From Gammaproteobacteria bacterium UBA2168 (lineage in GTDB: Bacteria > Pseudomonadota > Gammaproteobacteria > Pseudomonadales > Azotimanducaceae), in the NCBI GenBank assembly GCA_002327525.1, contig DCWG01000125.1, positions 1 to 64,000 on the forward strand: a DNA stretch of 64,000 nucleotides, given 5' to 3'. A program made the position numbers and the translations under genes. Shown piece by piece: positions 1 to 64,000 of this stretch. The notes under the pieces are model-generated. The model ran no database searches. It saw nothing but the letters and a program-made list of their open reading frames with translations, and was not told where the DNA came from. Each line of letters begins with the position of its first letter. Positions within the stretch are counted from its first letter, which is position 1.

Positions 1-156
1 CTGGCCCGCTATCGGGGCACCCGCATCCGGCGGTAGCAGGACGGCGTTGTCGTCGTAGAAATCACCAAGCGTGTGCAGATTGCCCGTGGGCCAGGTTTCG
101 TTGAGCAAACGGATGTGCTGTTCGGCGGCGTTCAATACGGAGTTCCTTCCGAGCAT
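1..156 (-). CDS. SnoaL/DUF4440-like NTF2-fold protein, 5' part only
   Basis: The reverse strand reads open for 52 codons from an ATG at 156 to the window edge, so only the N-terminus is present. The peptide begins MLGRNSVLNAAEQHIRLLNE and continues with a Thr-Trp, then LGDFYDDNAVLLPP. A leading helix followed by 'FYxDDAVLLPP' is typical of DUF4440/SnoaL-like NTF2-fold proteins, which are small ligand-binding or isomerase-like domains of varied function. The ribosome-binding site is weak. The gene is divergent from the broken gene that starts at 313. The family call rests on about 50 residues, and no specific function can be given. Confidence 0.55.
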   Translation of the reverse strand, partial: MLGRNSVLNAAEQHIRLLNETWPTGNLHTLGDFYDDNAVLLPPDAGAPIAGQ

Positions 157-312
157 CAGGGCTCTGTTGGTGCGACCGACCGATTTACGCATCGGAGGGC
201 GTTCAGGACCGTGACCCGTGTCGAATTCCGCGCAATACCAGAGAGGACGTTTGTGCCGGACAGCCGCACGTCCGGTCGCAATGAAGCGGTGAACCGAAAC
301 GGACAGAGACGG

Positions 313-713
313 ATGAGATTCATCCTTCGTGGCCTCGCTGCCATAGTTGGCTTGTTCCTGGTGCTGATGGTGTTGCAGTGGGTCGCCTCCGAGTCCGGTG
401 AGGTAGTGGTGGTCACCACGACGTCTGTCGCCGGTGAGGCGGGTGAAACGCACTTGTGGGTGGTGGATCTGCAAGGGTCGAGTTGGCTCAGATCGGGGTG
501 CCTGGGTCAGGATGGTATAAACGAGTCACCGAGAATTCCGAAATAACGGTAGAAAGAGGCAGAGTGAGTACTAACGGTCTTGCCATATCATTGTCGGAGC
601 AGCGTGTTGAGATCAATAGACTGATGCGCGAGAAGTATGGATGGGCAGATGCGTTTATCGCCCTTATGTTCGGCCGGGAGGAGGCTATTCCGTTGCGCCT
701 GGACCCGCGCTGA
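313..713 (+). pseudogene. Frameshifted split-barrel (deazaflavin/nitroreductase-like) protein
   Basis: Translation from ATG 313 gives an N-terminal hydrophobic segment (RGLAAIVGLFLVLMVLQW), then EVVVVTTTSVAGEAGETHLWVVDLQG and WLRSG. The reading then has to move to another frame to continue VPGSGWYKRVTENSEITVERG and end at 713. The joined product (about 133 aa) resembles the small split-barrel nitroreductase/deazaflavin-dependent or PNPOx-like proteins with 'R.G..GsGWykrv..np.v.v..'. The break lies at the GGGG run 495-498. One extra G restores the frame, so it is either a true single-base deletion or a homopolymer sequencing error. The 3' end overlaps the convergent acetyltransferase by 29 bases. 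Confidence 0.6.
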
Positions 714-1260
714 TCGGCATCTGCGCGCCTGGCCAGGTTTCGAGAGGCTCATCGGGCAGTGTCTGCAGACGTTCGTGGCGGGCAGTGACGATAAATCCGC
801 GTGCCAGGTAGTTCGGCAACGCAGCAGGATGGTCCAGGGAACAGGTGTGCAGCCAGACACGCCCGTCGCCGAACTGGCGTGCTGCCGCGATGGCATCGGC
901 GAGCAAACTCCCACCCAGGCCGCGGCCGATGAAAGAGGGCAGTAGCCCGAAATAGGCGATCTCCACGCGGCCGTCCGGTTCCCGGTGCAGTTCGAAGTAA
1001 CCGACAGGCGTGGCGCGCTTGTAGGCGACACGAGTGCTGACTGCCGGATCAGACAGGTATTCGAGCCACTGCTGATAGGTCCATTGGAGGCGTTCGTACC
1101 AGTACCAGCGATAGCCCACGCTCACGTACAAAAACCGGCTGAGTTCGGGGCAGGGCTCCTCGCTTTCCCGCAACCTGTAGGCGCGCCTGGCAGGCGCACT
1201 GACGGGGTGTTCGCGCGGCAGTTCCAGGTCGTGGATGAGAATCTGTTCCCGGGTGGTCAC
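685..1260 (-). CDS. GNAT-family N-acetyltransferase
   Basis: A 191-residue protein with a GNAT fold. The acetyl-CoA binding loop is IGRGLGGSLL at residues 111-120, preceded by the beta-strand VEIAYFGLLPSF and followed by the typical C-terminal YLARGF segment near residue 156. The N-terminal 80 residues are rich in Tyr/Trp (YVSVGYRWYWYERLQW), a pattern I associate with a GNAT subgroup of unassigned substrate. The start is a GTG (1258-1260) that overlaps the stop of the upstream acetyltransferase (GTGA), so the two acetyltransferases are translationally coupled. The substrate is unknown. Confidence 0.85.
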   Translation of the reverse strand: MTTREQILIHDLELPREHPVSAPARRAYRLRESEEPCPELSRFLYVSVGYRWYWYERLQWTYQQWLEYLSDPAVSTRVAYKRATPVGYFELHREPDGRVEIAYFGLLPSFIGRGLGGSLLADAIAAARQFGDGRVWLHTCSLDHPAALPNYLARGFIVTARHERLQTLPDEPLETWPGAQMPISAGPGATE

Positions 1261-1991
1261 AATGGCAGGGAAGGGCCGTGTCGGTACACCACCTCACCAT
1301 CCTCCTCGTCTGTCTCATGCACGAAATTGAGCGAGGAAAAAAAGCTGCGGGCCACGTCGTTTTCAGGCCGAAAGCTGAGGTAGATGGTCTCGATTCCGCG
1401 GTCAGTCAGTTCCTGCATCAGAGCCAGCATGGCCCGTCGGCCGTAGCCCTTGCTCTGATGAGGGGCATCGATCATCAGCCGGTGTATCGATGCGACACGC
1501 GGATTGTGGATCTCGTGCATCACGAATCCCACCAGTACACCACCCCCGAAGATAGCCTGTGGCACCATGGCGGGTTCTGCCGACGCCTGATCGAGCAAGC
1601 GGCGGTTGCTGGCGATGAAGCTCTGCTGATGTTCGTACACGCCAAGGCTCTCCACATCAGAGCGAAGGGCATTGCTCACGGGCTGAAAATCGATACCATG
1701 CTCTGCGCCGGATCCGGCCAGAGGATTGTTCATGTCCCTCAGTTTGACGGGATGACCGTCGATCTTGTCTTCATATTCCGCCCACAGCAGCACATCGTAG
1801 ATGTCGCGCTTCGCCTCACGTACGTAGTGCTCGAACATACTGATGCTGCCACCGGCCAGGTACAGCACTGCCCTTGCGGGCCGGTTGTCACTAATGCCCG
1901 CGTCAGACAGCACCTCGATGATGCGTGCAGGGTCCTCAAAGTGGTGCCGGATGTGATGGACGATGTCGTGCGCGAAGCGCGGCGTGTTCAC
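1257..1991 (-). CDS. GNAT-family acetyltransferase with an N-terminal extension
   Basis: The C-terminal half is a GNAT domain: strand VASIHRLMI, then the CoA loop HQSKGYGRRAM, helix ALMQEL, and a final ENDVARSFFSSLNF segment. The N-terminal 100 residues (FAHDIVHHIRHHFEDPARIIEV..., then EHYVREAKRDIYDVLLWAEY) are helical and I do not recognise them. I place the start at GTG 1989-1991 because GGAGGTG lies seven bases upstream. A longer reading to 2027 adds residues that look random. The downstream acetyltransferase starts within this stop codon, which suggests a two-gene operon. The substrate is not predictable. Confidence 0.8.
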   Translation of the reverse strand: MNTPRFAHDIVHHIRHHFEDPARIIEVLSDAGISDNRPARAVLYLAGGSISMFEHYVREAKRDIYDVLLWAEYEDKIDGHPVKLRDMNNPLAGSGAEHGIDFQPVSNALRSDVESLGVYEHQQSFIASNRRLLDQASAEPAMVPQAIFGGGVLVGFVMHEIHNPRVASIHRLMIDAPHQSKGYGRRAMLALMQELTDRGIETIYLSFRPENDVARSFFSSLNFVHETDEEDGEVVYRHGPSLPL

Positions 1992-2031
1992 GGGAAGGCA
2001 CCTCCCGCGCAGTCGATGAATCGGCAAACGA

Positions 2032-2185
2032 TCAAGGGTTGAACTCGATGATGGGCCGCAGCTCGTTGGAGCCGGTCAGGAAGCGGCCGCGCCGCGCCCG
2101 GGGTTTCGGTGTGGCGGTTGCGCTCTTCGTCGGTCAGACCCTTCCACACACCTTCCATGTGGTTGAAGTTGATCAGGTACTCCAT
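2032..2185 (-). pseudogene. Relic of a small YciI-like (YCII domain) protein
   Basis: From ATG 2185 the reverse strand encodes MEYLINFNHMEGVWKGLTDE, then ERNRHTETPG. This matches the N-terminal pattern of YciI-like proteins (MkYlvl...e..W..Ls.eE). The frame then degrades, while the neighbouring frame carries GRFLTGSNELRPIIEFNP and a stop at 2032, resembling the later 'G.l..G..L.P' part of the domain. The total is about half the usual length, so a deletion plus frameshift is the simplest reading. The first frame instead stays open to 1988 and touches the start of the acetyltransferase. The family call is an inference from short segments. Confidence 0.35.
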
Positions 2186-2198
2186 GCATGGTGCTCCA

Positions 2199-2690
2199 TT
2201 AGGATTCGGGATTGCGCATTGCGTAGGAAACGACTCGATAGAACGTGAGTCCCGTGACGATGACCAGGGTGGTCACGCCGACCATGTAGTAAGGAATCGG
2301 GCTGTGGTCGTCCAATGCGGAATACACCTGTACGCAGGCCGCGCCCAGCAGCAGCGCGATGGACAAAAGGAAAAGCGTGAATTCCGTGATCTGAGATCTG
2401 TTGAGTCGATAGGATGGTATGAAGCGCACGGCAATCATGAAGCTGACTGCACCCGCCAGTCCCAACTGGCTGATACGAAAGGCCAACAGCTCAGGAACTC
2501 GCGTCGCAATGACGAGCAGCGGCAGCAGACTGAAGAACCCACTCAAAAGCCCGAGAGTCAACAGGTTGGTCACCCTGATGCGTTGTCCGGGGCTATGCGC
2601 GCGCGGTCCGAACAATACGAGCGCGGCAGCAAAACCGATGAGTGCGACGCTCAGGAGGCACAACAACGCCAGTATGTATGTATAGTTCAT
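2199..2690 (-). CDS. Small integral membrane protein, unknown function
   Basis: A 163-residue protein with about five hydrophobic segments: near residues 3-27, 41-62, 74-90, 103-124 and 134-155. The first may be an uncleaved anchor (MNYTYILALLCLLSVALIGF). Charged loops are short, and no catalytic motif or metal-binding cluster is visible. It lies alone on the minus strand between the GFA-family gene and the YciI-like relic. I do not recognise a family; the call rests on a long uninterrupted frame with coherent hydrophobicity. Confidence 0.65.
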   Translation of the reverse strand: MNYTYILALLCLLSVALIGFAAALVLFGPRAHSPGQRIRVTNLLTLGLLSGFFSLLPLLVIATRVPELLAFRISQLGLAGAVSFMIAVRFIPSYRLNRSQITEFTLFLLSIALLLGAACVQVYSALDDHSPIPYYMVGVTTLVIVTGLTFYRVVSYAMRNPES

Positions 2691-2749
2691 GAAGCCGATT
2701 CCCTGAATAGCAGTGATCTACGATGGTCTCTGGCGGCCGTTCCCGTCCT

Positions 2750-3205
2750 CTACTGCGCCTGGTCTTCTGCTCGCAACGCCCGGATATCCCCGGCGTTGAG
2801 GCCAGGCAGAGCATCCTTGCGCAGATACCAGGAAGCCTGATGCTCTATGTAGATGTGGCGGTCGGGGGAGTACCCGGGCAGTTCGTCGAATAGCCCGGCT
2901 GCGATTTCTATTTCTTCGCCCGGTGGGTGTGGGTTGGGTACCGGGGCGCCGCAGTGCGCACAAAAGTGAACGCCATAGGCGGGTGGCTCGTGTTCCAGGG
3001 GACACTGGTAATAGCGGATGCAAGCCTCGCCCGCGATGAGGCGAAAATCCCGGGTATCGAGCCTGATGCCGGGCATGAACGGGCCGCCACTCACCTTGCG
3101 GCACTTTGGACAGTGGCAAAGCTCCAGCGGGCCTTTGACGCGCAGGGCCTCGAATCGCACCGCGCCGCACAGGCAGGAGCCGGTCAGGGATTTGTGTGCG
3201 TTCAT
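2750..3205 (-). CDS. GFA-family (CENP-V/GFA) zinc-binding protein
   Basis: A 151-residue protein with the cysteine pattern of the GFA/CENP-V fold: SCLCGAVRF at residues 10-18 (C11, C13), CHCPKCRKVSG at 30-40 (C30, C32, C35) and FCAHCGAPV at 81-89 (C82, C85). These ligands usually bind two zinc ions. Some members were linked to glutathione-dependent formaldehyde activation, but that activity is not established for the family, so no reaction is claimed. The ATG overlaps the stop of a 20-codon open frame upstream (ATGA), which may couple its translation. Confidence 0.85.
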   Translation of the reverse strand: MNAHKSLTGSCLCGAVRFEALRVKGPLELCHCPKCRKVSGGPFMPGIRLDTRDFRLIAGEACIRYYQCPLEHEPPAYGVHFCAHCGAPVPNPHPPGEEIEIAAGLFDELPGYSPDRHIYIEHQASWYLRKDALPGLNAGDIRALRAEDQAQ

Positions 3206-3264
3206 GACAGGATCTCCGAGCTCAGCAGCACCAGGTGGTCGATCGCCTTTATGGATATGCTCAT
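3202..3264 (-). pseudogene. N-terminal stub of a VOC/glyoxalase-like gene
   Basis: An ATG at 3264 opens a 20-codon frame reading MSISIKAIDHLVLLSSEILS. 'I..iDHLVL...di' is the standard first beta-strand of vicinal oxygen chelate (glyoxalase/bleomycin-resistance) proteins. The rest of the domain is missing: the frame ends in TGA overlapping the GFA gene's ATG. I read it as a deletion relic that now functions, if at all, as a translated leader for the GFA gene. Too short for a firm family call. Confidence 0.3.
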
Positions 3265-3349
3265 GTCACTTCACCGACACAAATGTCGCGCACGTGCTCC
3301 ATGGTCATCCCCTGTGCCCATGTGGAGGCCTATGTTACTCTCGCTATCG

Positions 3350-5026
3350 TCAGTCGGAAAAGCGGTCGGTCACAGCGCCCAGGCTGGCAGAACTCACCAG
3401 GTGGGCGTACTTGGCGAGCGTACCGGCCACCGCGTACGGCTCCGGTTGCTTCCAGAGAGCGCGGCGTCTCTCGAGTTCCTCATCGCTCACATCCACGTTG
3501 ATCTCGCGGCTTTGCGCATCGATACGGATCGTATCCCCGTCTTCGAGCAACCCAAGGGGTCCGCCGTCGAACGCCTCGGGTGTGATGTGGCCGATCACGA
3601 ATCCGTGTGAGCCTCCCGAGAAGCGCCCATCCGTGATGAGCGCAACTTTGTCCGACATGCCGCGACCGTTAATGGCGCTCGTTGGAGAGAGCATTTCGCG
3701 CATTCCGGGGCCACCCCGCGGTCCTTCGTACCGCACGACCACCACATCGCCCGCCACCACCTCACCGTCCAGGATGGCCTGCATGGCGGCTTCCTCACCG
3801 TGGTAGCAACGCGCGGTTCCGGTGAAGGCAAGGCCCTCATGCCCGGTGATCTTGGCCACCGCTCCCTCTGGTGCGAGGTTGCCGTACAGCACCACAAGGT
3901 GGCTGTCGGGTTTGATGGGATCTGATAATGGATGCACGATCTGCTGCCCATCCGGATAGGGTTTCACGTCGGCGAGATTCTCGGCAAGAATTTTGCCTGT
4001 TACCGTCATGCACTCCCCGTGCAGGAGCCCCGCGTCGAGCAAGGTCTTCATCAGAGGCTGGATGCCGCCGATGGCGATCAGCTCACTCATGGAATAGTTG
4101 CCCGCCGGGCGCATATCGGCAAGCACCGGGACGCGTTGACCGATACGGGTGAAATCATCCAGCCGCAGATCGACACCGGCTGCGGAGGCGATGGCCAGCA
4201 GGTGCAGCACCGCGTTGGTTGAACCTTCCAGGGCGATCACGACGGTAATCGCGTTCTCGAATGCTTCCATGCTGAGGATGTCGGACGGTTTGATGTCATG
4301 GTCGATCAGGTTGGCGACCGCGGCACCCGCGTTGTAGCTGTCGTTGCGCTTGGCATCCGAAATCGCCTCCTGTGCTGAGCTATTCGGCAAGGACAGGCCC
4401 AGGGCTTCGATGGCCGAAGCCATTGTATTGGCCGTGTACATGCCGCCGCAGGATCCGGCGCCAGGTATGGCGGTTGATTCCACCTCCTTGAGCTCGAGTT
4501 CGGATACTGTACCGGCAGAGAAGCCACCCACGGCCTCGAATACGGAGATGACGTCGCGGCGCTCCTTGCCGGGCTGGATGGTGCCGCCGTAGACGAACAC
4601 GCTCGGGCGGTTGATCCGCGCCATGGCCATCGCACAGGCAGGCATGTTCTTGTCACAGCCACCGATCGCGACAAAGCCATCGAAGCCCTGAGCGACGACG
4701 ACGGTTTCTATGGAATCGGCGATTACCTCGCGGGAGACCAGCGAGTAGCGCATGCCGGCCGTGCCCATGGAGATACCGTCCGACACCGTGATGGTGTTGA
4801 ACAGTACACTCTTCACACCTGCCTCGTCGGCGCCCATCGCAGCAGCGTCCGCTAGCTGGTTGACGTGCATGTTGCAGGGCGTAACCATGCTCCAGGTGGA
4901 CGCGATGCCGACCTGGGGTTTCGCGAAGTCTTCCTCCGTGAAGCCCACGGGGTAGAGCATGGCCCGACTCGGTGCCTGGGCGACGCCGTCCACGATCTGA
5001 GATGAGTAGCGTCGTTTGTCAGTCAT
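3350..5026 (-). CDS. ilvD: Dihydroxy-acid dehydratase (short form)
   Basis: IlvD dehydrates 2,3-dihydroxy-isovalerate and -methylvalerate to the 2-keto acids in valine/isoleucine synthesis, using an Fe-S cluster and Mg2+. The 558-residue protein has the three cluster cysteines: C51 in VTPCNMH, C124 in [11 protein letters not shown], and C193 in [14 protein letters not shown]. It also has the C-terminal [15 protein letters not shown] signature. It is the short type rather than the roughly 615-residue enterobacterial type. Its ATG overlaps the argA stop by four bases (ATGA at 5023-5026), so it sits at the end of an argE-argA-ilvD transcription unit. The protein is complete. Confidence 0.96.
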
Positions 5027-6354
5027 GATGTCGTGTCCGAAGAGTGGGGAGTGATCTTCTTGATGAGTATCTGCGAGTTTCGCTGGTAGTTGTACAGCTC
5101 CTGGCGCGGTGCTGGAAGCTCAGCGATATCGCCGGCCTTGAATCCCTGCTCCACGAACCAGTCGCGCGCCTGAGTGGTCAGGACGAAGAGCTGGGTAAAG
5201 CCACGCTCAATAGCCAGTTGCTCGGCGCTGACCAACAGGCGGCGGCCGATGGCACCCGCGCGGTGTGAGGGATGAACCGCAACGCAGGCGAGCTCCGCGT
5301 GCTCACCGGCCGGATAGATCGCGCAGCAGCCGATGACGAAACCATCCAGTTCGGCCACCAGAAAGTGATGGATCTCCTGTTCCAGAACGTTGCGGGAACG
5401 CTTGACCAGCGTGCCGGCTTCCTCGAGCGGGCGGATGAGTTCGACGATGTCGCCTACGTCCTCCGTAGTGGCCTGTCGAATGGTGCGCATGTCCTGTTCC
5501 ACCACCTGGGTACCAACCCCATCGGCCGTGAAGAGCTCGGCAAGCAGCGCGCCGTCCTCGGTGTAACCGACCAGCTGTCCGCTACTCACCCCTTCGCGCA
5601 CCGCGCGCAGCAAGGCTCTGGCATGCCCTCGGGTGGTGGCCTGAGGCAGCGTGTCGACGTCGAGTTGCGAGGGTGTGAGACTCGATAACCGGCGCCCCTC
5701 CTCATCGGTGAGGAACGGTGCTTCATCGAAAATGATCAGTTTCTCAGCCCGCAGTGCAACGGCCACGCGTTCCGCTACTTCCTCTGCGGCCAGATTGAAG
5801 GTCTCGCCCGAAGGCGAATAGCCGATGGGCGAGAGCAGCACAATGGAGCCGTTTTGCAGGTACGTGCGGATTGCTTCGGTGTGAACTCTCCGGACCTGGC
5901 CGGTGAGCTGGTGGTCTACCCCGTCGAGTACGCCGATGGGGCGTGCCAGAAGGAGGTTGCCGGAAACCAGCTTCACGTCGGTATTGTGTAAAGGGCTCGA
6001 TGGCAGCCCAGTGGAAAATGCCGCTTCGAGACGTGCACGTTGCTGCGCGCAGGTGCCGACGATGTCGGTCATCACACCCGGCTCCGTGATACGCCTGCGC
6101 ACACCTGCGTGAGTGTGAAAGCGGGCTCCGGGTATGGCGGTATCGATTTGCGGTCTCGCACCGTGCACCAGCACCAGATGCACACCCAGGACGTGCAGTA
6201 AAGTCAGGTCGTGCACGATGTTGATGAGATTCTCGTGTGCCAATGCCTCGCCGCCGAGCAGGACCACGAAGATCTTGCCGCGGTGAGCGCTAATGTACGG
6301 CGTGGAGTCGCGAAACCAACGCGCGTACGTACTGTGGGTCGTTTCTGACATGTT
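5023..6354 (-). CDS. argA: N-acetylglutamate synthase (amino-acid N-acetyltransferase)
   Basis: This enzyme makes N-acetylglutamate from glutamate and acetyl-CoA, the first step of arginine synthesis. The N-terminal ~280 residues are an amino-acid-kinase-like regulatory domain (KIFVVLLGGEAL, LVHGARPQI, ...NGSIVLLSPIGYSPSGETFNL). The C-terminal ~150 residues are a GNAT catalytic domain with ACVAVHPSHRAGAIGRRLL as the acetyl-CoA loop. I start at MSETTHS (6354) rather than six codons upstream, as in related proteins. It lies 76 bases downstream of argE and overlaps ilvD. With argE beside it, the cell appears to use the linear (deacetylase) arginine route. Confidence 0.94.
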   Translation of the reverse strand, partial: NMSETTHSTYARWFRDSTPYISAHRGKIFVVLLGGEALAHENLINIVHDLTLLHVLGVHLVLVHGARPQIDTAIPGARFHTHAGVRRRITEPGVMTDIVGTCAQQRARLEAAFSTGLPSSPLHNTDVKLVSGNLLLARPIGVLDGVDHQLTGQVRRVHTEAIRTYLQNGSIVLLSPIGYSPSGETFNLAAEEVAERVAVALRAEKLIIFDEAPFLTDEEGRRLSSLTPSQLDVDTLPQATTRGHARALLRAVREGVSSGQLVGYTEDGALLAELFTADGVGTQVVEQDMRTIRQATTEDVGDIVELIRPLEEAGTLVKRSRNVLEQEIHHFLVAELDGFVIGCCAIYPAGEHAELACVAVHPSHRAGAIGRRLLVSAEQLAIERGFTQLFVLTTQARDWFVEQGFKAGDIAELPAPRQELYNYQRNSQILIKKITPHSSDTTS

Positions 6355-6430
6355 CAACGGATCCGCCCTCACGGCCGCTATCGCAGGGGCCGCGCATTGT
6401 ACAGCATCATCCGTCGGTGCTTACAGCCAG

Positions 6431-7594
6431 TCAGGCGGGCCTGCAATATCGCTCGATAACCTGCTTGAGCACCCGTGTTGCCGGTTCTATCTGGTTGTGC
6501 TCGAGGTATTCGTTCGGCTGGTGGGCCTGATCGATGCTACCTGGGCCGAACACCACGGTTTCCATGCCGAGCCCTTGCAGAAAGGGCCCTTCGGTACCGA
6601 AGGCCACCGTGCCAGGAGCGTTGCCGGACAGCCTGCTGAGGGTTTGTACCAGATCGCCGTTGACGTCCGTCTCGAACGGGGAGATTGGCGGGTAGAAGGG
6701 TTCGGCGGCGAGTGGCATATCGTGTGCCACAGCGATGACGTCTATCCGCCGTCTGAGCTCGGCAAGTATTGCATCGCAGTCCATGCCGGGTAACAGGCGC
6801 AGATCGATTTGTAGCTCCGCGTGATCGCAGATGCGATTCGGGCTGTCGCCCGCTCGCAGGCAGCCAAGATTCAGGGTGGGAATGTCGACCTCGAATCCGG
6901 GATTGCGATAGCGTTCGGCGAGCTCCTGTCGAAACGAGATGAGAGCACCCATGACGACGTGCATGGCGTCCAGCGCGTTGCGACCCAGATCAGGATTGGA
7001 GGAGTGTCCGGATGAGCCCTGCAAGCTGATCGACAGCATCATCATGCCCTTGTGCGCATACACGGGAATCAGCCCCGTGGGTTCCCCGATAATGGCGCAG
7101 GCTGCCCGGGGACGGCCTTTTTCCAGCAGAAACCGACCGCCTGCCATCGTCGACTCTTCGTCAGCGGTTGCAATGATGGTGAGCGGTGCAGCCAGTCGCG
7201 CTTCGGCGTAATCTTTGGCGGCGCGCAGTGCAACCGGAAAGAAACCTTTCATATCGCAGCTGCCAAGGCCATAAAATCGGTCATCACGGTCGGTGATATC
7301 AAAAGGTGAACACTGCCAGGCATCTTCGTCGAAAGGCACGGTGTCGGTGTGCCCGGAGAGAACGACGCCTCCGGGACCGGAACCAAGTGTCGCCACGAGA
7401 TTGGCCTTGCCGTGGCGGTGACCGTCGAGGGAAGGGATGGGCGTGACCTCGACCGAGAAGTTCAGATCGACAAGCCAGGTGGCCAGCGCGTCTATCACGC
7501 CCAGATTGCTCTGGTCCGTGTCCGGACAGGTGCAGCTGATCGAAGGTGTGCCGATCAGCGTGCCGAGCATCTCTTTGAAAGACGGGAGCGTCAT
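6431..7594 (-). CDS. argE: Acetylornithine deacetylase (M20 family)
   Basis: ArgE hydrolyses N2-acetylornithine to ornithine and acetate in the cytoplasm. The 387-residue protein has the M20 di-zinc signature: VVLSGHTDTVPFD (H82, D84), GSCDMKG (bridging D114), and ATADEESTMAGG (catalytic and ligand E146-E147). GPGSIDQAHQPNEYL near the C-terminus supplies the last histidine ligand. Length and motif order match ArgE rather than DapE. It is the first gene of the leftward argE-argA-ilvD group, with a 69-base gap from the upstream ATPase gene. Confidence 0.94.
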   Translation of the reverse strand: MTLPSFKEMLGTLIGTPSISCTCPDTDQSNLGVIDALATWLVDLNFSVEVTPIPSLDGHRHGKANLVATLGSGPGGVVLSGHTDTVPFDEDAWQCSPFDITDRDDRFYGLGSCDMKGFFPVALRAAKDYAEARLAAPLTIIATADEESTMAGGRFLLEKGRPRAACAIIGEPTGLIPVYAHKGMMMLSISLQGSSGHSSNPDLGRNALDAMHVVMGALISFRQELAERYRNPGFEVDIPTLNLGCLRAGDSPNRICDHAELQIDLRLLPGMDCDAILAELRRRIDVIAVAHDMPLAAEPFYPPISPFETDVNGDLVQTLSRLSGNAPGTVAFGTEGPFLQGLGMETVVFGPGSIDQAHQPNEYLEHNQIEPATRVLKQVIERYCRPA

Positions 7595-7663
7595 ATGCGA
7601 CCTCGCGGTGCGGCCGGCGATTGTCCTTTTTCGAGTGGACCGGATCCAGTTCGCTGGAAAACG

Positions 7664-9535
7664 TCAATCCTGGGAAGTGGGAGCGACGCGCAGCACTTCT
7701 GAAATAGTGGTGTGTCCGGCGCCGACTTTCTGCGCACCCGCGAGACGCAGGGTGCGCATATCGTCCTGCATGGCGAGCTTGCGCAGGCTCTCGATGTCGG
7801 TATCGCCCTTGATCGCACTGTGAACTCTCTCGGTCAGTGGTAGTAGTTCGTAGATTCCCATGCGGCCGAGGTAGCCGGTATCACGGCACTCGAGACATCC
7901 CGCCGGGCTGAACACGCGCTCCGGCGGTTTGGCCTTGTACGGATTTGTCAGCAGGCGCCACGCATCCGGATCTACGGCTTCTTCCTGCTTGCAATGCGGA
8001 CAGAGCGTGCGAATTAGGCGTTGAGCCATCACGCCGAGTACGGTGGCCTTGATCATGTATGCCGGGACACCGAGGTCGATGAGGCGGGTGATCGCGGTAG
8101 GCGCATCATTCGTATGCAGGGTCGAGATCACCAGATGTCCGGTGAGCGCGGCCTGAATGGCCATCTCGGCGGTTTCCAGATCGCGAATCTCACCAATCAT
8201 GATGATGTCGGGATCCTGACGCAGTAGCGCACGCACACCGGAGGCGAAACTGACATCAATGTTGTGCTGTACCTGCATCTGGTTGAAGGCTGGCTCCACC
8301 ATCTCGATCGGATCCTCGATCGTGCATACGTTCACCTCGCTGGTCGCGAGCTGCTTGAGTGAGGAGTACAGTGTCGTGGTCTTGCCTGAGCCCGTGGGTC
8401 CTGTGACGAGGACGATGCCGTTGGATGCCGTTGTCATGCCCTCCCAGCGCTCGTAATCCTGTCCGGTGAGCCCCAGCTCGTTGAAGCTGCGCAGCAGCAC
8501 TTCGGGATCGAAGATGCGCATCACCATCTTCTCGCCGAATGCCGTTGGCAGAGTGGACAGCCGCAATTCTACTTCGTCCCCGTCGGAGCTCTTGGTCTTG
8601 ATGCGGCCGTCCTGGGGTCGTCGTTTCTCCGCTACGTCCATACGGCCGAGAATCTTCAACCGGCTGGTTACGGCAGCGTTCACCGCAGCAGGAAGCTCGT
8701 ACACGTGATGCAGAATGCCGTCGATACGAAAACGGATCAGGCCCTTTTCGCGGCGGGGCTCGATGTGGATGTCGCTGGCACGTTGCTCGAACGCATAGCC
8801 AAGCAGCCAGTCGACGATATTCACAACGTGCGCGTCGTTGGCGTCAGGTGATTTGAGCTGGCCGAGTTCAAGCATCTGCTCGAAATTGGCCACACCCGAG
8901 AATTCCAGCCCCTCGCTTTCGGCGCGCGCCACAGAGCGCGACATGGTGTAGAACTCTAGCGCGTAGCGGCTGATGTCAGCAGGATTACTCACAACGCGGC
9001 GGATGCGGCGGCCGCGTAGCGTCTGCGTGAGCATACCCTCCCACTGAAACATGAACGGCTGGGCGCTGGCGATGACCACCTCGTCGTCGGTTACCTCCAC
9101 GGCGAGGATGTTGTGGCGCTGGGCAAACGCGTAGCTCATCACCTCCGTGACGGCGTTGACATTGATGTTCAGGGGATCGATGCGTAGATAGGATTGGTTG
9201 CTCGCCTTGCACAGCCACGTGGTGAGAGTCTCGAGATCCAGTTTCGCGCCGGGTTGCAGTCGATTCTCGTACTCACGGTCTGCAACGATCTCCAGAGGAT
9301 GCAGATTCAGTTCGCGCTTGGTGCGCGGTGCGATCAGGATGTCTTCCGCCTGGCGCTGGCCGATGTAACCTGCGTTCACCAGTTCGTCGAGAACGGCGGG
9401 GAGGTCCAGGAGCGTCTCGTCGGCTATTGTGGCGCCGAATGGGCTTGGCGTCGGCACGGTGCTACTGCCGAGCTCGCCGTCGTTCGAGGAAGCCGGCTCG
9501 TTTGCTGAATCCCCTTTCGGGGCGGTCGTGGCCAC
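7664..9535 (-). CDS. PilB/GspE-type secretion ATPase
   Basis: A 623-residue member of the hexameric ATPases that power type IV pilus extension or type II secretion. An N-terminal MshEN/T2SSE_N-like region (about 45-200) precedes the catalytic core. Core motifs are SDIHIEP at 254-260, Walker A GPTGSGKTTT at 379-388, TIEDPIE, the Walker B region DPDIIMIGEIRDLETAEMA, and a tetracysteine zinc site CPHC...CLEC near 520-565. The start is GTG 9533-9535. No other pilus or secretion gene adjoins it, so the machine it serves cannot be read from context; a degenerate fimX relic at 40.5 kb is the only other hint of type IV pili. PilB-like and GspE-like both remain possible. Confidence 0.88.
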   Translation of the reverse strand: MATTAPKGDSANEPASSNDGELGSSTVPTPSPFGATIADETLLDLPAVLDELVNAGYIGQRQAEDILIAPRTKRELNLHPLEIVADREYENRLQPGAKLDLETLTTWLCKASNQSYLRIDPLNINVNAVTEVMSYAFAQRHNILAVEVTDDEVVIASAQPFMFQWEGMLTQTLRGRRIRRVVSNPADISRYALEFYTMSRSVARAESEGLEFSGVANFEQMLELGQLKSPDANDAHVVNIVDWLLGYAFEQRASDIHIEPRREKGLIRFRIDGILHHVYELPAAVNAAVTSRLKILGRMDVAEKRRPQDGRIKTKSSDGDEVELRLSTLPTAFGEKMVMRIFDPEVLLRSFNELGLTGQDYERWEGMTTASNGIVLVTGPTGSGKTTTLYSSLKQLATSEVNVCTIEDPIEMVEPAFNQMQVQHNIDVSFASGVRALLRQDPDIIMIGEIRDLETAEMAIQAALTGHLVISTLHTNDAPTAITRLIDLGVPAYMIKATVLGVMAQRLIRTLCPHCKQEEAVDPDAWRLLTNPYKAKPPERVFSPAGCLECRDTGYLGRMGIYELLPLTERVHSAIKGDTDIESLRKLAMQDDMRTLRLAGAQKVGAGHTTISEVLRVAPTSQD

Positions 9536-9632
9536 TAGGTGTTCGTCCTTGTGCGCGCCGTTGCGGCAGTTAAGTCCAGTAAATAGGGATTTGCAACCGG
9601 ATTAGTGGAAGAGTTTCACGGTGTGCGGCATC

Positions 9633-9683
9633 GCCCTGAGCGCATTCACAAGCCGCGAACGCTGGGCGTGACGCGGTCAGGGC
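9633..9683. repeat. Inverted repeat in the divergent ATPase/glnE gap
   Basis: The 190-base gap between the leftward ATPase and glnE contains GCCCTGAGCGC (9633-9643) and GCGGTCAGGGC (9673-9683), 11-base arms matching at 10 positions around a 29-base spacer. There is no T-tract, so it is not a classical terminator; being between divergent starts, an operator or cruciform is conceivable. The rest of the gap shows nothing I can name. Confidence 0.4.
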
Positions 9684-9725
9684 CGTATGCTCGACGATGG
9701 GCAAATGCCTCTACGGTAGTCCTAG

Positions 9726-12491
9726 ATGATGGATACAGCAGATAATCTGACAGAAGAGCTGGCCGAGTCTGCCGAGCGTTTCATGCGCACGAGAGGGCTC
9801 GCGCTGACAGCGGAATCAAGGCGCGTGTTTGCATTGTCAGACTTCGCTCGGCGCGTGGTCGAGCGGCAGCAGGATTGGTTCGAAGGGGCCTGTCGGGATG
9901 GCTATTTCGGGGAATTCTGGCCGCAGGAAAGGCTGCGGTCGCGTTTCTCAGCAGAGCTCGATGCGATTGTCGGGGTGAGTGGGGACATGCAGGTGCTGCA
10001 ATCGGCACTGCGCCAGTTCAGAGCTCGCGAGCAGCTGCGCATCGTCTGGCGGCACCTGATGCGTGCGGCCGATGTGGCGGAAACCATGGCCAGCTGCTCG
10101 GTAATGGCTGACGTCGTGATCGACGCCACGCTCAAGGCGATAGCACCCTGGGTGATTGCGCGCTTGGGCGAACCCCGGGCGGAAGGGGGAGGAAGTACTC
10201 CGGTGCCGCCGGTGGTGTTCGCCCTCGGCAAACTGGGCGCGCGGGAGCTGAACCTGTCATCTGATATCGATCTGGTGATGGCCTACCCGGTGGCCGGGAA
10301 GACCACAGCGGGGCGTACCAACCAGCAGTATTTCGTCGCGCTCGCTCAGGCCCTGATAGAAGCGCTGGATCCGGTAACCGCGGATGGCTTTGTTTTTCGT
10401 GTCGATTTGCGGCTGCGACCTTATGGAGGCAGCGGCCCGCTCGCCATGCATTTCGCGGCGATGGAGCAGTACTTCGAGACACAAGGTAGGGATTGGGAAC
10501 GCTATGCGTTCATCAAGGCTCGACCCTGTGCCGGTGACATAGAGGTGGGCGAACGCTTCCTCGGTGTGCTGCGGCCGTTCATCTACCGGCGCTACCTGGA
10601 CTACGGGGCAATCGACGCGCTCCGGGACATGGCTTCGCGGCTCACCCAAGAGCGCGGCAATCGCCGGGATGTGAAGCTGGGCGCTGGCGGTATCCGCGAC
10701 ATCGAGTTCCTGGTGCAGCTTGAGCAGTTGATCTTCGGCGGACGCGAACCGGCACTCCAGCATCGGCAGTTGCTCACCGTGCTCGCCACGCTCGGTAGCA
10801 GTGGTCACTTCCCGCCCGCTGAGGTGCGCACGCTGGAGCAGGCTTACCTGTTTTTACGGGACACAGAACACAGTATTCAGGCCGAGGATGACCGGCAGAC
10901 TCAGATGCTTCCGGACACCGAGGTAGGTCGGGAACGCGTGGCCCGCGGCCTGGGATTCGAGTCCTTGGAAGCATTCTCAAAGTCGCTCGAGGATCATCGG
11001 CGGGCCGTGGCTGCTATTTTCGAAGACGCCGTGCGGCCACCGCAGGTGAGTTCAGTCACAAAGGTTTGGCCCGATGGCGATGCCGCCGCGCTGTCGAACG
11101 CCGGCTTTGACGATCCCAGGCGAGCACATGACGCCATGGCAAGCCTGCGCACTGCGCTTTCGCGTCCGTCCGTCGGCAAGGAAGGCAGGACACGCCTAGA
11201 CGCTCTGATGCCGGCGCTGCTCGATGCCGTTCTCGCACAGCGCGAGGGGTCGGCCGAAGTGATCGAGCGCGTCGTCTCGCTGATCAAGGTGGTACTTCGC
11301 CGTTCGTCTTATCTCGTGTTACTGAGGGAGAACCCCGCGGTGGTGCAGAGATTGGTACGGCTGGTGGGCGAGAGCCGGTGGCTGGCGGAAGAACTGGTAC
11401 GTCAGCCGGTGTTTCTCGACACACTGCTCGATATTCGGGAACGTGTCGCCACGCCCGAACGCACAGAACTCGAACGCGAACTCAACCAACAGATACCACC
11501 GGGCAGTGACGAGGAAGCAGTGTTCGAGGGATTGCGCTTGTTCAAGGAGAGTCATGTGTTCAAGGCGGCGGTCGCGGAGGTCGAAGGCGAACTGCCGCTG
11601 ATGCAGGTGTCGGACTATCTGACTTATCTGGCCGAGATCATTCTCGAGGCAGTACTCGAATTCGTGTGGCGACAGATGGCTGAGGCGGCGCCGGAAGACG
11701 AGCGGGCTTTCATCATCGTGGGGTACGGCAAGCTTGGCGGTCTGGAGCTGGGACCGGGGTCGGATCTCGATCTCGTGTTCATCCACGACCTTGCCGGCGA
11801 ATCTGCACAGTTCTTGCATCGTCTGGTGCGCAAGCTGCTGCATATGCTGACGGTGCCAACCTACTTCGGACCGCTGTACGAGGTGGACATGCGACTGCGA
11901 CCGTCAGGCAACTCCGGGACCATGGTGTCCAGCCTGGATGCGTTCAGGCGCTATCAGACGGCACAGGCCTGGAACTGGGAGCATCAGGCGCTGGTGCGTG
12001 CACGGGTCGTGGCGGGTGATGCGGAATTGGGCCGGCGATTCGCCGACGTGCGCCGTGACATCCTGTGTCAGGTGCGCGATGAGGCCTCTGTCAGGCGAGC
12101 CGTGGTCGAGATGCGCGAGCGCATGACACGCCATGACGCTCTCGGACAGCAGTCGGCCGCGGAGCTCAAGCGAGGTGCGGGCGGTATCGTCGATATAGAA
12201 TTTATGGTGCAATATCTCGTTTTAGCCTGGGCGCACCGCTATCCAGCCCTTGCCTTGTACACGGACGACGTGCGCATCCTGGAAGTGGCGGGCACTACCG
12301 GCGTGCTCCATGGCGAGCAGGCACAGGCACTCACCGATGCTTATCTGGCCCTGAGGGTTCAGTGGCACCGCAACGCGCTGGAGCTCGGAACCCTAGGCGG
12401 TGACGAGACGGCACTAGAGGAACACCGTCTGCGTGTACGCGATATTTGGCGTGAGCTGATGGAATTAGCTGGGACACGGACAGAGCATTGA
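9726..12491 (+). CDS. glnE: Bifunctional glutamine synthetase adenylyltransferase/adenylyl-removing enzyme
   Basis: GlnE adenylylates and de-adenylylates glutamine synthetase in response to PII and glutamine. At 921 residues the protein has two nucleotidyltransferase domains. The N-terminal one has FALGKLGARELNLSSDIDL with VDLRLRPYG. The C-terminal one has VGYGKLGGLELGPGSDLDL with VDMRLRPSG. Each is followed by a helical region (GAGGIRDIEF, GAGGIVDIEF). The duplicated G-S-D-x-D metal motifs are diagnostic. ATG at 9726 is followed at once by another ATG; either may be the start. ilvE follows after 18 bases. The length is close to the usual 940-980. Confidence 0.97.
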   Translation: MMDTADNLTEELAESAERFMRTRGLALTAESRRVFALSDFARRVVERQQDWFEGACRDGYFGEFWPQERLRSRFSAELDAIVGVSGDMQVLQSALRQFRAREQLRIVWRHLMRAADVAETMASCSVMADVVIDATLKAIAPWVIARLGEPRAEGGGSTPVPPVVFALGKLGARELNLSSDIDLVMAYPVAGKTTAGRTNQQYFVALAQALIEALDPVTADGFVFRVDLRLRPYGGSGPLAMHFAAMEQYFETQGRDWERYAFIKARPCAGDIEVGERFLGVLRPFIYRRYLDYGAIDALRDMASRLTQERGNRRDVKLGAGGIRDIEFLVQLEQLIFGGREPALQHRQLLTVLATLGSSGHFPPAEVRTLEQAYLFLRDTEHSIQAEDDRQTQMLPDTEVGRERVARGLGFESLEAFSKSLEDHRRAVAAIFEDAVRPPQVSSVTKVWPDGDAAALSNAGFDDPRRAHDAMASLRTALSRPSVGKEGRTRLDALMPALLDAVLAQREGSAEVIERVVSLIKVVLRRSSYLVLLRENPAVVQRLVRLVGESRWLAEELVRQPVFLDTLLDIRERVATPERTELERELNQQIPPGSDEEAVFEGLRLFKESHVFKAAVAEVEGELPLMQVSDYLTYLAEIILEAVLEFVWRQMAEAAPEDERAFIIVGYGKLGGLELGPGSDLDLVFIHDLAGESAQFLHRLVRKLLHMLTVPTYFGPLYEVDMRLRPSGNSGTMVSSLDAFRRYQTAQAWNWEHQALVRARVVAGDAELGRRFADVRRDILCQVRDEASVRRAVVEMRERMTRHDALGQQSAAELKRGAGGIVDIEFMVQYLVLAWAHRYPALALYTDDVRILEVAGTTGVLHGEQAQALTDAYLALRVQWHRNALELGTLGGDETALEEHRLRVRDIWRELMELAGTRTEH

Positions 12492-12509
12492 AGTAACGAG
12501 GTAGCGTAC

Positions 12510-13439
12510 ATGTCTGAAGAGAGCTTCGCGGATCGGGACGGCTGGATCTGGCTGAACGGCCAGCTCGTTGCGTGGCGTGATGCGAAAGTGCACATGCTGA
12601 CACACACGCTGCACTATGGGCTCGGCGTATTCGAGGGCGTGCGTGCGTATGCAACGCCGAAAGGCTCGTGCATTTTTCGTCTGCACGATCACACCGACCG
12701 GTTATTTGATTCGGCCCACATCCTGGGTATCGAGATTCCCTACAGTAAGGATGAGGTGAACGAGGCCCAGCGCGAGACCTTCCGCGCCAATGAACTCGAT
12801 GAGGGCTATTTACGCCCGATGGTGTTTCTCGGCTCAGAGGCGATGGGATTGCGGGCCAAGGGAGTGTCGATCAATCTATCCATCGCAACCTGGCCCTGGC
12901 CCGACTACATGGATGCCGACTCCCGGGAGAAAGGCATCAAGGTCCGCACTTCTTCCTATACCCGCCACCACGTCAACATCACGATGTGCAAGGCGAAGGC
13001 CAACGGTAACTACATTAATTCCATTCTCGCGCTGCACGAAGCGCTGGACAGTGGCTGCGACGAGGCGCTGCTACTCGACAACGAGGGGTACGTGGCGGAA
13101 GGCAGCGGCGAGAACGTATTCATCGTGCGCGACGGCGTGCTGCATACGCCCGAACTCACCTCCTGTCTCGATGGCATCACACGCAGCACCGTCCTCGCGC
13201 TGGCGAAAGACGAGGGTCTAGACATCATCGAGCGTCGCATCACACGCGATGAAGTCTATATCTGCGATGAGGCGTTCTTTACCGGTACGGCTGCTGAAGT
13301 ACTGCCGATACGCGATTTGGATGGGCGAACCATCGGTGACGGCAGGCGGGGGCCCATCACCGGGCGGCTGCAGACTCTATACTTCGACCAGGTTCGTGGT
13401 CGACGTAACGTGTATCCGGACTGGTTGTCTCAGGTATAG
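12510..13439 (+). CDS. ilvE: Branched-chain amino acid aminotransferase
   Basis: A class IV PLP aminotransferase interconverting valine, leucine and isoleucine with their 2-keto acids. The 309-residue chain has LHYGLGVFEGVRAY near residues 34-47, the PLP Schiff-base lysine in CKAKANGNYINS (K163 by alignment with known IlvE), and the phosphate-binding loop EGSGENVFIV. The C-terminal EVYICDEAFFTGTAAEVLPI is typical of IlvE. GAGGT lies 10 bases before the ATG. It sits between glnE and the LPS operon, as in Pseudomonas. ilvD is 7.5 kb away on the other strand. Confidence 0.96.
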   Translation: MSEESFADRDGWIWLNGQLVAWRDAKVHMLTHTLHYGLGVFEGVRAYATPKGSCIFRLHDHTDRLFDSAHILGIEIPYSKDEVNEAQRETFRANELDEGYLRPMVFLGSEAMGLRAKGVSINLSIATWPWPDYMDADSREKGIKVRTSSYTRHHVNITMCKAKANGNYINSILALHEALDSGCDEALLLDNEGYVAEGSGENVFIVRDGVLHTPELTSCLDGITRSTVLALAKDEGLDIIERRITRDEVYICDEAFFTGTAAEVLPIRDLDGRTIGDGRRGPITGRLQTLYFDQVRGRRNVYPDWLSQV

Positions 13440-13520
13440 CGATCTTCGCTACATCGATACCGGGCGTGCGGAGCGCAACCGGAGTATGAGCGAGGTGTTG
13501 AACGATATAGACGAGGATAG

Positions 13521-14519
13521 ATGAAGATCCTTCTGGTCGCGCCGTCCTGGGTGGGCGACATGGTCATGGCGCACACCCTGGTCCAGGTGTTGGTCGAGCG
13601 CCATCCCGGCGCTCATATTCATGCGCTAGCCCCTGCTGCTACCGTTGCGCTGGCGGGGCGCATGCACGGGATCGATGCAGCCAGTCTGCTGGATGTAGGC
13701 CATGGCGAGGTGGGTTGGACCAGGCGCCGGGAGGCGGCGGGACGCTTTCGTGGATTCGATGCCGCCTACGTGTTGCCCAACAGTCTGAAATCGGCGCTCG
13801 TGCCGTTGTTTGCGCGCATACCGAAACGAATCGGGTGGTCCGGAGAGGCGCGCTACTTGCTGCTCAACGATCGACGAACGCTGGATACTCGGCGTCTGCC
13901 GCTCATGGTCGAGCGCTTCATGGCTCTCGGCCTGGAACCCGGGGAATCGTTGCCCGAACCCTATCCACGACCTCGCCTGGTGGTGGACGAAGACAATCGT
14001 ACAGCGGTGTGCCATCGCCTGGGACTGGACGTGCGCCAGGATGCCTCCAGTGATGTCGTGGCCCTGTGCCCCGGCGCTGAATTCGGCCCTGCAAAGAGGT
14101 GGTCCGCGGCGCACTACGCCGAAGTGGCAGGATTCGCGCTCACTGCCGGGGACGATGTCTGGTTGTTCGGTTCTCCCGGAGAGGCCGCAGTCTGTGCGGA
14201 GATCGAGTGTCTTGCACCAGGAGTCACGAACCTGGCGGGACGCACGTCGTTGCTCGATGCTATCGATCTGATGTCGCTTGCCCGCACCGTGGTGTGCAAC
14301 GACTCGGGGCTCATGCATGTCGCTTGTGCGCTTGAGCGAAAGGTCGTAGCCGTCTACGGTTCCACTTCACCTGGGTTCACACCACCGCTCGGAGAAGACG
14401 TGGTCGTATTGCGGGAGTCCCTCGATTGCAGCCCATGTTTCGAGCGCGAGTGCCCGCTGGGCCATATGAACTGCCTGAACAGCCTCGCGCCGAAGCGTGT
14501 CATCGAGGCATTGTCTTGA
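13521..14519 (+). CDS. waaF: ADP-heptose--LPS heptosyltransferase II
   Basis: WaaF (GT9) adds the second L-glycero-D-manno-heptose to the LPS inner core from ADP-heptose at the cytoplasmic face of the inner membrane. The 332-residue protein begins MKILLVAPSWVGDMVMAHTL, the GT9 N-terminal loop. It has LCPGAEFGPAKRW mid-protein and NDSGLMHVACALERKVVAVYGSTSP in the C-terminal nucleotide-sugar domain. CSPCFERECPLGHMNCL near the end is typical of WaaF. It is the first gene of the core operon; the next gene starts inside its stop codon. Confidence 0.95.
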   Translation: MKILLVAPSWVGDMVMAHTLVQVLVERHPGAHIHALAPAATVALAGRMHGIDAASLLDVGHGEVGWTRRREAAGRFRGFDAAYVLPNSLKSALVPLFARIPKRIGWSGEARYLLLNDRRTLDTRRLPLMVERFMALGLEPGESLPEPYPRPRLVVDEDNRTAVCHRLGLDVRQDASSDVVALCPGAEFGPAKRWSAAHYAEVAGFALTAGDDVWLFGSPGEAAVCAEIECLAPGVTNLAGRTSLLDAIDLMSLARTVVCNDSGLMHVACALERKVVAVYGSTSPGFTPPLGEDVVVLRESLDCSPCFERECPLGHMNCLNSLAPKRVIEALS

Positions 14520-15547
14520 AAGTGCTGCTGGTCAAGATGTCCTCCCTGGGTGACGTGGTGCATGCGCTGCCAGGGGTAACGGATGCGGCACGTCACGGTG
14601 TGCGCTTTGACTGGGTCGTGGAGGAAGACTTCGCGGACATCCCGGCATTACACCCTGCCGTGGAGGAGGTTATTCCCATCGCCTGGCGACGGTGGCGGAC
14701 ATCCGCCTGGCGGTCGCGCTCTGAGATGAGGACCTTCCTGTCACTACTGCGCGCGCGCCACTATGACCTCATTCTCGATACTCAAGGATTGATCAAGAGC
14801 GGCGTGGTCGCGCGCTTCGCACGAGGTGCGATACGTGCCGGGTACGATGGACAATCTGCCCGCGAAAGCATGGCCACGTGTTTCTACAACCGCCGTTTTA
14901 ATGTGCCCACCGGCACGCATGCGGTGGTTCGCCAGCGCGAGTTGTTTGCCACCGCGTTGGGTTACCTGGCCAATGGCATTCCCGAGTTTGGTCTGGAGGT
15001 TCCTAGCGAACGTGTGGAAGATCAGGTAGTGCTGGCACATGGCACTACCTGGGAGAGCAAGGAGTGGCCGGAGCCCATGTGGATCGAATTGGCGCAGTCC
15101 ATGCGCAGTGAAGGGCTGAGACCGGTTTTGCCCTGGGGCGACGATGAAGAATACGCGCGTGCTGAGCGCATTGCCTTGAGGTCGCGCGCGGAAATCCTGC
15201 CGCGGACAAACGTGGGTGGGCTTGTGAAGTTACTGGCCGGCGCCGGGGCTGTCATAGGTGTCGATTCAGGACTCACGCATCTGGCGGGCGCCCTGGGTAC
15301 GCCCACGGTGGTCGTGTATGGTGCAACCGATGCGCGATTGACCGGTGCACGAGGTGCCGGGGTCCGCAACTTGTCCTCGACACTCGAATGCGCGCCGTGT
15401 TTACGGCGGACGTGCAGCCACGGTGGAGCAGCACTGATCAGAAACGGAGCACCGGTGACACCGGCATGCTTCGCGAGCGTGGCACCCGAACGAGTGTGGC
15501 AAACCCTGCAGGAGCTTATGAATGCACCTCGCATTCTGCATCTTTAA
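14516..15547 (+). CDS. waaC: ADP-heptose--LPS heptosyltransferase I
   Basis: WaaC adds the first heptose to Kdo2-lipid A. I place the start at TTG 14516 (TTGA overlap with the waaF stop), giving MKVLLVKMSSLGDVVHALP, the canonical GT9 start; a longer reading from 14426 would overlap waaF by 94 bases. The 343-residue protein has YDLILDTQGLIKSG, the nucleotide-sugar region VIGVDSGLTHLAGALGTPTV, and a final YGATDARLTGA block typical of WaaC. Its 3' end overlaps the next gene by 26 bases. The reaction and order in the pathway come from the family. Confidence 0.94.
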   Translation: MKVLLVKMSSLGDVVHALPGVTDAARHGVRFDWVVEEDFADIPALHPAVEEVIPIAWRRWRTSAWRSRSEMRTFLSLLRARHYDLILDTQGLIKSGVVARFARGAIRAGYDGQSARESMATCFYNRRFNVPTGTHAVVRQRELFATALGYLANGIPEFGLEVPSERVEDQVVLAHGTTWESKEWPEPMWIELAQSMRSEGLRPVLPWGDDEEYARAERIALRSRAEILPRTNVGGLVKLLAGAGAVIGVDSGLTHLAGALGTPTVVVYGATDARLTGARGAGVRNLSSTLECAPCLRRTCSHGGAALIRNGAPVTPACFASVAPERVWQTLQELMNAPRILHL

Positions 15548-17777
15548 GTATTTCCCCTACGGCGGCATCCAGCGCGATCTGATGAAGCTGGTGGAGGAGT
15601 GTCGCGGTCGAGGAATGACCGTGCGGGTGTATGCGGCCAAGTGGAATGCGCCATTCCCACAAGGGCTGGATTTACGTCTGGCCCCCGTGCGCGCCCTCAC
15701 CAATCACCGCCTGTACGAGCGTTTTGCCGATTGGGTGCGAGACGATCTCGCCGAATCGCCGGTGGATGTGGTGGTGGGTATGAACAAGATGCCGGGACTC
15801 GACGTTTATTACGCCGGAGATTCCTGTTATCTCGACAAGGCGAGTACACAGCGTGGCATCTGGTACCGAACGCTGCCGAGGTATCGTTCGTTCGTACGGG
15901 CGGAGCGTGCTGTGTTCGATACGGGAGTGGATACGGAAATTCTCACTATATCGGCGCGGCAGAAATCCACGTTCAGGCGCTACTACGCTACCCCTGCGGA
16001 GCGCTTCCACGAATTGCCGCCCGGGATCGAGCGCGACCGGGTTGCACGGGAAGATGCCGAGGCGGTGCGCGCCGAGTTTCGCGCTGAGTTCGGGATAGGT
16101 GAGCAGGAGCAGCTGCTGCTGTTTGTGGGATCTGGATTCGTGAAGAAAGGTCTCGACCGCACCCTGCTCGCGTTGAAGGCGCTACCGCGCCGACTGTATA
16201 GAAATACCCGTCTGTTCGTGATCGGAGAGGACAACGCAGATCCGTTCATGAGACTCGCGCGGCGCCTCGGCGTCGATACGCAAGTCACTTTCTTCGCCGG
16301 TCGTGCGGATATCCCGCGTTTTCTGTTTGCCGCGGACGGGTTGCTGTTGCCGGCTTACGACGAAAACGCCGGTATGGTGATACTCGAAGCGATGATTGCC
16401 GGTTTGCCGGCGCTGGTGAGTGGCAACTGTGGGTACTCGCCTTATCTGAGGGAGGCCGATGCAGGCATTGTAAGTGCGGAACCGTTCGACCAGGGCGCGT
16501 TCGATACCGAACTCGTCGAACTACTGACTTCTCACGAACGCGCAGGCTGGTCTTCCAACGGGCGTGCACTGGCGCAGGCGGATATCTATTCGCTGGTGCC
16601 GCGGGCAGTGGACATCATCGCATCGGTCGGCGCCAGGGCGGAGCTGGTTGCCTTCTGTCTGTTCGCCTATTTCCCCTATGGTGGGCTGCAGCGTGATTTT
16701 TTGAAGGTAGCACTCGAGTGCGTGCAGCGAGGCTACCGTGTGCGCGTGTACGCGATGAGTTGGCAAGGCGGCGTGCCGGACGGTATCGAGTGGGTGCCCG
16801 TGCCGCAGAGCGGATTGACTAATCATCGCATCACGGCTCGCTTCGCACAGTGGGTGGCGGGTGACCTCGATCGGCGACCGGCGGATTGCGTGGTCGGCTT
16901 CAACCGTATTCCGGGACTTGACATCTACTACGCGGCCGATTCCTGTTTCGAGGAGAAAGCGAGAAGCCTGCGATCGCTGTGGTATCGATACACAGCTCGT
17001 TATCGGCTGTTTGCACGCTTTGAGCGGGCGGTGCTGGATCCAGGAGGTGACACGCGCATTCTCGTGCTTACCGAGCAGCAGCAGAAACAGTTTCAGGCGC
17101 ACTACGCCACGCCGGACGAACGCTTCGATCTCATGCCGCCGGGTATCGGTACGGATCGCCGGCGCCCTGGAGATGCGGACACCGTTCGTAAGGAATTTCG
17201 TGCCGAATTCGAACTCCACCCCCAGGATCGCCTGCTGCTCCTGATCGGATCGGGTTTTGTGACCAAGGGTGTGGATCGGGCTATCAGGGCACTCGCAGCA
17301 CTACCGAACGAGCGTGGGGTGCGTACGCTGCTGTTCGTCATCGGTGAGGACTCTGCGCGCCCCTTCGAGAAGCTGGCGGGTGATCTAGGCATCGGCGAGC
17401 GTGTGCGCTTCTTTCAGGGACGCGACGATGTGCCGCGTTTTCTGCAGGGCGCTGATCTAATGATCCACCCGGCGTATCTCGAGAGCGGGGGCATCGTGCT
17501 GCTTGAGGCCATCATTGCTGGACTGCCGGTGCTTGCGACGCAAACCTGCGGATTCGCTCCGCGTATCCTTCACGCGGACGCGGGCTGTCTGGTGCCGGAT
17601 CCGTTCGAGCAGAAAAGGCTCGATGCCTTGTTGCAGGACGCGCTAGAAGACAGCGCGCGGCTGGCTCGCTGGTCCGCCAACGGCATTCGCTACGGCCAAA
17701 GCGCTGATCTGTATGCCATGGGGCCGAAAGCAGTAGACGTGATCGAGGCGCGTCTGAAGGAGCAGCGCAGTGTCTGA
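15522..17777 (+). CDS. waaG: Tandem double WaaG: two LPS core glucosyltransferase I units in one chain
   Basis: WaaG (GT4) transfers the first glucose onto heptose II. The usual protein is about 374 residues; this one is 751 because two full copies are fused. Unit 1 (about 1-370) has FPYGGIQRD, NHRLYERFADW, MNKMPGLDVYYAGDSCY, LPPGIERDR, GSGFVKKGLDR and the EX7E pair E281/E289. Unit 2 (about 375-751) repeats all of these: FPYGGLQRD, FNRIPGLDIYYAADSCF, MPPGIGTDR, GSGFVTKGVDR, and E654/E662. The copies are clearly homologous but well diverged. The joint (ASVGARAELVAFC) has no spacer and no obvious second start codon. Both sites look intact, so two sugar transfers are possible. Overlaps: 26 bases with waaC, 8 with waaP. 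Confidence 0.93.
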   Translation: MHLAFCIFKYFPYGGIQRDLMKLVEECRGRGMTVRVYAAKWNAPFPQGLDLRLAPVRALTNHRLYERFADWVRDDLAESPVDVVVGMNKMPGLDVYYAGDSCYLDKASTQRGIWYRTLPRYRSFVRAERAVFDTGVDTEILTISARQKSTFRRYYATPAERFHELPPGIERDRVAREDAEAVRAEFRAEFGIGEQEQLLLFVGSGFVKKGLDRTLLALKALPRRLYRNTRLFVIGEDNADPFMRLARRLGVDTQVTFFAGRADIPRFLFAADGLLLPAYDENAGMVILEAMIAGLPALVSGNCGYSPYLREADAGIVSAEPFDQGAFDTELVELLTSHERAGWSSNGRALAQADIYSLVPRAVDIIASVGARAELVAFCLFAYFPYGGLQRDFLKVALECVQRGYRVRVYAMSWQGGVPDGIEWVPVPQSGLTNHRITARFAQWVAGDLDRRPADCVVGFNRIPGLDIYYAADSCFEEKARSLRSLWYRYTARYRLFARFERAVLDPGGDTRILVLTEQQQKQFQAHYATPDERFDLMPPGIGTDRRRPGDADTVRKEFRAEFELHPQDRLLLLIGSGFVTKGVDRAIRALAALPNERGVRTLLFVIGEDSARPFEKLAGDLGIGERVRFFQGRDDVPRFLQGADLMIHPAYLESGGIVLLEAIIAGLPVLATQTCGFAPRILHADAGCLVPDPFEQKRLDALLQDALEDSARLARWSANGIRYGQSADLYAMGPKAVDVIEARLKEQRSV

Positions 17778-18591
17778 ACTGTTCCTACGAGAGGATCTCG
17801 CCACTCATTTTGGCGGACTCGATGTGCTTGAGATAGCAGATCGTTTGCAGGGCGAGGTTTACCGACAGGTGGCTCGACGCCGCACTGTGCGCATGGAGAT
17901 TGGTGGCCGTGCCTACTTCGCCAAGGTGCACGAAGGTGTCGGTTGGGGAGAGATTTTCAAGAACTGGATGGTTTTGAAGCCGGCGGTGATCGGAGCCGAG
18001 AACGAGTATCTCGCCTGCCTCCATCTCGAGGCCGCCGGTGTGAGGGCACCGACCGTCGCCGGGTATGGATCCAGTGACGGGGGTGCGGCGCAGCGCACTT
18101 CCTGGGTGATCTGCGATGAACTGGCCGGACATCTAAGCCTCGAGGATTTGGTAGCCGACTGGGAAGCACGAGCGCCAACCTCTTGTCAGGTGCACGCGCT
18201 GGTGGAGGGAGTGGCGTCCTTTGTCAGGAACCTGCACGGGGCTGGTGTGGTGCATAGGGATCTATACATCTGCCATCTGTTGATCGATCAGGCAGCGTGG
18301 CGGGAGGGTGAAGTGAAGCTCGCGGTGCTCGACCTGCACCGGGCGCAGATACACGATCGCATTCCCCGGGAATGGCTTCTCAGGGATCTGGCCGCGCTGT
18401 TGTTTTCAACACTGGATCTGGGTTTGAGCCGGTACGCGTGGTTGCGTTTCGTGCGGCGATATCGCGGCCGGGATTTGCACGATGTATTTGATGAGGAAGG
18501 CAAATTCTGGCGGTTGGTTCATGCGCGCGCGCAGCAGCTGTATAGAAAGGGCGAAAGCAAGGGTCTCGTGAGCGGGGCATTCCGGCAGTGA
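17770..18591 (+). CDS. waaP: LPS core heptose(I) kinase
   Basis: WaaP phosphorylates heptose I of the inner core, a modification tied to outer-membrane integrity. The 273-residue protein has a protein-kinase-like fold. The ATP-binding lysine is in AYFAKVHEG, GWGEIFKNW matches the WaaP-specific loop, the catalytic loop is VVHRDLYICHLLI (D164, matching the family position), and the metal-binding DLHRAQ follows. The start is GTG 17770, eight bases inside the preceding gene. The stop overlaps the next gene's GTG (GTGA). Strong match in length and motifs. Confidence 0.94.
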   Translation: MSELFLREDLATHFGGLDVLEIADRLQGEVYRQVARRRTVRMEIGGRAYFAKVHEGVGWGEIFKNWMVLKPAVIGAENEYLACLHLEAAGVRAPTVAGYGSSDGGAAQRTSWVICDELAGHLSLEDLVADWEARAPTSCQVHALVEGVASFVRNLHGAGVVHRDLYICHLLIDQAAWREGEVKLAVLDLHRAQIHDRIPREWLLRDLAALLFSTLDLGLSRYAWLRFVRRYRGRDLHDVFDEEGKFWRLVHARAQQLYRKGESKGLVSGAFRQ

Positions 18592-19973
18592 CCCTGCTCG
18601 ACGCGGAAGCGGTGGCAGCACTCGGTCGAAATCTACCGGCATCGATAGAAATTCCGGTGGACGGTGGCCGCTTCGAGGGGGGAGAGGTGTTGCGCATGTT
18701 GCCCGGGCGTCGGCTGGTGTTGGGAGGACGTTTCCAGGATCGCACGGCCGTGATGAAAGTGTTCGTCGGTCGGAACGCGCGGCGCTATTACGAGCGGGAG
18801 CGGCAAGGCCTGGGGATCCTGTCGGCAGCAGGTGTTCCGGTGCCCGAAGCCTTTTGGCAGGGTTCGGTGCCGGCACGGGGTTGGGGCATGATCAATGCCT
18901 GGGTGGAGGATAGCCGGCCGCTGGGTGATGAGGACTGGGAGCAGGCACCGGTGCTGGCCGCCGTGTTGGCGGTGCTCCACGATGCCGGAGCGACCCACGA
19001 GGACCCGCATCTCGGTAATTTCCTAGTCGCACCCCGGGGTGTTGTCTGTGTGGATGGCGATGGTGTACGACGAGGTGCGGGCCGTGTGACGGAGACCGGT
19101 GGACTCGCCAACCTGGCTCGGATGATCGCGCAGTATCCGCCTCGGCCGGATCAGGATCTCACCGGGGTATTGCACACCTACGAAAGGAAACGAGGGTGGG
19201 GGGTAAACGAAGACCGGTTGCAGCGGCTGACCCGGCATCTGAGCGCCGCGCGCCGCGAACGCACGGAGCGCTACCTGGACAAGACCCTGCGTGATTGCAC
19301 GGAGTTCGCTGAGAGGCGCGTAAAGGGTTCGTGGCATATACACCGGCGTGACGCTGCCTCTGCCGATCTCATAAGTTTTCTCGAAGATCCGGATGCATGG
19401 CTCGCGGATGAGAGCCTGTTGAAGGATGGCAACTCGGCAACCGTGTACCGCACGCGCATGGCGGAGCGCTCGGTCATCGTTAAACGCTACAACATCAAGG
19501 GATTTGTTCATCGGGTACGGCGCTGGATCAAGCCGCGAGCGCGAATCGCCTGGCGCAACGGACACCGGCTTGCCTTCCTGCGCATTCCGACCTCCACCCC
19601 GATCGCGCTGGTCGAGGAGCGCACCGGCCCCCTGCGCGGACGGAGCTGGATCGTGATGGAGGACTGCGGTGACGAGGATTTGTTGGGTGTCGTCAACCTG
19701 GGTGGCTGGCAGAAAAACTGGCTCGACCAGGTGGCCCGAATCCTTATAACCTTCCGCGTTCTCGGTTTGAGTCACGGCGACATGAAGGCCAGCAACTTCC
19801 TGATTCTCGATGGCCTCGTCAGCATCGTCGACCTGGACGCCCTCGCAGAGGCGCCGGAACGCTGCGAACGCGACATCGAACGCCTCATTGCCAACTGGGA
19901 GGGACAGCCGCGGCTGCTCGAACCGCTCATGGATACCCTTCGTATGCACGGACTGCTGGAGACCACACATTGA
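18588..19973 (+). CDS. LPS core kinase with two kinase-like domains (WapQ/PA5006-type)
   Basis: A 461-residue protein made of two lipopolysaccharide-kinase-type domains. Domain 1 (about 30-240) has the ATP lysine in AVMKVFVG (K57), the catalytic loop ATHEDPHLGNFLV (D139) and the metal loop VCVDGDGVRR (D156). Domain 2 (about 275-461) has VIVKRYNIKG (K299), LSHGDMKASNFLI (D399) and SIVDLDAL (D415). All key residues are present in both, so both may be active. The position after waaP and before the carbamoyltransferase matches the Pseudomonas core locus, where such kinases act on core sugars. The start is GTG 18588. The exact acceptor is unknown. Confidence 0.85.
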   Translation: MTLLDAEAVAALGRNLPASIEIPVDGGRFEGGEVLRMLPGRRLVLGGRFQDRTAVMKVFVGRNARRYYERERQGLGILSAAGVPVPEAFWQGSVPARGWGMINAWVEDSRPLGDEDWEQAPVLAAVLAVLHDAGATHEDPHLGNFLVAPRGVVCVDGDGVRRGAGRVTETGGLANLARMIAQYPPRPDQDLTGVLHTYERKRGWGVNEDRLQRLTRHLSAARRERTERYLDKTLRDCTEFAERRVKGSWHIHRRDAASADLISFLEDPDAWLADESLLKDGNSATVYRTRMAERSVIVKRYNIKGFVHRVRRWIKPRARIAWRNGHRLAFLRIPTSTPIALVEERTGPLRGRSWIVMEDCGDEDLLGVVNLGGWQKNWLDQVARILITFRVLGLSHGDMKASNFLILDGLVSIVDLDALAEAPERCERDIERLIANWEGQPRLLEPLMDTLRMHGLLETTH

Positions 19974-21700
19974 TCATTCTCGGATTGTCAGGGGCGCTCG
20001 GTCACGACCCTTCCGCTGCGCTCCTGATCGACGGCGAGATCGTGGCGGCCGCGGAGGAAGAGCGCTTCATTCGTGACAAACATGCGCATGGACACATGCC
20101 CGTCGAAGCTGCTCGCTATTGTTTAGGGCATGCCGGAATAACCGGTGCCCAGGTGGACGTGGTAGCGTTTCCGTACGCCCCCATCAGCCTGTTGCGGCCT
20201 GACCGCTGGCATTACGCACGTCGATACTGGTATGCGCCGGATCGCTCTCTCGATGCTCTGTTGAATGGCAATCGACGCTTCCGGCGTAATCGCGGCCGGG
20301 TGATGAAAGCAGGCGATGAACTCGGTATTGACTGGGAGCGCACGCAATTCGTACCTGTAGAGCATCACTTGTCGCACGCCTCGAGCGCCTATCATCTGAG
20401 CGGCTTTCAGGAAAAAACCGCGATCATGGGGGTGGATGGCAAGGGCGAGTACGCAACTACGTTCTTCGGCTATGGTGAGAACGGACGCATCCATCGTATC
20501 AAGGAATTCTACGACCCCGACTCGTTGAGCGGCGCCTATGGGGCGATGACACAGTATCTCGGATTCGAGATGCTGGACGGCGAATACAAAGTCATGGGCA
20601 TGGCGCCGTACGGCGACCCGCAACGCTATGACCTGTCCCGCATTTTCCAGCCCAAGGGTAAGGGCTTCGAAGTGGACGCCAGATATGTCAACACCGTCGG
20701 TCTGCGGCGCCACAAGGACGAGGGTGTCGGTTTCTACTTCAGCGACGCCCTGATCGAGTGGTTGGGTCCGAGGCGCAAAGGGGATGTGGCGGACGAGCCG
20801 TACATCCACTACGCCGCCTCGATGCAAAAACTGTTCGAGGACTGGTGCCTGAAGCTGATGGAAACCTACCTCGGCGACATTCTCGCTCAGACCGGTAGGC
20901 TCGCTTTTGCCGGTGGAGGTGCGCTCAACGTGAAACTCAACCAGCGCATCGTTGCGCGCGATGACGTGAGCGAGTTGTTCGTACAGCCGGCCGGAGGCGA
21001 CTCGGGCACCTCGCTGGGAGCCGCAACCTACGTTGCTGCGCAGCGTGGAGAAACACTCTCACGCATGAACCACGTCTACCTCGGGCCAAGTTACAGCAAC
21101 GCGCAATGCGTGGAGGCGGTTACATCGAGTCGGTACGCGCTCGAACACAAACAGCTGGAAGATCCGGTGTTGCAGACGGCCGCTTTACTGGCCGATGGGC
21201 ACCCGGTCGCCTGGTTTCAGGGGCGCATGGAATTCGGCCCCCGCGCGCTGGGCGCGCGCAGCATTCTCGGCTGTCCGAGCGTGCCCGGCATCGCTGACCG
21301 CATCAATGAACAGATCAAGTATCGTGAACGCTGGCGGCCGTTCTGCCCGAGCGCCCTCGATCGCGTGGCCGCGGAAATCATCCAGACTGACCACCCTGCT
21401 CCTTTCATGACGATTACATTCGAGGTGGCCGAGCAGTGGCGCGATCGCATCCCCGAGGTGGTGCACGCGGACGGTACCGCAAGGGTGCAGATTGCCACGC
21501 GTGATACCAATCCGCGTTACTACGCGCTGCTAGAGCAGCTGGAGAAACTCACCGGCAATGGTGTGGTGCTCAACACGTCGCTCAATCGCCGGGGCGAACC
21601 CATGGTCTGCTCTCCGCGGGACGCCATAGAGATGTTCATGGGTTCCGATCTCGAGTACCTGGTACTTGAGGATACGCTGGTTACCAAGCGCGATGTCTGA
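19970..21700 (+). CDS. Carbamoyltransferase of the NodU/CmcH family, LPS-linked (WapO-like)
   Basis: A 576-residue O-carbamoyltransferase. It has the N-terminal actin-like fold opening GLSGALGHDPSAALLIDGEI and EEERF, then VEHHLSHASSAYHLSGF and VDGKGEYATTFF. The C-terminal adenylate-forming domain follows with AFAGGGALNVKLN, FGPRALGARSIL and RWRPFCPSAL. The family makes carbamoyl-adenylate from carbamoyl phosphate and ATP and transfers the carbamoyl group to a sugar hydroxyl. In Pseudomonas a gene in this position carbamoylates core heptose; the same role is inferred here from synteny. The start is TTG 19970, overlapping the kinase stop (TTGA). Confidence 0.9.
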   Translation: MIILGLSGALGHDPSAALLIDGEIVAAAEEERFIRDKHAHGHMPVEAARYCLGHAGITGAQVDVVAFPYAPISLLRPDRWHYARRYWYAPDRSLDALLNGNRRFRRNRGRVMKAGDELGIDWERTQFVPVEHHLSHASSAYHLSGFQEKTAIMGVDGKGEYATTFFGYGENGRIHRIKEFYDPDSLSGAYGAMTQYLGFEMLDGEYKVMGMAPYGDPQRYDLSRIFQPKGKGFEVDARYVNTVGLRRHKDEGVGFYFSDALIEWLGPRRKGDVADEPYIHYAASMQKLFEDWCLKLMETYLGDILAQTGRLAFAGGGALNVKLNQRIVARDDVSELFVQPAGGDSGTSLGAATYVAAQRGETLSRMNHVYLGPSYSNAQCVEAVTSSRYALEHKQLEDPVLQTAALLADGHPVAWFQGRMEFGPRALGARSILGCPSVPGIADRINEQIKYRERWRPFCPSALDRVAAEIIQTDHPAPFMTITFEVAEQWRDRIPEVVHADGTARVQIATRDTNPRYYALLEQLEKLTGNGVVLNTSLNRRGEPMVCSPRDAIEMFMGSDLEYLVLEDTLVTKRDV

Positions 21701-22745
21701 AACGGCCGTCAACACGCTGCTGCAAATTTGCCCGAATGACCACCCGCCTTTCCGCGATCTCTGTGCCGTGTACGCGCGCGCTGCCGGGGAGCTCGGCATG
21801 CGAGCTCGTACGGTCTATCTCGCCCCGCCCATGGGCGCGCGGGGCGCACAGGGCGAGCACGCGGGTGTGTCCTATCTCGGCTGCGAAGATCTCGGCCGCT
21901 CGCGGCAAGTGACTCGCGCTTTTAACGCAGCGGTCGATGCGGGGCCCGGCACGCTGGTTCTCTGCCACCGCTACAGGGCTTACCTAATATGGCTTCGGTC
22001 CGGGCAGAGCGCGGCGCGCGTGATCGCGCTGGCGCACGAATTCGGTTTTTTCAAACGCTTGCAACGTCGCGTCATCAGGCGCGTGCTGGCGCGAAAAGTA
22101 GAGTTCGCGGGCGTTTCGCCGGCCGTGGTGGTAGAACTGGAAAAAACGGTGGCGCGTGCGCACGAATTGCCGAACGCGTTGGATCTCGAACAGCTCAAAG
22201 CCCTGTCGCGTGACGAGGCACGACGTGCCCTGGGCCTGCCGGCCGAAGGCCGCCTGTGTGCCGTAGTTGGTCGGCTGCATCGAAAGAAGCGCCCGGATCT
22301 CGCGCTCACCGCCTTCATCGCGGCGGACCTGCCAGGCTGGCGGTTGGTGTTTGTCGGCGATGGCGAGCTGCGGGGCGCCCTTGAAAGTCAGGTGAGAGGT
22401 GAGTCGGTGATCTTCACTGGCTTCGTGGAAGACGCGCGCCGCTATCTGGCTGCATTCGATGCGCTTCTGATGACCTCCAGTGCAGAAGAGGCATTCGGCA
22501 TGGCCGCGCTCGAGGCCATGGCGGCCGGTCTGCCCGTGGTGGCACCCCGGGTGCCGGGACCGCAAAGCGTGCTTGGCGAGTGTGGCTACTATTTCGATGA
22601 TGCGAGTAGCGAACCGGTGGCGCGGGCGCTGTGTGCAGCCGCACGTGATGGTGGGGAGCGCGCGGAAGAGGGCATTGACCGTGTGCGGCGAGACTTTTCG
22701 CTGAGTGCTGTGGTGCGGCGTCTGGATTCGTTGCGTTACTTCTAG
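21693..22745 (+). CDS. Group 1/GT4 glycosyltransferase, LPS core (WapH-like)
   Basis: A GT4-type glycosyltransferase of 350 residues when started at ATG 21693 (MSETAVNTLLQICPNDHPPF), which overlaps the previous gene by eight bases. The C-terminal nucleotide-sugar domain has VGRLHRKKRPDLALTAFI, FVGDGELRGALE, FTGFVEDARRYLAAFD and the EX7E-like block SSAEEAFGMAALEAMAAGLPVVAP. It is the last gene of the core operon, at the position of the Pseudomonas wapH gene. The donor and acceptor sugars cannot be read from sequence; an outer-core hexose transfer is the likeliest role. Confidence 0.85.
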   Translation: MSETAVNTLLQICPNDHPPFRDLCAVYARAAGELGMRARTVYLAPPMGARGAQGEHAGVSYLGCEDLGRSRQVTRAFNAAVDAGPGTLVLCHRYRAYLIWLRSGQSAARVIALAHEFGFFKRLQRRVIRRVLARKVEFAGVSPAVVVELEKTVARAHELPNALDLEQLKALSRDEARRALGLPAEGRLCAVVGRLHRKKRPDLALTAFIAADLPGWRLVFVGDGELRGALESQVRGESVIFTGFVEDARRYLAAFDALLMTSSAEEAFGMAALEAMAAGLPVVAPRVPGPQSVLGECGYYFDDASSEPVARALCAAARDGGERAEEGIDRVRRDFSLSAVVRRLDSLRYF

Positions 22746-22825
22746 CCCAGGCGTGGCCCGTACGACCCGCCCTTACGCGATTCTCGCGTCCGCCGCTGCC
22801 GTGTTGCAGCCCTCTTACCCTCGGA

Positions 22826-22857
22826 CGCAATATGCCGGATATTCCCGGCGGACTGCG
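22826..22857. terminator. Hairpin between convergent core operon and lpxL
   Basis: The 180-base gap after the glycosyltransferase contains CGCA-ATAT-GCCGG, a six-base loop, then CCGGC-GGAC-TGCG: a 5 bp stem, a 4x4 internal loop and a further 4 bp stem. It lies between convergent genes, where a bidirectional terminator is expected, but no clear U-tract follows on either strand. No gene or repeat was seen in the rest of the gap. Confidence 0.35.
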
Positions 22858-22925
22858 CCTCCTTGCAGAGAGAGCAGTGACAAACACGAGCAGCTGTGAA
22901 CAAACGATGATTAGTCAGAGGTTTC

Positions 22926-23876
22926 CTAGTTCTTCTTGTAAAAAGAAGGCTCTCCCTCGGGACGCGTCTTGAAGCGTTTGTGCAGCCACAGGTACTGATC
23001 CGGTCGCTCGCGCAGGACCGCCTCGAGCGTTGCGTTGACGTAGGTCGCCGCGGCCAGTTCGTCGTCGCGTGGGAAGTCCGCCATGATCGGCGTGAACTCG
23101 ATGCGCCAACGGCGCTGTTCGTAGTCGCGGTGCTGAGTCATCATGAGCACGGGGGAGTCGTTGAACCGGGCGAGGCGCGCGGTAGCCGTGATGGATGCGG
23201 TCTGGATGCCGAAGAACGGGGCGAACACCGAGTGCTCGCGGCCATAGTCCTGATCTGCCGCATACCAGATGGCACGGCCCGCGCGCAGGCGTCGCAGGGT
23301 CGCGCGCATGTCGGCGCGCTCGACCACGCCATCGAAATAGAATCGACGTCCACGCACCTGTAGCCATTCCCAGGCCGGATTCTTGTTCGCCCGGTACATT
23401 ACGTCGATATTGCCGAGATCGCGCAGCGCCTGGTTGATGGCGTCCATCACGGCGAAGTGCCCGCCGAGCAGGACCACGCCCCGCCCCTCGGCTACGGCCG
23501 CCTTCAGATGCTCCACTCCCACGAGGTCGAAACGACCGCTCAGATCCCGGCGAGGATTGAGCCACACCATGGCGAGCTCCAGCACGCCGAGCATAACTTC
23601 CATGAAGACGCAGCGCGCGAGCTCTGTACGAGCCTCTTCGTCGAGCTCGGGGAAGCAGAGCCGGAGATTGGTGAGTGTGATGCGCCGTCTGGATCCGCCA
23701 AAGCGAAAAAACAGTGCGCCGAGCGCGTGGCCCAACGGGAACAGCATGGCGAGGGGCATGCGTGCCACCAGCCATCCCAATCCGATGCCGATCCACGTCG
23801 GCCACACCATCGGAGAGAGGATGTGCCGGTGTTTCTTGATTCGTTTCGATGCCACCCCGGGGGTCCTCGCCTGCAC
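22926..23876 (-). CDS. lpxL: Lipid A biosynthesis lauroyl/late acyltransferase
   Basis: A 316-residue membrane-bound acyltransferase of the LpxL/LpxM (HtrB/MsbB) family, which adds secondary acyl chains to Kdo-lipid A. It has one N-terminal hydrophobic anchor (WIGIGLGWLVARMPLAML), the catalytic HX4D motif in LLGGHFAVMDAIN, the following YRANKNPAWEW, and AIWYAADQDYGREHSVFAPFFG, the second conserved block. The WLHKRFKTRPEGE tail is typical. The start is GTG 23876; a second GTG seven codons in is possible. Divergent from hldE across about 100 bases. LpxL versus LpxM specificity is not decided by sequence alone. Confidence 0.88.
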   Translation of the reverse strand: MQARTPGVASKRIKKHRHILSPMVWPTWIGIGLGWLVARMPLAMLFPLGHALGALFFRFGGSRRRITLTNLRLCFPELDEEARTELARCVFMEVMLGVLELAMVWLNPRRDLSGRFDLVGVEHLKAAVAEGRGVVLLGGHFAVMDAINQALRDLGNIDVMYRANKNPAWEWLQVRGRRFYFDGVVERADMRATLRRLRAGRAIWYAADQDYGREHSVFAPFFGIQTASITATARLARFNDSPVLMMTQHRDYEQRRWRIEFTPIMADFPRDDELAAATYVNATLEAVLRERPDQYLWLHKRFKTRPEGEPSFYKKN

Positions 23877-23975
23877 CTCACGCAGGTCCTCAACTGACCG
23901 GGAGGCGCGGCGATTGTAGCAGGGCTTGGATGCCGACCGTGACGGGGAATGTGTGTGATACCATCGCGGCCCATC

Positions 23976-25439
23976 ATGACCTCCGCAACCAGCTCCTCAC
24001 CGGATCTTCTGCTTCCCTCACTGAAAGACGTTCACGTCCTGGTCGTGGGTGACGTGATGCTCGATCGGTACTGGCACGGTGACACCCGCCGCATCTCTCA
24101 GGAAGCGCCGGTGCCGGTGGTGAACGTGGCCCACGAGGAAGTCCGGCCTGGCGGTGCCGCCAACGTGGCGCTCAACATCGCGAGTCTCGGTGCGCGTTGC
24201 ACACTCATCGGCCGCGTGGGTGACGATGAAGCGGGACGGGATCTCGCCGATACGCTGCACGCGGCGGGCGTGGTCACGGACTTCGTAGTGGCAGACGACT
24301 GGCCGACGGTGGTCAAGCTGCGAGTGTTGAGCCAAGGGCAGCAACTGCTGCGCACTGATTTCGAACAGCCCCACACAGCCGACATCGGAGACGCCTTGCT
24401 CGACCGCTTTGAAGCTCACCTGTCAAGCGCCGGGGCAGTGGTATTGCAGGACTACGACAAGGGCGTGCTTGCAGATCCGGAGGTACTCATCGCGCGTTGC
24501 CGCGCGGCGGGTGTGGATGTCGTGGTCGATCCCAAGTTCAAACCGCTCTCGCGGTATGCGGGCTCCACACTGGTCAAGCCCAATGTCGTTGAAATGCAGG
24601 CCGCCGTGGGCAGCTGGTCGTCTTCCGAGGAGCTGGTCGAGAAAACGCGAGCGCTATGCGTGGCAAACGATGTCGGTGCCTACGTCGTCACGCAGGGCGG
24701 CGCGGGTGTGAGCGTAGTGACGGCGGACGAAGACCATTTCGTGCCGGCACGTCAGGTGGAAGTGTTCGACGTAACGGGCGCGGGGGACACGACTGCCGCG
24801 GTGCTTGCCGTGGCTCGAAGTCTCGGCTGGCCGCCGCTGCGTGCGGCACAGCTCGCCAACATCGCCAGCAGCATCGTCGTCACCAAATCAGGAACGGCAA
24901 CGGTTAGTGGCCCGGAACTGGCGATGGTCGTGTCGCAGCAGTCTCGTGGAGACCGGGGTGTGATGGACCGGGATCAGTTGCTGCATGCCGTGGCATACGC
25001 GCGCGCGCAGGGAGAGCGGGTCGTGTTCACCAATGGCTGTTTCGACATCCTGCATGCGGGACACGTCAGCTATCTGGAAGAAGCGCGGGCGCTCGGAGAA
25101 CGCCTGATCGTCGCGGTGAACGACGACCAATCGGTGACGAGACTAAAGGGCCTGGGCCGACCGATAAACGAACTCGAGCGACGACAGCGTGTGTTGTCGG
25201 GTCTCGAATCCGTGGACTGGGTGGTGGCATTTACCGAGGACACACCGGAACCTCTGCTGGAGGCATTGCACCCCGATGTGCTGGTCAAGGGAGGAGACTA
25301 CGCACCCTCAGAGGTGGTCGGCGCCGAGATCGTCACGGCCTACGGCGGCGAGGTGCGCGTGCTCTCTTTGGTGGAAGACTGCAGCACCACCAAGATCCTG
25401 GAGAAAGCCGGGCCGTTGCAAGGTCAGGGTGCCGAATAA
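23976..25439 (+). CDS. hldE: Bifunctional heptose 7-phosphate kinase / heptose 1-phosphate adenylyltransferase
   Basis: HldE makes ADP-D-glycero-beta-D-manno-heptose, the precursor used by waaC and waaF. The N-terminal ribokinase-fold domain (about 1-325) has GDVMLDRYWHGD, RPGGAANVALNIASLG and the anion hole FDVTGAGDTTAAVLA. The C-terminal cytidylyltransferase-fold domain (about 340-487) has FTNGCFDILHAGHVSYLEEA (HxGH) and VNDDQSVTRLKG, ending with DCSTTKIL. I start at ATG 23976 (MTSATSSSP); nine codons upstream lack similarity. The protein is a complete fusion as in E. coli. Confidence 0.96.
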   Translation: MTSATSSSPDLLLPSLKDVHVLVVGDVMLDRYWHGDTRRISQEAPVPVVNVAHEEVRPGGAANVALNIASLGARCTLIGRVGDDEAGRDLADTLHAAGVVTDFVVADDWPTVVKLRVLSQGQQLLRTDFEQPHTADIGDALLDRFEAHLSSAGAVVLQDYDKGVLADPEVLIARCRAAGVDVVVDPKFKPLSRYAGSTLVKPNVVEMQAAVGSWSSSEELVEKTRALCVANDVGAYVVTQGGAGVSVVTADEDHFVPARQVEVFDVTGAGDTTAAVLAVARSLGWPPLRAAQLANIASSIVVTKSGTATVSGPELAMVVSQQSRGDRGVMDRDQLLHAVAYARAQGERVVFTNGCFDILHAGHVSYLEEARALGERLIVAVNDDQSVTRLKGLGRPINELERRQRVLSGLESVDWVVAFTEDTPEPLLEALHPDVLVKGGDYAPSEVVGAEIVTAYGGEVRVLSLVEDCSTTKILEKAGPLQGQGAE

Positions 25440-25483
25440 GGCGAACCGTGTTTTCCACGTATAGGTAGTACCGGTTCCGGCGG

Positions 25484-25495
25484 CCATCATGATGG
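25484..25495. promoter_or_regulatory. 12-bp perfect palindrome upstream of the macro-domain gene
   Basis: CCATCATGATGG is a perfect 12-base palindrome about 85 bases before the macro-domain start and 45 bases after hldE. Its place in a short intergenic gap fits an operator, but no regulator or promoter can be matched to it. A chance palindrome of this length is plausible in 64 kb. Confidence 0.25.
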
Positions 25496-25580
25496 TAGAG
25501 GCCGCGTATCCGGTGTCGTTGGAAGGCGCCGGTGAGGCATGGCCGACGCACATTGGCAAGCCATGTATGAAGGACGCGAA

Positions 25581-26063
25581 ATGATCAAAGAGGTCAGCGC
25601 AGACATACTGCTCAGCAAGGCTCAGGTTCTGGCGCATGGCGTAGCACCTGAAGATCACTTCAACCAGGGACTCGCACCGGCGCTGCGTCAGCAGTACCCG
25701 GCCATGGCCAAGGATTTCCGGCACTACTGCCAGGTTGTACACCCCAAGGCGGGAGAGCTCTGGGCGTAGGCAGGTGCTGACGCAAAGAGGGTGGTCAATC
25801 TGCTGATGCAAACCGCACCCAAGTCCAAACAATCGCACCCGGGTAAAGCGACGACACACAACGTCAACTGCGCGCGGCGAGCCTTACGCAAGCTCATCGA
25901 CAAAGAGGGCTTCAAGAGCGTTGCGCTTCCGCGTATCGCCACCGGTGTCGGGGGTCTCGACTGGGACGACGTCCGACCGCTGATCGAAAACCACCTCGGC
26001 GATTTGAGCATCAAGGTGTACGTCTACACCACCTACCGCAAAGGGGTGAGTGCGGGGTCTTGA
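25581..26063 (+). pseudogene. Macro-domain (ADP-ribose-binding) protein interrupted by one amber codon
   Basis: From ATG 25581 (AAGGA seven bases upstream) the frame reads MIKEVSADILLSKAQVLAHG, APEDHFNQGLAPALRQQYP, KDFRHYCQVVHPKAGELWA, then TAG at 25767-25769. It continues in the same frame as AGADAKRVVNLLMQT and ends SVALPRIATGVGGLDWDDVRPLIE...VYTTYRKG. This is a typical macro domain of about 160 residues, the fold that binds ADP-ribose or removes it from targets. The stop replaces a residue commonly Trp in relatives (TGG to TAG, one transition). Either it is a pseudogene, or readthrough or a base-call error is involved. No frameshift is present. Confidence 0.75.
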
Positions 26064-26077
26064 GCGTGGGGTTTGTG

Positions 26078-27202
26078 TCAGGTGGGCGCCATTTCCATAT
26101 ACAGCGCAGACAGGCGACGCAACTGGGCTTTGAGGTCGCGCTCTATCGAGCGTAAGTGCCGGCGCGCACCGCGTCGCATGTCCTTGCTGGTGGACGCTAT
26201 CTTTGCCCGAAGGGCCTTCCACTCATCCAGACACTCGAGAAACTGGCGGTATTCGGCATCGAGCAACGCACTCCAGCGCTCGGTCTGGGTCGCGGGTGCG
26301 TCAGTGTTGGCCAGGCGCTGTTCGGTGAGTTTGAGCTGGGTTGCGACCCGCGCTTCGTGGATGCGAAAGTGCTCGTTTTTTTTGAGGTTTGATGCCAGTC
26401 CCAGCCAAGAAGCCAGACTGATCAGCCACTTGGTTGGGTCGTAGTCGTACCAGCGGATGCCGTTTCGGTAGTCCGTTTGGAAGCGGTGATGAAAATTGTG
26501 ATAACCCTCGCCGAACGTAAAGAAAGCCAGGAAGCCGTTGTCTCGCGCCGTAGCTTCGGGATCGAACGGCCGCCGTCCCCAGTAGTGTGCTAGCGAATTG
26601 ATGAAGAACGTCGCGTGGTGAACTATCACCAGGCGCGCCACTCCCATCAGCAGCAGGTTTGCCAGCCAGTCACCGGTGAGATAGCCCACCAACAGCGCAG
26701 GCGCGAAGTTCATCGTAAGGGTGATGGGTACGTAGTAGCGGTGCTGCCACACCACGATGCGATCTTTTTTGAGATTGGCCACATTGCTGAAGTCTTCCTC
26801 GCCCGACGGCCAGTCGCGCAGCATCCAGCCGATGTGGGAGAACCACAGCCCTCTACCCGCGCAGTAGGGGTCTTTCTCGTCGTCGTCGACGTAGCGATGG
26901 TGGCGCCGGTGTCCGCTGGCCCACGCGAGCACGCTGTTTTCTACAGCAGCAGCCCCGAACAGCGCGAAGAACAGACGCAGGGTCCAGTGTGCCTGGTAGG
27001 TGTTATGTGCCCAGAGACGGTGGTAACCGGCGGTGATGGAGATGCCGGTGAAGCCGCAGAACAAGACGCAGGCGAGCCAGGCGCTCCATTCGAAGCCGAT
27101 GCTCATCGCATACCATGGCACGCCGACGACGCTGATGAGGAGCGTCGATATAAACAGGGTGCTTTGCACCACGAGCAGTGGGGGGGTGGATTGTTCGTTC
27201 AC
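26078..27202 (-). CDS. Membrane fatty-acid (acyl-CoA/acyl-lipid delta-9) desaturase
   Basis: A di-iron integral-membrane desaturase that introduces a cis double bond into saturated acyl chains. The three histidine boxes are present in order: HRLWAH, HRRHH (in SGHRRHHRYVD) and HNFHH (in GEGYHNFHHRF), with about four membrane segments around them. After the catalytic region a charged, helical C-terminal tail of about 110 residues (rich in R, K, E) extends past the usual bacterial enzyme. The start is uncertain: I use GTG 27202 (VNEQSTPP), since the 42 residues upstream in frame look non-native. The C-terminal tail has no known role to me. Confidence 0.87.
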   Translation of the reverse strand: MNEQSTPPLLVVQSTLFISTLLISVVGVPWYAMSIGFEWSAWLACVLFCGFTGISITAGYHRLWAHNTYQAHWTLRLFFALFGAAAVENSVLAWASGHRRHHRYVDDDEKDPYCAGRGLWFSHIGWMLRDWPSGEEDFSNVANLKKDRIVVWQHRYYVPITLTMNFAPALLVGYLTGDWLANLLLMGVARLVIVHHATFFINSLAHYWGRRPFDPEATARDNGFLAFFTFGEGYHNFHHRFQTDYRNGIRWYDYDPTKWLISLASWLGLASNLKKNEHFRIHEARVATQLKLTEQRLANTDAPATQTERWSALLDAEYRQFLECLDEWKALRAKIASTSKDMRRGARRHLRSIERDLKAQLRRLSALYMEMAPT

Positions 27203-27290
27203 GTCTTTCACAGGTTGGGATGTTGTTGTGCGTGCGGCCGGGATGCTATCAAGGCTGGGTGGCCGGGCAAACCTCCAAAGTGCGATGATG

Positions 27291-28061
27291 TCAGGCGGCT
27301 GGTTGTGACGATGCGAGCACTTCGGCATTGGCCGTCAGGTGAGCGGGACTGATGGTGCCGACCACGATGCTGCTGACAGCGGGCTCGGCGGCGATGCGGG
27401 GTAGATCGGTAGCCGTGCCATGGCCACTCACGAGGGCTTTTTTGATGAACACTCCGCAGCCGGCAAGTCCGGCTTCGCGGATCACCCCGAGTTCGGAAGT
27501 GTCGGCCGCGTTCAGCGTCGCCATGATGACATCCGCACCCTTTTTAAGGGCGAGCCGTGCTCCGTCAACGGTTTTGTGAGAAACGCCGACCGCGCGCACG
27601 ACGCCGTGCTGTTTCAGTTCCAGTAGTGCATCCAGCGTGCCATGGCGCTCCAGAATGTCGAGGTCGCTGCCGTCGGAGTGGATGAGCACGACGTCGAGGT
27701 AGTCGGTCGCCAATCGCAGCAGAGACCGTTCTACGCTTGCGCGGGCGTGTTCCGGTGAGAAGTCGTAGCGTGAGCCGCCCTCGTCGTACTCTTCACCCAC
27801 CTTGGTAGCCACGATCCAACGCTCCCGACGGCCCTTCAGCAGGACACCGAGCCGCTCCTCGCTGGTCCCGTACGCGGGTGCCGTGTCGATGAGGTTGATG
27901 CCGACATCCATCGCGCTATCGAGCAATCGGTGCAGTTGCGCGTCGCTCGGCAGGGTGAACGCTCGCGGATATTTGACGTCCGTATTGCGACCGATCTTAA
28001 CGGTGCCGAGACCCAGCAGAGAAACCTCGATACCTGTTTTGCCGAGTTGCCGAAGTTCCAC
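27291..28061 (-). CDS. Aldo/keto reductase
   Basis: A 256-residue NAD(P)H-dependent oxidoreductase with the (beta/alpha)8 fold. It has the N-terminal LGKTGIEVSLLGLGTVKIG, INLIDTAPAYGTSEERLGVLL with the catalytic Asp and Tyr, IVATKVGEEYD with the catalytic Lys, and DVVLIHSDGSD in place of the usual LxH strand. The start is GTG 28061, one base after the TGA of the upstream FAD oxidoreductase gene, so the two are cotranscribed. The protein is shorter than many family members (about 320) and the final helices are trimmed. Substrate unknown. Confidence 0.85.
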   Translation of the reverse strand: MELRQLGKTGIEVSLLGLGTVKIGRNTDVKYPRAFTLPSDAQLHRLLDSAMDVGINLIDTAPAYGTSEERLGVLLKGRRERWIVATKVGEEYDEGGSRYDFSPEHARASVERSLLRLATDYLDVVLIHSDGSDLDILERHGTLDALLELKQHGVVRAVGVSHKTVDGARLALKKGADVIMATLNAADTSELGVIREAGLAGCGVFIKKALVSGHGTATDLPRIAAEPAVSSIVVGTISPAHLTANAEVLASSQPAA

Positions 28062-28062
28062 G

Positions 28063-29256
28063 TCAGACCCAGGGTGGTGTGGCCGGTGGTGGTCGCGGCA
28101 GATCGATATCGACGCTGTCGGAGTACGCGGGCGGCGGCAGCTGTGCCAGTACACGATCTCCGAGATCCGGCGCCAGGGACAGTTTCGTCGGCCAGCACAC
28201 CAGTACTTGACCGACGCGTTTCGCGTAAGCGTTGTCGGGTTTCAGAAGGCGGTGTTGAGCTGGTTCCGCGCGATCCACACGAAGTGTGGAAAACTCGGCC
28301 TTGTCTAGATCGACCCAGGGTATGCACACCTTCAATTCGTCCCTGGCGTGAGCGATCTGATCGGCTTGCGTGCGATCTACTCCGCTCGTGGCGAGACGCC
28401 CCCCCAGATACCACAACCAGCGATTGCGCTGCGTGCGTCCTGTAGGGTGGCTCGTGATCGTCAGGCGCGGCTCCGGGGTCTTGATGCCGGTGAGGCAGTG
28501 CGCGTAGATGGGGTGAGGGTAGTCGTGGCGGACGACCACCTGGTGCAGGGGCCGACGCTGCATGGGAACCTGGTCGATGCCGAGGGCCGTGCACAGTCGT
28601 TCGCTGCCCGTGCCGGCGGCCACGATCAGGCTGGTACACACAAGGCTACGGCCGTCGAGATCCAGGCGCACGCCCTCGTCGCTGCATTCGGCATGTTCCA
28701 CGCTGTGCTGGAAGATGCGCTCGCGTACCGGTTGGGCCAGACGTGCAACCAGCGCGGCGGTGTCCAGCACGAAGTCATTGAGCCGGTATAGGCGGCCTGA
28801 AAAGCCATCCGCGAATGCCTGCGGATAGTCCCTTTCCTGAACCCTCTCGATGCGCCCCCGCAGGCCGCGGCTGGCAAAAAAGGAAGTCAGCGACCCCAGC
28901 GCGTTGTCTGCGGCGTACAGATAGTAGTAGTGCGAGAGCGGCGGCAGTCCGCTGAGGTCGACCTCACCTTCGCCGCGAAGGCAGGCACGCCAGCGTTCCG
29001 GCATGGCGGCGATGGCCTCGGACGCCCCGGTGAGCGCTCCGCCGAGTGCATATTTCAGCCCCCCATGGATCATGCCCTGGGAGGCAAGCGTCTGTTCGCC
29101 TCCCAGGCGGCCGGCCTCGAACAGCAATGCGCTGTATCCGAGCGCCGAGAGCCGGTTCAGTAACCACAGTCCGGCAATACCACCGCCAGCGATGACGATG
29201 TCGACTCGATGTTCGCGGCCATGTGAGGCGGTGATTGTGTTACCCGTGTCGGTCAT
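28063..29256 (-). CDS. FAD-dependent oxidoreductase (DAO/GlpD-like)
   Basis: A 397-residue flavoprotein beginning MTDTGNTITASHGREHRVDI and then VIAGGGIAGLWLLNRLSALGYSALLFEA, the dinucleotide-binding fold with GxGxxG. SQGMIHGGLKYALGG near residue 60 matches the FAD-contacting strand of the D-amino-acid oxidase/glycerol-3-phosphate dehydrogenase superfamily. TSLIVAAGTGSERL is the second flavin-binding segment. I use ATG 29256 because the 92 upstream codons run through the tandem repeat and lack domain similarity. It precedes an aldo/keto reductase by one base. The substrate is unknown; a small hydroxy or amino acid is possible. Confidence 0.8.
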   Translation of the reverse strand: MTDTGNTITASHGREHRVDIVIAGGGIAGLWLLNRLSALGYSALLFEAGRLGGEQTLASQGMIHGGLKYALGGALTGASEAIAAMPERWRACLRGEGEVDLSGLPPLSHYYYLYAADNALGSLTSFFASRGLRGRIERVQERDYPQAFADGFSGRLYRLNDFVLDTAALVARLAQPVRERIFQHSVEHAECSDEGVRLDLDGRSLVCTSLIVAAGTGSERLCTALGIDQVPMQRRPLHQVVVRHDYPHPIYAHCLTGIKTPEPRLTITSHPTGRTQRNRWLWYLGGRLATSGVDRTQADQIAHARDELKVCIPWVDLDKAEFSTLRVDRAEPAQHRLLKPDNAYAKRVGQVLVCWPTKLSLAPDLGDRVLAQLPPPAYSDSVDIDLPRPPPATPPWV

Positions 29257-29295
29257 GGCGCGACAGTAGCTTGAATCGGTAACTACCTCCAGAGG

Positions 29296-29350
29296 CCGGC
29301 TGGCCAAAAGCCAGGAGTCCGGCTGGCTAAAAGCCAGGAGGCCGGCTGGA
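29296..29350. repeat. 23-bp tandem repeat, 2.4 copies
   Basis: Between the FAD oxidoreductase and waaA lies a direct repeat of period 23. Unit 1 is 29296-29318, unit 2 is 29319-29341, and a partial third follows (29342-29350). Each full unit contains CTGGC, five bases, GCCAG, so each can form a small hairpin. Units 1 and 2 differ at two positions. It sits between divergent start codons; a role in transcription is possible but unproven. Confidence 0.6.
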
Positions 29351-29381
29351 TAAACACCCGCGCCTTTCGTACATTGGTGCG

Positions 29382-30668
29382 GTGTCAGCCCTTCTCTATC
29401 AGATCCTGTTGTATCTTGCGTATCCGCTGGTGCGTCTTCGGCTGAGGCTACGTGCGCGGCACGAACCAGAATACGGTCGGCGTATCTCGGAACGTTTCGG
29501 TACGGTGCCGCCGGACGTGCCAGCCGGGGCAATCTGGTTCCATACGGTTTCCGCCGGCGAGACCATCGCGGCTGCGCCGCTCATTGCGGAACTCGCATCC
29601 ATGTTCGATGCATCTCATCGAACACCCTTTCTGGTGACCACGATGACGCCGACCGGTTCGCACCAGGTGACCGTCCGCCTCGCCGGCGTGGTGACCCATT
29701 GTTACGCGCCGTACGACTTTCGTGCCGGGGTTCGGCGCTTCTACGACCGGGTGCAGCCCAGGTTGCTGGTGCTGATGGAGACCGAACTCTGGCCAAACCT
29801 CATCGGTGAGGCAAAACGCCGGGGTGTACCCGTGTTGCTGGTAAACGGCCGCCTATCGGAGCGGTCCGCGCGTGGCTATGCACGCGTGGGCGGGCTTACA
29901 CGACAAATGCTCAGCGGACTGCGGGCGATCGCCTGTCAGTATCCCGATCACGTGGAGCGCTTTATCGCACTCGGTGCCGATCCGGGGAAGCTCTCTGCAC
30001 TCGGCAGCGTCAAGTTCGACGTCTCCCCGGGGGACGCGCATCATCGGGAAGTCGATCGGTTGACGATGCTGTTCGGTACTCAGGGCAGAGCGGTATGGAT
30101 AGCGGGTAGCACCCATCCTGGCGAGGACGAAGTCGTACTGGCAGCACACCGCAGAGTCTTGGCGGCGGTTCCGGCCCTGCTGCTATTGGTACCGAGGCAT
30201 CCGGTGCGCGCCGCGGACGTGCTCCAGCTTGCGCGCGAAGCTGGCTTCGAGGCATTGCGTGAGAGCGAAATGAGTAGTGCGGCGCGTGCGGATGTCATTG
30301 TGTGTGACACCATGGGCGAGTTACAGGCTCTGTATGGCCTGTCCGACATTGCCTTTCTCGGCGGCAGTCTGGTGGGAGTGGGGGGGCACAATCCCATCGA
30401 GGCCGCTGTGTGCGAGCAACCCCTGGTGATTGGGCCGCATGTGTTCAATTTCCCGGATGTAGTGGCGATCTTCAAGGAGGCCGGTGTACTCACGATGGTT
30501 GCTGATGAGGAAGAACTTGCTGGCGTCATCGCGGCGGCATTACTCGATACGGAAGCGACACACACCGCGGGGAAGGCCGCGGCGGCGTTGGTGCGTGAAA
30601 ACCGCGGCGCGACCGGACGATTACTTGAGCTACTGCGAGCCGAGATCGAGGCTGCGCTGGCTCAATGA
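29382..30668 (+). CDS. waaA: 3-deoxy-D-manno-octulosonic acid (Kdo) transferase
   Basis: WaaA (GT30) transfers Kdo from CMP-Kdo to lipid IVA at the inner membrane. The 428-residue protein has an N-terminal hydrophobic anchor (ALLYQILLYLAYPLVRLRL), IWFHTVSAGETIAAAPLI, VLMETELWPNLI with the catalytic-region Glu, and LVNGRLSERSARGY. The CMP-binding half has GSTHPGEDEVVLAAH, LVPRHPVRA and FLGGSLVGVGGHNPIEAA. The start is GTG 29382. The last 39 bases overlap the convergent tolC gene. It completes the inner-core set with hldE, waaC and waaF. Confidence 0.95.
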   Translation: MSALLYQILLYLAYPLVRLRLRLRARHEPEYGRRISERFGTVPPDVPAGAIWFHTVSAGETIAAAPLIAELASMFDASHRTPFLVTTMTPTGSHQVTVRLAGVVTHCYAPYDFRAGVRRFYDRVQPRLLVLMETELWPNLIGEAKRRGVPVLLVNGRLSERSARGYARVGGLTRQMLSGLRAIACQYPDHVERFIALGADPGKLSALGSVKFDVSPGDAHHREVDRLTMLFGTQGRAVWIAGSTHPGEDEVVLAAHRRVLAAVPALLLLVPRHPVRAADVLQLAREAGFEALRESEMSSAARADVIVCDTMGELQALYGLSDIAFLGGSLVGVGGHNPIEAAVCEQPLVIGPHVFNFPDVVAIFKEAGVLTMVADEEELAGVIAAALLDTEATHTAGKAAAALVRENRGATGRLLELLRAEIEAALAQ

Positions 30669-32048
30669 TGTGACCCGGTGCACGGAATCCGTGGGATCCA
30701 TGAACTGATTGAGTTCCTGTAGGTCCTCTGGAATCAGCGTCCCCGTGGTCTGCTTGAGGAACATCAGATCGAGCACGTAGTTGTAGCGTGAATCAGCGTA
30801 GTCGAATTGGGACGAGTACAGGCGCTGTTGTGCTTGCAGCACGTCCACGATGTTACGCGTTCCCACCTCGTAGCCTGTTTGCGTCGCTTCGAGAGCGGAG
30901 GTGATGGAGGCGATGGCCTTCAGCCGTGCACTCACGCGTACCACGTCGGTCGCCACCGAACGGAACAGGTTGCGCGTATCGCGGGTCACCGTCAGTCGCT
31001 GGTTTTGCAGTTCCTGACGCGCTTGCTCGGCGAGTGCGACGGCTTCCTTGGTGAGCGAATGCGTGAACCCACCCTGGTAGATGGGCAGAGAGATGCCGAC
31101 TTGATAGGTCGTCTGATCGGTCTTGCCACTGAGAAATGACCGGCCACCAGTGGCAAGGTGGTTGTGGTTGATGCCGGCCGTAATCGTGGGTAGGTGACCA
31201 GATCGGCGCGCGGCAACCGTGCGTTCAGCGGCTCGGAGCTGGGCCTTGGCGGCGATGATCGCGAGATTGGTGGCGAGTGCGGTAGTGACCCACTCTTCCT
31301 CGTTGGAGGGTTCCGGATCGACGATGGGCAGGGTGATCGACAGGCGGTCGACACTCTCATAGGGCTCGCCCGTGAGCGTGGCCAGCGTCTCGAAAAAGAT
31401 GTCGTGGTCACCGGCTGCCTGGACACGTCGCACGACGGCGTTGTCGTAGGCCGCCTGGGCTTCGAGCACGTCGGTGATGGCCACGAGCCCGACGTCGAAG
31501 CGCTGCTGCACCTGTTCCAGCTGGCGTTTCACGGCCGCCTCCTCGGCGATGGTGGCTTCCAGCAGATCCTGTGCGCGCAGGACGTTCAGATAGGCCTGGA
31601 TAACGCGTACGATGAGGTTCTGATCGACCGCCTCCAGGCTCGCTTCGGCCGCGTCCACGGATGACCTGGCGCTGCGGTACGTGAACCAGTTTGTCAGATT
31701 CACCACCGGCTGCTGGACACTGGCTTGCCAGCCGTGCTCGTTGAATTCCTCGCCCGGAACCTTGAGCGTGCCGACACCCGAGACAGTATTGGGGATGTGA
31801 TCGGGAAACTCCCGGTCGTTCCAGGAGCTGGTCCCGCCGGTGGTGATGCTGGGCAAGAGCCCTGCGCGAGCCTGTGGAATCAGCTGCTGACGTGCCTGGA
31901 ACTGCGCCTTGGCGCCGCCGAGCACGGGATCGTTTTGAACGGCGTGTGCATAGGCGTCTGCCAGATTGGCGGCCATGGTGCCGGGTGAGACGAACGCGAC
32001 GACGACGAGCGCCACGCTGTAGAGCAGGGGTAACTTCACTTTCTTCAC
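30630..32048 (-). CDS. tolC: TolC-family outer-membrane channel protein
   Basis: TolC trimers form the outer-membrane duct for RND/ABC efflux and type I secretion. The 472-residue precursor has a signal peptide (MKKVKLPLLYSVALVVVAFV, cleavage after PGTMAA), then NLADAYAHAVQNDPVL. Two OEP repeats follow, with PSITTG, VNLTNWFTYRSAR, the VLRAQDLLEAT helix, and a C-terminal GYEVGTRNIVDVLQAQQRLY. The C-terminus YNYVLDLMFLKQTTGTL is characteristic. The start is GTG 32048 with AAAGGA upstream. It precedes the DUF1249-cpdA-parE block divergently; nudF, often found here, is absent. Confidence 0.93.
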   Translation of the reverse strand: MKKVKLPLLYSVALVVVAFVSPGTMAANLADAYAHAVQNDPVLGGAKAQFQARQQLIPQARAGLLPSITTGGTSSWNDREFPDHIPNTVSGVGTLKVPGEEFNEHGWQASVQQPVVNLTNWFTYRSARSSVDAAEASLEAVDQNLIVRVIQAYLNVLRAQDLLEATIAEEAAVKRQLEQVQQRFDVGLVAITDVLEAQAAYDNAVVRRVQAAGDHDIFFETLATLTGEPYESVDRLSITLPIVDPEPSNEEEWVTTALATNLAIIAAKAQLRAAERTVAARRSGHLPTITAGINHNHLATGGRSFLSGKTDQTTYQVGISLPIYQGGFTHSLTKEAVALAEQARQELQNQRLTVTRDTRNLFRSVATDVVRVSARLKAIASITSALEATQTGYEVGTRNIVDVLQAQQRLYSSQFDYADSRYNYVLDLMFLKQTTGTLIPEDLQELNQFMDPTDSVHRVTSLSQRSLDLGSQ

Positions 32049-32417
32049 CTGTGTCCTTTATCTATCCTTTCGAGCGCATCATTTTCCGGGCGTTGTGCGG
32101 CGGTTCCGGTATGTTTTAGCCGCTCTGCCGTCGGCAAACTCCATACGAACCTCAAAGTTTAGCATCTGGGCACTCTACAGTGTCGCAGGAAGCGATGAAT
32201 TGGTTTGTGCCAGGGGTCGAATTGTTGAGCAATAGGCAGTGACGCTTTGATCCGGCCCCGGTATATTTGGTGGCCTGCTTCCCGGAATGTGGCAGCCCCG
32301 AGCGGCGCCTCGAACCGGCCGACAGTCCTTAATTATCGGATTTGGAGGCACGCGCAAGCGGAAGCAAGCAGTAATTGAGAGATCTGAAGAACAGTTGGCG
32401 AGAGACATTCAAGCCCG
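32049..32417. other. Divergent intergenic region between tolC and the DUF1249 gene
   Basis: 369 bases with no coding frame I can support. Near the tolC side is an 11-base palindrome TGCCGTCGGCA (32126-32136). The region should carry promoters for both operons, but I could not pick -35/-10 pairs with confidence. I looked for the ADP-ribose pyrophosphatase gene and for a TPP riboswitch, both sometimes found beside tolC, and saw neither. Confidence 0.5.
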
Positions 32418-32870
32418 GTGACCGAGAAACGCTACAGCATCAACCTACCAGCGCACATGGCGGAGTGCGACGCGAACTATCTGCGTCTGATGAAGCTGTT
32501 CCCGGGCATGCGGGAGCATGCGGAGCACGTCTTTGGCGTGGTGGTGGCAGGCGAGTCTCTGGAAGTCGTCATCACCGTGCTCGAACGCGGCCCCTATACC
32601 ACGCTGGTACGGATGAAGCAGCTTCCCGAAAGCACGTGGGGCACCAACCCGAGCATGACGGTGCGGCTGTATCACGATGCGCGCAGCGCAGAGGTGGTGG
32701 AATATCAACGCGCACGCCATTTCAAAGCGGTATACGGTTACCCCAACGAGCGCATGCACCAGCGAGACGAGAAAGTGCAGGTCAACCGACTGCTTGGCGA
32801 GTTTCTGGCATTGTGTCTCAGTGACGGCGTGGCCGTGCGTGAGAGAGCCCCGGCACCCGTAAGTATCTGA
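32418..32870 (+). CDS. DUF1249 family protein
   Basis: A 150-residue cytoplasmic protein that begins MTEKRYSINLPAHMAECDAN and continues YLRLMKLFPGM. It has EVVITVLERGPYTTLVRM, MTVRLYHDARSAEVV, and YGYPNERMHQRDEKVQVNRLL...FLALCL, the DUF1249 signature. The function is unknown in any organism I know of. It starts at GTG 32418 and is followed nine bases later by cpdA and then parE, the usual order in gammaproteobacteria, so a link to nucleotide signalling or simply cotranscription is possible. Confidence 0.9.
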   Translation: MTEKRYSINLPAHMAECDANYLRLMKLFPGMREHAEHVFGVVVAGESLEVVITVLERGPYTTLVRMKQLPESTWGTNPSMTVRLYHDARSAEVVEYQRARHFKAVYGYPNERMHQRDEKVQVNRLLGEFLALCLSDGVAVRERAPAPVSI

Positions 32871-32878
32871 CCCCCCAA

Positions 32879-33700
32879 TTGACAGAACAACCCGCATCCC
32901 CGACCTGTCGTGTGTTGCAGATATCGGACCTGCACCTGTTGTACGAGCGCGGAGCGACCCTCATCGGCGTAGACACGGAAAAGAGCCTGCGTGCGGTGCT
33001 TGGGGCGGCGCTCTCGCGAGACTTTCCGGATGTCCTGCTGGTGACCGGAGACATCGCCCACCAGCCGGTGAAAGAAACCTACGATAAGGCGCTCAGTGTT
33101 CTGCGGGAGTACTACGATGGGCCGCTTCTGTGTGTGCCGGGTAATCATGATGTGCTGGCCGCGATGCTGGAAGCCGGCTTGACCACCGACGCAGTCCAGG
33201 TCGAGGGCTGGTCGGTGTGTGCTTTCGACACGCACGAAGACGACTCGCTGGCAGCACTCTGGACACCTGAGGCCGAAGCGGCACTCGATACGTGGCTCGC
33301 CTCTGCGTCCGGCAATCTGTTACTGGCCACGCACCATCCCCTGGTGGAGGTTGGTTGTCCCTGGCTCGACCCGGATCGGCTGGACAATGCTGAGGCGTTG
33401 CTCGATTCGTTCTGTGCCTACAACACAGATAATGCGAAGCACGGCGTCGGTGGGCAAATCCGCGCGGTGGTGTTCGGACATGCTCATCAGGAGGTCGAGG
33501 CGACGCTCGATGCGCTACAATTGTACGGAGCGCCTTCCACTTGTTTTCAGTTTCGCCCGGAAGCGCAGAAGTTCAGTATCGACTCGCGTTCGCCGGGTTG
33601 TCGATGGCTCGAACTTAACGAGGACGGTACCGTCGATACTCACGTACAACGCGTGGACTTCCCTCTACACATAGACCTGAAAGATCGCGAGAACAAGTAG
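32879..33700 (+). CDS. cpdA: 3',5'-cyclic AMP phosphodiesterase (calcineurin-like)
   Basis: CpdA hydrolyses cAMP, lowering CRP activity. The 273-residue metallophosphoesterase has the metal-ligand motifs QISDLHLLY (DxH), VTGDIAH (GDxxH-like), VPGNHDV (GNHD), ATHHPLVEVG and VFGHAHQEVEA (GHxH). Together these place it in the CpdA/Icc group. The start is TTG 32879, nine bases after the DUF1249 stop. It is encoded directly before parE, with only four bases between, so it should be transcribed with topoisomerase IV subunit B. Confidence 0.94.
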   Translation: MTEQPASPTCRVLQISDLHLLYERGATLIGVDTEKSLRAVLGAALSRDFPDVLLVTGDIAHQPVKETYDKALSVLREYYDGPLLCVPGNHDVLAAMLEAGLTTDAVQVEGWSVCAFDTHEDDSLAALWTPEAEAALDTWLASASGNLLLATHHPLVEVGCPWLDPDRLDNAEALLDSFCAYNTDNAKHGVGGQIRAVVFGHAHQEVEATLDALQLYGAPSTCFQFRPEAQKFSIDSRSPGCRWLELNEDGTVDTHVQRVDFPLHIDLKDRENK

Positions 33701-33704
33701 TTTC

Positions 33705-35600
33705 ATGGCAACGAGCAAATACTCTGCGAAATCCCTGCAGGTGTTGTCCGGTCTGGAGCCCGTGCGGCGGCGTCCCGGCATGTACACGGACACCACGCGG
33801 CCCAACCACCTGGTGCAGGAAGTGGTGGACAATTCTGTGGACGAGGCGCTAGCCGGACACGCACGGGAAATAGAGGTCACGCTCTGTCGCGATGGCTCCG
33901 TGCAGGTCATCGATGACGGCCGCGGCATGCCGGTGGACATCCATCCCCAGCACAAGATTTCGGGGGTGGAACTCATTCTCACCAAGCTGCATTCAGGGGC
34001 GAAGTTCGACAGCGAGAACTACAACTACGCCGGCGGTTTGCATGGTGTGGGTGTATCCGTGGTCAATGCGCTCTCCGAATGGCTCGAAGTGGAGGTCAAA
34101 CGCGACGGCAGGTTGTATCAGCAGAAATACCAGAAGGGCAAACCCGCCGGTAAGCTCAAGCCGATCGGCAGTGTGGGCAAACGCAATACGGGCACCTCGG
34201 TACGCTTTCTGCCGGAAGCCGCCTATTTCGATTCGTCCAACATATCCGTGCCTCGATTGAAGCACCTGCTGCGTGCCAAGGCAGTACTTTGTTCCGGTCT
34301 GTGCGTATCCTTGAGCATCGAGGGTAAACCTGAGGAGTCGGAAGTATGGAGCTACGAGAACGGGCTGGTGGGTTATCTCGATAGCGCGCTGCAGGGTGCG
34401 GAAACGGTACCGGCCCGGCCCTTCGTGCACAGCGCCGAGGGTAATCAGGAAGCGGTGGACTGGGCGCTGAAGTGGGTGATCGACAACGGCGAAATGGTGA
34501 CCGAGTCCTACGTCAACCTCATACCCACGCCGCAAGGCGGCACTCACGTCAACGGTCTGCGCAGCGGGCTGCTGGAAGCGCTCAAAGAGTTCTGTGAATT
34601 TCGCGACCTGCTGCCGCGGGGCATCAAGCTGACCGGGGATGATCTGTGGGAACAGTGCAGCTACGTGCTGAGTGCGAAGCTTGCCGACCCTCAGTTCTCG
34701 GGACAAACCAAAGAGCGGTTGTCGTCGCGTAACTCGGCCGCCTTCATCGGCGGCGTGTGCAAGGACGCCTTCAGCCTGTGGCTGAACGAACATCCGCAGG
34801 ACGGCGAGCGTATCGCACAACTTGCCATTGCCAATGCGCAGCGGCGCACCCAGGCGGCGAAGAAGGTGGCCCGCAAGAAGATCACATCGGGTCCCGCGCT
34901 GCCCGGCAAGCTCGCCGACTGTTCCGGTCAGGACGCAGAGTCGGCGGAACTGTTTCTGGTGGAGGGCGACTCGGCCGGAGGCTCCGCCAAGCAGGCACGC
35001 AACCGAGAGTTTCAGGCGGTGATGCCGCTCCGGGGCAAGATCCTCAATACCTGGGAGGTGGATGCCAGTCAGGTTCTCGCTTCACAGGAGGTGCACGACA
35101 TCTCGGTCGCCATCGGCGTCGACCCTGCTTCCGGCGATCTTTCCGGGCTGCGCTACGACAAGGTGTGCATCCTGGCGGACGCAGATTCGGACGGTGCTCA
35201 CATCGCGACGTTGCTCTGTGCGTTGTTCGTGCGCCACTTCCGGCCGCTGGTGGAGGCGGGGCACGTGTATGTGGCCATGCCGCCGCTGTACCGAATAGAC
35301 GTGGCCAAAGAAGTGTTCTATGCGCTGGACGAGGATGAGAAGGAAGGTGTGCTCGACCGGATAGCAGCGGAGAAGAAGCGTGGCAACGTTTCCGTTCAGC
35401 GTTTCAAAGGCCTGGGCGAAATGAACCCCATGCAGCTGCGTGAAACCACCATGGATCCGGACACGCGCCGCCTGGTGCGCCTGGCACTCGACTCACCGGA
35501 AAAAACGGACGAAACCATGGACATGCTGCTCGCCCGCAAACGTGCTCCCGACCGGCGTCAGTGGCTGGAAAGCAAAGGTGATCAGGCGCTGATCGGTTGA
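33705..35600 (+). CDS. parE: DNA topoisomerase IV subunit B
   Basis: ParE is the ATPase subunit of topoisomerase IV, which decatenates daughter chromosomes. The 631-residue protein has the GHKL ATP-binding fold ([48 protein letters not shown]). It continues with the transducer domain and a TOPRIM domain ([37 protein letters not shown]). The C-terminal [10 protein letters not shown] region is typical. ParE rather than GyrB is indicated by length and by parC 28 bases downstream. Confidence 0.96.
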
Positions 35601-35628
35601 ACCCCTCCCAATCAAAGACGGATTTCTG

Positions 35629-37872
35629 ATGGACCTAGAAAACAGCGATATCGAAACCATGCCGCTGCGCGCCTATACCGAACGCGCCTATCTCGACTAC
35701 TCGATGTACGTCATCAACGACAGAGCGCTGCCGCACCTGGCGGATGGACTCAAGCCCGTGCAGAGGCGCATCGTCTATGCCATGAGTCAGCTTGGACTCA
35801 GCAGCCAGGCCAAGTTTGCCAAGTCTGCGCGCACGGTGGGCGATGTGCTCGGCAAGTTTCACCCGCATGGCGATAGCGCGTGTTACGAGGCGATGGTGCT
35901 GATGGCACAGCCCTTCTCGTTCCGTTATCCCTTGGTGGAGGGTCAGGGCAACTGGGGAGCACCGGACGATCCGAAGTCTTTTGCTGCGATGCGCTACACC
36001 GAGTCGAGACTCTCGCGCTATGCAGAACTGTTGCTCGCAGAGACCCGCCAGGGGACGGTGGATTTCGTGCCGAATTTCGACGGCTCGGAAGACGAGCCGG
36101 TGCTGCTGCCGGCCCGCGTCCCCTTTGTGCTGCTCAATGGCAGCACCGGCATCGCCGTCGGCATGGCCACCGACATTCCGCCTCACAACATGAACGAGGT
36201 GATTAGCGCTTGCGTGCACCTGCTCGACGCGCCCAAGGCGACGGTGGCGGATCTCATGACGCACATCAAGGCACCGGATTTCCCTTCCGAGGCGGTGATC
36301 GTGACGCCCCAGAGCGAGATCCGGGAAATGTACGAAACCGGCCGCGGCAGCCTGAAAGCGCGCGCGCTCTGGCAGAAGGAAGGTGGCGAGATCGTAGTCG
36401 CCGCTCTGCCGCACCAGGTTTCGCCCGCCAAGGTGCTGGAACAGATCGCTCAGCAGATGCATGCCAAAAAGCTGCCCATGCTCACGGACCTGCGCGACGA
36501 ATCGGATCACGAGAATCCGACCCGTTTGGTGCTGGTGCCGCGCTCGAATCGGGTCGACTGCGAGCGCCTCATGAGCCACCTGTTTGCCAGTACGGATCTC
36601 GAGCGCAGCTACCGGGTCAATATCAACACCATCGGGCTCAATCAGCGCCCGCAGGTAAAGCCGCTGAACCTACTGCTGAAAGAATGGCTCTCCTACCGCG
36701 AGCAGGTAGTTCGGCGGCGCATCGAGTTTCGTCTCGGCAAGATCAATGAGCGCCTGCATATTCTAGAAGGCCTACTGAGCGCGTACCTGAACATCGATGA
36801 GGTCATTCGCATCGTGCGCGAGGAAGACGAACCACACGCGGTGTTGATGCGCCAGTTCGACCTGTCCGAGATACAGGCCAACGCCATCCTCGATCTGCGT
36901 CTGCGCCAGCTGGCGCGGCTCGAGGAGATCAAGCTGCAGGGTGAGAAAGACGAACTGGATGCGGAGGGGGGCGATCTCAAGAAGACGCTTCGGTCCCGGG
37001 CGAGACTGAAAACGCTGATCAAAAAGGAGCTGATCGCGGACGCCGAGGAGTACGGCGACAACCGCCGTTCGCCACTCGAAGAGGCCGTGGAAGCGCAGGC
37101 CTTCAGCGAAATGGATCTGGTGAGTAACGATCCCATCACCGTGGTGATGTCCGAGAAGGGCTGGGTGCGATCGGCCAAGGGACACGAGGTCAACCCGGCG
37201 GAGTTCAACTACCGTTCTGGAGACAGGTTCGGGAGTGCGGCACGCGGGCGTACGAGCGATGCGCTGATATTCCTCGACTCGGTTGGTAGAAGCTATCAGG
37301 TGGCGGCAATGTCATTGCCCACTGCGCGCGGGCAGGGCGAACCGTTGACCGGCCGTCTGAAGCCCCCCGAGGGGGCGCGCTACGTAGGGGTGTTGCTGGG
37401 TGTGCCGGAGACGAAGGTGTTACTCGCATCGGACGCCGGTTATGGCTTTGTCGCGCGTATCTCCGACATGATTACCAAGAACAGGTCCGGCAAGGGCGTG
37501 CTGACCGTGCCGAAAGGTGGCAATGCGCTGCCGCCGCTAGAACTGCAGCCGGGGGATGGGCCGATGTACGTGGCCGCTGCCACCAACCAGGGTCGTTTGC
37601 TGGTGTTCCCTCTGGCGGAACTGCCGGAACTCGCACGCGGAAAGGGCAACAAACTCATCAACATACCGAGCGTGGCCTTCAAATCCGGTGAGGAATACGT
37701 TCTCGGCGTCGCCGTGCTGCGTGAAACGGACCAGTTGGTGGTTCATGCCGGAAGCCGGCACATGAGCCTGAAGTTCAAAGACCTCGACAACTACCTCGGC
37801 GAAAGAGCGCGGCGCGGCCGCAAGCTCCCGCGGGGCTTTCAGAAAGTGGATTCGCTGGAAGCGGAGTCCTGA
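35629..37872 (+). CDS. parC: DNA topoisomerase IV subunit A
   Basis: ParC is the DNA-breaking subunit. The 747-residue protein has [20 protein letters not shown], the resistance-determining region [13 protein letters not shown], and [12 protein letters not shown] with catalytic tyrosine Y123. The resistance positions equivalent to E. coli S80 and E84 are S83 and E87, the susceptible type. A C-terminal beta-pinwheel domain follows ([35 protein letters not shown]). The 3' end overlaps the convergent Smp-like gene by 34 bases. Confidence 0.96.
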
Positions 37873-39029
37873 TCGGCTGAATTGAACAACAGCGCGGCCT
37901 GGCGTTCGAGCAGGGCCAGCTGGCGTGTATCGATGAGTGCGATAGCGCACGCTTCTCCCGCGGCCGTGCGCAGGTGTTCCAGTACGGGATTGCTGAGATC
38001 GGTGATATCGAGGCGCACGTCGCTCTTCAGCCGATCACGAAACTCTCGGCTCGCGACCAGTGTTCCTTCAACGGCGATAGCGGCGAGCAGCGCGGCGTCC
38101 TCGATAGCCAGTCGTACGGACACTGTCTCTCCGCGTACACCCCAGCGCTTATGCAGGCAGTGCGCGCCGAGGCGGTATTCACCGAGCCTTTCTTCGCGGC
38201 GCAGCACCCCAGCCAACAAAAAGGCGGCGCTGGTGGCCTCGAAGGCGCGCTGCTGGCAGGTTGCGTCGGTGCCTGTTTCAGTGAAGGAGAGCAGCACGCC
38301 CTTCCCGGGGACAATCGCGGCTTCGCCGGAATACAGCCGCGAGATTCTCGCGGCCAGAGTCAGGGTGCGCTCCAGCACCAGGTCGCGTGTCTCCGGCGTG
38401 AGGCTGAAATGGTTGTAGAGGTTGGCCAGCACCAGAAACTCGGTTTCCTCGATAAATGCACCCGGGTCCGGGTCGGCGTGTTCTTCGAAGTCATCTGCCG
38501 CGGTGGCAGCGGCTCGCCGCGCGGCCATGTCTGCCGCCAGGCGCGTGACGCACAGGACGGTTGCCAGCGGTACCAGCAGAATGCAGGCAAGGGATATGAG
38601 CACTCTGGTCCACAGGGCGGAGATGGGCACTTCCTGAAGGCTGACGCGAACGAAGCCTATGACGGTGTCGTCCTGCGTCACGGGCGCACTGTATTCTGAA
38701 CCATGGGTAAGCTCCCCGCCCAGCGCGAGCATCTGATTGTCCACCGTGTAGATGGCGGCACCTGCGACACGATCCACCTGGCGCAGACGGTTTACCAGTA
38801 CGCCGAGATGGATGCGATCACCAGCCAGGATGGGTTCGATACTCGAGGCGGCAAGCGTTTGTGTCAGCATGGCGCCGAGCTGCGTTTCATCGTCACCCTG
38901 GTCACCGGCAGGCGTGTGCCATGTCCAAACGAGCACCGCCGCGGCGATTGCGGTACTGACCAGGGCCGAGAACATGTGAGTTTGCACGGATTGCAGTTTG
39001 ACGCCTATGGGAGTAGTCGTTAGCGTCAA
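37839..39029 (-). CDS. Smp/YtjB (AhpA)-like membrane protein
   Basis: A membrane protein with one N-terminal TM segment ([19 protein letters not shown]), a periplasmic domain of about 100 residues ([31 protein letters not shown]), a second TM ([23 protein letters not shown]), and a cytoplasmic C-terminal region of about 230 residues. Divergence from serB and the two-TM layout match E. coli Smp (YtjB); the long C-terminal part resembles the larger pseudomonad homologue. Start candidates are TTG 39029 (used), GTG 38987 and ATG 38975. No function is established for the family. Confidence 0.7.
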
Positions 39030-39065
39030 ATCCCTCGAATGCTCAAGGCAGGAAGGCACAGCAGA

Positions 39066-40289
39066 GTGGCTGACATCGTATTGGTAAATGTATCCGGTCA
39101 GGACAAGCCTGGGTTGATGGCCATGTTGACATCCACGCTTGCCGATTATCAAGCCCGTGTCCTGGATCTCGGACAGGCCGTAATCCACGACGAGCTGGCG
39201 CTTGGCTTGCTGGTGCTGCTGCCACAAGGGACGGACCTAGAGCGCTTTCAAAAGGAGGTGCTGCAGCAGGCGGGCGCCATCGGATCGACTGTACGCTTCT
39301 CCTCTGTCGATCCCAATCGATACGGGCAGTGGGTGCAGCGAGCGGACCGGACCAGCTACGTGATCACGCTGCTGTGCCGGGGTAGTGTGAGCCCGCAACT
39401 GCATGCCGTGAGTGCCTTGACCCACCGGCACGGGCTGAACATCGAGCACGTCAGGCGCCTGTCGGGACCGGTACAGCTCAATGAGGATCCTGATGAGAGT
39501 AAGGTCTGTATGGAGATACGCGTGGGTGGCGAGCTGAAAGACGCCCGCGTTCTCCAGGCCGATCTGATGGAAGCGGCGGGGTCGCTGTATTTCGACTTCA
39601 GCGTGCACGAAGACAACGTTTTTCGGCGCAACCGGCGTCTGGTTGCTTTCGACATGGATTCCACCCTGATCGATGTGGAAGTGATGGACGAGCTGGCGGT
39701 GCGCTTCGGGGTTGGCGAGCAGGTCAGTGCGGTCACCAAGCGGGCGATGCGCGGAGAGATCGATTTCAAGGAGAGCTTTCGCGCGCGCGCGCGCATGCTG
39801 GCAGGCATGCCGATGAGTGTTCTGCACGAGGTCACGGATGCCGTGCGGCTGAACGAAGGCGCAGACAAACTGCTGGCCGCATTGCATCACTTCGGCTATC
39901 GCACGGCGGTAATTTCTGGTGGGTTTCAGTACGTTGGCGAGCGGCTGCGCGAACAGCTGGGAATCAACTATGTGTACGCCAACGAGTTGAAGGCCGAGGG
40001 CGATCACCTCACCGGCGAGGTGGTGGGCGAGATTATCGATGCCCAGCGCAAGGCCGAGTTATTGCGAGAGATCGCAAAGCGTGAATCCATTGCCTTGCAG
40101 CAGACCATCGCCATCGGTGACGGCGCCAACGATCTGCCCATGCTTGCTTCTGCGGGCTTGGGCGTTGCCTACCACGCCAAGCCCGTGGTCCGGGAGTCTG
40201 CGGGGCATGCGATATCCAATTTCGGGCTCGATTCCGTGCTCTACCTGATGGGATTCACGGACACGGATATCGATCAGGCGCTGGCCTGA
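39066..40289 (+). CDS. serB: Phosphoserine phosphatase
   Basis: SerB dephosphorylates phosphoserine in the last step of serine synthesis. This is the long bacterial form: two ACT-like regulatory domains (about 1-180; VNVSGQDKPGLMAMLTSTLA and YVITLLCRGSVSPQL) followed by a HAD domain. HAD motifs are AFDMDSTLIDVEVMDELA (nucleophile and acid Asp), VISGGFQYV, and AIGDGANDLPML. I start at GTG 39066, nine bases after GGAAGG; an ATG nine codons upstream at 39039 is the alternative. It is divergent from the Smp-like gene. Confidence 0.95.
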   Translation: MADIVLVNVSGQDKPGLMAMLTSTLADYQARVLDLGQAVIHDELALGLLVLLPQGTDLERFQKEVLQQAGAIGSTVRFSSVDPNRYGQWVQRADRTSYVITLLCRGSVSPQLHAVSALTHRHGLNIEHVRRLSGPVQLNEDPDESKVCMEIRVGGELKDARVLQADLMEAAGSLYFDFSVHEDNVFRRNRRLVAFDMDSTLIDVEVMDELAVRFGVGEQVSAVTKRAMRGEIDFKESFRARARMLAGMPMSVLHEVTDAVRLNEGADKLLAALHHFGYRTAVISGGFQYVGERLREQLGINYVYANELKAEGDHLTGEVVGEIIDAQRKAELLREIAKRESIALQQTIAIGDGANDLPMLASAGLGVAYHAKPVVRESAGHAISNFGLDSVLYLMGFTDTDIDQALA

Positions 40290-40290
40290 T

Positions 40291-40504
40291 CTAGCTCTAA
40301 TGTAGCGATCCTGCGCGAGCGCAGATGCGTTAGAACGGGCAAGATGCGTGCTCGTGCAGCTTTTCGCGAGGGGATGCATACGCGCCATCTACGATAGCGT
40401 CACCGCATGCGAGCTGAGCGGAAAGCGAGCAGGTGAGTAGATTGCCCATTATAACGTGAGCCGTAGGCGCTGTGAGCCGCGTAGGATTGCTACATTGGGG
40501 CTAG
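40291..40504. mobile_element. MITE-like element E1 with 23-bp terminal inverted repeats and CTAG flanks
   Basis: Between serB and the fimX relic, the arms 40295-40317 (starts CTCTAATGTAGCGATCCTGC) and 40478-40500 are inverted copies matching at 19 of 23 positions. All four differences are transitions, which would still pair as G-U in RNA. CTAG lies directly outside both arms (40291-40294, 40501-40504) and looks like a 4-base target duplication. The interior has weaker symmetry (AACGGGCAA against TTGCCCATT) and no transposase frame. A non-autonomous element is the best reading; a long bidirectional terminator between convergent genes is the alternative. The parent family is unknown. Confidence 0.6.
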
Positions 40505-40517
40505 TGCTCGACGCGAA

Positions 40518-41581
40518 TCAACCCTCTTCGGTGCTGAAATCGTAGCTGAGATCAGTACTGGGCTCCTGGAGATAGTGGCCCTGGATGTAGGTCGCACCCG
40601 CCTGCCACAGGGAGGAGAGCACCGCGGCGCTGTCGACTATGGGCACGATTGTCAGTTTGCCCAGGGTCTGCAGCTCGCGCAGCGTCCGGCAACCCGCTCT
40701 CTCGCCGTCTCGTCGGAGTCCATCTGCCTTACGTCTTCACCCGAGATCTTCACGAACTCGACCGGGATATGACGTAGCGTATCGAGTGCTTGGGCCGAAG
40801 TGTCGAAATGGCCAAGGGCGGTCCTGATGTGAAGTGCTTGCAGCCCTGAGATGAATACCTTCGTCTGGCGGACGTATTGCCGTGCGTCTTCCTCCATGAT
40901 CTGGAAGATCACGGCGTCGCGTGGCAGCCGGGCGGCCTTCAACTCGTCAGCGCTATCACTGCTTGCAAGATCCATCAGCGGCAGCCCCAGCAGAGCGTCT
41001 GTGTCCTCGAAGCCGTCCTCGAAGCCGTCGAAGCCGAACAGACCAAGGTAGGTTCGGTTGGCGTAGATGTGCATACCCTCATGCACGTAGGCTATGGCTG
41101 CGCTCGAGCTCTGCAGCAACAACTGACAGCGTTGCTCTGTTTCCCGGAGGGCGCGTTGCATGTGTTCGTATCGACGTCGTTCGACGACGTGAGCCAGTTC
41201 ACGTCGCACCACCAGGGCGATGGCTTCGGGTGCGTCGTCTGGCAGCATGTCGGTTGCGCCCGCGCTGAGGCTTTCCTCAGTGGTGAGAGCGTCGTCGTCG
41301 GTGGCCAGCAGCACAGGAACATCCGGGCAGGTGGCGCGAACCTGAGCCATGATCGGCTTCAGTTCGTTAAGACCACCGCGTAACTCCAGCAGATCCGTGT
41401 CAGCATCAGCCAGTACTTTTTTCACCTCTGCGAGATCATTGAGGACGGTCATCCGCGCGGCGACTCCTGCGTCGCGCAGACGTGAGTTGATTTGCTCTCC
41501 GAGATTGTTGCTGCTGTCAGCGATAAGAAGCCGCGCTGGCTTTGTTGGGGAGGCTGCTGTACCGACATGTCCTGATAACAC
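40518..41581 (-). pseudogene. fimX: Degenerate FimX-like REC-PAS-EAL protein
   Basis: FimX-type proteins bind c-di-GMP with a degenerate EAL domain and control type IV pilus function; the usual layout is REC-PAS-GGDEF-EAL (about 690 residues). Here a REC-like domain (ARLLIADSSNNLGEQINSRL) and a PAS domain (AAIAYVHEGMHIYANRTYLGL) run to ADELKA, then jump directly near 40930 into the second half of an EAL domain (AVIFQIMEEDARQYVRQTKV, TLRHIPVEFVKISGEDV). Near 40690 a -1 frameshift follows; the lost frame continues LGKLTIVPIVDSAAVLSSLW, QAGATYIQGHYLQEP, ending at 40518. GGDEF and half of EAL are missing. The start is probably GTG 41581; the longer frame overlaps the upstream gene. Confidence 0.7.
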
Positions 41582-41657
41582 CTGCGGCCCGCGATACGAC
41601 CTGCGGGCACGTGCTAGTCCATTTGCTGCGCCGTTCCGCAGCCTGGTCAGGACCGCG

Positions 41658-43496
41658 TCAGCGTTGTTCTTTGCCGTCTTCGCCAGCCGCTTCCTGCTGG
41701 TTGTCGTCGGAATCCATCCTCTTTGACAGATTTGCCATGCTGAGGTTGATCTGGGCATTTTCCAAGTAACCATCCAACATACGAAACGTGAACTGGTTAA
41801 AACTTTGGGTACTGATTACGTCATCCTGAATTTGTGCGGTGCTTTGGATACCCTGGCGCTGAATGTGCACCTTGTGGCCTTTGCGGAATGGCAAGCTGGG
41901 CGTGATCAGCGTTGGCGATTGATTGATGGCCCTGATCTCGGGAAGCAAGAAGGCGCGCGCGAAGTTGGTGGGGCCGCCCTTCTTCTGCACGACGCGCGCA
42001 GCCACGGCGATGGCGCGAGGTGCGATGAGCTGCATGCCGGCAACCAGGTTTGAGATGTCCTGGTGAATCCAGCGCATTACGGCGATGCGCCAGCGTGGAT
42101 CACCTTCCTCGCGTATGGCCAGAAGTTCGCCTGTTTGCAGGTTTTTCGGCTTATCGCTGTTCCAGTTGACGTGGTATCCACCAGGACTGATGTCGACGAT
42201 GGAGGTTTCGAAAATGCGATGACGGTTCGCGGCGTCCTGATCCTTCCTGGCTGCGGGAGCCCTTTCGAGCAGGAGTTTTTGCGGGTCAACCACGTTTGGG
42301 TTTTTGGGTATCCGGACCCGGATGGCGTCGTTCCACACATCGTCATCGACCACGTCGAGCTCCGGACCTTCGGTGTCCAGGAATGGATTGACTTCCTGTT
42401 TGATCAGAGCATCCATGTTGGACAACTGGTCGTTGAACTCCACCCCACCGGACAGATAGTAGTGGGCACTGCTGAACCCCACGCAAACCTTCAGCGAGCC
42501 CTGTGCATCCAGGCGCCGATGGGCGCGCTGACGCATCCTGCCCCAGGCCGCCATCGCGTGCTGCAGTACCTCCTTGGTCACGTTGTCCGGAATCGGAATT
42601 TCGGTATCGATCTCCTTGAGATATGCCTCGATCTCGAAGGCGAGCAACTCCGAGCGCACGGCCCGTGGATCTTTCAGGTCGATGGCGAGCCGCTGATACA
42701 GCGGTCCCATATCCGCCTGGAGATCGAGCATGAACACAGCATCGTCGTTTGCGGCCTCGATTCGAACCCGAGGTGTCCACAGCTCCAGGGCGTTGAATAC
42801 TTGCGAGAGTTGCGTGTGCCGCAGCTGATTGGGCCTCGCTGCCGAGAGCAGCACAGCGCGCAGGTACGCGTCATTTATGGTCGATGGTTCGTCTGACTGG
42901 TTGGCCGAGTCGAGTACCGTGTTCTCGGTCAATTCCAGGTGCTCGGCCAGGGCATACATCTGGTTCAGTTCCAGCCACAGATTTGGTGTCGGCGGTACGT
43001 ATTGCTGAAGCGTGCGCAGCAAAATGCGCGACAGATCCGAGATAGCGCGATGGATGGCCAGTGGCAGGCTTTCCTTCGCCTCACTGGCCTGCGAGGACTT
43101 GGCGCCATTGGGGGTCTCGGAGCGGTTGTCACGCAATGCCGAGGCCGCATCGAAGACCACCGCCTTGTAGCCGATCGACAGATTAGCCTGCAGTCGCTGT
43201 GCCACCTGAGCCTGTGCACTGTCCCGGCCGCTGCTCTGTAGCGCAGCCTGATCCAGGCGGGTACAGACGTACTCCACCGTCGAGCGTATAGCCTCCAGTG
43301 CGTCGAGGCGTTCGGCAAAGTCGAGTTTCAGCCGCGCGATCTCATCCGTTGCCCGAGCCAGCGAAAAAGCGGTTTGATCGGTATTCGCCACGGGCAGACT
43401 CGCAACCCACTCACCGATCAGCGTGAGATCGGTAAAGGACAGGGTATCGAGATCAGGCTCCGGCCTCGCGATCCTCGGCGCGTCAGAACTATCCAT
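41658..43496 (-). CDS. Large cytoplasmic protein of the fimX neighbourhood, PilZ-like C-terminus
   Basis: A 612-residue protein, mostly helical, with no signal peptide or TM segments. Residues 440-500 read RHRIFETSIVDISPGGYHVN, then NLQTGELLAIREEGDPRWRIAVMRWI. The DISPGG turn followed by a strand and GE-L-A pattern resembles a PilZ-type beta-barrel, but a clear RxxxR arginine pair is not seen, so c-di-GMP binding is doubtful. In Pseudomonas a protein of this size lies next to fimX, as here. It is divergent from efp (67-base gap with a possible TATAGT -10 at 43525). No function is known to me. Confidence 0.75.
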   Translation of the reverse strand: MDSSDAPRIARPEPDLDTLSFTDLTLIGEWVASLPVANTDQTAFSLARATDEIARLKLDFAERLDALEAIRSTVEYVCTRLDQAALQSSGRDSAQAQVAQRLQANLSIGYKAVVFDAASALRDNRSETPNGAKSSQASEAKESLPLAIHRAISDLSRILLRTLQQYVPPTPNLWLELNQMYALAEHLELTENTVLDSANQSDEPSTINDAYLRAVLLSAARPNQLRHTQLSQVFNALELWTPRVRIEAANDDAVFMLDLQADMGPLYQRLAIDLKDPRAVRSELLAFEIEAYLKEIDTEIPIPDNVTKEVLQHAMAAWGRMRQRAHRRLDAQGSLKVCVGFSSAHYYLSGGVEFNDQLSNMDALIKQEVNPFLDTEGPELDVVDDDVWNDAIRVRIPKNPNVVDPQKLLLERAPAARKDQDAANRHRIFETSIVDISPGGYHVNWNSDKPKNLQTGELLAIREEGDPRWRIAVMRWIHQDISNLVAGMQLIAPRAIAVAARVVQKKGGPTNFARAFLLPEIRAINQSPTLITPSLPFRKGHKVHIQRQGIQSTAQIQDDVISTQSFNQFTFRMLDGYLENAQINLSMANLSKRMDSDDNQQEAAGEDGKEQR

Positions 43497-43563
43497 GGTG
43501 GTCTGGTCAAGGTTCGGGTGTCAGTATAGTGGAATGTGAGTTCCAAGATCAGCAGGCGAAGTA

Positions 43564-44133
43564 ATGGCTAGCTATTCAACAAACGAATTCCGTAGCGGGC
43601 TGAAGGTACTGCTCGAGGGCGAACCCTGTTCGATACTCGAGAACGAGTTCGTGAAGCCCGGCAAGGGACAAGCATTCAACCGCGTTAGGTTCCGCAACCT
43701 CAAAACCGGCCGGGTATGGGAGCGCACGTTCAAATCCGGAGAGTCCATCGAGGCGGCCGACGTCATGGAGCTCGACATGGAGTACCTGTACAGCGATGGG
43801 GAGTTCTGGCACTTCATGAAGACCGACGGCAGCTTCGAGCAGGTGGCCGCTCCCGAGGCCGCAGTGGCGGATGCACGGGGCTGGTTGAAAGAACAGGACG
43901 TCTGCCAGGTCACGTTGTGGAACGAAGCCCCTATTTCGGTCGTGTTGCCCAACTTCGTCGAATTGGAGGTTACCGAGACAGATCCGGGCATCAAGGGCGA
44001 CACTGCCCAGGGTGGCAGCAAACCAGCCACACTCTCGACGGGCGCGACCATACGCGTGCCTCTGTTCGTCAATATCGGCGACGTGCTGAAAATCGACACC
44101 CGTACGGGCGAGTACGTCAGCCGGGCACGCTGA
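43564..44133 (+). CDS. efp: Elongation factor P
   Basis: EF-P relieves ribosome stalling at polyproline stretches. The 189-residue protein has the three-domain form; the modification loop [14 protein letters not shown] contains K34, the position beta-lysylated in E. coli. Domain III has the C-terminal signature [24 protein letters not shown]. The adjacent epmA, one base downstream, encodes the lysyl-ligase that modifies this residue. The second modification gene, epmB, is not in the window. Complete and typical. Confidence 0.97.
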
Positions 44134-44134
44134 C

Positions 44135-44986
44135 TTGTCCAGTCCGCGCGACTGGCGCCCGACCTGTAGTGTTGAGACGATACGCGCGCGCGCGGATATC
44201 GTGCACCGCATCCGCGCCTTTTTCGGTGCACGCGAGGTGCTGGAAGTGAGCACGCCGACGCTTGGTCACACCACCGTGACCGAACCGGCGGTGGAGAGTC
44301 TACGCCTTGAATCCGGACCATTCCTGCAGACTTCGCCCGAGTACTACATGAAGCGCCTGCTGGCGGCCGGAGCGCCCTCGATCTATCAGATCGGGCCCGT
44401 ATACCGGGCTGAGGAGCGAGGCCGCTGGCACAATCCAGAATTCACCATGCTGGAGTGGTATCGCCTCGGATTCAACGATACCGAACTAATGGACGAGGTC
44501 GCCGAACTGGTGGATGTGGTGCTGGGCGCAGCCCCCTACCAACGACTCACATACAGACAGCTCACCGGAGGTCTCGTGGCGTCGCGGGAGCGGCTGGATC
44601 TGGCCTTCGCGCAAGCGCTGACAGGGCTCGACGAGCGGCGCACTTTCGTTACCGACTACCCTGCGGAACAGGCGGCTCTGGCCCGGTTGCGAGAGGACGA
44701 TGCCAGCGTCGCCGCCCGCTTCGAGCTGGTGGTTGATGGTGTGGAACTGGCTAACGGCTATTTCGAACTGGGTGATGCGTCCACACTGCGATGCAGGTTC
44801 GAAGCTGACAATTCAGCGCGCGAGCTTCGCGGGGGAGAGGCGCTTGCACTGGATGAACGCTTTCTCGACGCCATGGCAGGGGGGCTGCCAACGTGCTCGG
44901 GCGTCGCGCTCGGCCTTGACCGTCTGGTGATGCTGGCGGTTGGAGCGAACAGCCTGAGCGAGGTGATGCCGTTTCCCGATGGCTAG
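44135..44986 (+). CDS. epmA: EF-P--(R)-beta-lysine ligase (EpmA/GenX/PoxA)
   Basis: EpmA is a class II lysyl-tRNA-synthetase paralogue lacking the anticodon domain; it attaches (R)-beta-lysine to EF-P K34. The 283-residue protein has motif 1-like EVSTPTLGHTTVTEPA, motif 2 FLQTSPEYYMKRLLAAG with IYQIGPVYRAEERGRWHNPEFTMLEWYR, and motif 3 GLPTCSGVALGLDRLVMLAVG. It starts at TTG 44135, one base after the efp stop. It is about 40 residues shorter than E. coli EpmA. The stop TAG lies inside the CTAG that flanks the next repeat element. Confidence 0.94.
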   Translation: MSSPRDWRPTCSVETIRARADIVHRIRAFFGAREVLEVSTPTLGHTTVTEPAVESLRLESGPFLQTSPEYYMKRLLAAGAPSIYQIGPVYRAEERGRWHNPEFTMLEWYRLGFNDTELMDEVAELVDVVLGAAPYQRLTYRQLTGGLVASRERLDLAFAQALTGLDERRTFVTDYPAEQAALARLREDDASVAARFELVVDGVELANGYFELGDASTLRCRFEADNSARELRGGEALALDERFLDAMAGGLPTCSGVALGLDRLVMLAVGANSLSEVMPFPDG

Positions 44987-45174
44987 CCTGGATATTGCAC
45001 GAGGACGCGGCGTTTTGGGTGAGAGATCGTGGTTGTGATGACGGCCGCGAGATCCAGCCAAAAACCGCGAAGGCGCATCTGTCATATTTTGACCACGTTC
45101 GAAATGTAGAAAAATCCATTGAAATCAAAATGATTGGCTTCAACTGCGCCGTACTCGTGCAATATCCGGGCTAG
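44983..45174. mobile_element. MITE-like element E2 with CTAG flanks and ~21-bp terminal inverted repeats
   Basis: The 25-base ends 44983-45007 and 45150-45174 are inverted copies with 23 matches, including the outer CTAG. If CTAG is the target duplication, the repeat proper begins CCTGGATATTGCACGAG on the left and CCCGGATATTGCACGAG on the right (read inward). The 140-base interior is not palindromic and has no open frame, which argues against a simple terminator. Removing the element and one CTAG restores GGCTAGGGCC, which keeps the epmA stop codon. From memory the termini look like IS1380-type ends; that assignment is tentative. Confidence 0.65.
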
Positions 45175-45201
45175 GGCCTCAATGCCCTTAAGGCTCCACC
45201 T

Positions 45202-46041
45202 TCACCGTATGCGCTCCGGACCGGCCCATTGGCCGATGACCTCGCCCATGCGCAACCGCGTTCCGGAGCGCAGGTTGGCGTGTGCTTCGAAGCGTCCCTG
45301 TTCAAAACAGAGAATCACGGTAGAGCCGAGCAGGAAGCGGCCGAACTCGGCGCCGCGTTCGAACGCGACATCGTGTTGGCGCTGTTCCACCTTCCGATAG
45401 GGGCTGACCGGCGCATCCCAAACGGTCTCGATGCTGCCGACGATCAGGGCGCCCACCATGATCAGTAGCATGTCGCCTGGATTGCCGCGCAACCGGCACA
45501 CCAGGCGTTCGTTGCGGCAGAACAGATCGCCGATGGACGCCTCGGAACGGGCGTTGACCGAGAAAAGTTCACCTGGCACTGCTTGCGAATCGGTAAGCGT
45601 GAGTTCCGCCGGGACGTGCACGCGGTGGTAGTCCCGGGGGGCGAGATAGATGGTGACGAATTTGCCGCCATCGAATCCGTGAGCCAGAGATCCCGCCAGG
45701 GCTCCGAGGGAGTAGCGCGTGCCCTTGGCCTGCAGCAGGGTGCCGTGCTCGATATTGCCGAGTTGACTGATCGAGCCGTCGCAGGGGCTGACCACGACGT
45801 TCGGCTGGTCGCAGACCGTCCGCGCACCCTGCGCCAGAGCGCGTGTAAAAAAGGCGTTGAACGAGTCGAACTCCTCAAGACCAGCGTCCGCCTCTTCCAT
45901 GTTCACGTTGTAGAATCGGGTGAAAGCGTGGATTAGCGAACGTCGTACCAGCGGTACCCTCGAGGCAGCCAGCCAGCCAGCCAGGCGCGTGAGTGCGTGT
46001 CTGGGCAGAACGTTTTGCAGTGCGATGAATGGGTGGCTCAT
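45202..46041 (-). CDS. psd: Phosphatidylserine decarboxylase proenzyme
   Basis: Psd makes phosphatidylethanolamine from phosphatidylserine at the inner membrane; it self-cleaves at a Gly-Ser bond to form a pyruvoyl cofactor. The 279-residue protein has FTRFYNVNMEEA, FNAFFTRALAQGAR, VVSPCDGSISQ, VTIYLAPRDYHRVHVP, and the cleavage motif FLLGSTVIL. ATG 46041 overlaps the rhdA stop (ATGA), so the pair is coupled; the longer reading to 46074 is not favoured. The order rhdA-psd is as in Pseudomonas. Confidence 0.95.
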   Translation of the reverse strand: MSHPFIALQNVLPRHALTRLAGWLAASRVPLVRRSLIHAFTRFYNVNMEEADAGLEEFDSFNAFFTRALAQGARTVCDQPNVVVSPCDGSISQLGNIEHGTLLQAKGTRYSLGALAGSLAHGFDGGKFVTIYLAPRDYHRVHVPAELTLTDSQAVPGELFSVNARSEASIGDLFCRNERLVCRLRGNPGDMLLIMVGALIVGSIETVWDAPVSPYRKVEQRQHDVAFERGAEFGRFLLGSTVILCFEQGRFEAHANLRSGTRLRMGEVIGQWAGPERIR

Positions 46042-46889
46042 GTCTCGATGGGCAGGTCGGCACGGTTGCCCCACTCCGACCAGGAGCCGTGGTAGGCGCG
46101 GATCGATTGGAAACCGAGCAGGCGAGCGACCATGTAGGACAGCCCGGAACGATGGTGTGTCTGGCAGTGTGTGATTATCTGCTTCTCGGCGGTAACGCCG
46201 ACCGCGTTGAGCAGGCCGTCCAGATTTCGGATCAGACGCATGTCGTGGGCGGGGTCCTTGAGGTGCATCCAGTCCGTGTTCACAGCCCCGGGAATGTGCC
46301 CGGCGCGTGCGGAGCCGCTGCGCTCGCCCCGGTACTCCGCGTCACTGCGCACATCCCAGATCAATTGCCGGGGATCGTCGATGGCCGCCAGCACGTCCTC
46401 GATTTCCGCGATGGGGCCGGTATCGATTGTGAGATGGACCTGCGATGGTGCCGGTACCGCGCCGTTGCCTTGCCGTGCGCTCCGACCGCAGGCGAGCCAC
46501 GCCTGAATTCCCCCATTGAGGTAGTGCCAGTCACGCTTTCCAATTACATCCAGTGTCCAGCAGAAACGCCCGGCCCAGCCACCACCCTCATCATCGTAGG
46601 CCACTACTTTCTTCGTGAAGTCGAAACCGATGCGACGAAAGAGTGCAGTCAGACGCCCGAGGTCTGGCAAACGGCCGCTGGCTGGCGGCGTGCCGTCGAC
46701 GAGCTCCGCCGGGGTGACCAGAATTGCGCCGGGCACGTGCGCTTGAGCGTAGGCCTGCGATGATGCCACGTGCACCAGCAAAAGGTCGTGGTCGAGCTCG
46801 AGCAAGTCGGGTTCGAGGATATGCGCTCTGGAAGAGATGTGCTTTTCTCCGCGTGGGCGAGCAGCTATGTTAACGGAACGACAGGACAA
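46038..46889 (-). CDS. Thiosulfate sulfurtransferase (rhodanese, RhdA-like)
   Basis: A tandem-rhodanese protein that moves sulfur from thiosulfate to cyanide or another acceptor through a cysteine persulfide. The N-terminal inactive domain has [19 protein letters not shown]. The C-terminal domain has [30 protein letters not shown] and the active-site loop [20 protein letters not shown] with the catalytic Cys. The CQTHHRSG loop is the one in Azotobacter/Pseudomonas RhdA. The start shown is TTG 46889, very close to the divergent orn start at 46902; a start 15-25 codons later is likely. Confidence 0.9.
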
Positions 46890-46901
46890 TCAAGGAATTT
46901 C

Positions 46902-47441
46902 GTGGCTGCCAACCTGGTGTGGATGGATCTTGAGATGACCGGACTCGACCCGGAACGTGATGTCATCATCGAAATGGCGACGATCGTGACCGATTCGGAA
47001 CTCGAGATCATCGAGGAAGGGCCGGTGTTCGCCATCGCGCAGCCGCAGGCGAAACTCGACGCGATGGACGAATGGAACCAGACCCACCATGGTGCCTCTG
47101 GGCTCATCGATCGCGTACGCCGCGATGGCGTGGCCGAGCGAGAGGCAGAGGCGGTCACGCTCGCCTTTCTCGAGCGTCACGTCGAGCCGCGCAAGGCACC
47201 GCTGTGCGGCAACACCATCTGGCAAGACCGCCGCTTCCTGGTACGCTACATGCCCACCCTCGAGGCACATCTGCACTACCGCAACATCGACGTCTCCAGC
47301 ATCAAAGAGCTGGCGCGCCGTTGGAAGCCCGGGCTGCTTGGTGGCTTCAGCAAGAAAAACGCACATACAGCGTTGGCTGATATCCGTGAATCCATCGCCG
47401 AACTGCGCTACTACCGCGAGCACTTTTTCGTCAGGCATTAG
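46902..47441 (+). CDS. orn: Oligoribonuclease
   Basis: Orn is the 3'-5' exoribonuclease that finishes RNA decay by degrading diribonucleotides, including pGpG from c-di-GMP turnover. The 179-residue DEDDh nuclease has [20 protein letters not shown] (DxE), [24 protein letters not shown], and [15 protein letters not shown] (catalytic His and Asp). I start at GTG 46902 with AAGGA six bases upstream; the 44 codons before it lie in the divergent sulfurtransferase region. The last 11 bases overlap the convergent queG gene. Confidence 0.95.
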
Positions 47442-48540
47442 CGTGCCGGATCTTTGTTTCGAGAGCACTGACGGCCCAGTGGATGTGTTCGGCCGCCAGG
47501 TCGGATGAACCAGGGAGAGCCGAGCGCAGCCTGTCGCGCACTTTGTTGCTACCCGGGCCGTTGCCGAGCGCGATGGCGAGGTTGCGACGCCACATGTCGA
47601 AGTTGATGCGCCGAATGGGCGAACCTTCTGTGCGTCTCAGAAACTCCGCCTCACTCCAATCGAACAGATCAAGCAACGTGGCTGCGTCCAGCCCGTGACG
47701 CGGGGTAAAATCCACCTCGCAGCTGGATACCGTGCTGCGATTCCACGGACAGTACAGCTGGCAATCGTCGCAGCCGAAGATGCGGTTGCCCATCAGGGGC
47801 CTCAGTTCAGGATCGATTGGGCCCTTGTGTTCGATGGTCAGGTAGGAGATGCAGCGTTTGGCATCCAGCAACCGATTCGCGATCAGCGCATTGGTCGGGC
47901 ACATCGTCATGCAGGCCCGGCATGCACCGCAACGGTCCAATACCGTTGCGTCGTCGCTAGGCAGAGGCAGGTTGGTGTAAATCTCACCGAGAAAGAAGAA
48001 GCTGCCGGCGCGGGGGTGGATGAGCAGCGTGTGTTTGCCCATCCAACCGAGTCCGGCCTTGCTGGCGAGCGCCTTTTCGAGCACTGGAGCGGAGTCGGTA
48101 AAGGCGCGGAAGCGATGGTCGATGCGAGCGGCCGCAGCATCGAGAAGTTTCGCCAGCCGCGCCAGCCGGCGTCGGATGACCTTGTGGTAGTCGCGACCGA
48201 GAGCGTAGCGGGAAACGTATGCTCGTGATGGGTCTTCGAGTATCCGCAGCGGTTGCTCGCATTCCGAGGTGAGGTAGTTCATGCGCGTGCTGATCACGCG
48301 CAATGTCCCGGGCAGTAGCTGTTCGGGATGCAGACGTGCCTCGAAGTGCTCGTTCATGTAGCCCATGGCGCCGTGCAGGCCGCGCGCCAGCCAGTCACGC
48401 ACATGCGGTTCGTGCGCGCTGAGGTCGACATCGCTCACGCCAAGCTGGTCAAAACCGAATTCTGCCGCCCAGGTGTCGAGCTGACCGCGCAGCGCAAGGG
48501 TCTGTGCGGTACTGAGGGTTGCGATAGTGGCCTCACTCAT
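47431..48540 (-). CDS. queG: Epoxyqueuosine reductase
   Basis: QueG reduces epoxyqueuosine to queuosine in tRNA, using cobalamin and two 4Fe-4S clusters. The 369-residue protein has the B12-binding N-terminal part ([28 protein letters not shown]), [26 protein letters not shown], and cluster motifs [16 protein letters not shown] and [11 protein letters not shown]. Length and motifs match QueG (E. coli 379). I start at ATG 48540 ([10 protein letters not shown]) rather than 25 codons upstream. Divergent from nnr across a gap that holds a 12-bp inverted repeat. Confidence 0.95.
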
Positions 48541-48548
48541 GGCGGCAC

Positions 48549-48618
48549 TATATGGCACCTGCGGCAGCCGATCACGCATGTGCGGGAGATGGTTCGAGAT
48601 GTCGGGAGGTGCCATATA
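48549..48618. promoter_or_regulatory. Paired 12-bp inverted repeat carrying -10-like hexamers for queG and nnr
   Basis: The 101-base gap between divergent queG and nnr has TATATGGCACCT (48549-48560) and its exact reverse complement AGGTGCCATATA (48607-48618), 46 bases apart. The right arm runs into TATAAT (48614-48619), a strong -10 for nnr. The left arm read leftward gives TATAGT (48547-48552), a -10 for queG. Each divergent promoter thus has the same GGTGCCATATA-type element over its -10. A shared regulator binding both arms is a reasonable inference, but no factor is known to me. Confidence 0.5.
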
Positions 48619-48641
48619 ATGGGCTGGAACGAGGACGAGCG

Positions 48642-50126
48642 ATGACAGAATTCAGTACGGGTGGCGGTATGGACGTCTATCTCGCGAGCGAGTGCCGGGA
48701 GTTGGACCGTATAGCCATCGAAGAAGAGGGTATCGAGGGCTTCGAACTCATGCGGCGCGCGGGTCAGGCCGCCTTCAACGAGCTGGCCCGCCGGTGGCCC
48801 GATGCCGGGTCGGTCAGCGTTGTGTGCGGAAAAGGCAACAATGCCGGTGATGGCTACGTCATCGCCGGGCTTGCGCGGGAAAGCGGATTTGACGTGCAGC
48901 TGCTGCAGCTCGATGTGGGTGTGCTCTCCGGCGATGCCGCACTGGCGGTGGAGTTCGCGGCACGGCGCGGCGTGACTGCGCAGCCTGGCGACGGCGAGCT
49001 GCGCGGGGATGTGATCGTGGATGCCTTGTTGGGCACGGGTTTGAGCGGCGAGCTACGCGAGCCCTATCGCTCGGCGGTGCAACGGATTAATGCAGTTGGT
49101 TGCGGTGTACTGGCCGTGGATATCCCAACCGGCGTACTGGCCGACACCGGCATGGTGCTCGACCCGGCGGTGCGTGCCGATGTGACGGTCAGTTTCATCG
49201 GGCGCAAGGTCGGCCTGCACACGGGGCCAGGGCTCGACTGCTGTGGGGAGGTGGTGCACGACACCCTTGGGGTGAGTGACGCGGTCTTCGATGCTTTGCC
49301 GGGATGTCCTTTGCTGCGCTGGAGTGGGGACCTTCTGCCCGTGCGACCGATCAATGCCTACAAACAGGGCGTGGGGCACCTGGTGATCGCGGGTGGAGAC
49401 TATGCCATGAGCGGGGCGGTATTGCTGGCCGGGGAGGCGGCGCTGCGCGCCGGTGTGGGACTCGTCAGCATCCTGACTCACCAGGAGCATGCGGCGGGTA
49501 TCGTGTCGCGTCGGCCGGAACTGATGGTGAGAAACGCATCTGACGAGCAAGTCGTGCGCGGCCTTCTGGGGGCGGCGAGCGCGGTGGTCCTCGGACCGGG
49601 CCTCGGTCGTAGTTCGTGGGCCGGGGCTCTGTACCGGCGGGTAGTGGCGGCCAACAAGCCAACCCTGATTGATGCGGACGGTCTGCGCATCGCGGTGGAA
49701 GATGGCAGACCTGTGCTCGACGAGGTGCTCATCACCCCGCACGCGGGCGAAGCGGGTGCACTGCTTGGCTGCGGCAACGCCGAGATCAACGAAGACAGAC
49801 TGGATTCGGCGCGCCGGCTCGGCGAGCGCGTTGGCGGCGTGGCGGTGCTGAAAGGGGCGGGCAGCGTCATCGCCGATGCTCAGAACGTTGTGGGTATTGT
49901 GGCGCATGGCAATCCGGGCATGGCCAGCGCAGGCATGGGCGATGTGCTCAGTGGCATTGCCGGTGGATTTCTGGCGCAGGGGCTCAGCCTGAAGGCGGCG
50001 GCCGTGGCGGGAGCGACACTACACAGCGCCGCGGGCGATGCGGCAGCCAGGTGCGTCGGGCAACGTTCTCTGTTGGCCAGCGACGTGACGGATGCGATGA
50101 TCGAATTGCTGAAAGGTTCCGGTTGA
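48642..50126 (+). CDS. nnr: Bifunctional NAD(P)H-hydrate epimerase / ADP-dependent NAD(P)HX dehydratase
   Basis: Nnr (YjeF) repairs hydrated NAD(P)H. The N-terminal epimerase (about 1-205) has ELMRRAGQAAFNEL, VVCGKGNNAGDGYVIAGLA, VDALLGTGLSGELREPYRSAV and LAVDIPTGVLADTG. The C-terminal ribokinase-like dehydratase (about 220-494) has KQGVGHLVIAGGDYAMSGAVLLAGEAALRAG, ITPHAGEAGALLGC and NPGMASAGMGDVLSGIAGGFLAQG. I use ATG 48642; the longer frame crosses the promoter inverted repeat. The tsaE start overlaps its stop (TTGA). First gene of the nnr-tsaE-amiC-mutL-miaA-hfq series. Confidence 0.95.
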   Translation: MTEFSTGGGMDVYLASECRELDRIAIEEEGIEGFELMRRAGQAAFNELARRWPDAGSVSVVCGKGNNAGDGYVIAGLARESGFDVQLLQLDVGVLSGDAALAVEFAARRGVTAQPGDGELRGDVIVDALLGTGLSGELREPYRSAVQRINAVGCGVLAVDIPTGVLADTGMVLDPAVRADVTVSFIGRKVGLHTGPGLDCCGEVVHDTLGVSDAVFDALPGCPLLRWSGDLLPVRPINAYKQGVGHLVIAGGDYAMSGAVLLAGEAALRAGVGLVSILTHQEHAAGIVSRRPELMVRNASDEQVVRGLLGAASAVVLGPGLGRSSWAGALYRRVVAANKPTLIDADGLRIAVEDGRPVLDEVLITPHAGEAGALLGCGNAEINEDRLDSARRLGERVGGVAVLKGAGSVIADAQNVVGIVAHGNPGMASAGMGDVLSGIAGGFLAQGLSLKAAAVAGATLHSAAGDAAARCVGQRSLLASDVTDAMIELLKGSG

Positions 50127-50572
50127 GCGCGCTGCCCTCGGGGCGATATCTTCCGGATGAGCACGCGACCGAGGCATTGGGCGTCGAGCTTGCACAATGG
50201 TTGGCCGATCCGGTCAATAGTGCCGACAAGGCCCTTGTCTACCTGCATGGTGAGCTTGGTGCTGGAAAGACTACCCTCGTGCGCGGCATACTGCGGGGCT
50301 TGGGCCACACCGGGGCGGTCAAGAGTCCAACGTACACGCTGCTCGAGCCGTATGACGCGCAAGCTCTCTATCATTTCGATCTATATCGCATCGCCGACAG
50401 TCGGGAACTGGAGTTCATCGGCATGGACGATCTGCTGGCCGAAAACGTGGTCAAGGTGGTGGAATGGCCGGAAAGAGGTGGGGACCGGCTCCCCCGCCCC
50501 GATGTCGAGGTGTATCTCGAGGTTGATGGTAAGGCACGCCGCGCCCGCCTGCAGGCGGGCGACCCGGCGTAA
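50123..50572 (+). CDS. tsaE: tRNA threonylcarbamoyladenosine biosynthesis ATPase
   Basis: TsaE is the P-loop ATPase that works with TsaB and TsaD to place t6A on tRNA. The 149-residue protein has the Walker A motif LHGELGAGKTTLVRGIL near residue 45, AVKSPTYTLLEPY (switch-like Thr), and FDLYRIADSRELEFIGMDDLL, then VKVVEWPERG: the full family signature. I start at TTG 50123 overlapping the nnr stop; no ATG exists in the right place. The amidase follows after seven bases. Confidence 0.94.
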   Translation: MSALPSGRYLPDEHATEALGVELAQWLADPVNSADKALVYLHGELGAGKTTLVRGILRGLGHTGAVKSPTYTLLEPYDAQALYHFDLYRIADSRELEFIGMDDLLAENVVKVVEWPERGGDRLPRPDVEVYLEVDGKARRARLQAGDPA

Positions 50573-50579
50573 CGGCAAC

Positions 50580-51899
50580 GTGAAGCCAGTCTCTTGCGCT
50601 GTTGTGGCATTGGCCTTCTGTGCCCTGGCACCGATATCGGTATCAGCCGCCCAACTCGAAAGTCTGCGCCTGCACGAGAGCCCTGAATACACTCGGGTCG
50701 TTTTCGATACCACTGCGCCCGTGCGTTACCGGGCCATGGTGTTGGAGAATCCGCATCGTTTCGTCATTGATTTCGAAGATGTGAGCCTCGGTCCCGCCTT
50801 CGATCCGACCGCCGTTGCGCTGGGCCGCGACCGGGTTGACGGGGTACGTGTCGGCAGGCGTGGGGACGGCTATCGGATCGTGCTCGACGTGACCGCGAAA
50901 CTGCAGCCGAAAGACTTCACGTTGCTGCCGGTCGACCCCTACGGTCATCGGGTGGTGGTCGATCTATACGACACGGGTGCGCGCGCCGCACCACGTATCG
51001 TGGTGACGCAACCGCGCGGCAAGCGCGACGTCGTGGTGGCCGTGGACGCGGGTCATGGCGGGGAAGATCCGGGTGCGTTGGGGCCTGGCAGGCTGCAGGA
51101 GAAAACGGTGGTGCTCAGCATCGCACGCAAGCTCGAGGCCATGATCGATGCCGAGCCGGGATTCGATGCCTTTCTGGTGCGTGACGGAGACTACTACATC
51201 GGCCACGCCAAACGGCGACAGATCGCCCGCGATCGGCGAGCCGATCTGTTCGTCTCGATCCACGCCGACGGGTTCGAGAGTTCCCAGCCCAATGGTGCCT
51301 CGGTGTACACCCTCTCTGACCGGGGTGCCACCAGTGAAACGGCGGCCTATCTGGCGGACAAAGAAAACCGCTCGGACCTCATCGGTGGCGTGGGGACGAT
51401 CAGCCTGGACGACAAGCCGGACGGAGTGGCCGAAATTCTGCTCGATATATCGATGGACGCATTTCGTATCAGGAGTATCGAGGTGGGCGGATACATCCTC
51501 GAGCAACTCGGCAAGACCACGAAATTGCACAAGCAGCGGGTTGAACAGGCGGCGTTTCTGGTGCTCAAGGCTCCTGACGTTGCAAGTGTGCTGGTGGAGA
51601 CCGGTTTTATCTCGAACCCTGCGGAGGCACGCAGGCTCAACCAACGCGACTACCAGGAAGACCTGAGCCGAGCCATCGTGCGGGGCATCGCGATCTACAT
51701 GAATGAAAAACCGCCCACCGGAACCCTGCTGGCGTGGCAACGAGAACACGGCGGCGTGCGCTACACCATCAGCCGAGGCGATACGCTTTCCGAGATCGCC
51801 GTGCGCTATGGCGTGAGCGCGGAGCGCATACGTCGCGCCAACAAGCTGTCCAACGATGCCATACACGTTGGGCAGGTCATCATCATTCCAGCGGGTTGA
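50580..51899 (+). CDS. amiC: N-acetylmuramoyl-L-alanine amidase with AMIN and LysM domains
   Basis: A periplasmic zinc amidase that splits septal peptidoglycan for daughter-cell separation. The 439-residue precursor has a signal peptide (MKPVSCAVVALAFCALAPIS, cut after VSA), an AMIN domain (about 25-130; LRLHESPEYTRVVFDT, HRFVIDFEDV), and an Amidase_3 domain (about 150-375; VVAVDAGHGGEDPGA, SIHADGFESSQPNGASVYTL, SVLVETGFISNPAE). A C-terminal LysM (about 393-438; YTISRGDTLSEIAVRYGVSA) follows. The start is GTG 50580. AmiB and AmiC are alternatives; the domain layout with LysM and the position before mutL fit the pseudomonad AmiB/C type. Confidence 0.93.
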   Translation: MKPVSCAVVALAFCALAPISVSAAQLESLRLHESPEYTRVVFDTTAPVRYRAMVLENPHRFVIDFEDVSLGPAFDPTAVALGRDRVDGVRVGRRGDGYRIVLDVTAKLQPKDFTLLPVDPYGHRVVVDLYDTGARAAPRIVVTQPRGKRDVVVAVDAGHGGEDPGALGPGRLQEKTVVLSIARKLEAMIDAEPGFDAFLVRDGDYYIGHAKRRQIARDRRADLFVSIHADGFESSQPNGASVYTLSDRGATSETAAYLADKENRSDLIGGVGTISLDDKPDGVAEILLDISMDAFRIRSIEVGGYILEQLGKTTKLHKQRVEQAAFLVLKAPDVASVLVETGFISNPAEARRLNQRDYQEDLSRAIVRGIAIYMNEKPPTGTLLAWQREHGGVRYTISRGDTLSEIAVRYGVSAERIRRANKLSNDAIHVGQVIIIPAG

Positions 51900-51907
51900 G
51901 CCTGTCC

Positions 51908-53677
51908 ATGGCAGATCGTATCCATACCCTGGACGCCCACGTGGCCGATCAGATTGCGGCTGGAGAGGTCGTCGAGCGGCCGGCCTCGCTGGTGAAGGAG
52001 CTGGTGGAAAACAGTCTCGATGCCGGAGCTCGGCGCATCGAGATCAAGATCGAACAAGGCGGGGTCAAGCGCACCAGGGTCCGCGATGACGGACATGGCA
52101 TCCACCCGGACGATCTGCGCCTCGCACTCAGCCGTCACGCTACTAGCAAGATCATACGCGCAAACGATTTGATGGAAGTACAAAGCCTTGGATTCAGGGG
52201 TGAAGCGCTGGCGAGCATGGCATCGGTTGCGAGGCTCACGCTCACCTCGCTGGCGGTGGGAGAGCCCAGCGGTCATCGGCTGGTCGTGTCGGGCAGGAAG
52301 GAACTTTCGTTTGGCCCCGCGGCGCACACGCAGGGCACGACGGTCGATGTGGAGGATTTGTTTTTCAACACGCCGGCAAGGCGCAAGTTCCTGAAGACAC
52401 AGCGCACGGAAGCCAATCACGTGGATATGGCGGTGCGTCGTCTGAGCCTGGCGCATCCGGAAGTCGCGTTCGAAGTCGATCTCGGCATTCGCAAGCTGCA
52501 TCTGCCGGCTTCAGACATGCGCTTGCGTTTGGCGCGGGTACTCTCGGACGAGTTCGTCGCGCGCTCGGTCGAGCTCGACGAATGCTCGGGTGATCTGCGG
52601 CTGCATGGGTGGGTGGGGCTGCCGACGCTGTCCCGCAAACAGGCCGACCAGCAGTACTTTTTCGTCAACGCTCGTGTGGTACGTGACAAATTGGTCGGAC
52701 ACGCGGTGCGCCAGGCGTACCGGGATGTCCTGTTTCATGGCCGTCAGCCGGTATTCGTGCTCAGCCTGGATCTGCCGCCGTCCAGCGTCGACGTCAATGT
52801 GCACCCCACCAAGCACGAGGTGCGTTTTCGTGATGCGCGTCTCGTACACGACTTCGTATTCGGCACGCTCAATCGAGTGTTGCGTGATTTGCGTCCCGGC
52901 GATGTCGTTGCGCCCACGCATCTGCGGACGCGAGAACTGCCCGCCACCGCCCGTGGGCAGTACACGGGCCCGGCCGAATCGCCGCATTCGGGGCGCCAGA
53001 GCGATTTGCTCGCCACTCGCGACACCGTCGGGGCGCGAGTGGCTGAGAGGTTCGCGGAATATGTCAGTGTTGAGGACGAACGATCGGCCGGCGAGGTGCC
53101 GCCGCTCGGGTATGCCATCGCTCAGCTGCACGGTATCTACATCCTGGCGCAGAACGACGAAGGATTGGTGGTGGTGGACATGCACGCGGCGCACGAGCGT
53201 ATCACTTACGAGAAGCTGAAGGCGTCAGTGGGGTTGCATGAGACCGTGAGTCAGCGGCTGCTAGTGCCCCTGACGTTGAACGTGGGGGAGGCGGAAGCCG
53301 AGCTGGTGGAGATCGAGGCTAACCTGCTGTGTGAAACGGGTCTGGTACTGGAGCGCTCCGGTCAACAGAGCGTCACCGTACGCGAGGTACCGGCGCTGCT
53401 GGCGGGAGGTGATGTCGAGCAACTGGCGCGTGATGTACTGGGCGAGCTGGGTGGATCCCCGGGGCGGGAGATCAGCCAACGCACTGACGATCTGCTTGCG
53501 AGCATGGCCTGCCACACGTCGGTGCGCGCCAACCGGGTGCTGACGATAACGGAAATGAACGCTCTGCTGCGGGAAATGGAACAAACGGAGAATGCCGGTC
53601 AGTGCAATCATGGGCGGCCGACGTTCATGGCGCTGCCGCTCGAGGCACTCGACGCCATGTTCCTGCGCGGGCAGTAA
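51908..53677 (+). CDS. mutL: DNA mismatch repair protein MutL
   Basis: MutL links MutS to downstream repair steps. The 589-residue protein has the N-terminal GHKL ATPase (IAAGEVVERPASLVKELVENS, RDDGHGIHPDDLRLAL, RHATSKI, LGFRGEALASMASVA), and VNVHPTKHEVRF at the end of the N-terminal domain. The C-terminal dimer domain has QLHGIYILAQNDEGLVVVDMHAAHERI and CHTSVRANRVLTITEMNALL. No DQHA(X)2E(X)4E endonuclease motif is seen, as expected in lineages with MutH-type or Dam-independent MutL. ATG 51908; the stop overlaps miaA (TAATG). Confidence 0.96.
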   Translation: MADRIHTLDAHVADQIAAGEVVERPASLVKELVENSLDAGARRIEIKIEQGGVKRTRVRDDGHGIHPDDLRLALSRHATSKIIRANDLMEVQSLGFRGEALASMASVARLTLTSLAVGEPSGHRLVVSGRKELSFGPAAHTQGTTVDVEDLFFNTPARRKFLKTQRTEANHVDMAVRRLSLAHPEVAFEVDLGIRKLHLPASDMRLRLARVLSDEFVARSVELDECSGDLRLHGWVGLPTLSRKQADQQYFFVNARVVRDKLVGHAVRQAYRDVLFHGRQPVFVLSLDLPPSSVDVNVHPTKHEVRFRDARLVHDFVFGTLNRVLRDLRPGDVVAPTHLRTRELPATARGQYTGPAESPHSGRQSDLLATRDTVGARVAERFAEYVSVEDERSAGEVPPLGYAIAQLHGIYILAQNDEGLVVVDMHAAHERITYEKLKASVGLHETVSQRLLVPLTLNVGEAEAELVEIEANLLCETGLVLERSGQQSVTVREVPALLAGGDVEQLARDVLGELGGSPGREISQRTDDLLASMACHTSVRANRVLTITEMNALLREMEQTENAGQCNHGRPTFMALPLEALDAMFLRGQ

Positions 53678-54627
53678 TGGAGCCGATCGTCGTCACGCTC
53701 ACCGGGCCAACGGCGGCAGGTAAGACTGCGGTCGCCTGTGCGCTTGCCGATCTCATACCCTGCGCCCTAATCAGTATGGATTCGGCCATGGTCTACCGGG
53801 GCATGGACATCGGTACGGCCAAACCGACTGCGGATGAGAGAAAACGCTACCCGCATGCGCTGATCGACATACGCGATCCGGCACAGTCCTATTCCGCGGC
53901 CGATTTCGTGGCGGACGCTGATCGGGAAATCGACGCTGCGCTCAGGAAGGGACTGCTGCCGGTGGTGGTTGGTGGCACGATGCTCTATGCGCGCGCTTTC
54001 CGAGAGGGGCTGGCCAACCTGCCGTCCGCCGATGCGGGGATACGCAGCGTCATCGAACGGGATGCCCGCGAGCGCGGCTGGGCAGCGCTGCATGCCGAAC
54101 TCACCCAGGTGGACCCTCGTGCGGCGAGACTCATCCACCCCAACAACCCGCAACGATTGCAGCGTGCGTTGGAGGTATATCGAGCCACGGGGAAGCCGCT
54201 CAGCGAGTGGTGGGACGAGCAGACACCGGCCGATACGCGCGTTCGTCTCGGAGTGCGGTTGCGCGAATTTGCGGTGACGGTATCCGAGCGACACATACTG
54301 CATGAGCGTATAGCCGAGCGCTTTCGGCGGATGCTCGCGGCTGGATTCGAAGCGGAGGTCAGTGCGCTCCTCAAACGGGAAGATCTGGGCCCGGAACTGC
54401 CGTCCATGCGGGCTGTAGGCTATCGGCAGATGTGGTCCTACCTCAACGGAGAGGTCGGCGCCGAACAAATGTGCGAAAGTACCATCGCCGCCACTCGCCA
54501 GCTGGCCAAGAAGCAGCTCACCTGGTTGCGAGCCTGGCCGCACGTTCGCGTGCTGGAGGGCGATGCGGGCGCCCTGGCGCGGCAGATTGCGCGAACGGCG
54601 GTTGAGGATGGGGTGCATGGAGGGTGA
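53677..54627 (+). CDS. miaA: tRNA dimethylallyltransferase
   Basis: MiaA adds the dimethylallyl group to A37 of tRNAs reading UNN codons. The 316-residue protein has the P-loop LTGPTAAGKTAVACALAD, SMDSAMVYRGMDIGTAKP, HALIDIRDPAQSYSAADFVAD, VVVGGTMLYARAFREGL, NPQRLQRALEVYRATG and RAVGYRQMWSYLNGE, all standard. ATG 53677 shares an A with the mutL TAA (TAATG). hfq follows after a 223-base leader. Confidence 0.96.
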   Translation: MEPIVVTLTGPTAAGKTAVACALADLIPCALISMDSAMVYRGMDIGTAKPTADERKRYPHALIDIRDPAQSYSAADFVADADREIDAALRKGLLPVVVGGTMLYARAFREGLANLPSADAGIRSVIERDARERGWAALHAELTQVDPRAARLIHPNNPQRLQRALEVYRATGKPLSEWWDEQTPADTRVRLGVRLREFAVTVSERHILHERIAERFRRMLAAGFEAEVSALLKREDLGPELPSMRAVGYRQMWSYLNGEVGAEQMCESTIAATRQLAKKQLTWLRAWPHVRVLEGDAGALARQIARTAVEDGVHGG

Positions 54628-54785
54628 GCAAACCACGACAGGCTGCTAGTATGGTGCAGGATTGACCCTGCGGGATGCGGGCCCGGACCGTGGAAGCGCA
54701 GCGCCCTGAGGGCGGATATGACGAGTTGTCGAGGGAGGCCGCACGCGAGGTCTGCGATAGCTCGGAGAGATCGATCAGGACCAAA

Positions 54786-54809
54786 AGACGCCGGGGGAGT
54801 CTGGCGTCT
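54786..54809 (+). promoter_or_regulatory. hfq leader hairpin before an A-rich ribosome-binding site
   Basis: The 223-base miaA-hfq gap has AGACGCC (54786-54792) and GGCGTCT (54803-54809), a perfect 7 bp stem with a 10-base loop, 41 bases before the hfq start. After it comes an A-run and GGAG just before ATG 54851. A-rich leaders near hfq are plausible Hfq contact sites for autoregulation; that is inference. The stem lacks a U-tract, so it is not a good terminator. Nothing else in the gap was identified. Confidence 0.4.
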
Positions 54810-54850
54810 CGGACAAGCGAAGGGCTGAAACAAAAAAAAGGAGAGATGCA

Positions 54851-55096
54851 ATGTCCAAGGGGCACTCGTTACAAGACCCTTATCTCAATACGCTACGCAA
54901 GGAACGCATACCGGTGTCGATATATCTGGTGAACGGGATCAAGTTGCAGGGGCAGATCGAATCGTTCGACCAGTTTGTTGTGTTGCTGCGCAATTCCGTC
55001 AGCCAGATGGTATACAAGCATGCCATCTCAACCGTCGTTCCATCCCGTAGCGTGCGCCTGTCGAACAATAGCGGTGAGGACGAGTCCGAGGACTAG
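54851..55096 (+). CDS. hfq: RNA chaperone Hfq
   Basis: Hfq is the hexameric Sm-like protein that pairs small RNAs with mRNAs. The 81-residue protein begins [20 protein letters not shown] (Q8 and the proximal-face residues), has Sm1 [20 protein letters not shown] and Sm2 [14 protein letters not shown], and a short acidic tail NSGEDESED. The tail is much shorter than in E. coli but typical of pseudomonads. It is followed by a repeat element, then hflX. Confidence 0.97.
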
Positions 55097-55147
55097 GCTC
55101 CGCAGGGGTCTGGAATCGAAACGTTCTTGAACGCGGCCCCTGTTCAG

Positions 55148-55323
55148 CCTGGATTGTTCATGAATAGTCTACTGCGGTCGCCGATAGCAGTAAGAACACA
55201 GGGCGTGCTGCCGCCAGGTGCTCGACGTACTATCGAGTACGCCTGGGCGCCTTCTGGTCCGCGCCACCCCGTGTTTTCACTACTCTTCTCGCCCTCGCTA
55301 CGACCATGCATGAATAATCCAAG
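55148..55323. mobile_element. MITE-like element E3 with ~22-bp terminal inverted repeats
   Basis: The 240-base hfq-hflX gap contains a long imperfect palindrome. The ends 55148-55169 (begins CCTGGATTGTTCATGAATAG) and 55302-55323 are inverted copies matching at 18 of 22 positions. Inward symmetry continues weakly (GAACACAGGGCGTG against CACCCCGTGTTTTC). The centre has GTGCTCGA (loop CGTACTA) TCGAGTAC, an 8 bp stem with one G-T pair. The right flank is CTAG; the left is TCAG, so the target duplication is unclear. The CCTGGAT start resembles element E2. No coding frame is present. Confidence 0.5.
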
Positions 55324-55336
55324 CTAGGAAACCATT

Positions 55337-56614
55337 TTGTCATTCATCGATCGCCCGGATGCGGGCAACAAGGCTCTGCTCCTGCATGTGCACCTGGAGT
55401 CGGCCGAAGGTTATGACCCGGGTGAATTCAACGAGTTGACCCGCTCGCTGGGGCTCGATGTGGTGGCCGAGATCACTGCCTCACGCCGCACGCCGCATCC
55501 CCGCTGGTTTGTCGGTTCGGGCAAGGTCGAAGAGCTCGAACGCGCTTTCCGGGAGGCAGATGCGGACATTCTGCTCGTCGATCAGGAGCTGAGCGCGGGT
55601 CAGCAGCGGAATCTCGAAAAACGCCTGGATGCCCGGGTCATGACCCGCACAGAGGTGATTCTGCAGATATTCAGCGAGCGCGCACGCACTTTCGAGGGGC
55701 AGTTGCAGGTGGAGCTGGCGCAGCTGAAACACGCGCAAACCAGGCTCGTGCGCGGCTGGACCCATCTCGACCGCCAAAAGGGCGGCGTTCGTCAGCGTGG
55801 TGCGGGTGAGACGCAGATCGAGCTCGATCAACGGATGCTTGCCGCTCGCATCCGGGCCACCGAGAGGCGCCTGGCGAGGGTACAGAAACGCCGGGCTCAG
55901 GGTCGACGCCGTCGCCATCGCACGGCTGCGCGCACGGTTTCGCTGGTGGGCTACACCAACGCCGGGAAGTCCACCCTGTTCAATGCGCTGACGGACGGCG
56001 AGGCGCTGGTGCAGAACAAACTGTTCGCCACACTCGATCCCACGATGCGCAAGCTCTCGCTGCCGGGACTCGAAGATGTGGTGCTGGCCGATACCGTGGG
56101 CTTCGTCAGCCGCCTGCCCCATTCGTTGGTCGAAGCGTTCAAAGCGACGCTGGAGGAGGTGAGCAACGCCGATCTGCTGCTGCACGTGGTGGATGCGAGC
56201 TACCCGCAGTGCCGCTTGCGCATAGAGCAGGTGGAAGACGTGTTGCGTGAGATAGGCGCGGAAGAGATCCCCTGCATTTTTGTGCTCAACAAAGCCGACC
56301 TGGTGACCGGCGAGGTGCCGGTGCTCCAGGGGATCGAGGCTCCGGTGTTGGTGAGTGCCCTCGAAGGCAGCGGTCTCGACTTACTCTGCGCGCGCATTGC
56401 CGCCGCACTCGGTGTCCTGCCGGCACCGGTGCATGTGGTGCTGGCACCGGATGCGGGCAGTACGCGGGCACGTCTGTATGCACTCGGCGCGGTGCTCGAC
56501 GAGTCTGTGACCGAAGACGGACGGATAGCCCTGAGGGTGCAGGCTGACCAGCGGCTGCTGGAGGATTTGCGCCGCGAACCCCGGTGTTCGGTGGCATCCG
56601 TCAAAAAAGGGTAG
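55337..56614 (+). CDS. hflX: Ribosome-associated GTPase HflX
   Basis: HflX is a GTPase that splits stalled ribosomes under stress. The 425-residue protein has the N-terminal HflX domain (ALLLHVHLESAEGYDPGEFN, HPRWFVGSGKVEEL, VDQELSAGQQRNLEK, TRTEVILQIFSERARTFEGQ), the coiled GAGETQIELDQRML region, and the G domain VSLVGYTNAGKSTLFNAL, DTVGFVSRLPHSLVEAF and FVLNKADLV. The start is TTG 55337, 13 bases after repeat element E3. hflK follows after a 158-base gap. Confidence 0.95.
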   Translation: MSFIDRPDAGNKALLLHVHLESAEGYDPGEFNELTRSLGLDVVAEITASRRTPHPRWFVGSGKVEELERAFREADADILLVDQELSAGQQRNLEKRLDARVMTRTEVILQIFSERARTFEGQLQVELAQLKHAQTRLVRGWTHLDRQKGGVRQRGAGETQIELDQRMLAARIRATERRLARVQKRRAQGRRRRHRTAARTVSLVGYTNAGKSTLFNALTDGEALVQNKLFATLDPTMRKLSLPGLEDVVLADTVGFVSRLPHSLVEAFKATLEEVSNADLLLHVVDASYPQCRLRIEQVEDVLREIGAEEIPCIFVLNKADLVTGEVPVLQGIEAPVLVSALEGSGLDLLCARIAAALGVLPAPVHVVLAPDAGSTRARLYALGAVLDESVTEDGRIALRVQADQRLLEDLRREPRCSVASVKKG

Positions 56615-56772
56615 AATCTCTTCTGCCGGATGGGCCCGGCCCGGCGGTATGGATTTGCGTATTGGCGTGTGTCCACTAGAATTTCCTCCCTGCCTGCGAA
56701 AGTCGGATCGATGAGGACGGACAGCGCGGCAGGACGACATCGACAACAGAGTGATCAGTCTACGGAGTAACA

Positions 56773-57897
56773 ATGGCTTGGAATGAACCAGGTGGTGGAG
56801 ACAAAGACCCCTGGGGAAGTCGGGGTGACCAGGGTCCGCCCGATCTGGACGAGGCGTTCAAGAAACTGCAATCGCAGCTTACCGGTATTTTCGGTGGCGG
56901 CGGCAGGGGTGGGGGCGGCCGCGGCTTCAACAGCAGCCTCGTGGGGCTGGCGCTGGTGGTGGTGGCAGTCGGCTACTCGCTGTTCGGGCTCTATCAGATC
57001 GACCAGGGAGAACGCGGCGTGGTGTTCCGCTTCGGCGCGGTACAGGAAACCTCCAAGCTGCCCGGCCTGCACTGGAATCCGCCCATCATCGACGTCGTAC
57101 AAAAAGTCAACGTGACGCAGATGCAGTCGCACAAGCACCAGGCGCTCATGCTCACCGAAGATGAGAACATCGTCGATGTCAGCCTGACGGTTCAATATGT
57201 GGTTAACGATCCCGTGGCCTGGGTTGTCATGGTGCGCGATCCGCGCAGCAGCCTCGGCAATGCCACGGAGAGTGCGCTACGCCATGTCGTGGGGGGCACC
57301 ATCATGGACCGCGTCATCACCGATGGGCGGGCGGACATCCAGACAGAAGTGGAGCAGCGCCTGCAGTCCTATCTCGACCGCTATGGAACCGGTATCCAGG
57401 TGAGCAAGGTCAACATCGACGAGAGTGCACCGCCCAACCAGGTGCGCGAAGCGTTCAACGATGTGCAGCGGGCCAAGGAGGACGAACAGCGCGTCATCAA
57501 CGAGGCCAACGCCTTCGCGGAACAGATCATTCCGGAGGCCCGGGGTGGGGCTCAGAAGCTGATCGAAGAGGCCAGTGGTTACCGGGAACAGGTGATCGCG
57601 AGAGCCGAAGGTGAGACACAGCGTTTCGAGAAGTTGCTCGCCGAATATCTGCTGGCAAAAGAAGTCACACGTAACCGGCTGTATATCGATGCGCTGGAAT
57701 CGGTGCTTTCCAACAGCTCCAAAGTCATGGTGGACGTTGATGGTGGCAACAACCTGATGTACCTGCCACTCGACAAGCTCACCCAGCAGGCGGCGGCGAG
57801 TGCAGGCAGTCCGGAATCCGTACGCAGCATCGCCGATGCGGTGATGCGCGAACTCAACAACCGCGCCGGATCAGGGCGCGTGCGCGACACGCGCTGA
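56773..57897 (+). CDS. hflK: FtsH protease modulator HflK
   Basis: HflK, with HflC, forms a membrane complex that controls FtsH. The 374-residue protein has a Gly/Pro-rich cytoplasmic N-terminus (MAWNEPGGGDKDPWGSRGDQ), a TM segment near residues 56-77 (LVGLALVVVAVGYSLFGLYQ), then the SPFH/band-7 domain (QGERGVVFRFGAVQETSKLPGLHWNPP). A long helical region follows (REAFNDVQRAKEDEQRVINE...). ATG 56773. hflC follows after ten bases. Confidence 0.95.
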   Translation: MAWNEPGGGDKDPWGSRGDQGPPDLDEAFKKLQSQLTGIFGGGGRGGGGRGFNSSLVGLALVVVAVGYSLFGLYQIDQGERGVVFRFGAVQETSKLPGLHWNPPIIDVVQKVNVTQMQSHKHQALMLTEDENIVDVSLTVQYVVNDPVAWVVMVRDPRSSLGNATESALRHVVGGTIMDRVITDGRADIQTEVEQRLQSYLDRYGTGIQVSKVNIDESAPPNQVREAFNDVQRAKEDEQRVINEANAFAEQIIPEARGGAQKLIEEASGYREQVIARAEGETQRFEKLLAEYLLAKEVTRNRLYIDALESVLSNSSKVMVDVDGGNNLMYLPLDKLTQQAAASAGSPESVRSIADAVMRELNNRAGSGRVRDTR

Positions 57898-57907
57898 GGA
57901 TAGACAC

Positions 57908-58777
57908 ATGAATCTGCGTGCTTTCATTCTATTCATCATCGCGGCGGCGATCCTGTTCGTACTTACGAACAGCATCTATCAGATCAAGCAAACGGAACGC
58001 GCGATACTCTTGAGATTCGGCGCGGTGAGTGAGGCTGACGTCGCGCCGGGACTGCATTTCAAGTTGCCAATCGCCGAACAAGTGCACAAGTTCGACGCGC
58101 GTGTAATCATGCTCGACTCGAGCCCCGAAACCTACTTCACGCTGGAAAAGAAACCGCTGATCGTCGACTCCTTCGCGAAGTGGCGAATTCAGGACGTGCA
58201 GAAGTATTATCAGGCGAGCACGGGAGACGAGCGGCGCGCCATGCGGGTGTTGCAAGAGCGCGTGAGCGCCGGGCTGCGCAACCAGATCAGCCGCCGCGAT
58301 ATGCACGAGGTCATATCGGGTGAGCGCGACCAGCTGATGCAGGAACTCACGGCGGCGCTCAACCGGCGCATGAAGGAAGAGATGGGCGTGGAGGTCATCG
58401 ACGTGCGCGTGAAGCGCATCGATCTGCCGACGGAAGCGTCCAGCGCCGTGTATGACCGCATGAACTCCGAGCGGGAAATCGAAGCCCGCCAGTACCGTGC
58501 CCAGGGTGAGGAACTTGCCCGGGGTATTCGCGCTGATGCCGAACGCCAGACGGTGGTCATCGAGGCGGAGGCCTATCGCGAGAGTGAACAACTTCGGGGG
58601 GAGGGCGATGCGCGCTCGGCATCGATCTACGCGGGTGCCTTCACCAAGGATCCGGAGTTCTACGAGTTCTATCGCAGCATCAACGCGTACGCGAAAGTGT
58701 TCAGCAACAAAGGCGACCTGCTGATCCTCGATCCGAACGGTGAGTTCTTCAAATACCTCAAGAGCAACGAGGGCTGA
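57908..58777 (+). CDS. hflC: FtsH protease modulator HflC
   Basis: A 289-residue partner of HflK with an N-terminal TM anchor (AFILFIIAAAILFVLTNSIY) and a band-7 domain (ERAILLRFGAVSEADVAPGLHFKLP, IMLDSSPETYFTLEKKPLIVDSFAKW). A coiled region with VEVIDVRVKRIDLPTEASSAVYDRMNSERE precedes the C-terminal FYEFYRSINAYAKVF and DGEFF-like end. The small DUF2065 gene that often follows hflC is absent; hisZ begins 60 bases downstream. Confidence 0.95.
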   Translation: MNLRAFILFIIAAAILFVLTNSIYQIKQTERAILLRFGAVSEADVAPGLHFKLPIAEQVHKFDARVIMLDSSPETYFTLEKKPLIVDSFAKWRIQDVQKYYQASTGDERRAMRVLQERVSAGLRNQISRRDMHEVISGERDQLMQELTAALNRRMKEEMGVEVIDVRVKRIDLPTEASSAVYDRMNSEREIEARQYRAQGEELARGIRADAERQTVVIEAEAYRESEQLRGEGDARSASIYAGAFTKDPEFYEFYRSINAYAKVFSNKGDLLILDPNGEFFKYLKSNEG

Positions 58778-58837
58778 TGCCTGTTTACTGCTTGCTCCAC
58801 TAGCTGCTGGCCAACGGGCTAAAATCGTAGAGCGAAC

Positions 58838-59995
58838 ATGAAGCGTTACAACTGGCGTTTGCCCGAAGGGGTGGGAGAATTGCTGCCGCCTCGCGCATGG
58901 GATCTGGAAATGATCCGCCGTTGTGTACTCGACCTTTTCCACTCATGGGGTTTCGAGTACGTCGAACCTCCCATCATCGAATATCTGGATTCCCTGCTGG
59001 TGGCAGGCGGCAGCGACCTGGATCTACAGACGCTCAAGGTCGTCGATCAGCGCTCGGGCAGGATGATGGGCGTGCGCGCCGACATCACGTCGCAAACTGC
59101 GCGCATCGATGCCCATAGCTTGCGAGCAGGCGGTATCACGAGGCTGTGTTACGCAGGCACGGTGGTACATGCCAATCCTGCCGCGACCCTGGAGTCGCGT
59201 GTGCCCATCAAGGCGGGAGCGGAACTGTTCGGCGACGCCAGCCTCGCTGCGGATGCGGAGGTCGTTGCGCTGATGTTGGAATCGCTGCGGCGCAGCGGTG
59301 TGGAAACGCCGGTGCTAGTGGTTGGGCACATGGGGGTGTACAACGCGCTGGTGAACGCACTGGGCGAAGAGACGGAGTTCGATACGCAGGCACTGTTCGA
59401 AGCGGTGCAAAGCAAGTCGGAAACCGATATCGCACAATTGCTCGGTGACGGCGAAGCCGCGGACCAACTGGTGCGCTTGCCCACGCTCATGGGGGCGGTG
59501 GATTCGCTGGCGGATACACGCAGCGCGCTCACGAACGCCGACGCGCTGGCGGCCGTGGATGCGCTGGCAGAACTGGTTGATCTGGTGAAGATGCGGTGCA
59601 CGCAGGTAGAGTTGCGTTACGACCTGGCGGAACTGGCCGGTTACGGTTACCACAATGGTCCGGTGTTTGCCGCTTTTCATGGTGACCACGGCAGAGTGCT
59701 GGCTCGCGGCGGTCGATACGACGGTGTCGGTGCGGTATTCGGACGTGCCCGGCCCGCCACGGGATTCGATGTGAATCTCAGCCGGCTCATCGGTGCGTCG
59801 ACCCCGGAGTGTGGTTGCATATTTGCACCTTGGAGAGCGGGCGATGGCGAAGATCTGCAGGGTCGAATCGATACGCTGCGCTCGCAGGGTGAGCGGGTAG
59901 TCTCCGCGCTCGCCGCGGGACAGAGCGCACCGGCCGGTTGCGACCGGCAACTGGTTCTTAAGGGCGGGGTGTGGCAGGTCCATTCAATTCAATGA
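58838..59995 (+). CDS. hisZ: ATP phosphoribosyltransferase regulatory subunit
   Basis: HisZ is a catalytically inactive histidyl-tRNA synthetase paralogue that activates the short form of HisG. The 385-residue protein begins WRLPEGVGELLPPRAWDLE, has FEYVEPPIIEYLDSL, RMMGVRADITSQTARIDAHS, TRLCYAGTVVHA and ARGGRYDGVGAVFGRARPATGF, but lacks the anticodon domain. Its presence implies a short HisG elsewhere. It lies between hflC and purA, the usual gammaproteobacterial order. Confidence 0.95.
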   Translation: MKRYNWRLPEGVGELLPPRAWDLEMIRRCVLDLFHSWGFEYVEPPIIEYLDSLLVAGGSDLDLQTLKVVDQRSGRMMGVRADITSQTARIDAHSLRAGGITRLCYAGTVVHANPAATLESRVPIKAGAELFGDASLAADAEVVALMLESLRRSGVETPVLVVGHMGVYNALVNALGEETEFDTQALFEAVQSKSETDIAQLLGDGEAADQLVRLPTLMGAVDSLADTRSALTNADALAAVDALAELVDLVKMRCTQVELRYDLAELAGYGYHNGPVFAAFHGDHGRVLARGGRYDGVGAVFGRARPATGFDVNLSRLIGASTPECGCIFAPWRAGDGEDLQGRIDTLRSQGERVVSALAAGQSAPAGCDRQLVLKGGVWQVHSIQ

Positions 59996-60030
59996 TCCGT
60001 TCGTGGACATCGGTAAGCCAGTGAAGGTAG

Positions 60031-61332
<1,302 letters not shown>

Positions 61333-61346
61333 GCGGAGGCATCGCC

Positions 61347-61532
61347 ATGGATTCCAGACTACTAGAAATTCTCGTCTGCCCGGTGACCAAGGCAACACTC
61401 GTGTACAGAAAGGAAGCCGGTGAGTTGTGGTGCAAGGCAAGTCGGTTGGCCTACCCCATACGCGACGACATCCCGGTGATGCTCGAAGAAGAGGCGCGAC
61501 GGCTGACCCTGGAAGAGTTGGAGTCGCTCTGA
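61347..61532 (+). CDS. Trm112/YcaR-like small protein (UPF0434)
   Basis: A 61-residue protein, [20 protein letters not shown]..., with [24 protein letters not shown], the YcaR/UPF0434 pattern. The family resembles the zinc-binding domain of Trm112, but only the first cysteine pair partner (LVCPVTK) and one later Cys (LWCKASR) remain. In other genomes it often sits near lpxK and kdsB; here it follows purA. Its role in bacteria is not settled. Confidence 0.88.
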
Positions 61533-61611
61533 GAGGGGCATATCTGTGCAGTTTTCGTCATATGAGCCTCCTGTCCTTATTCTGTACAATGGCCGGCCGG
61601 GATCGAATTAG

Positions 61612-62571
61612 ATGGACGCAATGAACAAGCCGGATCTGGCGGTCGTGAGCGACCTGCCGGACGTAGCCAGCCGCGAACTGATGCAGCCCCAGTTGAGCCT
61701 GGACTGGGTTGGTATGAGCAACATTCACCAGCCGTTGCTGGTCCAGGACGGGGAGCGCACCAGTCAGGTGCAGACCAAAGTGCAGGTGTATGTGGACCTG
61801 GCCGACTGTATGGCCAAGGGCATTCACATGTCCCGGCTGTACTTGATTCTCGATGAGCATGCCGAGACGCGGGCACTGACGGCAGCCGGTCTGAAGCTGA
61901 TGCTGGCCTCGCTGCTTGAGTCTCACCGGGGCCTGTCCAGCCGCGCTTTCCTGCAGTTCGAGTTCGACTACTACCTGCGCCGCCAGGCGCTGGTCAGCGA
62001 GTTTTCGGGGTGGAACAGCTACCCGGTGACCATCAAGGGCACACTCATGGACGGCGAGATGCATCTGGAACTCGGCATCGGCGTGTATTACTCATCCACC
62101 TGCCCCTGTTCCGCTGCTCTGGCCCGCCAGCTGATCCAGAACCAGTTTCAGCAGGATTTCGGCAGTCGCGGTCAGGTGAGTGTGTCGGAAGTGGAAAACT
62201 GGCTCGGCACCGAGCAGGGCATCGTCGCCACGCCGCACAGCCAGCGCAGCCTCGCACATGTACTGGTGAAGCTGGAGGACGGACTTGCCGACTTTCCCAT
62301 CACCGACCTGATCGATCGCATCGAGGACACACTGAAGACGCCGGTGCAGACGGCGGTGAAACGCGAGGACGAACAGGAGTTCGCACGTCTGAACGGCCAA
62401 AACCTGATGTTCATCGAGGATTCCGGGCGCGAGCTCAAGGCCCTTCTTCAGGAGGACGAAAGGTTGAGGGATTTCTGGGTGCGCGTGGAACACCACGAGA
62501 GCCTGCACGCGCACGATGCAGTGGGTATTTTCACCAAGGGTGTGGAGAAGGGATACTTGCCTATCCCTTGA
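61612..62571 (+). CDS. folE2: GTP cyclohydrolase FolE2 (type IB)
   Basis: FolE2 converts GTP to dihydroneopterin triphosphate in folate synthesis, using varied divalent metals. The 319-residue protein of the DUF198/FolE2 family has MSRLYLILDEHAETRALT, SFQ-like FLQFEFDYYLRRQALVS, and STCPCSAALARQLIQNQFQQ with the conserved active-site Cys region (C164/C166). AHVLVKLEDG and an EDGRELKA-like end follow. The start is ATG 61612 or 61621. No clear Zur-type operator is seen in the 79 bases upstream. Confidence 0.9.
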   Translation: MDAMNKPDLAVVSDLPDVASRELMQPQLSLDWVGMSNIHQPLLVQDGERTSQVQTKVQVYVDLADCMAKGIHMSRLYLILDEHAETRALTAAGLKLMLASLLESHRGLSSRAFLQFEFDYYLRRQALVSEFSGWNSYPVTIKGTLMDGEMHLELGIGVYYSSTCPCSAALARQLIQNQFQQDFGSRGQVSVSEVENWLGTEQGIVATPHSQRSLAHVLVKLEDGLADFPITDLIDRIEDTLKTPVQTAVKREDEQEFARLNGQNLMFIEDSGRELKALLQEDERLRDFWVRVEHHESLHAHDAVGIFTKGVEKGYLPIP

Positions 62572-62596
62572 GGGCCCTCGGGGGGTATCCGGAAGG

Positions 62597-62623
62597 CTCC
62601 GAGGATTCTGAGGACTCTGAGGA
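62597..62623 (+). repeat. Three 9-bp direct repeats carrying GAGGA ribosome-binding motifs
   Basis: CTCCGAGGA, TTCTGAGGA and CTCTGAGGA lie head to tail before the KAS III gene. Each ends in GAGGA, a Shine-Dalgarno core; the last is nine bases from the ATG at 62633. The series may give several ribosome docking sites, or arise from local slippage. folE2 ends 26 bases before the first copy. Confidence 0.6.
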
Positions 62624-62632
62624 ACAAGTTTC

Positions 62633-63760
62633 ATGAGCAGCAACGGCGTGGTCATCAGCGGAGCCGGGTTGTGGAAGCCCGAGCATACCGTCACCAACGA
62701 AGAACTCGTCGAGAGCTACAACGCCTGGGCGCAGCGTTACAACGAACAGCACGCCGAGACCATTGCAGCAGGGGAGGAGGAGGAAAAGCCGCTTTCCAGC
62801 GCCGAATTCGTCGAAAAGGCCAGCGGCATCCGCCAGCGCTACGCGTACATCAAAGACGGTATTCTGGACGTCGAACGCATGCGCCCGCGTATTCCGGTGC
62901 GACCGGACGAAGAGCTCTCGCATCAGGCAGAAATCGCCGTCAACGCGGCGAAGCTCGCACTGGAGGGAGCCGGGCGCATTGGTGGCGATGTCGATATGGT
63001 CATCGTCTCCTGCGCGTACACACAGCGCTCTTACCCTGCAATCGCCATCGAAGCGCAGCACGCACTCGGTATCGAGGGGTTCGGCTTCGACATGCTGGTC
63101 GCGTGCTCCGCTGCGACCTTTGCATTGCAACGCGCGGTGGACGCCATCGCTGCGGGTTCCGCGAAGTGCGTGCTGGTTATCAATCCGGAACTCACTTCAC
63201 CCCAGGTCAACTACACCGACCGTGACAGCCACTTCATCTTCGGCGACGTCAGCACGGCCATCGTGCTGGAAAGGGAGGAAGACGCGAGCGCCGAGCATGT
63301 CTACAAGGTGCTTGGCAGTCGTGCGGTAACCCTCTATTCCAACAACATCCGCTCGAATTTCGGCTACGTCTCCTACGCGGATGACTCCGACCCCTACGGG
63401 ACGGACAAGCTCTTCCACCAGAACGGCCGCAAGGTGTTCAAGGAAGTCTGCCCCATGGCGGCGGAGCATCTCGCGGGCCAGATCGCCGATCTGCAGCTCG
63501 CGGTGACGGATGTGAAGCGCTGGTGGCTGCATCAGGCTAACCTCAACATGAACCAGCTGATCACGCGTCGGCTGATCGGCCGCGACATGACACAGGAGGA
63601 AGCTCCGATCGTACTCGATGAGTACGCCAATACCGCCTCCGCGGGATCGATTATCGCGTTCTGCCTCTACAACAAGGATCTGCAGGCAGGCGACGTGGGC
63701 GTGATCTGCTCTTTCGGCGCGGGTTACTCCATTGGTTCGCTGGTGATTCAGAAGCTCTAG
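62633..63760 (+). CDS. Beta-ketoacyl-ACP synthase III (FabH-like, PA3286 type)
   Basis: A thiolase-fold condensing enzyme that starts or primes fatty-acid chains. The 375-residue protein has the Cys-His-Asn triad: LVACSAATFALQRA (C158), WWLHQANLNMN (H300) and YANTASAGSI (N333). The N-terminal 60 residues (VTNEELVESYNAWAQRYNEQ) are longer than in E. coli FabH and match the group that in Pseudomonas takes acyl-CoA from beta-oxidation into synthesis. The substrate is not decided by sequence. Translation likely uses the GAGGA repeat upstream. Confidence 0.88.
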   Translation: MSSNGVVISGAGLWKPEHTVTNEELVESYNAWAQRYNEQHAETIAAGEEEEKPLSSAEFVEKASGIRQRYAYIKDGILDVERMRPRIPVRPDEELSHQAEIAVNAAKLALEGAGRIGGDVDMVIVSCAYTQRSYPAIAIEAQHALGIEGFGFDMLVACSAATFALQRAVDAIAAGSAKCVLVINPELTSPQVNYTDRDSHFIFGDVSTAIVLEREEDASAEHVYKVLGSRAVTLYSNNIRSNFGYVSYADDSDPYGTDKLFHQNGRKVFKEVCPMAAEHLAGQIADLQLAVTDVKRWWLHQANLNMNQLITRRLIGRDMTQEEAPIVLDEYANTASAGSIIAFCLYNKDLQAGDVGVICSFGAGYSIGSLVIQKL

Positions 63761-63788
63761 TGGGCTGCCCCACTAGCACGACCTACGC

Positions 63789-64000
63789 GTGGCCGGTTCT
63801 TCCAAAAAAGCGATCTATGCAGCCCTCGTCGGCAACACGCTGATCGCGGCAACCAAATTTGCCGCCGCCGCGATCAGCGGCAGCTCCGCCATGTTTTCCG
63901 AGGGCGTGCACTCGCTGGTGGACACCGGCAACCAGGTGCTGCTGCTGTACGGGCTGAAACGTGCCGAGAAACCGCCGGACGAGGAGTTTCCCTTCGGTCA
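63789..64000 (+). CDS. Cation diffusion facilitator, N-terminal part
   Basis: From GTG 63789 the frame is open to the window edge: [20 protein letters not shown]..., then [27 protein letters not shown]. This is TM1-TM2 of a CDF metal/proton antiporter; [13 protein letters not shown] holds the His and Asp of the transport site (HxxxD). The gene is cut by the window end, so the metal (zinc, iron or manganese) cannot be judged. Confidence 0.8.

Follow-up and report, generated by a model that had tools for sequence, protein, structure and literature searches.

Between waaC and waaP in the window, by which we mean the whole 64,000-nucleotide stretch of DNA analysed here, lies one long reading frame, and it raises the question of whether two complete WaaG glycosyltransferases are made there as a single polypeptide and, if so, whether both transfer the same sugar. 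An earlier note on this DNA had described two complete WaaG glucosyltransferases fused in one polypeptide. The architecture in that description is borne out: the frame at 15522-17777 on the forward strand is uninterrupted over its 751 codons, with zero internal stops, and it holds two full-length units that share 191 identities over 369 aligned positions (52%), with 13 gap positions that lie mostly at the ends. The EX7E pairs E281/E289 and E654/E662 likewise lie where they had been placed. The features of the locus are collected in the table, in which pocket positions are given in E. coli WaaG numbering.

Table. Features of the core operon and of the fused waaG-waaG gene in the window
Feature	Position	Strand	Remarks
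waaF, heptosyltransferase II	13521..14519	+	TIGR02195, 405 bits
waaC, heptosyltransferase I	14507..15547	+	TIGR02193, 317 bits; read from 14507
waaG-waaG fusion gene	15522..17777	+	751 aa, one open frame
N-unit, residues 1-370, complete WaaG/GT4	15522..16631	+	pocket 97/99/208/282/283/285 = Y G K N A M
Lys208 codon, donor-pocket switch position of N-unit	16143..16145	+	
EX7E of N-unit, E281/E289	16362..16388	+	
linker, 3 residues	16632..16640	+	joint is ordinary coding sequence
C-unit, residues 374-745, complete WaaG/GT4	16641..17756	+	pocket 97/99/208/282/283/285 = Y A T S G I
Thr581 codon (position 208), donor-pocket switch position of C-unit	17262..17264	+	
EX7E of C-unit, E654/E662	17481..17507	+	
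waaP, core heptose(I) kinase	17770..18591	+	NF011703, 277 bits
carbamoyltransferase	19970..21700	+	homologue in same order in Pseudomonas L066-L068
further GT4 glycosyltransferase	21666..22745	+	

Both units match the PDB WaaG proteins of E. coli and P. aeruginosa over about 365-370 residues, with E-values of 5e-101 to 3e-132. The N-unit is 46% identical to E. coli WaaG and 53% identical to P. aeruginosa WaaG, and the corresponding values for the C-unit are 48% and 54%. Pfam GT4 models match the fused protein twice above their cut-offs and NCBIfam models also match it twice, all below cut-offs, while PHROGs gave a weak glycosyltransferase match at best. In addition to EX7E, each unit keeps K209, D19, D100 and R18, and the catalytic and UDP-binding residues are present in both sequences. 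The predicted structure shows the GT-B fold of WaaG in both units, the fold of the C-unit having been compared with WaaG structures; the model of the whole protein has a pTM of 0.75, at which the orientation of the units to each other is unsure. No solved chain with two WaaG units was found among the matches listed by Foldseek and VIA. The third-position G+C of the halves is equal (0.69 and 0.68), which gives no hint of a foreign origin for either. Judged from their sequences, both units are probably active.

The fusion lies directly after both heptosyltransferase genes, in the order waaF-waaC-[waaG-waaG]-waaP. This gene order is shared with the P. aeruginosa-type core operon (waaF-waaC-waaG-waaP ... 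carbamoyltransferase), and in three Pseudomonas loci (L066-L068) the order from waaF to the GT4 gene is the same as in the window, except that these loci have a single waaG where the window has the fused gene. Other neighbours are an aminotransferase gene (ilvE, assigned by eye), htrB on the opposite strand and hldE. Positions 18588-19973 encode a 461-aa protein that matches the Kdo/WaaP family in a kinase-like region at residues 279-417 and RfaY, weakly, at residues 124-159. It seems to combine two kinase-like domains, and its homologues lie within the operon of many relatives. In three operons with a single N-type waaG (L060, L061 and L065), waaP was not seen directly downstream. At L056, the single waaG is followed by one glycosyltransferase-like and two methyltransferase-like genes, as judged by eye.

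Could the fusion have been produced by assembly or annotation? The window genome is a draft of 165 contigs, and among the matches listed there is no 751-aa copy of the window protein in the protein database. The earlier note had proposed a search for chains over 650 aa with two WaaG units, and we found at least 218 such database clusters, each a single chain in which both units are complete. A whole-protein query gave 692 matches, of which the best 120 are all 735-786 aa long; with a WaaG profile, 121/121 proteins (these 120 and that of the window) show two units, neither more nor fewer. A second query, made from a distant member, added at least 98 further proteins, all with two full units. 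The searches cover the best 120 of 692, 3403 and 1124 matches, so the counts lean toward relatives of the queries. Eight of the first 120 fused proteins are carried on contigs of 3.9-5.7 Mb, and the two halves in the window differ in about half of their residues. Thus, an artefact has a negligible probability, in agreement with the earlier note, which had held the fusion to be neither a recent duplication nor an assembly artefact. A stop or frameshift missed at the joint was likewise rejected, given the open frame, the ordinary coding sequence at the joint and the 218 relatives. A related alternative is that two polypeptides are made, with an internal start giving rise to a separate C-unit. 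Database gene calls do start the C-unit within open fused frames: the C-half of the window exists as a 377-aa entry (P0122) whose first codon is CTG at 16644, and similar calls begin at CTG in L043 (P0140) and at ATG in L010/L041 (P0143). Some in-frame ATG, GTG or TTG also occurs near the joint in 10 of 33 distinct junctions. However, these codons are absent from the other 23 junctions, no start codon is conserved, a Met stands just before the C-unit in 1/121 proteins, and the linker is narrow in length, with 3-5 residues in 88/121 and 8-12 in 33/121. In the window there is no in-frame ATG, GTG or TTG in the 10 codons before the C-unit. We therefore regard separate translation as very unlikely.

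Stand-alone C-half entries exist, and the notion that the C-half never occurs alone was dropped. The C-I clade of a FastTree tree contains 23 single entries, of which four are visibly cut fused proteins and three were traced to internal-start calls in open fused frames; the tracing compared P0122-P0170 with the available loci, and the other 16 may include separate genes. We take the traced entries to be gene calls that cut a fused gene. The sources label fused proteins simply "WaaG", JGI gives the name, where there is one, as "UDP-glucose:(heptosyl)LPS alpha-1,3-glucosyltransferase", and in some gene calls the gene is divided; annotation as WaaG or as a split gene can thus hide the two-unit architecture. 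No description of a WaaG-WaaG protein was found among the papers listed in searches of open-access PMC literature. The dual-unit WaaG is real, widespread and apparently undescribed.

The joined form is common in Candidatus Azotimanducaceae. Among 206 genomes of this family, classified from a table of matches, 108 have a WaaG match and 98 have none at 1e-60. Both units lie in one frame in 48 of the 108, and in 5 the locus is cut by contig ends (G423 among them). In a further 19 (7 of genus g7 and 12 of g37), the N-unit is followed by a C-unit that is decayed or trimmed, a class in which 12 genomes and G006 were inspected and the other 6 were judged from match range and frame. One N-like waaG is present in 26 genomes, an N-like waaG with a second waaG on another contig in 2, and another single waaG in 8. 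All 23 further loci (L080-L102) have two full units. In a sample of the order (293 genomes, 92 with a match), match ranges and frames revealed no fused protein in the 86 outside the family. The family includes Candidatus Azophilus lithoversatilis, whose match (G323:C72:36532-38778) has the coordinates of L040 and whose genus is placed by NCBI in Candidatus Azotimanducaceae; two proteins of the second set (P0252 and P0255) are assigned to the same family by NCBI.

The earlier note had named relatives with two separate genes as a finding that would speak against a fusion. In the loci compared, relatives carry the fused gene or else a single waaG, in the same place in the operon where the flanks are known, and no adjacent pair of separate waaG genes was seen in 41 relative loci and the further locus set. 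At L064 and at L036 there is one waaG, itself broken or cut. In G363 (L115) and G364 (L116), a second waaG-waaP pair lies on another contig. It is near neither half, as a quick tree indicates for the waaG of L115, and contamination of the two genomes is 5% and 7%; the pair is either foreign DNA or a second core locus.

For phylogenetic analysis, identity cut-offs and the exclusion of singles below 330 aa left 44 of 145 fused and 31 of 45 single proteins. The careful tree has 66 rows, drawn from 22 of the 44 fused proteins, 20 of the 31 singles, EcWaaG and PaWaaG; left out were L051 and 11 singles that are divergent, redundant or truncated, including one from Legionellaceae and one from Legionellales. 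Type I, which includes the window protein, has its N-units in one clade together with 11 singles (17 N-units; support 100/99) and its C-units in a clade without singles (17; 100/99), and type II N-units form a clade with two singles (5 N-units; 100/99). Single waaG genes occur at scattered points of the N clade, where L053 is sister to the N-unit of the fused protein P0008 (100/100). Repeated loss of the C-unit is the simplest reading of this scatter, although tree counts cannot separate gain from loss. One single waaG (L029, in G023) sits with type II C-halves. Distances among N-units and among C-units correlate (r = 0.93 and 0.85), indicating that the halves travelled together. The unconstrained tree places N-I and N-II apart, but trees constrained to one N clade or to a single C clade are not rejected (p-AU 0.427 and 0.381); thus, one fusion for types I and II and two fusions both fit the trees. 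The view that the duplication-fusion is real and old, with both units complete and diverged, is supported, in line with the earlier note.

Given two units with intact catalytic residues, the question becomes which sugar each would use. PaWaaG hydrolyses UDP-GalNAc, and exchange of its Y97, T208, N282, T283 and T285 for the E. coli residues F, R, A, A and I makes it hydrolyse UDP-glucose instead, as described by Scaletti et al. 2023 (PMC10579960). In the fused proteins, position 208 is the dot before KG in the earlier note's motif GSGFV.KG.DR and separates the halves family-wide. Lys208 in the N-unit is paired with Thr208 in the C-unit in 113/117 distinct fused proteins (the exceptions are P0067, P0079, P0118 and L051), the 117 being what a 90% identity cut leaves of 145 fused rows that include loci duplicating database proteins. 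The same pairing holds in 97 of 98 further fused proteins, all 98 belonging to the type II N clade. When every column was scanned, 208 proved to be one of two positions with at least 90% conservation in each half but a different residue in the two. At positions 97/99/208/282/283/285, type I N-units are mostly YGKNAM (56/92) and type I C-units mostly YATSGI (59/92). Type II N-units are mostly YAK(N/A)AI, while 23/25 type II C-units have YATNTT, which is the PaWaaG set, and the five-residue GalNAc signature is found in 84/98 of the further type II C-units.

The window N-unit, with K208/A283/M285, is near the E. coli glucose type (R208, A283, I285), whereas the C-unit, with T208/G283/I285, is not of that type. 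The C-unit (Y, T, S, G, I) does not have the PaWaaG set of Y97, T208, N282, T283 and T285 either, and the type I C-signature (S282, G283, I285) matches neither characterised enzyme. The earlier note's wording of two glucosyltransferases is therefore not upheld for the C-unit, whose pocket, with Thr208, differs from the glucose type of E. coli WaaG. Nor does its suggestion of a processive enzyme fare better: there is no sign that either site adds sugars repeatedly, and the difference between the sites is itself conserved. Reading lysine at position 208 in terms of the donor is an extension that we make here. Since single WaaG proteins have both kinds of pocket, the difference is not bound to the fusion. 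The single WaaG proteins of L066-L068 (Pseudomonas sp. FEN, P. batumici and P. gingeri) have K208/A283/M285, and these Pseudomonas may add another first sugar; the GalNAc signature is described as conserved across the Pseudomonas species compared in PMC10579960.

We consider it reasonably probable that the fused protein is a bifunctional LPS-core glycosyltransferase with two donors that arose by duplication and fusion of waaG. This is the likeliest reading because the donor pockets of the halves differ systematically, with a GalNAc signature in most type II C-units and a glucose-like N-unit. Both units would act on the same growing core. The N-unit would be the housekeeping WaaG, placing the first, glucose-type hexose onto heptose II, and the C-unit would add a second residue from another UDP-sugar, either to that first residue or to a neighbouring heptose, with the fusion holding the two steps together. 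For type II C-units, which are mostly identical to the proven P. aeruginosa signature, the donor would be UDP-GalNAc. For type I C-units such as that of the window, it is perhaps a gluco-form N-acetylhexosamine such as GlcNAc; here we reason that Thr208 would leave room for the 2-acetamido group and that Ser282/Gly283 would drop the axial O4 contacts. In some lineages, the activity of the C-unit would have been lost, or the C-unit itself.

Loss of this kind is seen at the loci inspected in two genera. All 11 full-length C-units of g37 (7 loci) and g7 (4 loci) have lost K209 and E281, and 10 of the 11 have Asp in place of E289, while the N-units of these loci and of L112 keep K209, E281 and E289 in 12/12. 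The decay is not an assembly effect, as the genomes G470 and G471 each consist of one contig. The g7 N-units have a change at R173. In genus g7 (L110-L114), where the C-unit is dead or cut, the N-unit carries Thr208, the usual state of the C-unit; in genus g37 (L103-L109), the N-unit keeps Lys208. Of the second unit in G467 (L112), the first Rossmann domain is left, which continues in frame into WaaP, and a remnant second WaaG domain does the same in G006 (L032), as judged by eye. G431 (L117) has a single WaaG fused to WaaP, with a C-I signature and a long branch that is unplaced in the tree. The C-unit is the more dispensable half, because it is absent in many relatives and has lost catalytic residues at the loci inspected in these two genera, where the proteins are thus not bifunctional.

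These losses bear on an alternative in which the N-unit alone works and the C-unit is a scaffold or regulatory pseudo-enzyme. The dead C-units of g7 and g37, the missing second domain at the twelfth locus (L112) and the frequency of an N-like single WaaG in the family all agree with it, but the window and most other fused proteins keep the essential residue set in the C-unit (114/117 and 94/98), and we regard this explanation as improbable. Somewhat less improbable, though still unlikely in our estimation, is that both units use the same donor with different acceptors, for example heptose I and II, or a heptose and the first hexose, and that the pocket follows the acceptor, in the manner of Cj1135. 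One- and two-domain variants of that enzyme are described among strains (PMC3428305, PMC10877375), and R208 of E. coli WaaG is suggested to contact an acceptor phosphate as well (PMC10579960), so the Lys/Thr split could reflect the acceptor and not the donor. Against this, type II C-halves mostly have the full five-residue GalNAc signature and their N-halves do not, and the difference of A283 from T/G283 sits at the sugar.

Returning to two donors, we tentatively extend this reading to the family as a whole, as a possibility that falls short of an even chance: an ancient tandem WaaG of Candidatus Azotimanducaceae in which a half-specific donor switch, Lys208/Thr208, would lead one polypeptide to extend the LPS inner core by an invariant pair of sugars, a glucose-type residue and an N-acetylhexosamine. 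The genera would then form a series from both units active, through a dead C-unit and one Rossmann domain fused to WaaP, to a C-unit that is gone. If true, the family would offer a natural experiment on the origin of bifunctional transferases, their turn into pseudo-enzymes and their loss. The series from active to dead C-units allows the fate of fused enzymes to be put to the test. The two WaaG sites, paralogues that apparently use different donors, also provide an internal control for the donor-specificity rule proposed on the basis of PaWaaG. The fusion gives a prediction of core structure for a family on which no LPS work was found among the papers listed in a search of open-access PMC literature.

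In length, catalytic residues and operon place, each unit resembles the known WaaG (RfaG; E. coli 2iw1/2iv7, P. aeruginosa 8b5q), to which the units are 46-54% identical, but WaaG as previously known consists of a single unit (about 374 aa) and uses one donor, whereas the fused protein has two units with two different donor pockets. It has two complete transferase domains in one chain and in this is a dual-domain glycosyltransferase. C. jejuni Cj1135 belongs to another glycosyltransferase family than WaaG and, unlike the fused protein, is not a WaaG duplication. As described, it is a two-domain, LgtF-like beta-1,4 glucosyltransferase, and so it also joins two transferase domains in one inner-core enzyme. 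WaaG itself determines the first sugar of the outer core and is under study as a target for antibiotic adjuvants (PMC10579960). The exostosins EXT1/EXT2/EXTL3 likewise carry two transferase domains per chain, each thought to add one sugar (PMC9178029). Whereas the exostosins combine GT47 and GT64 domains in a polymerising system, the fused WaaG shows no sign of polymerisation and joins two paralogues of one family.
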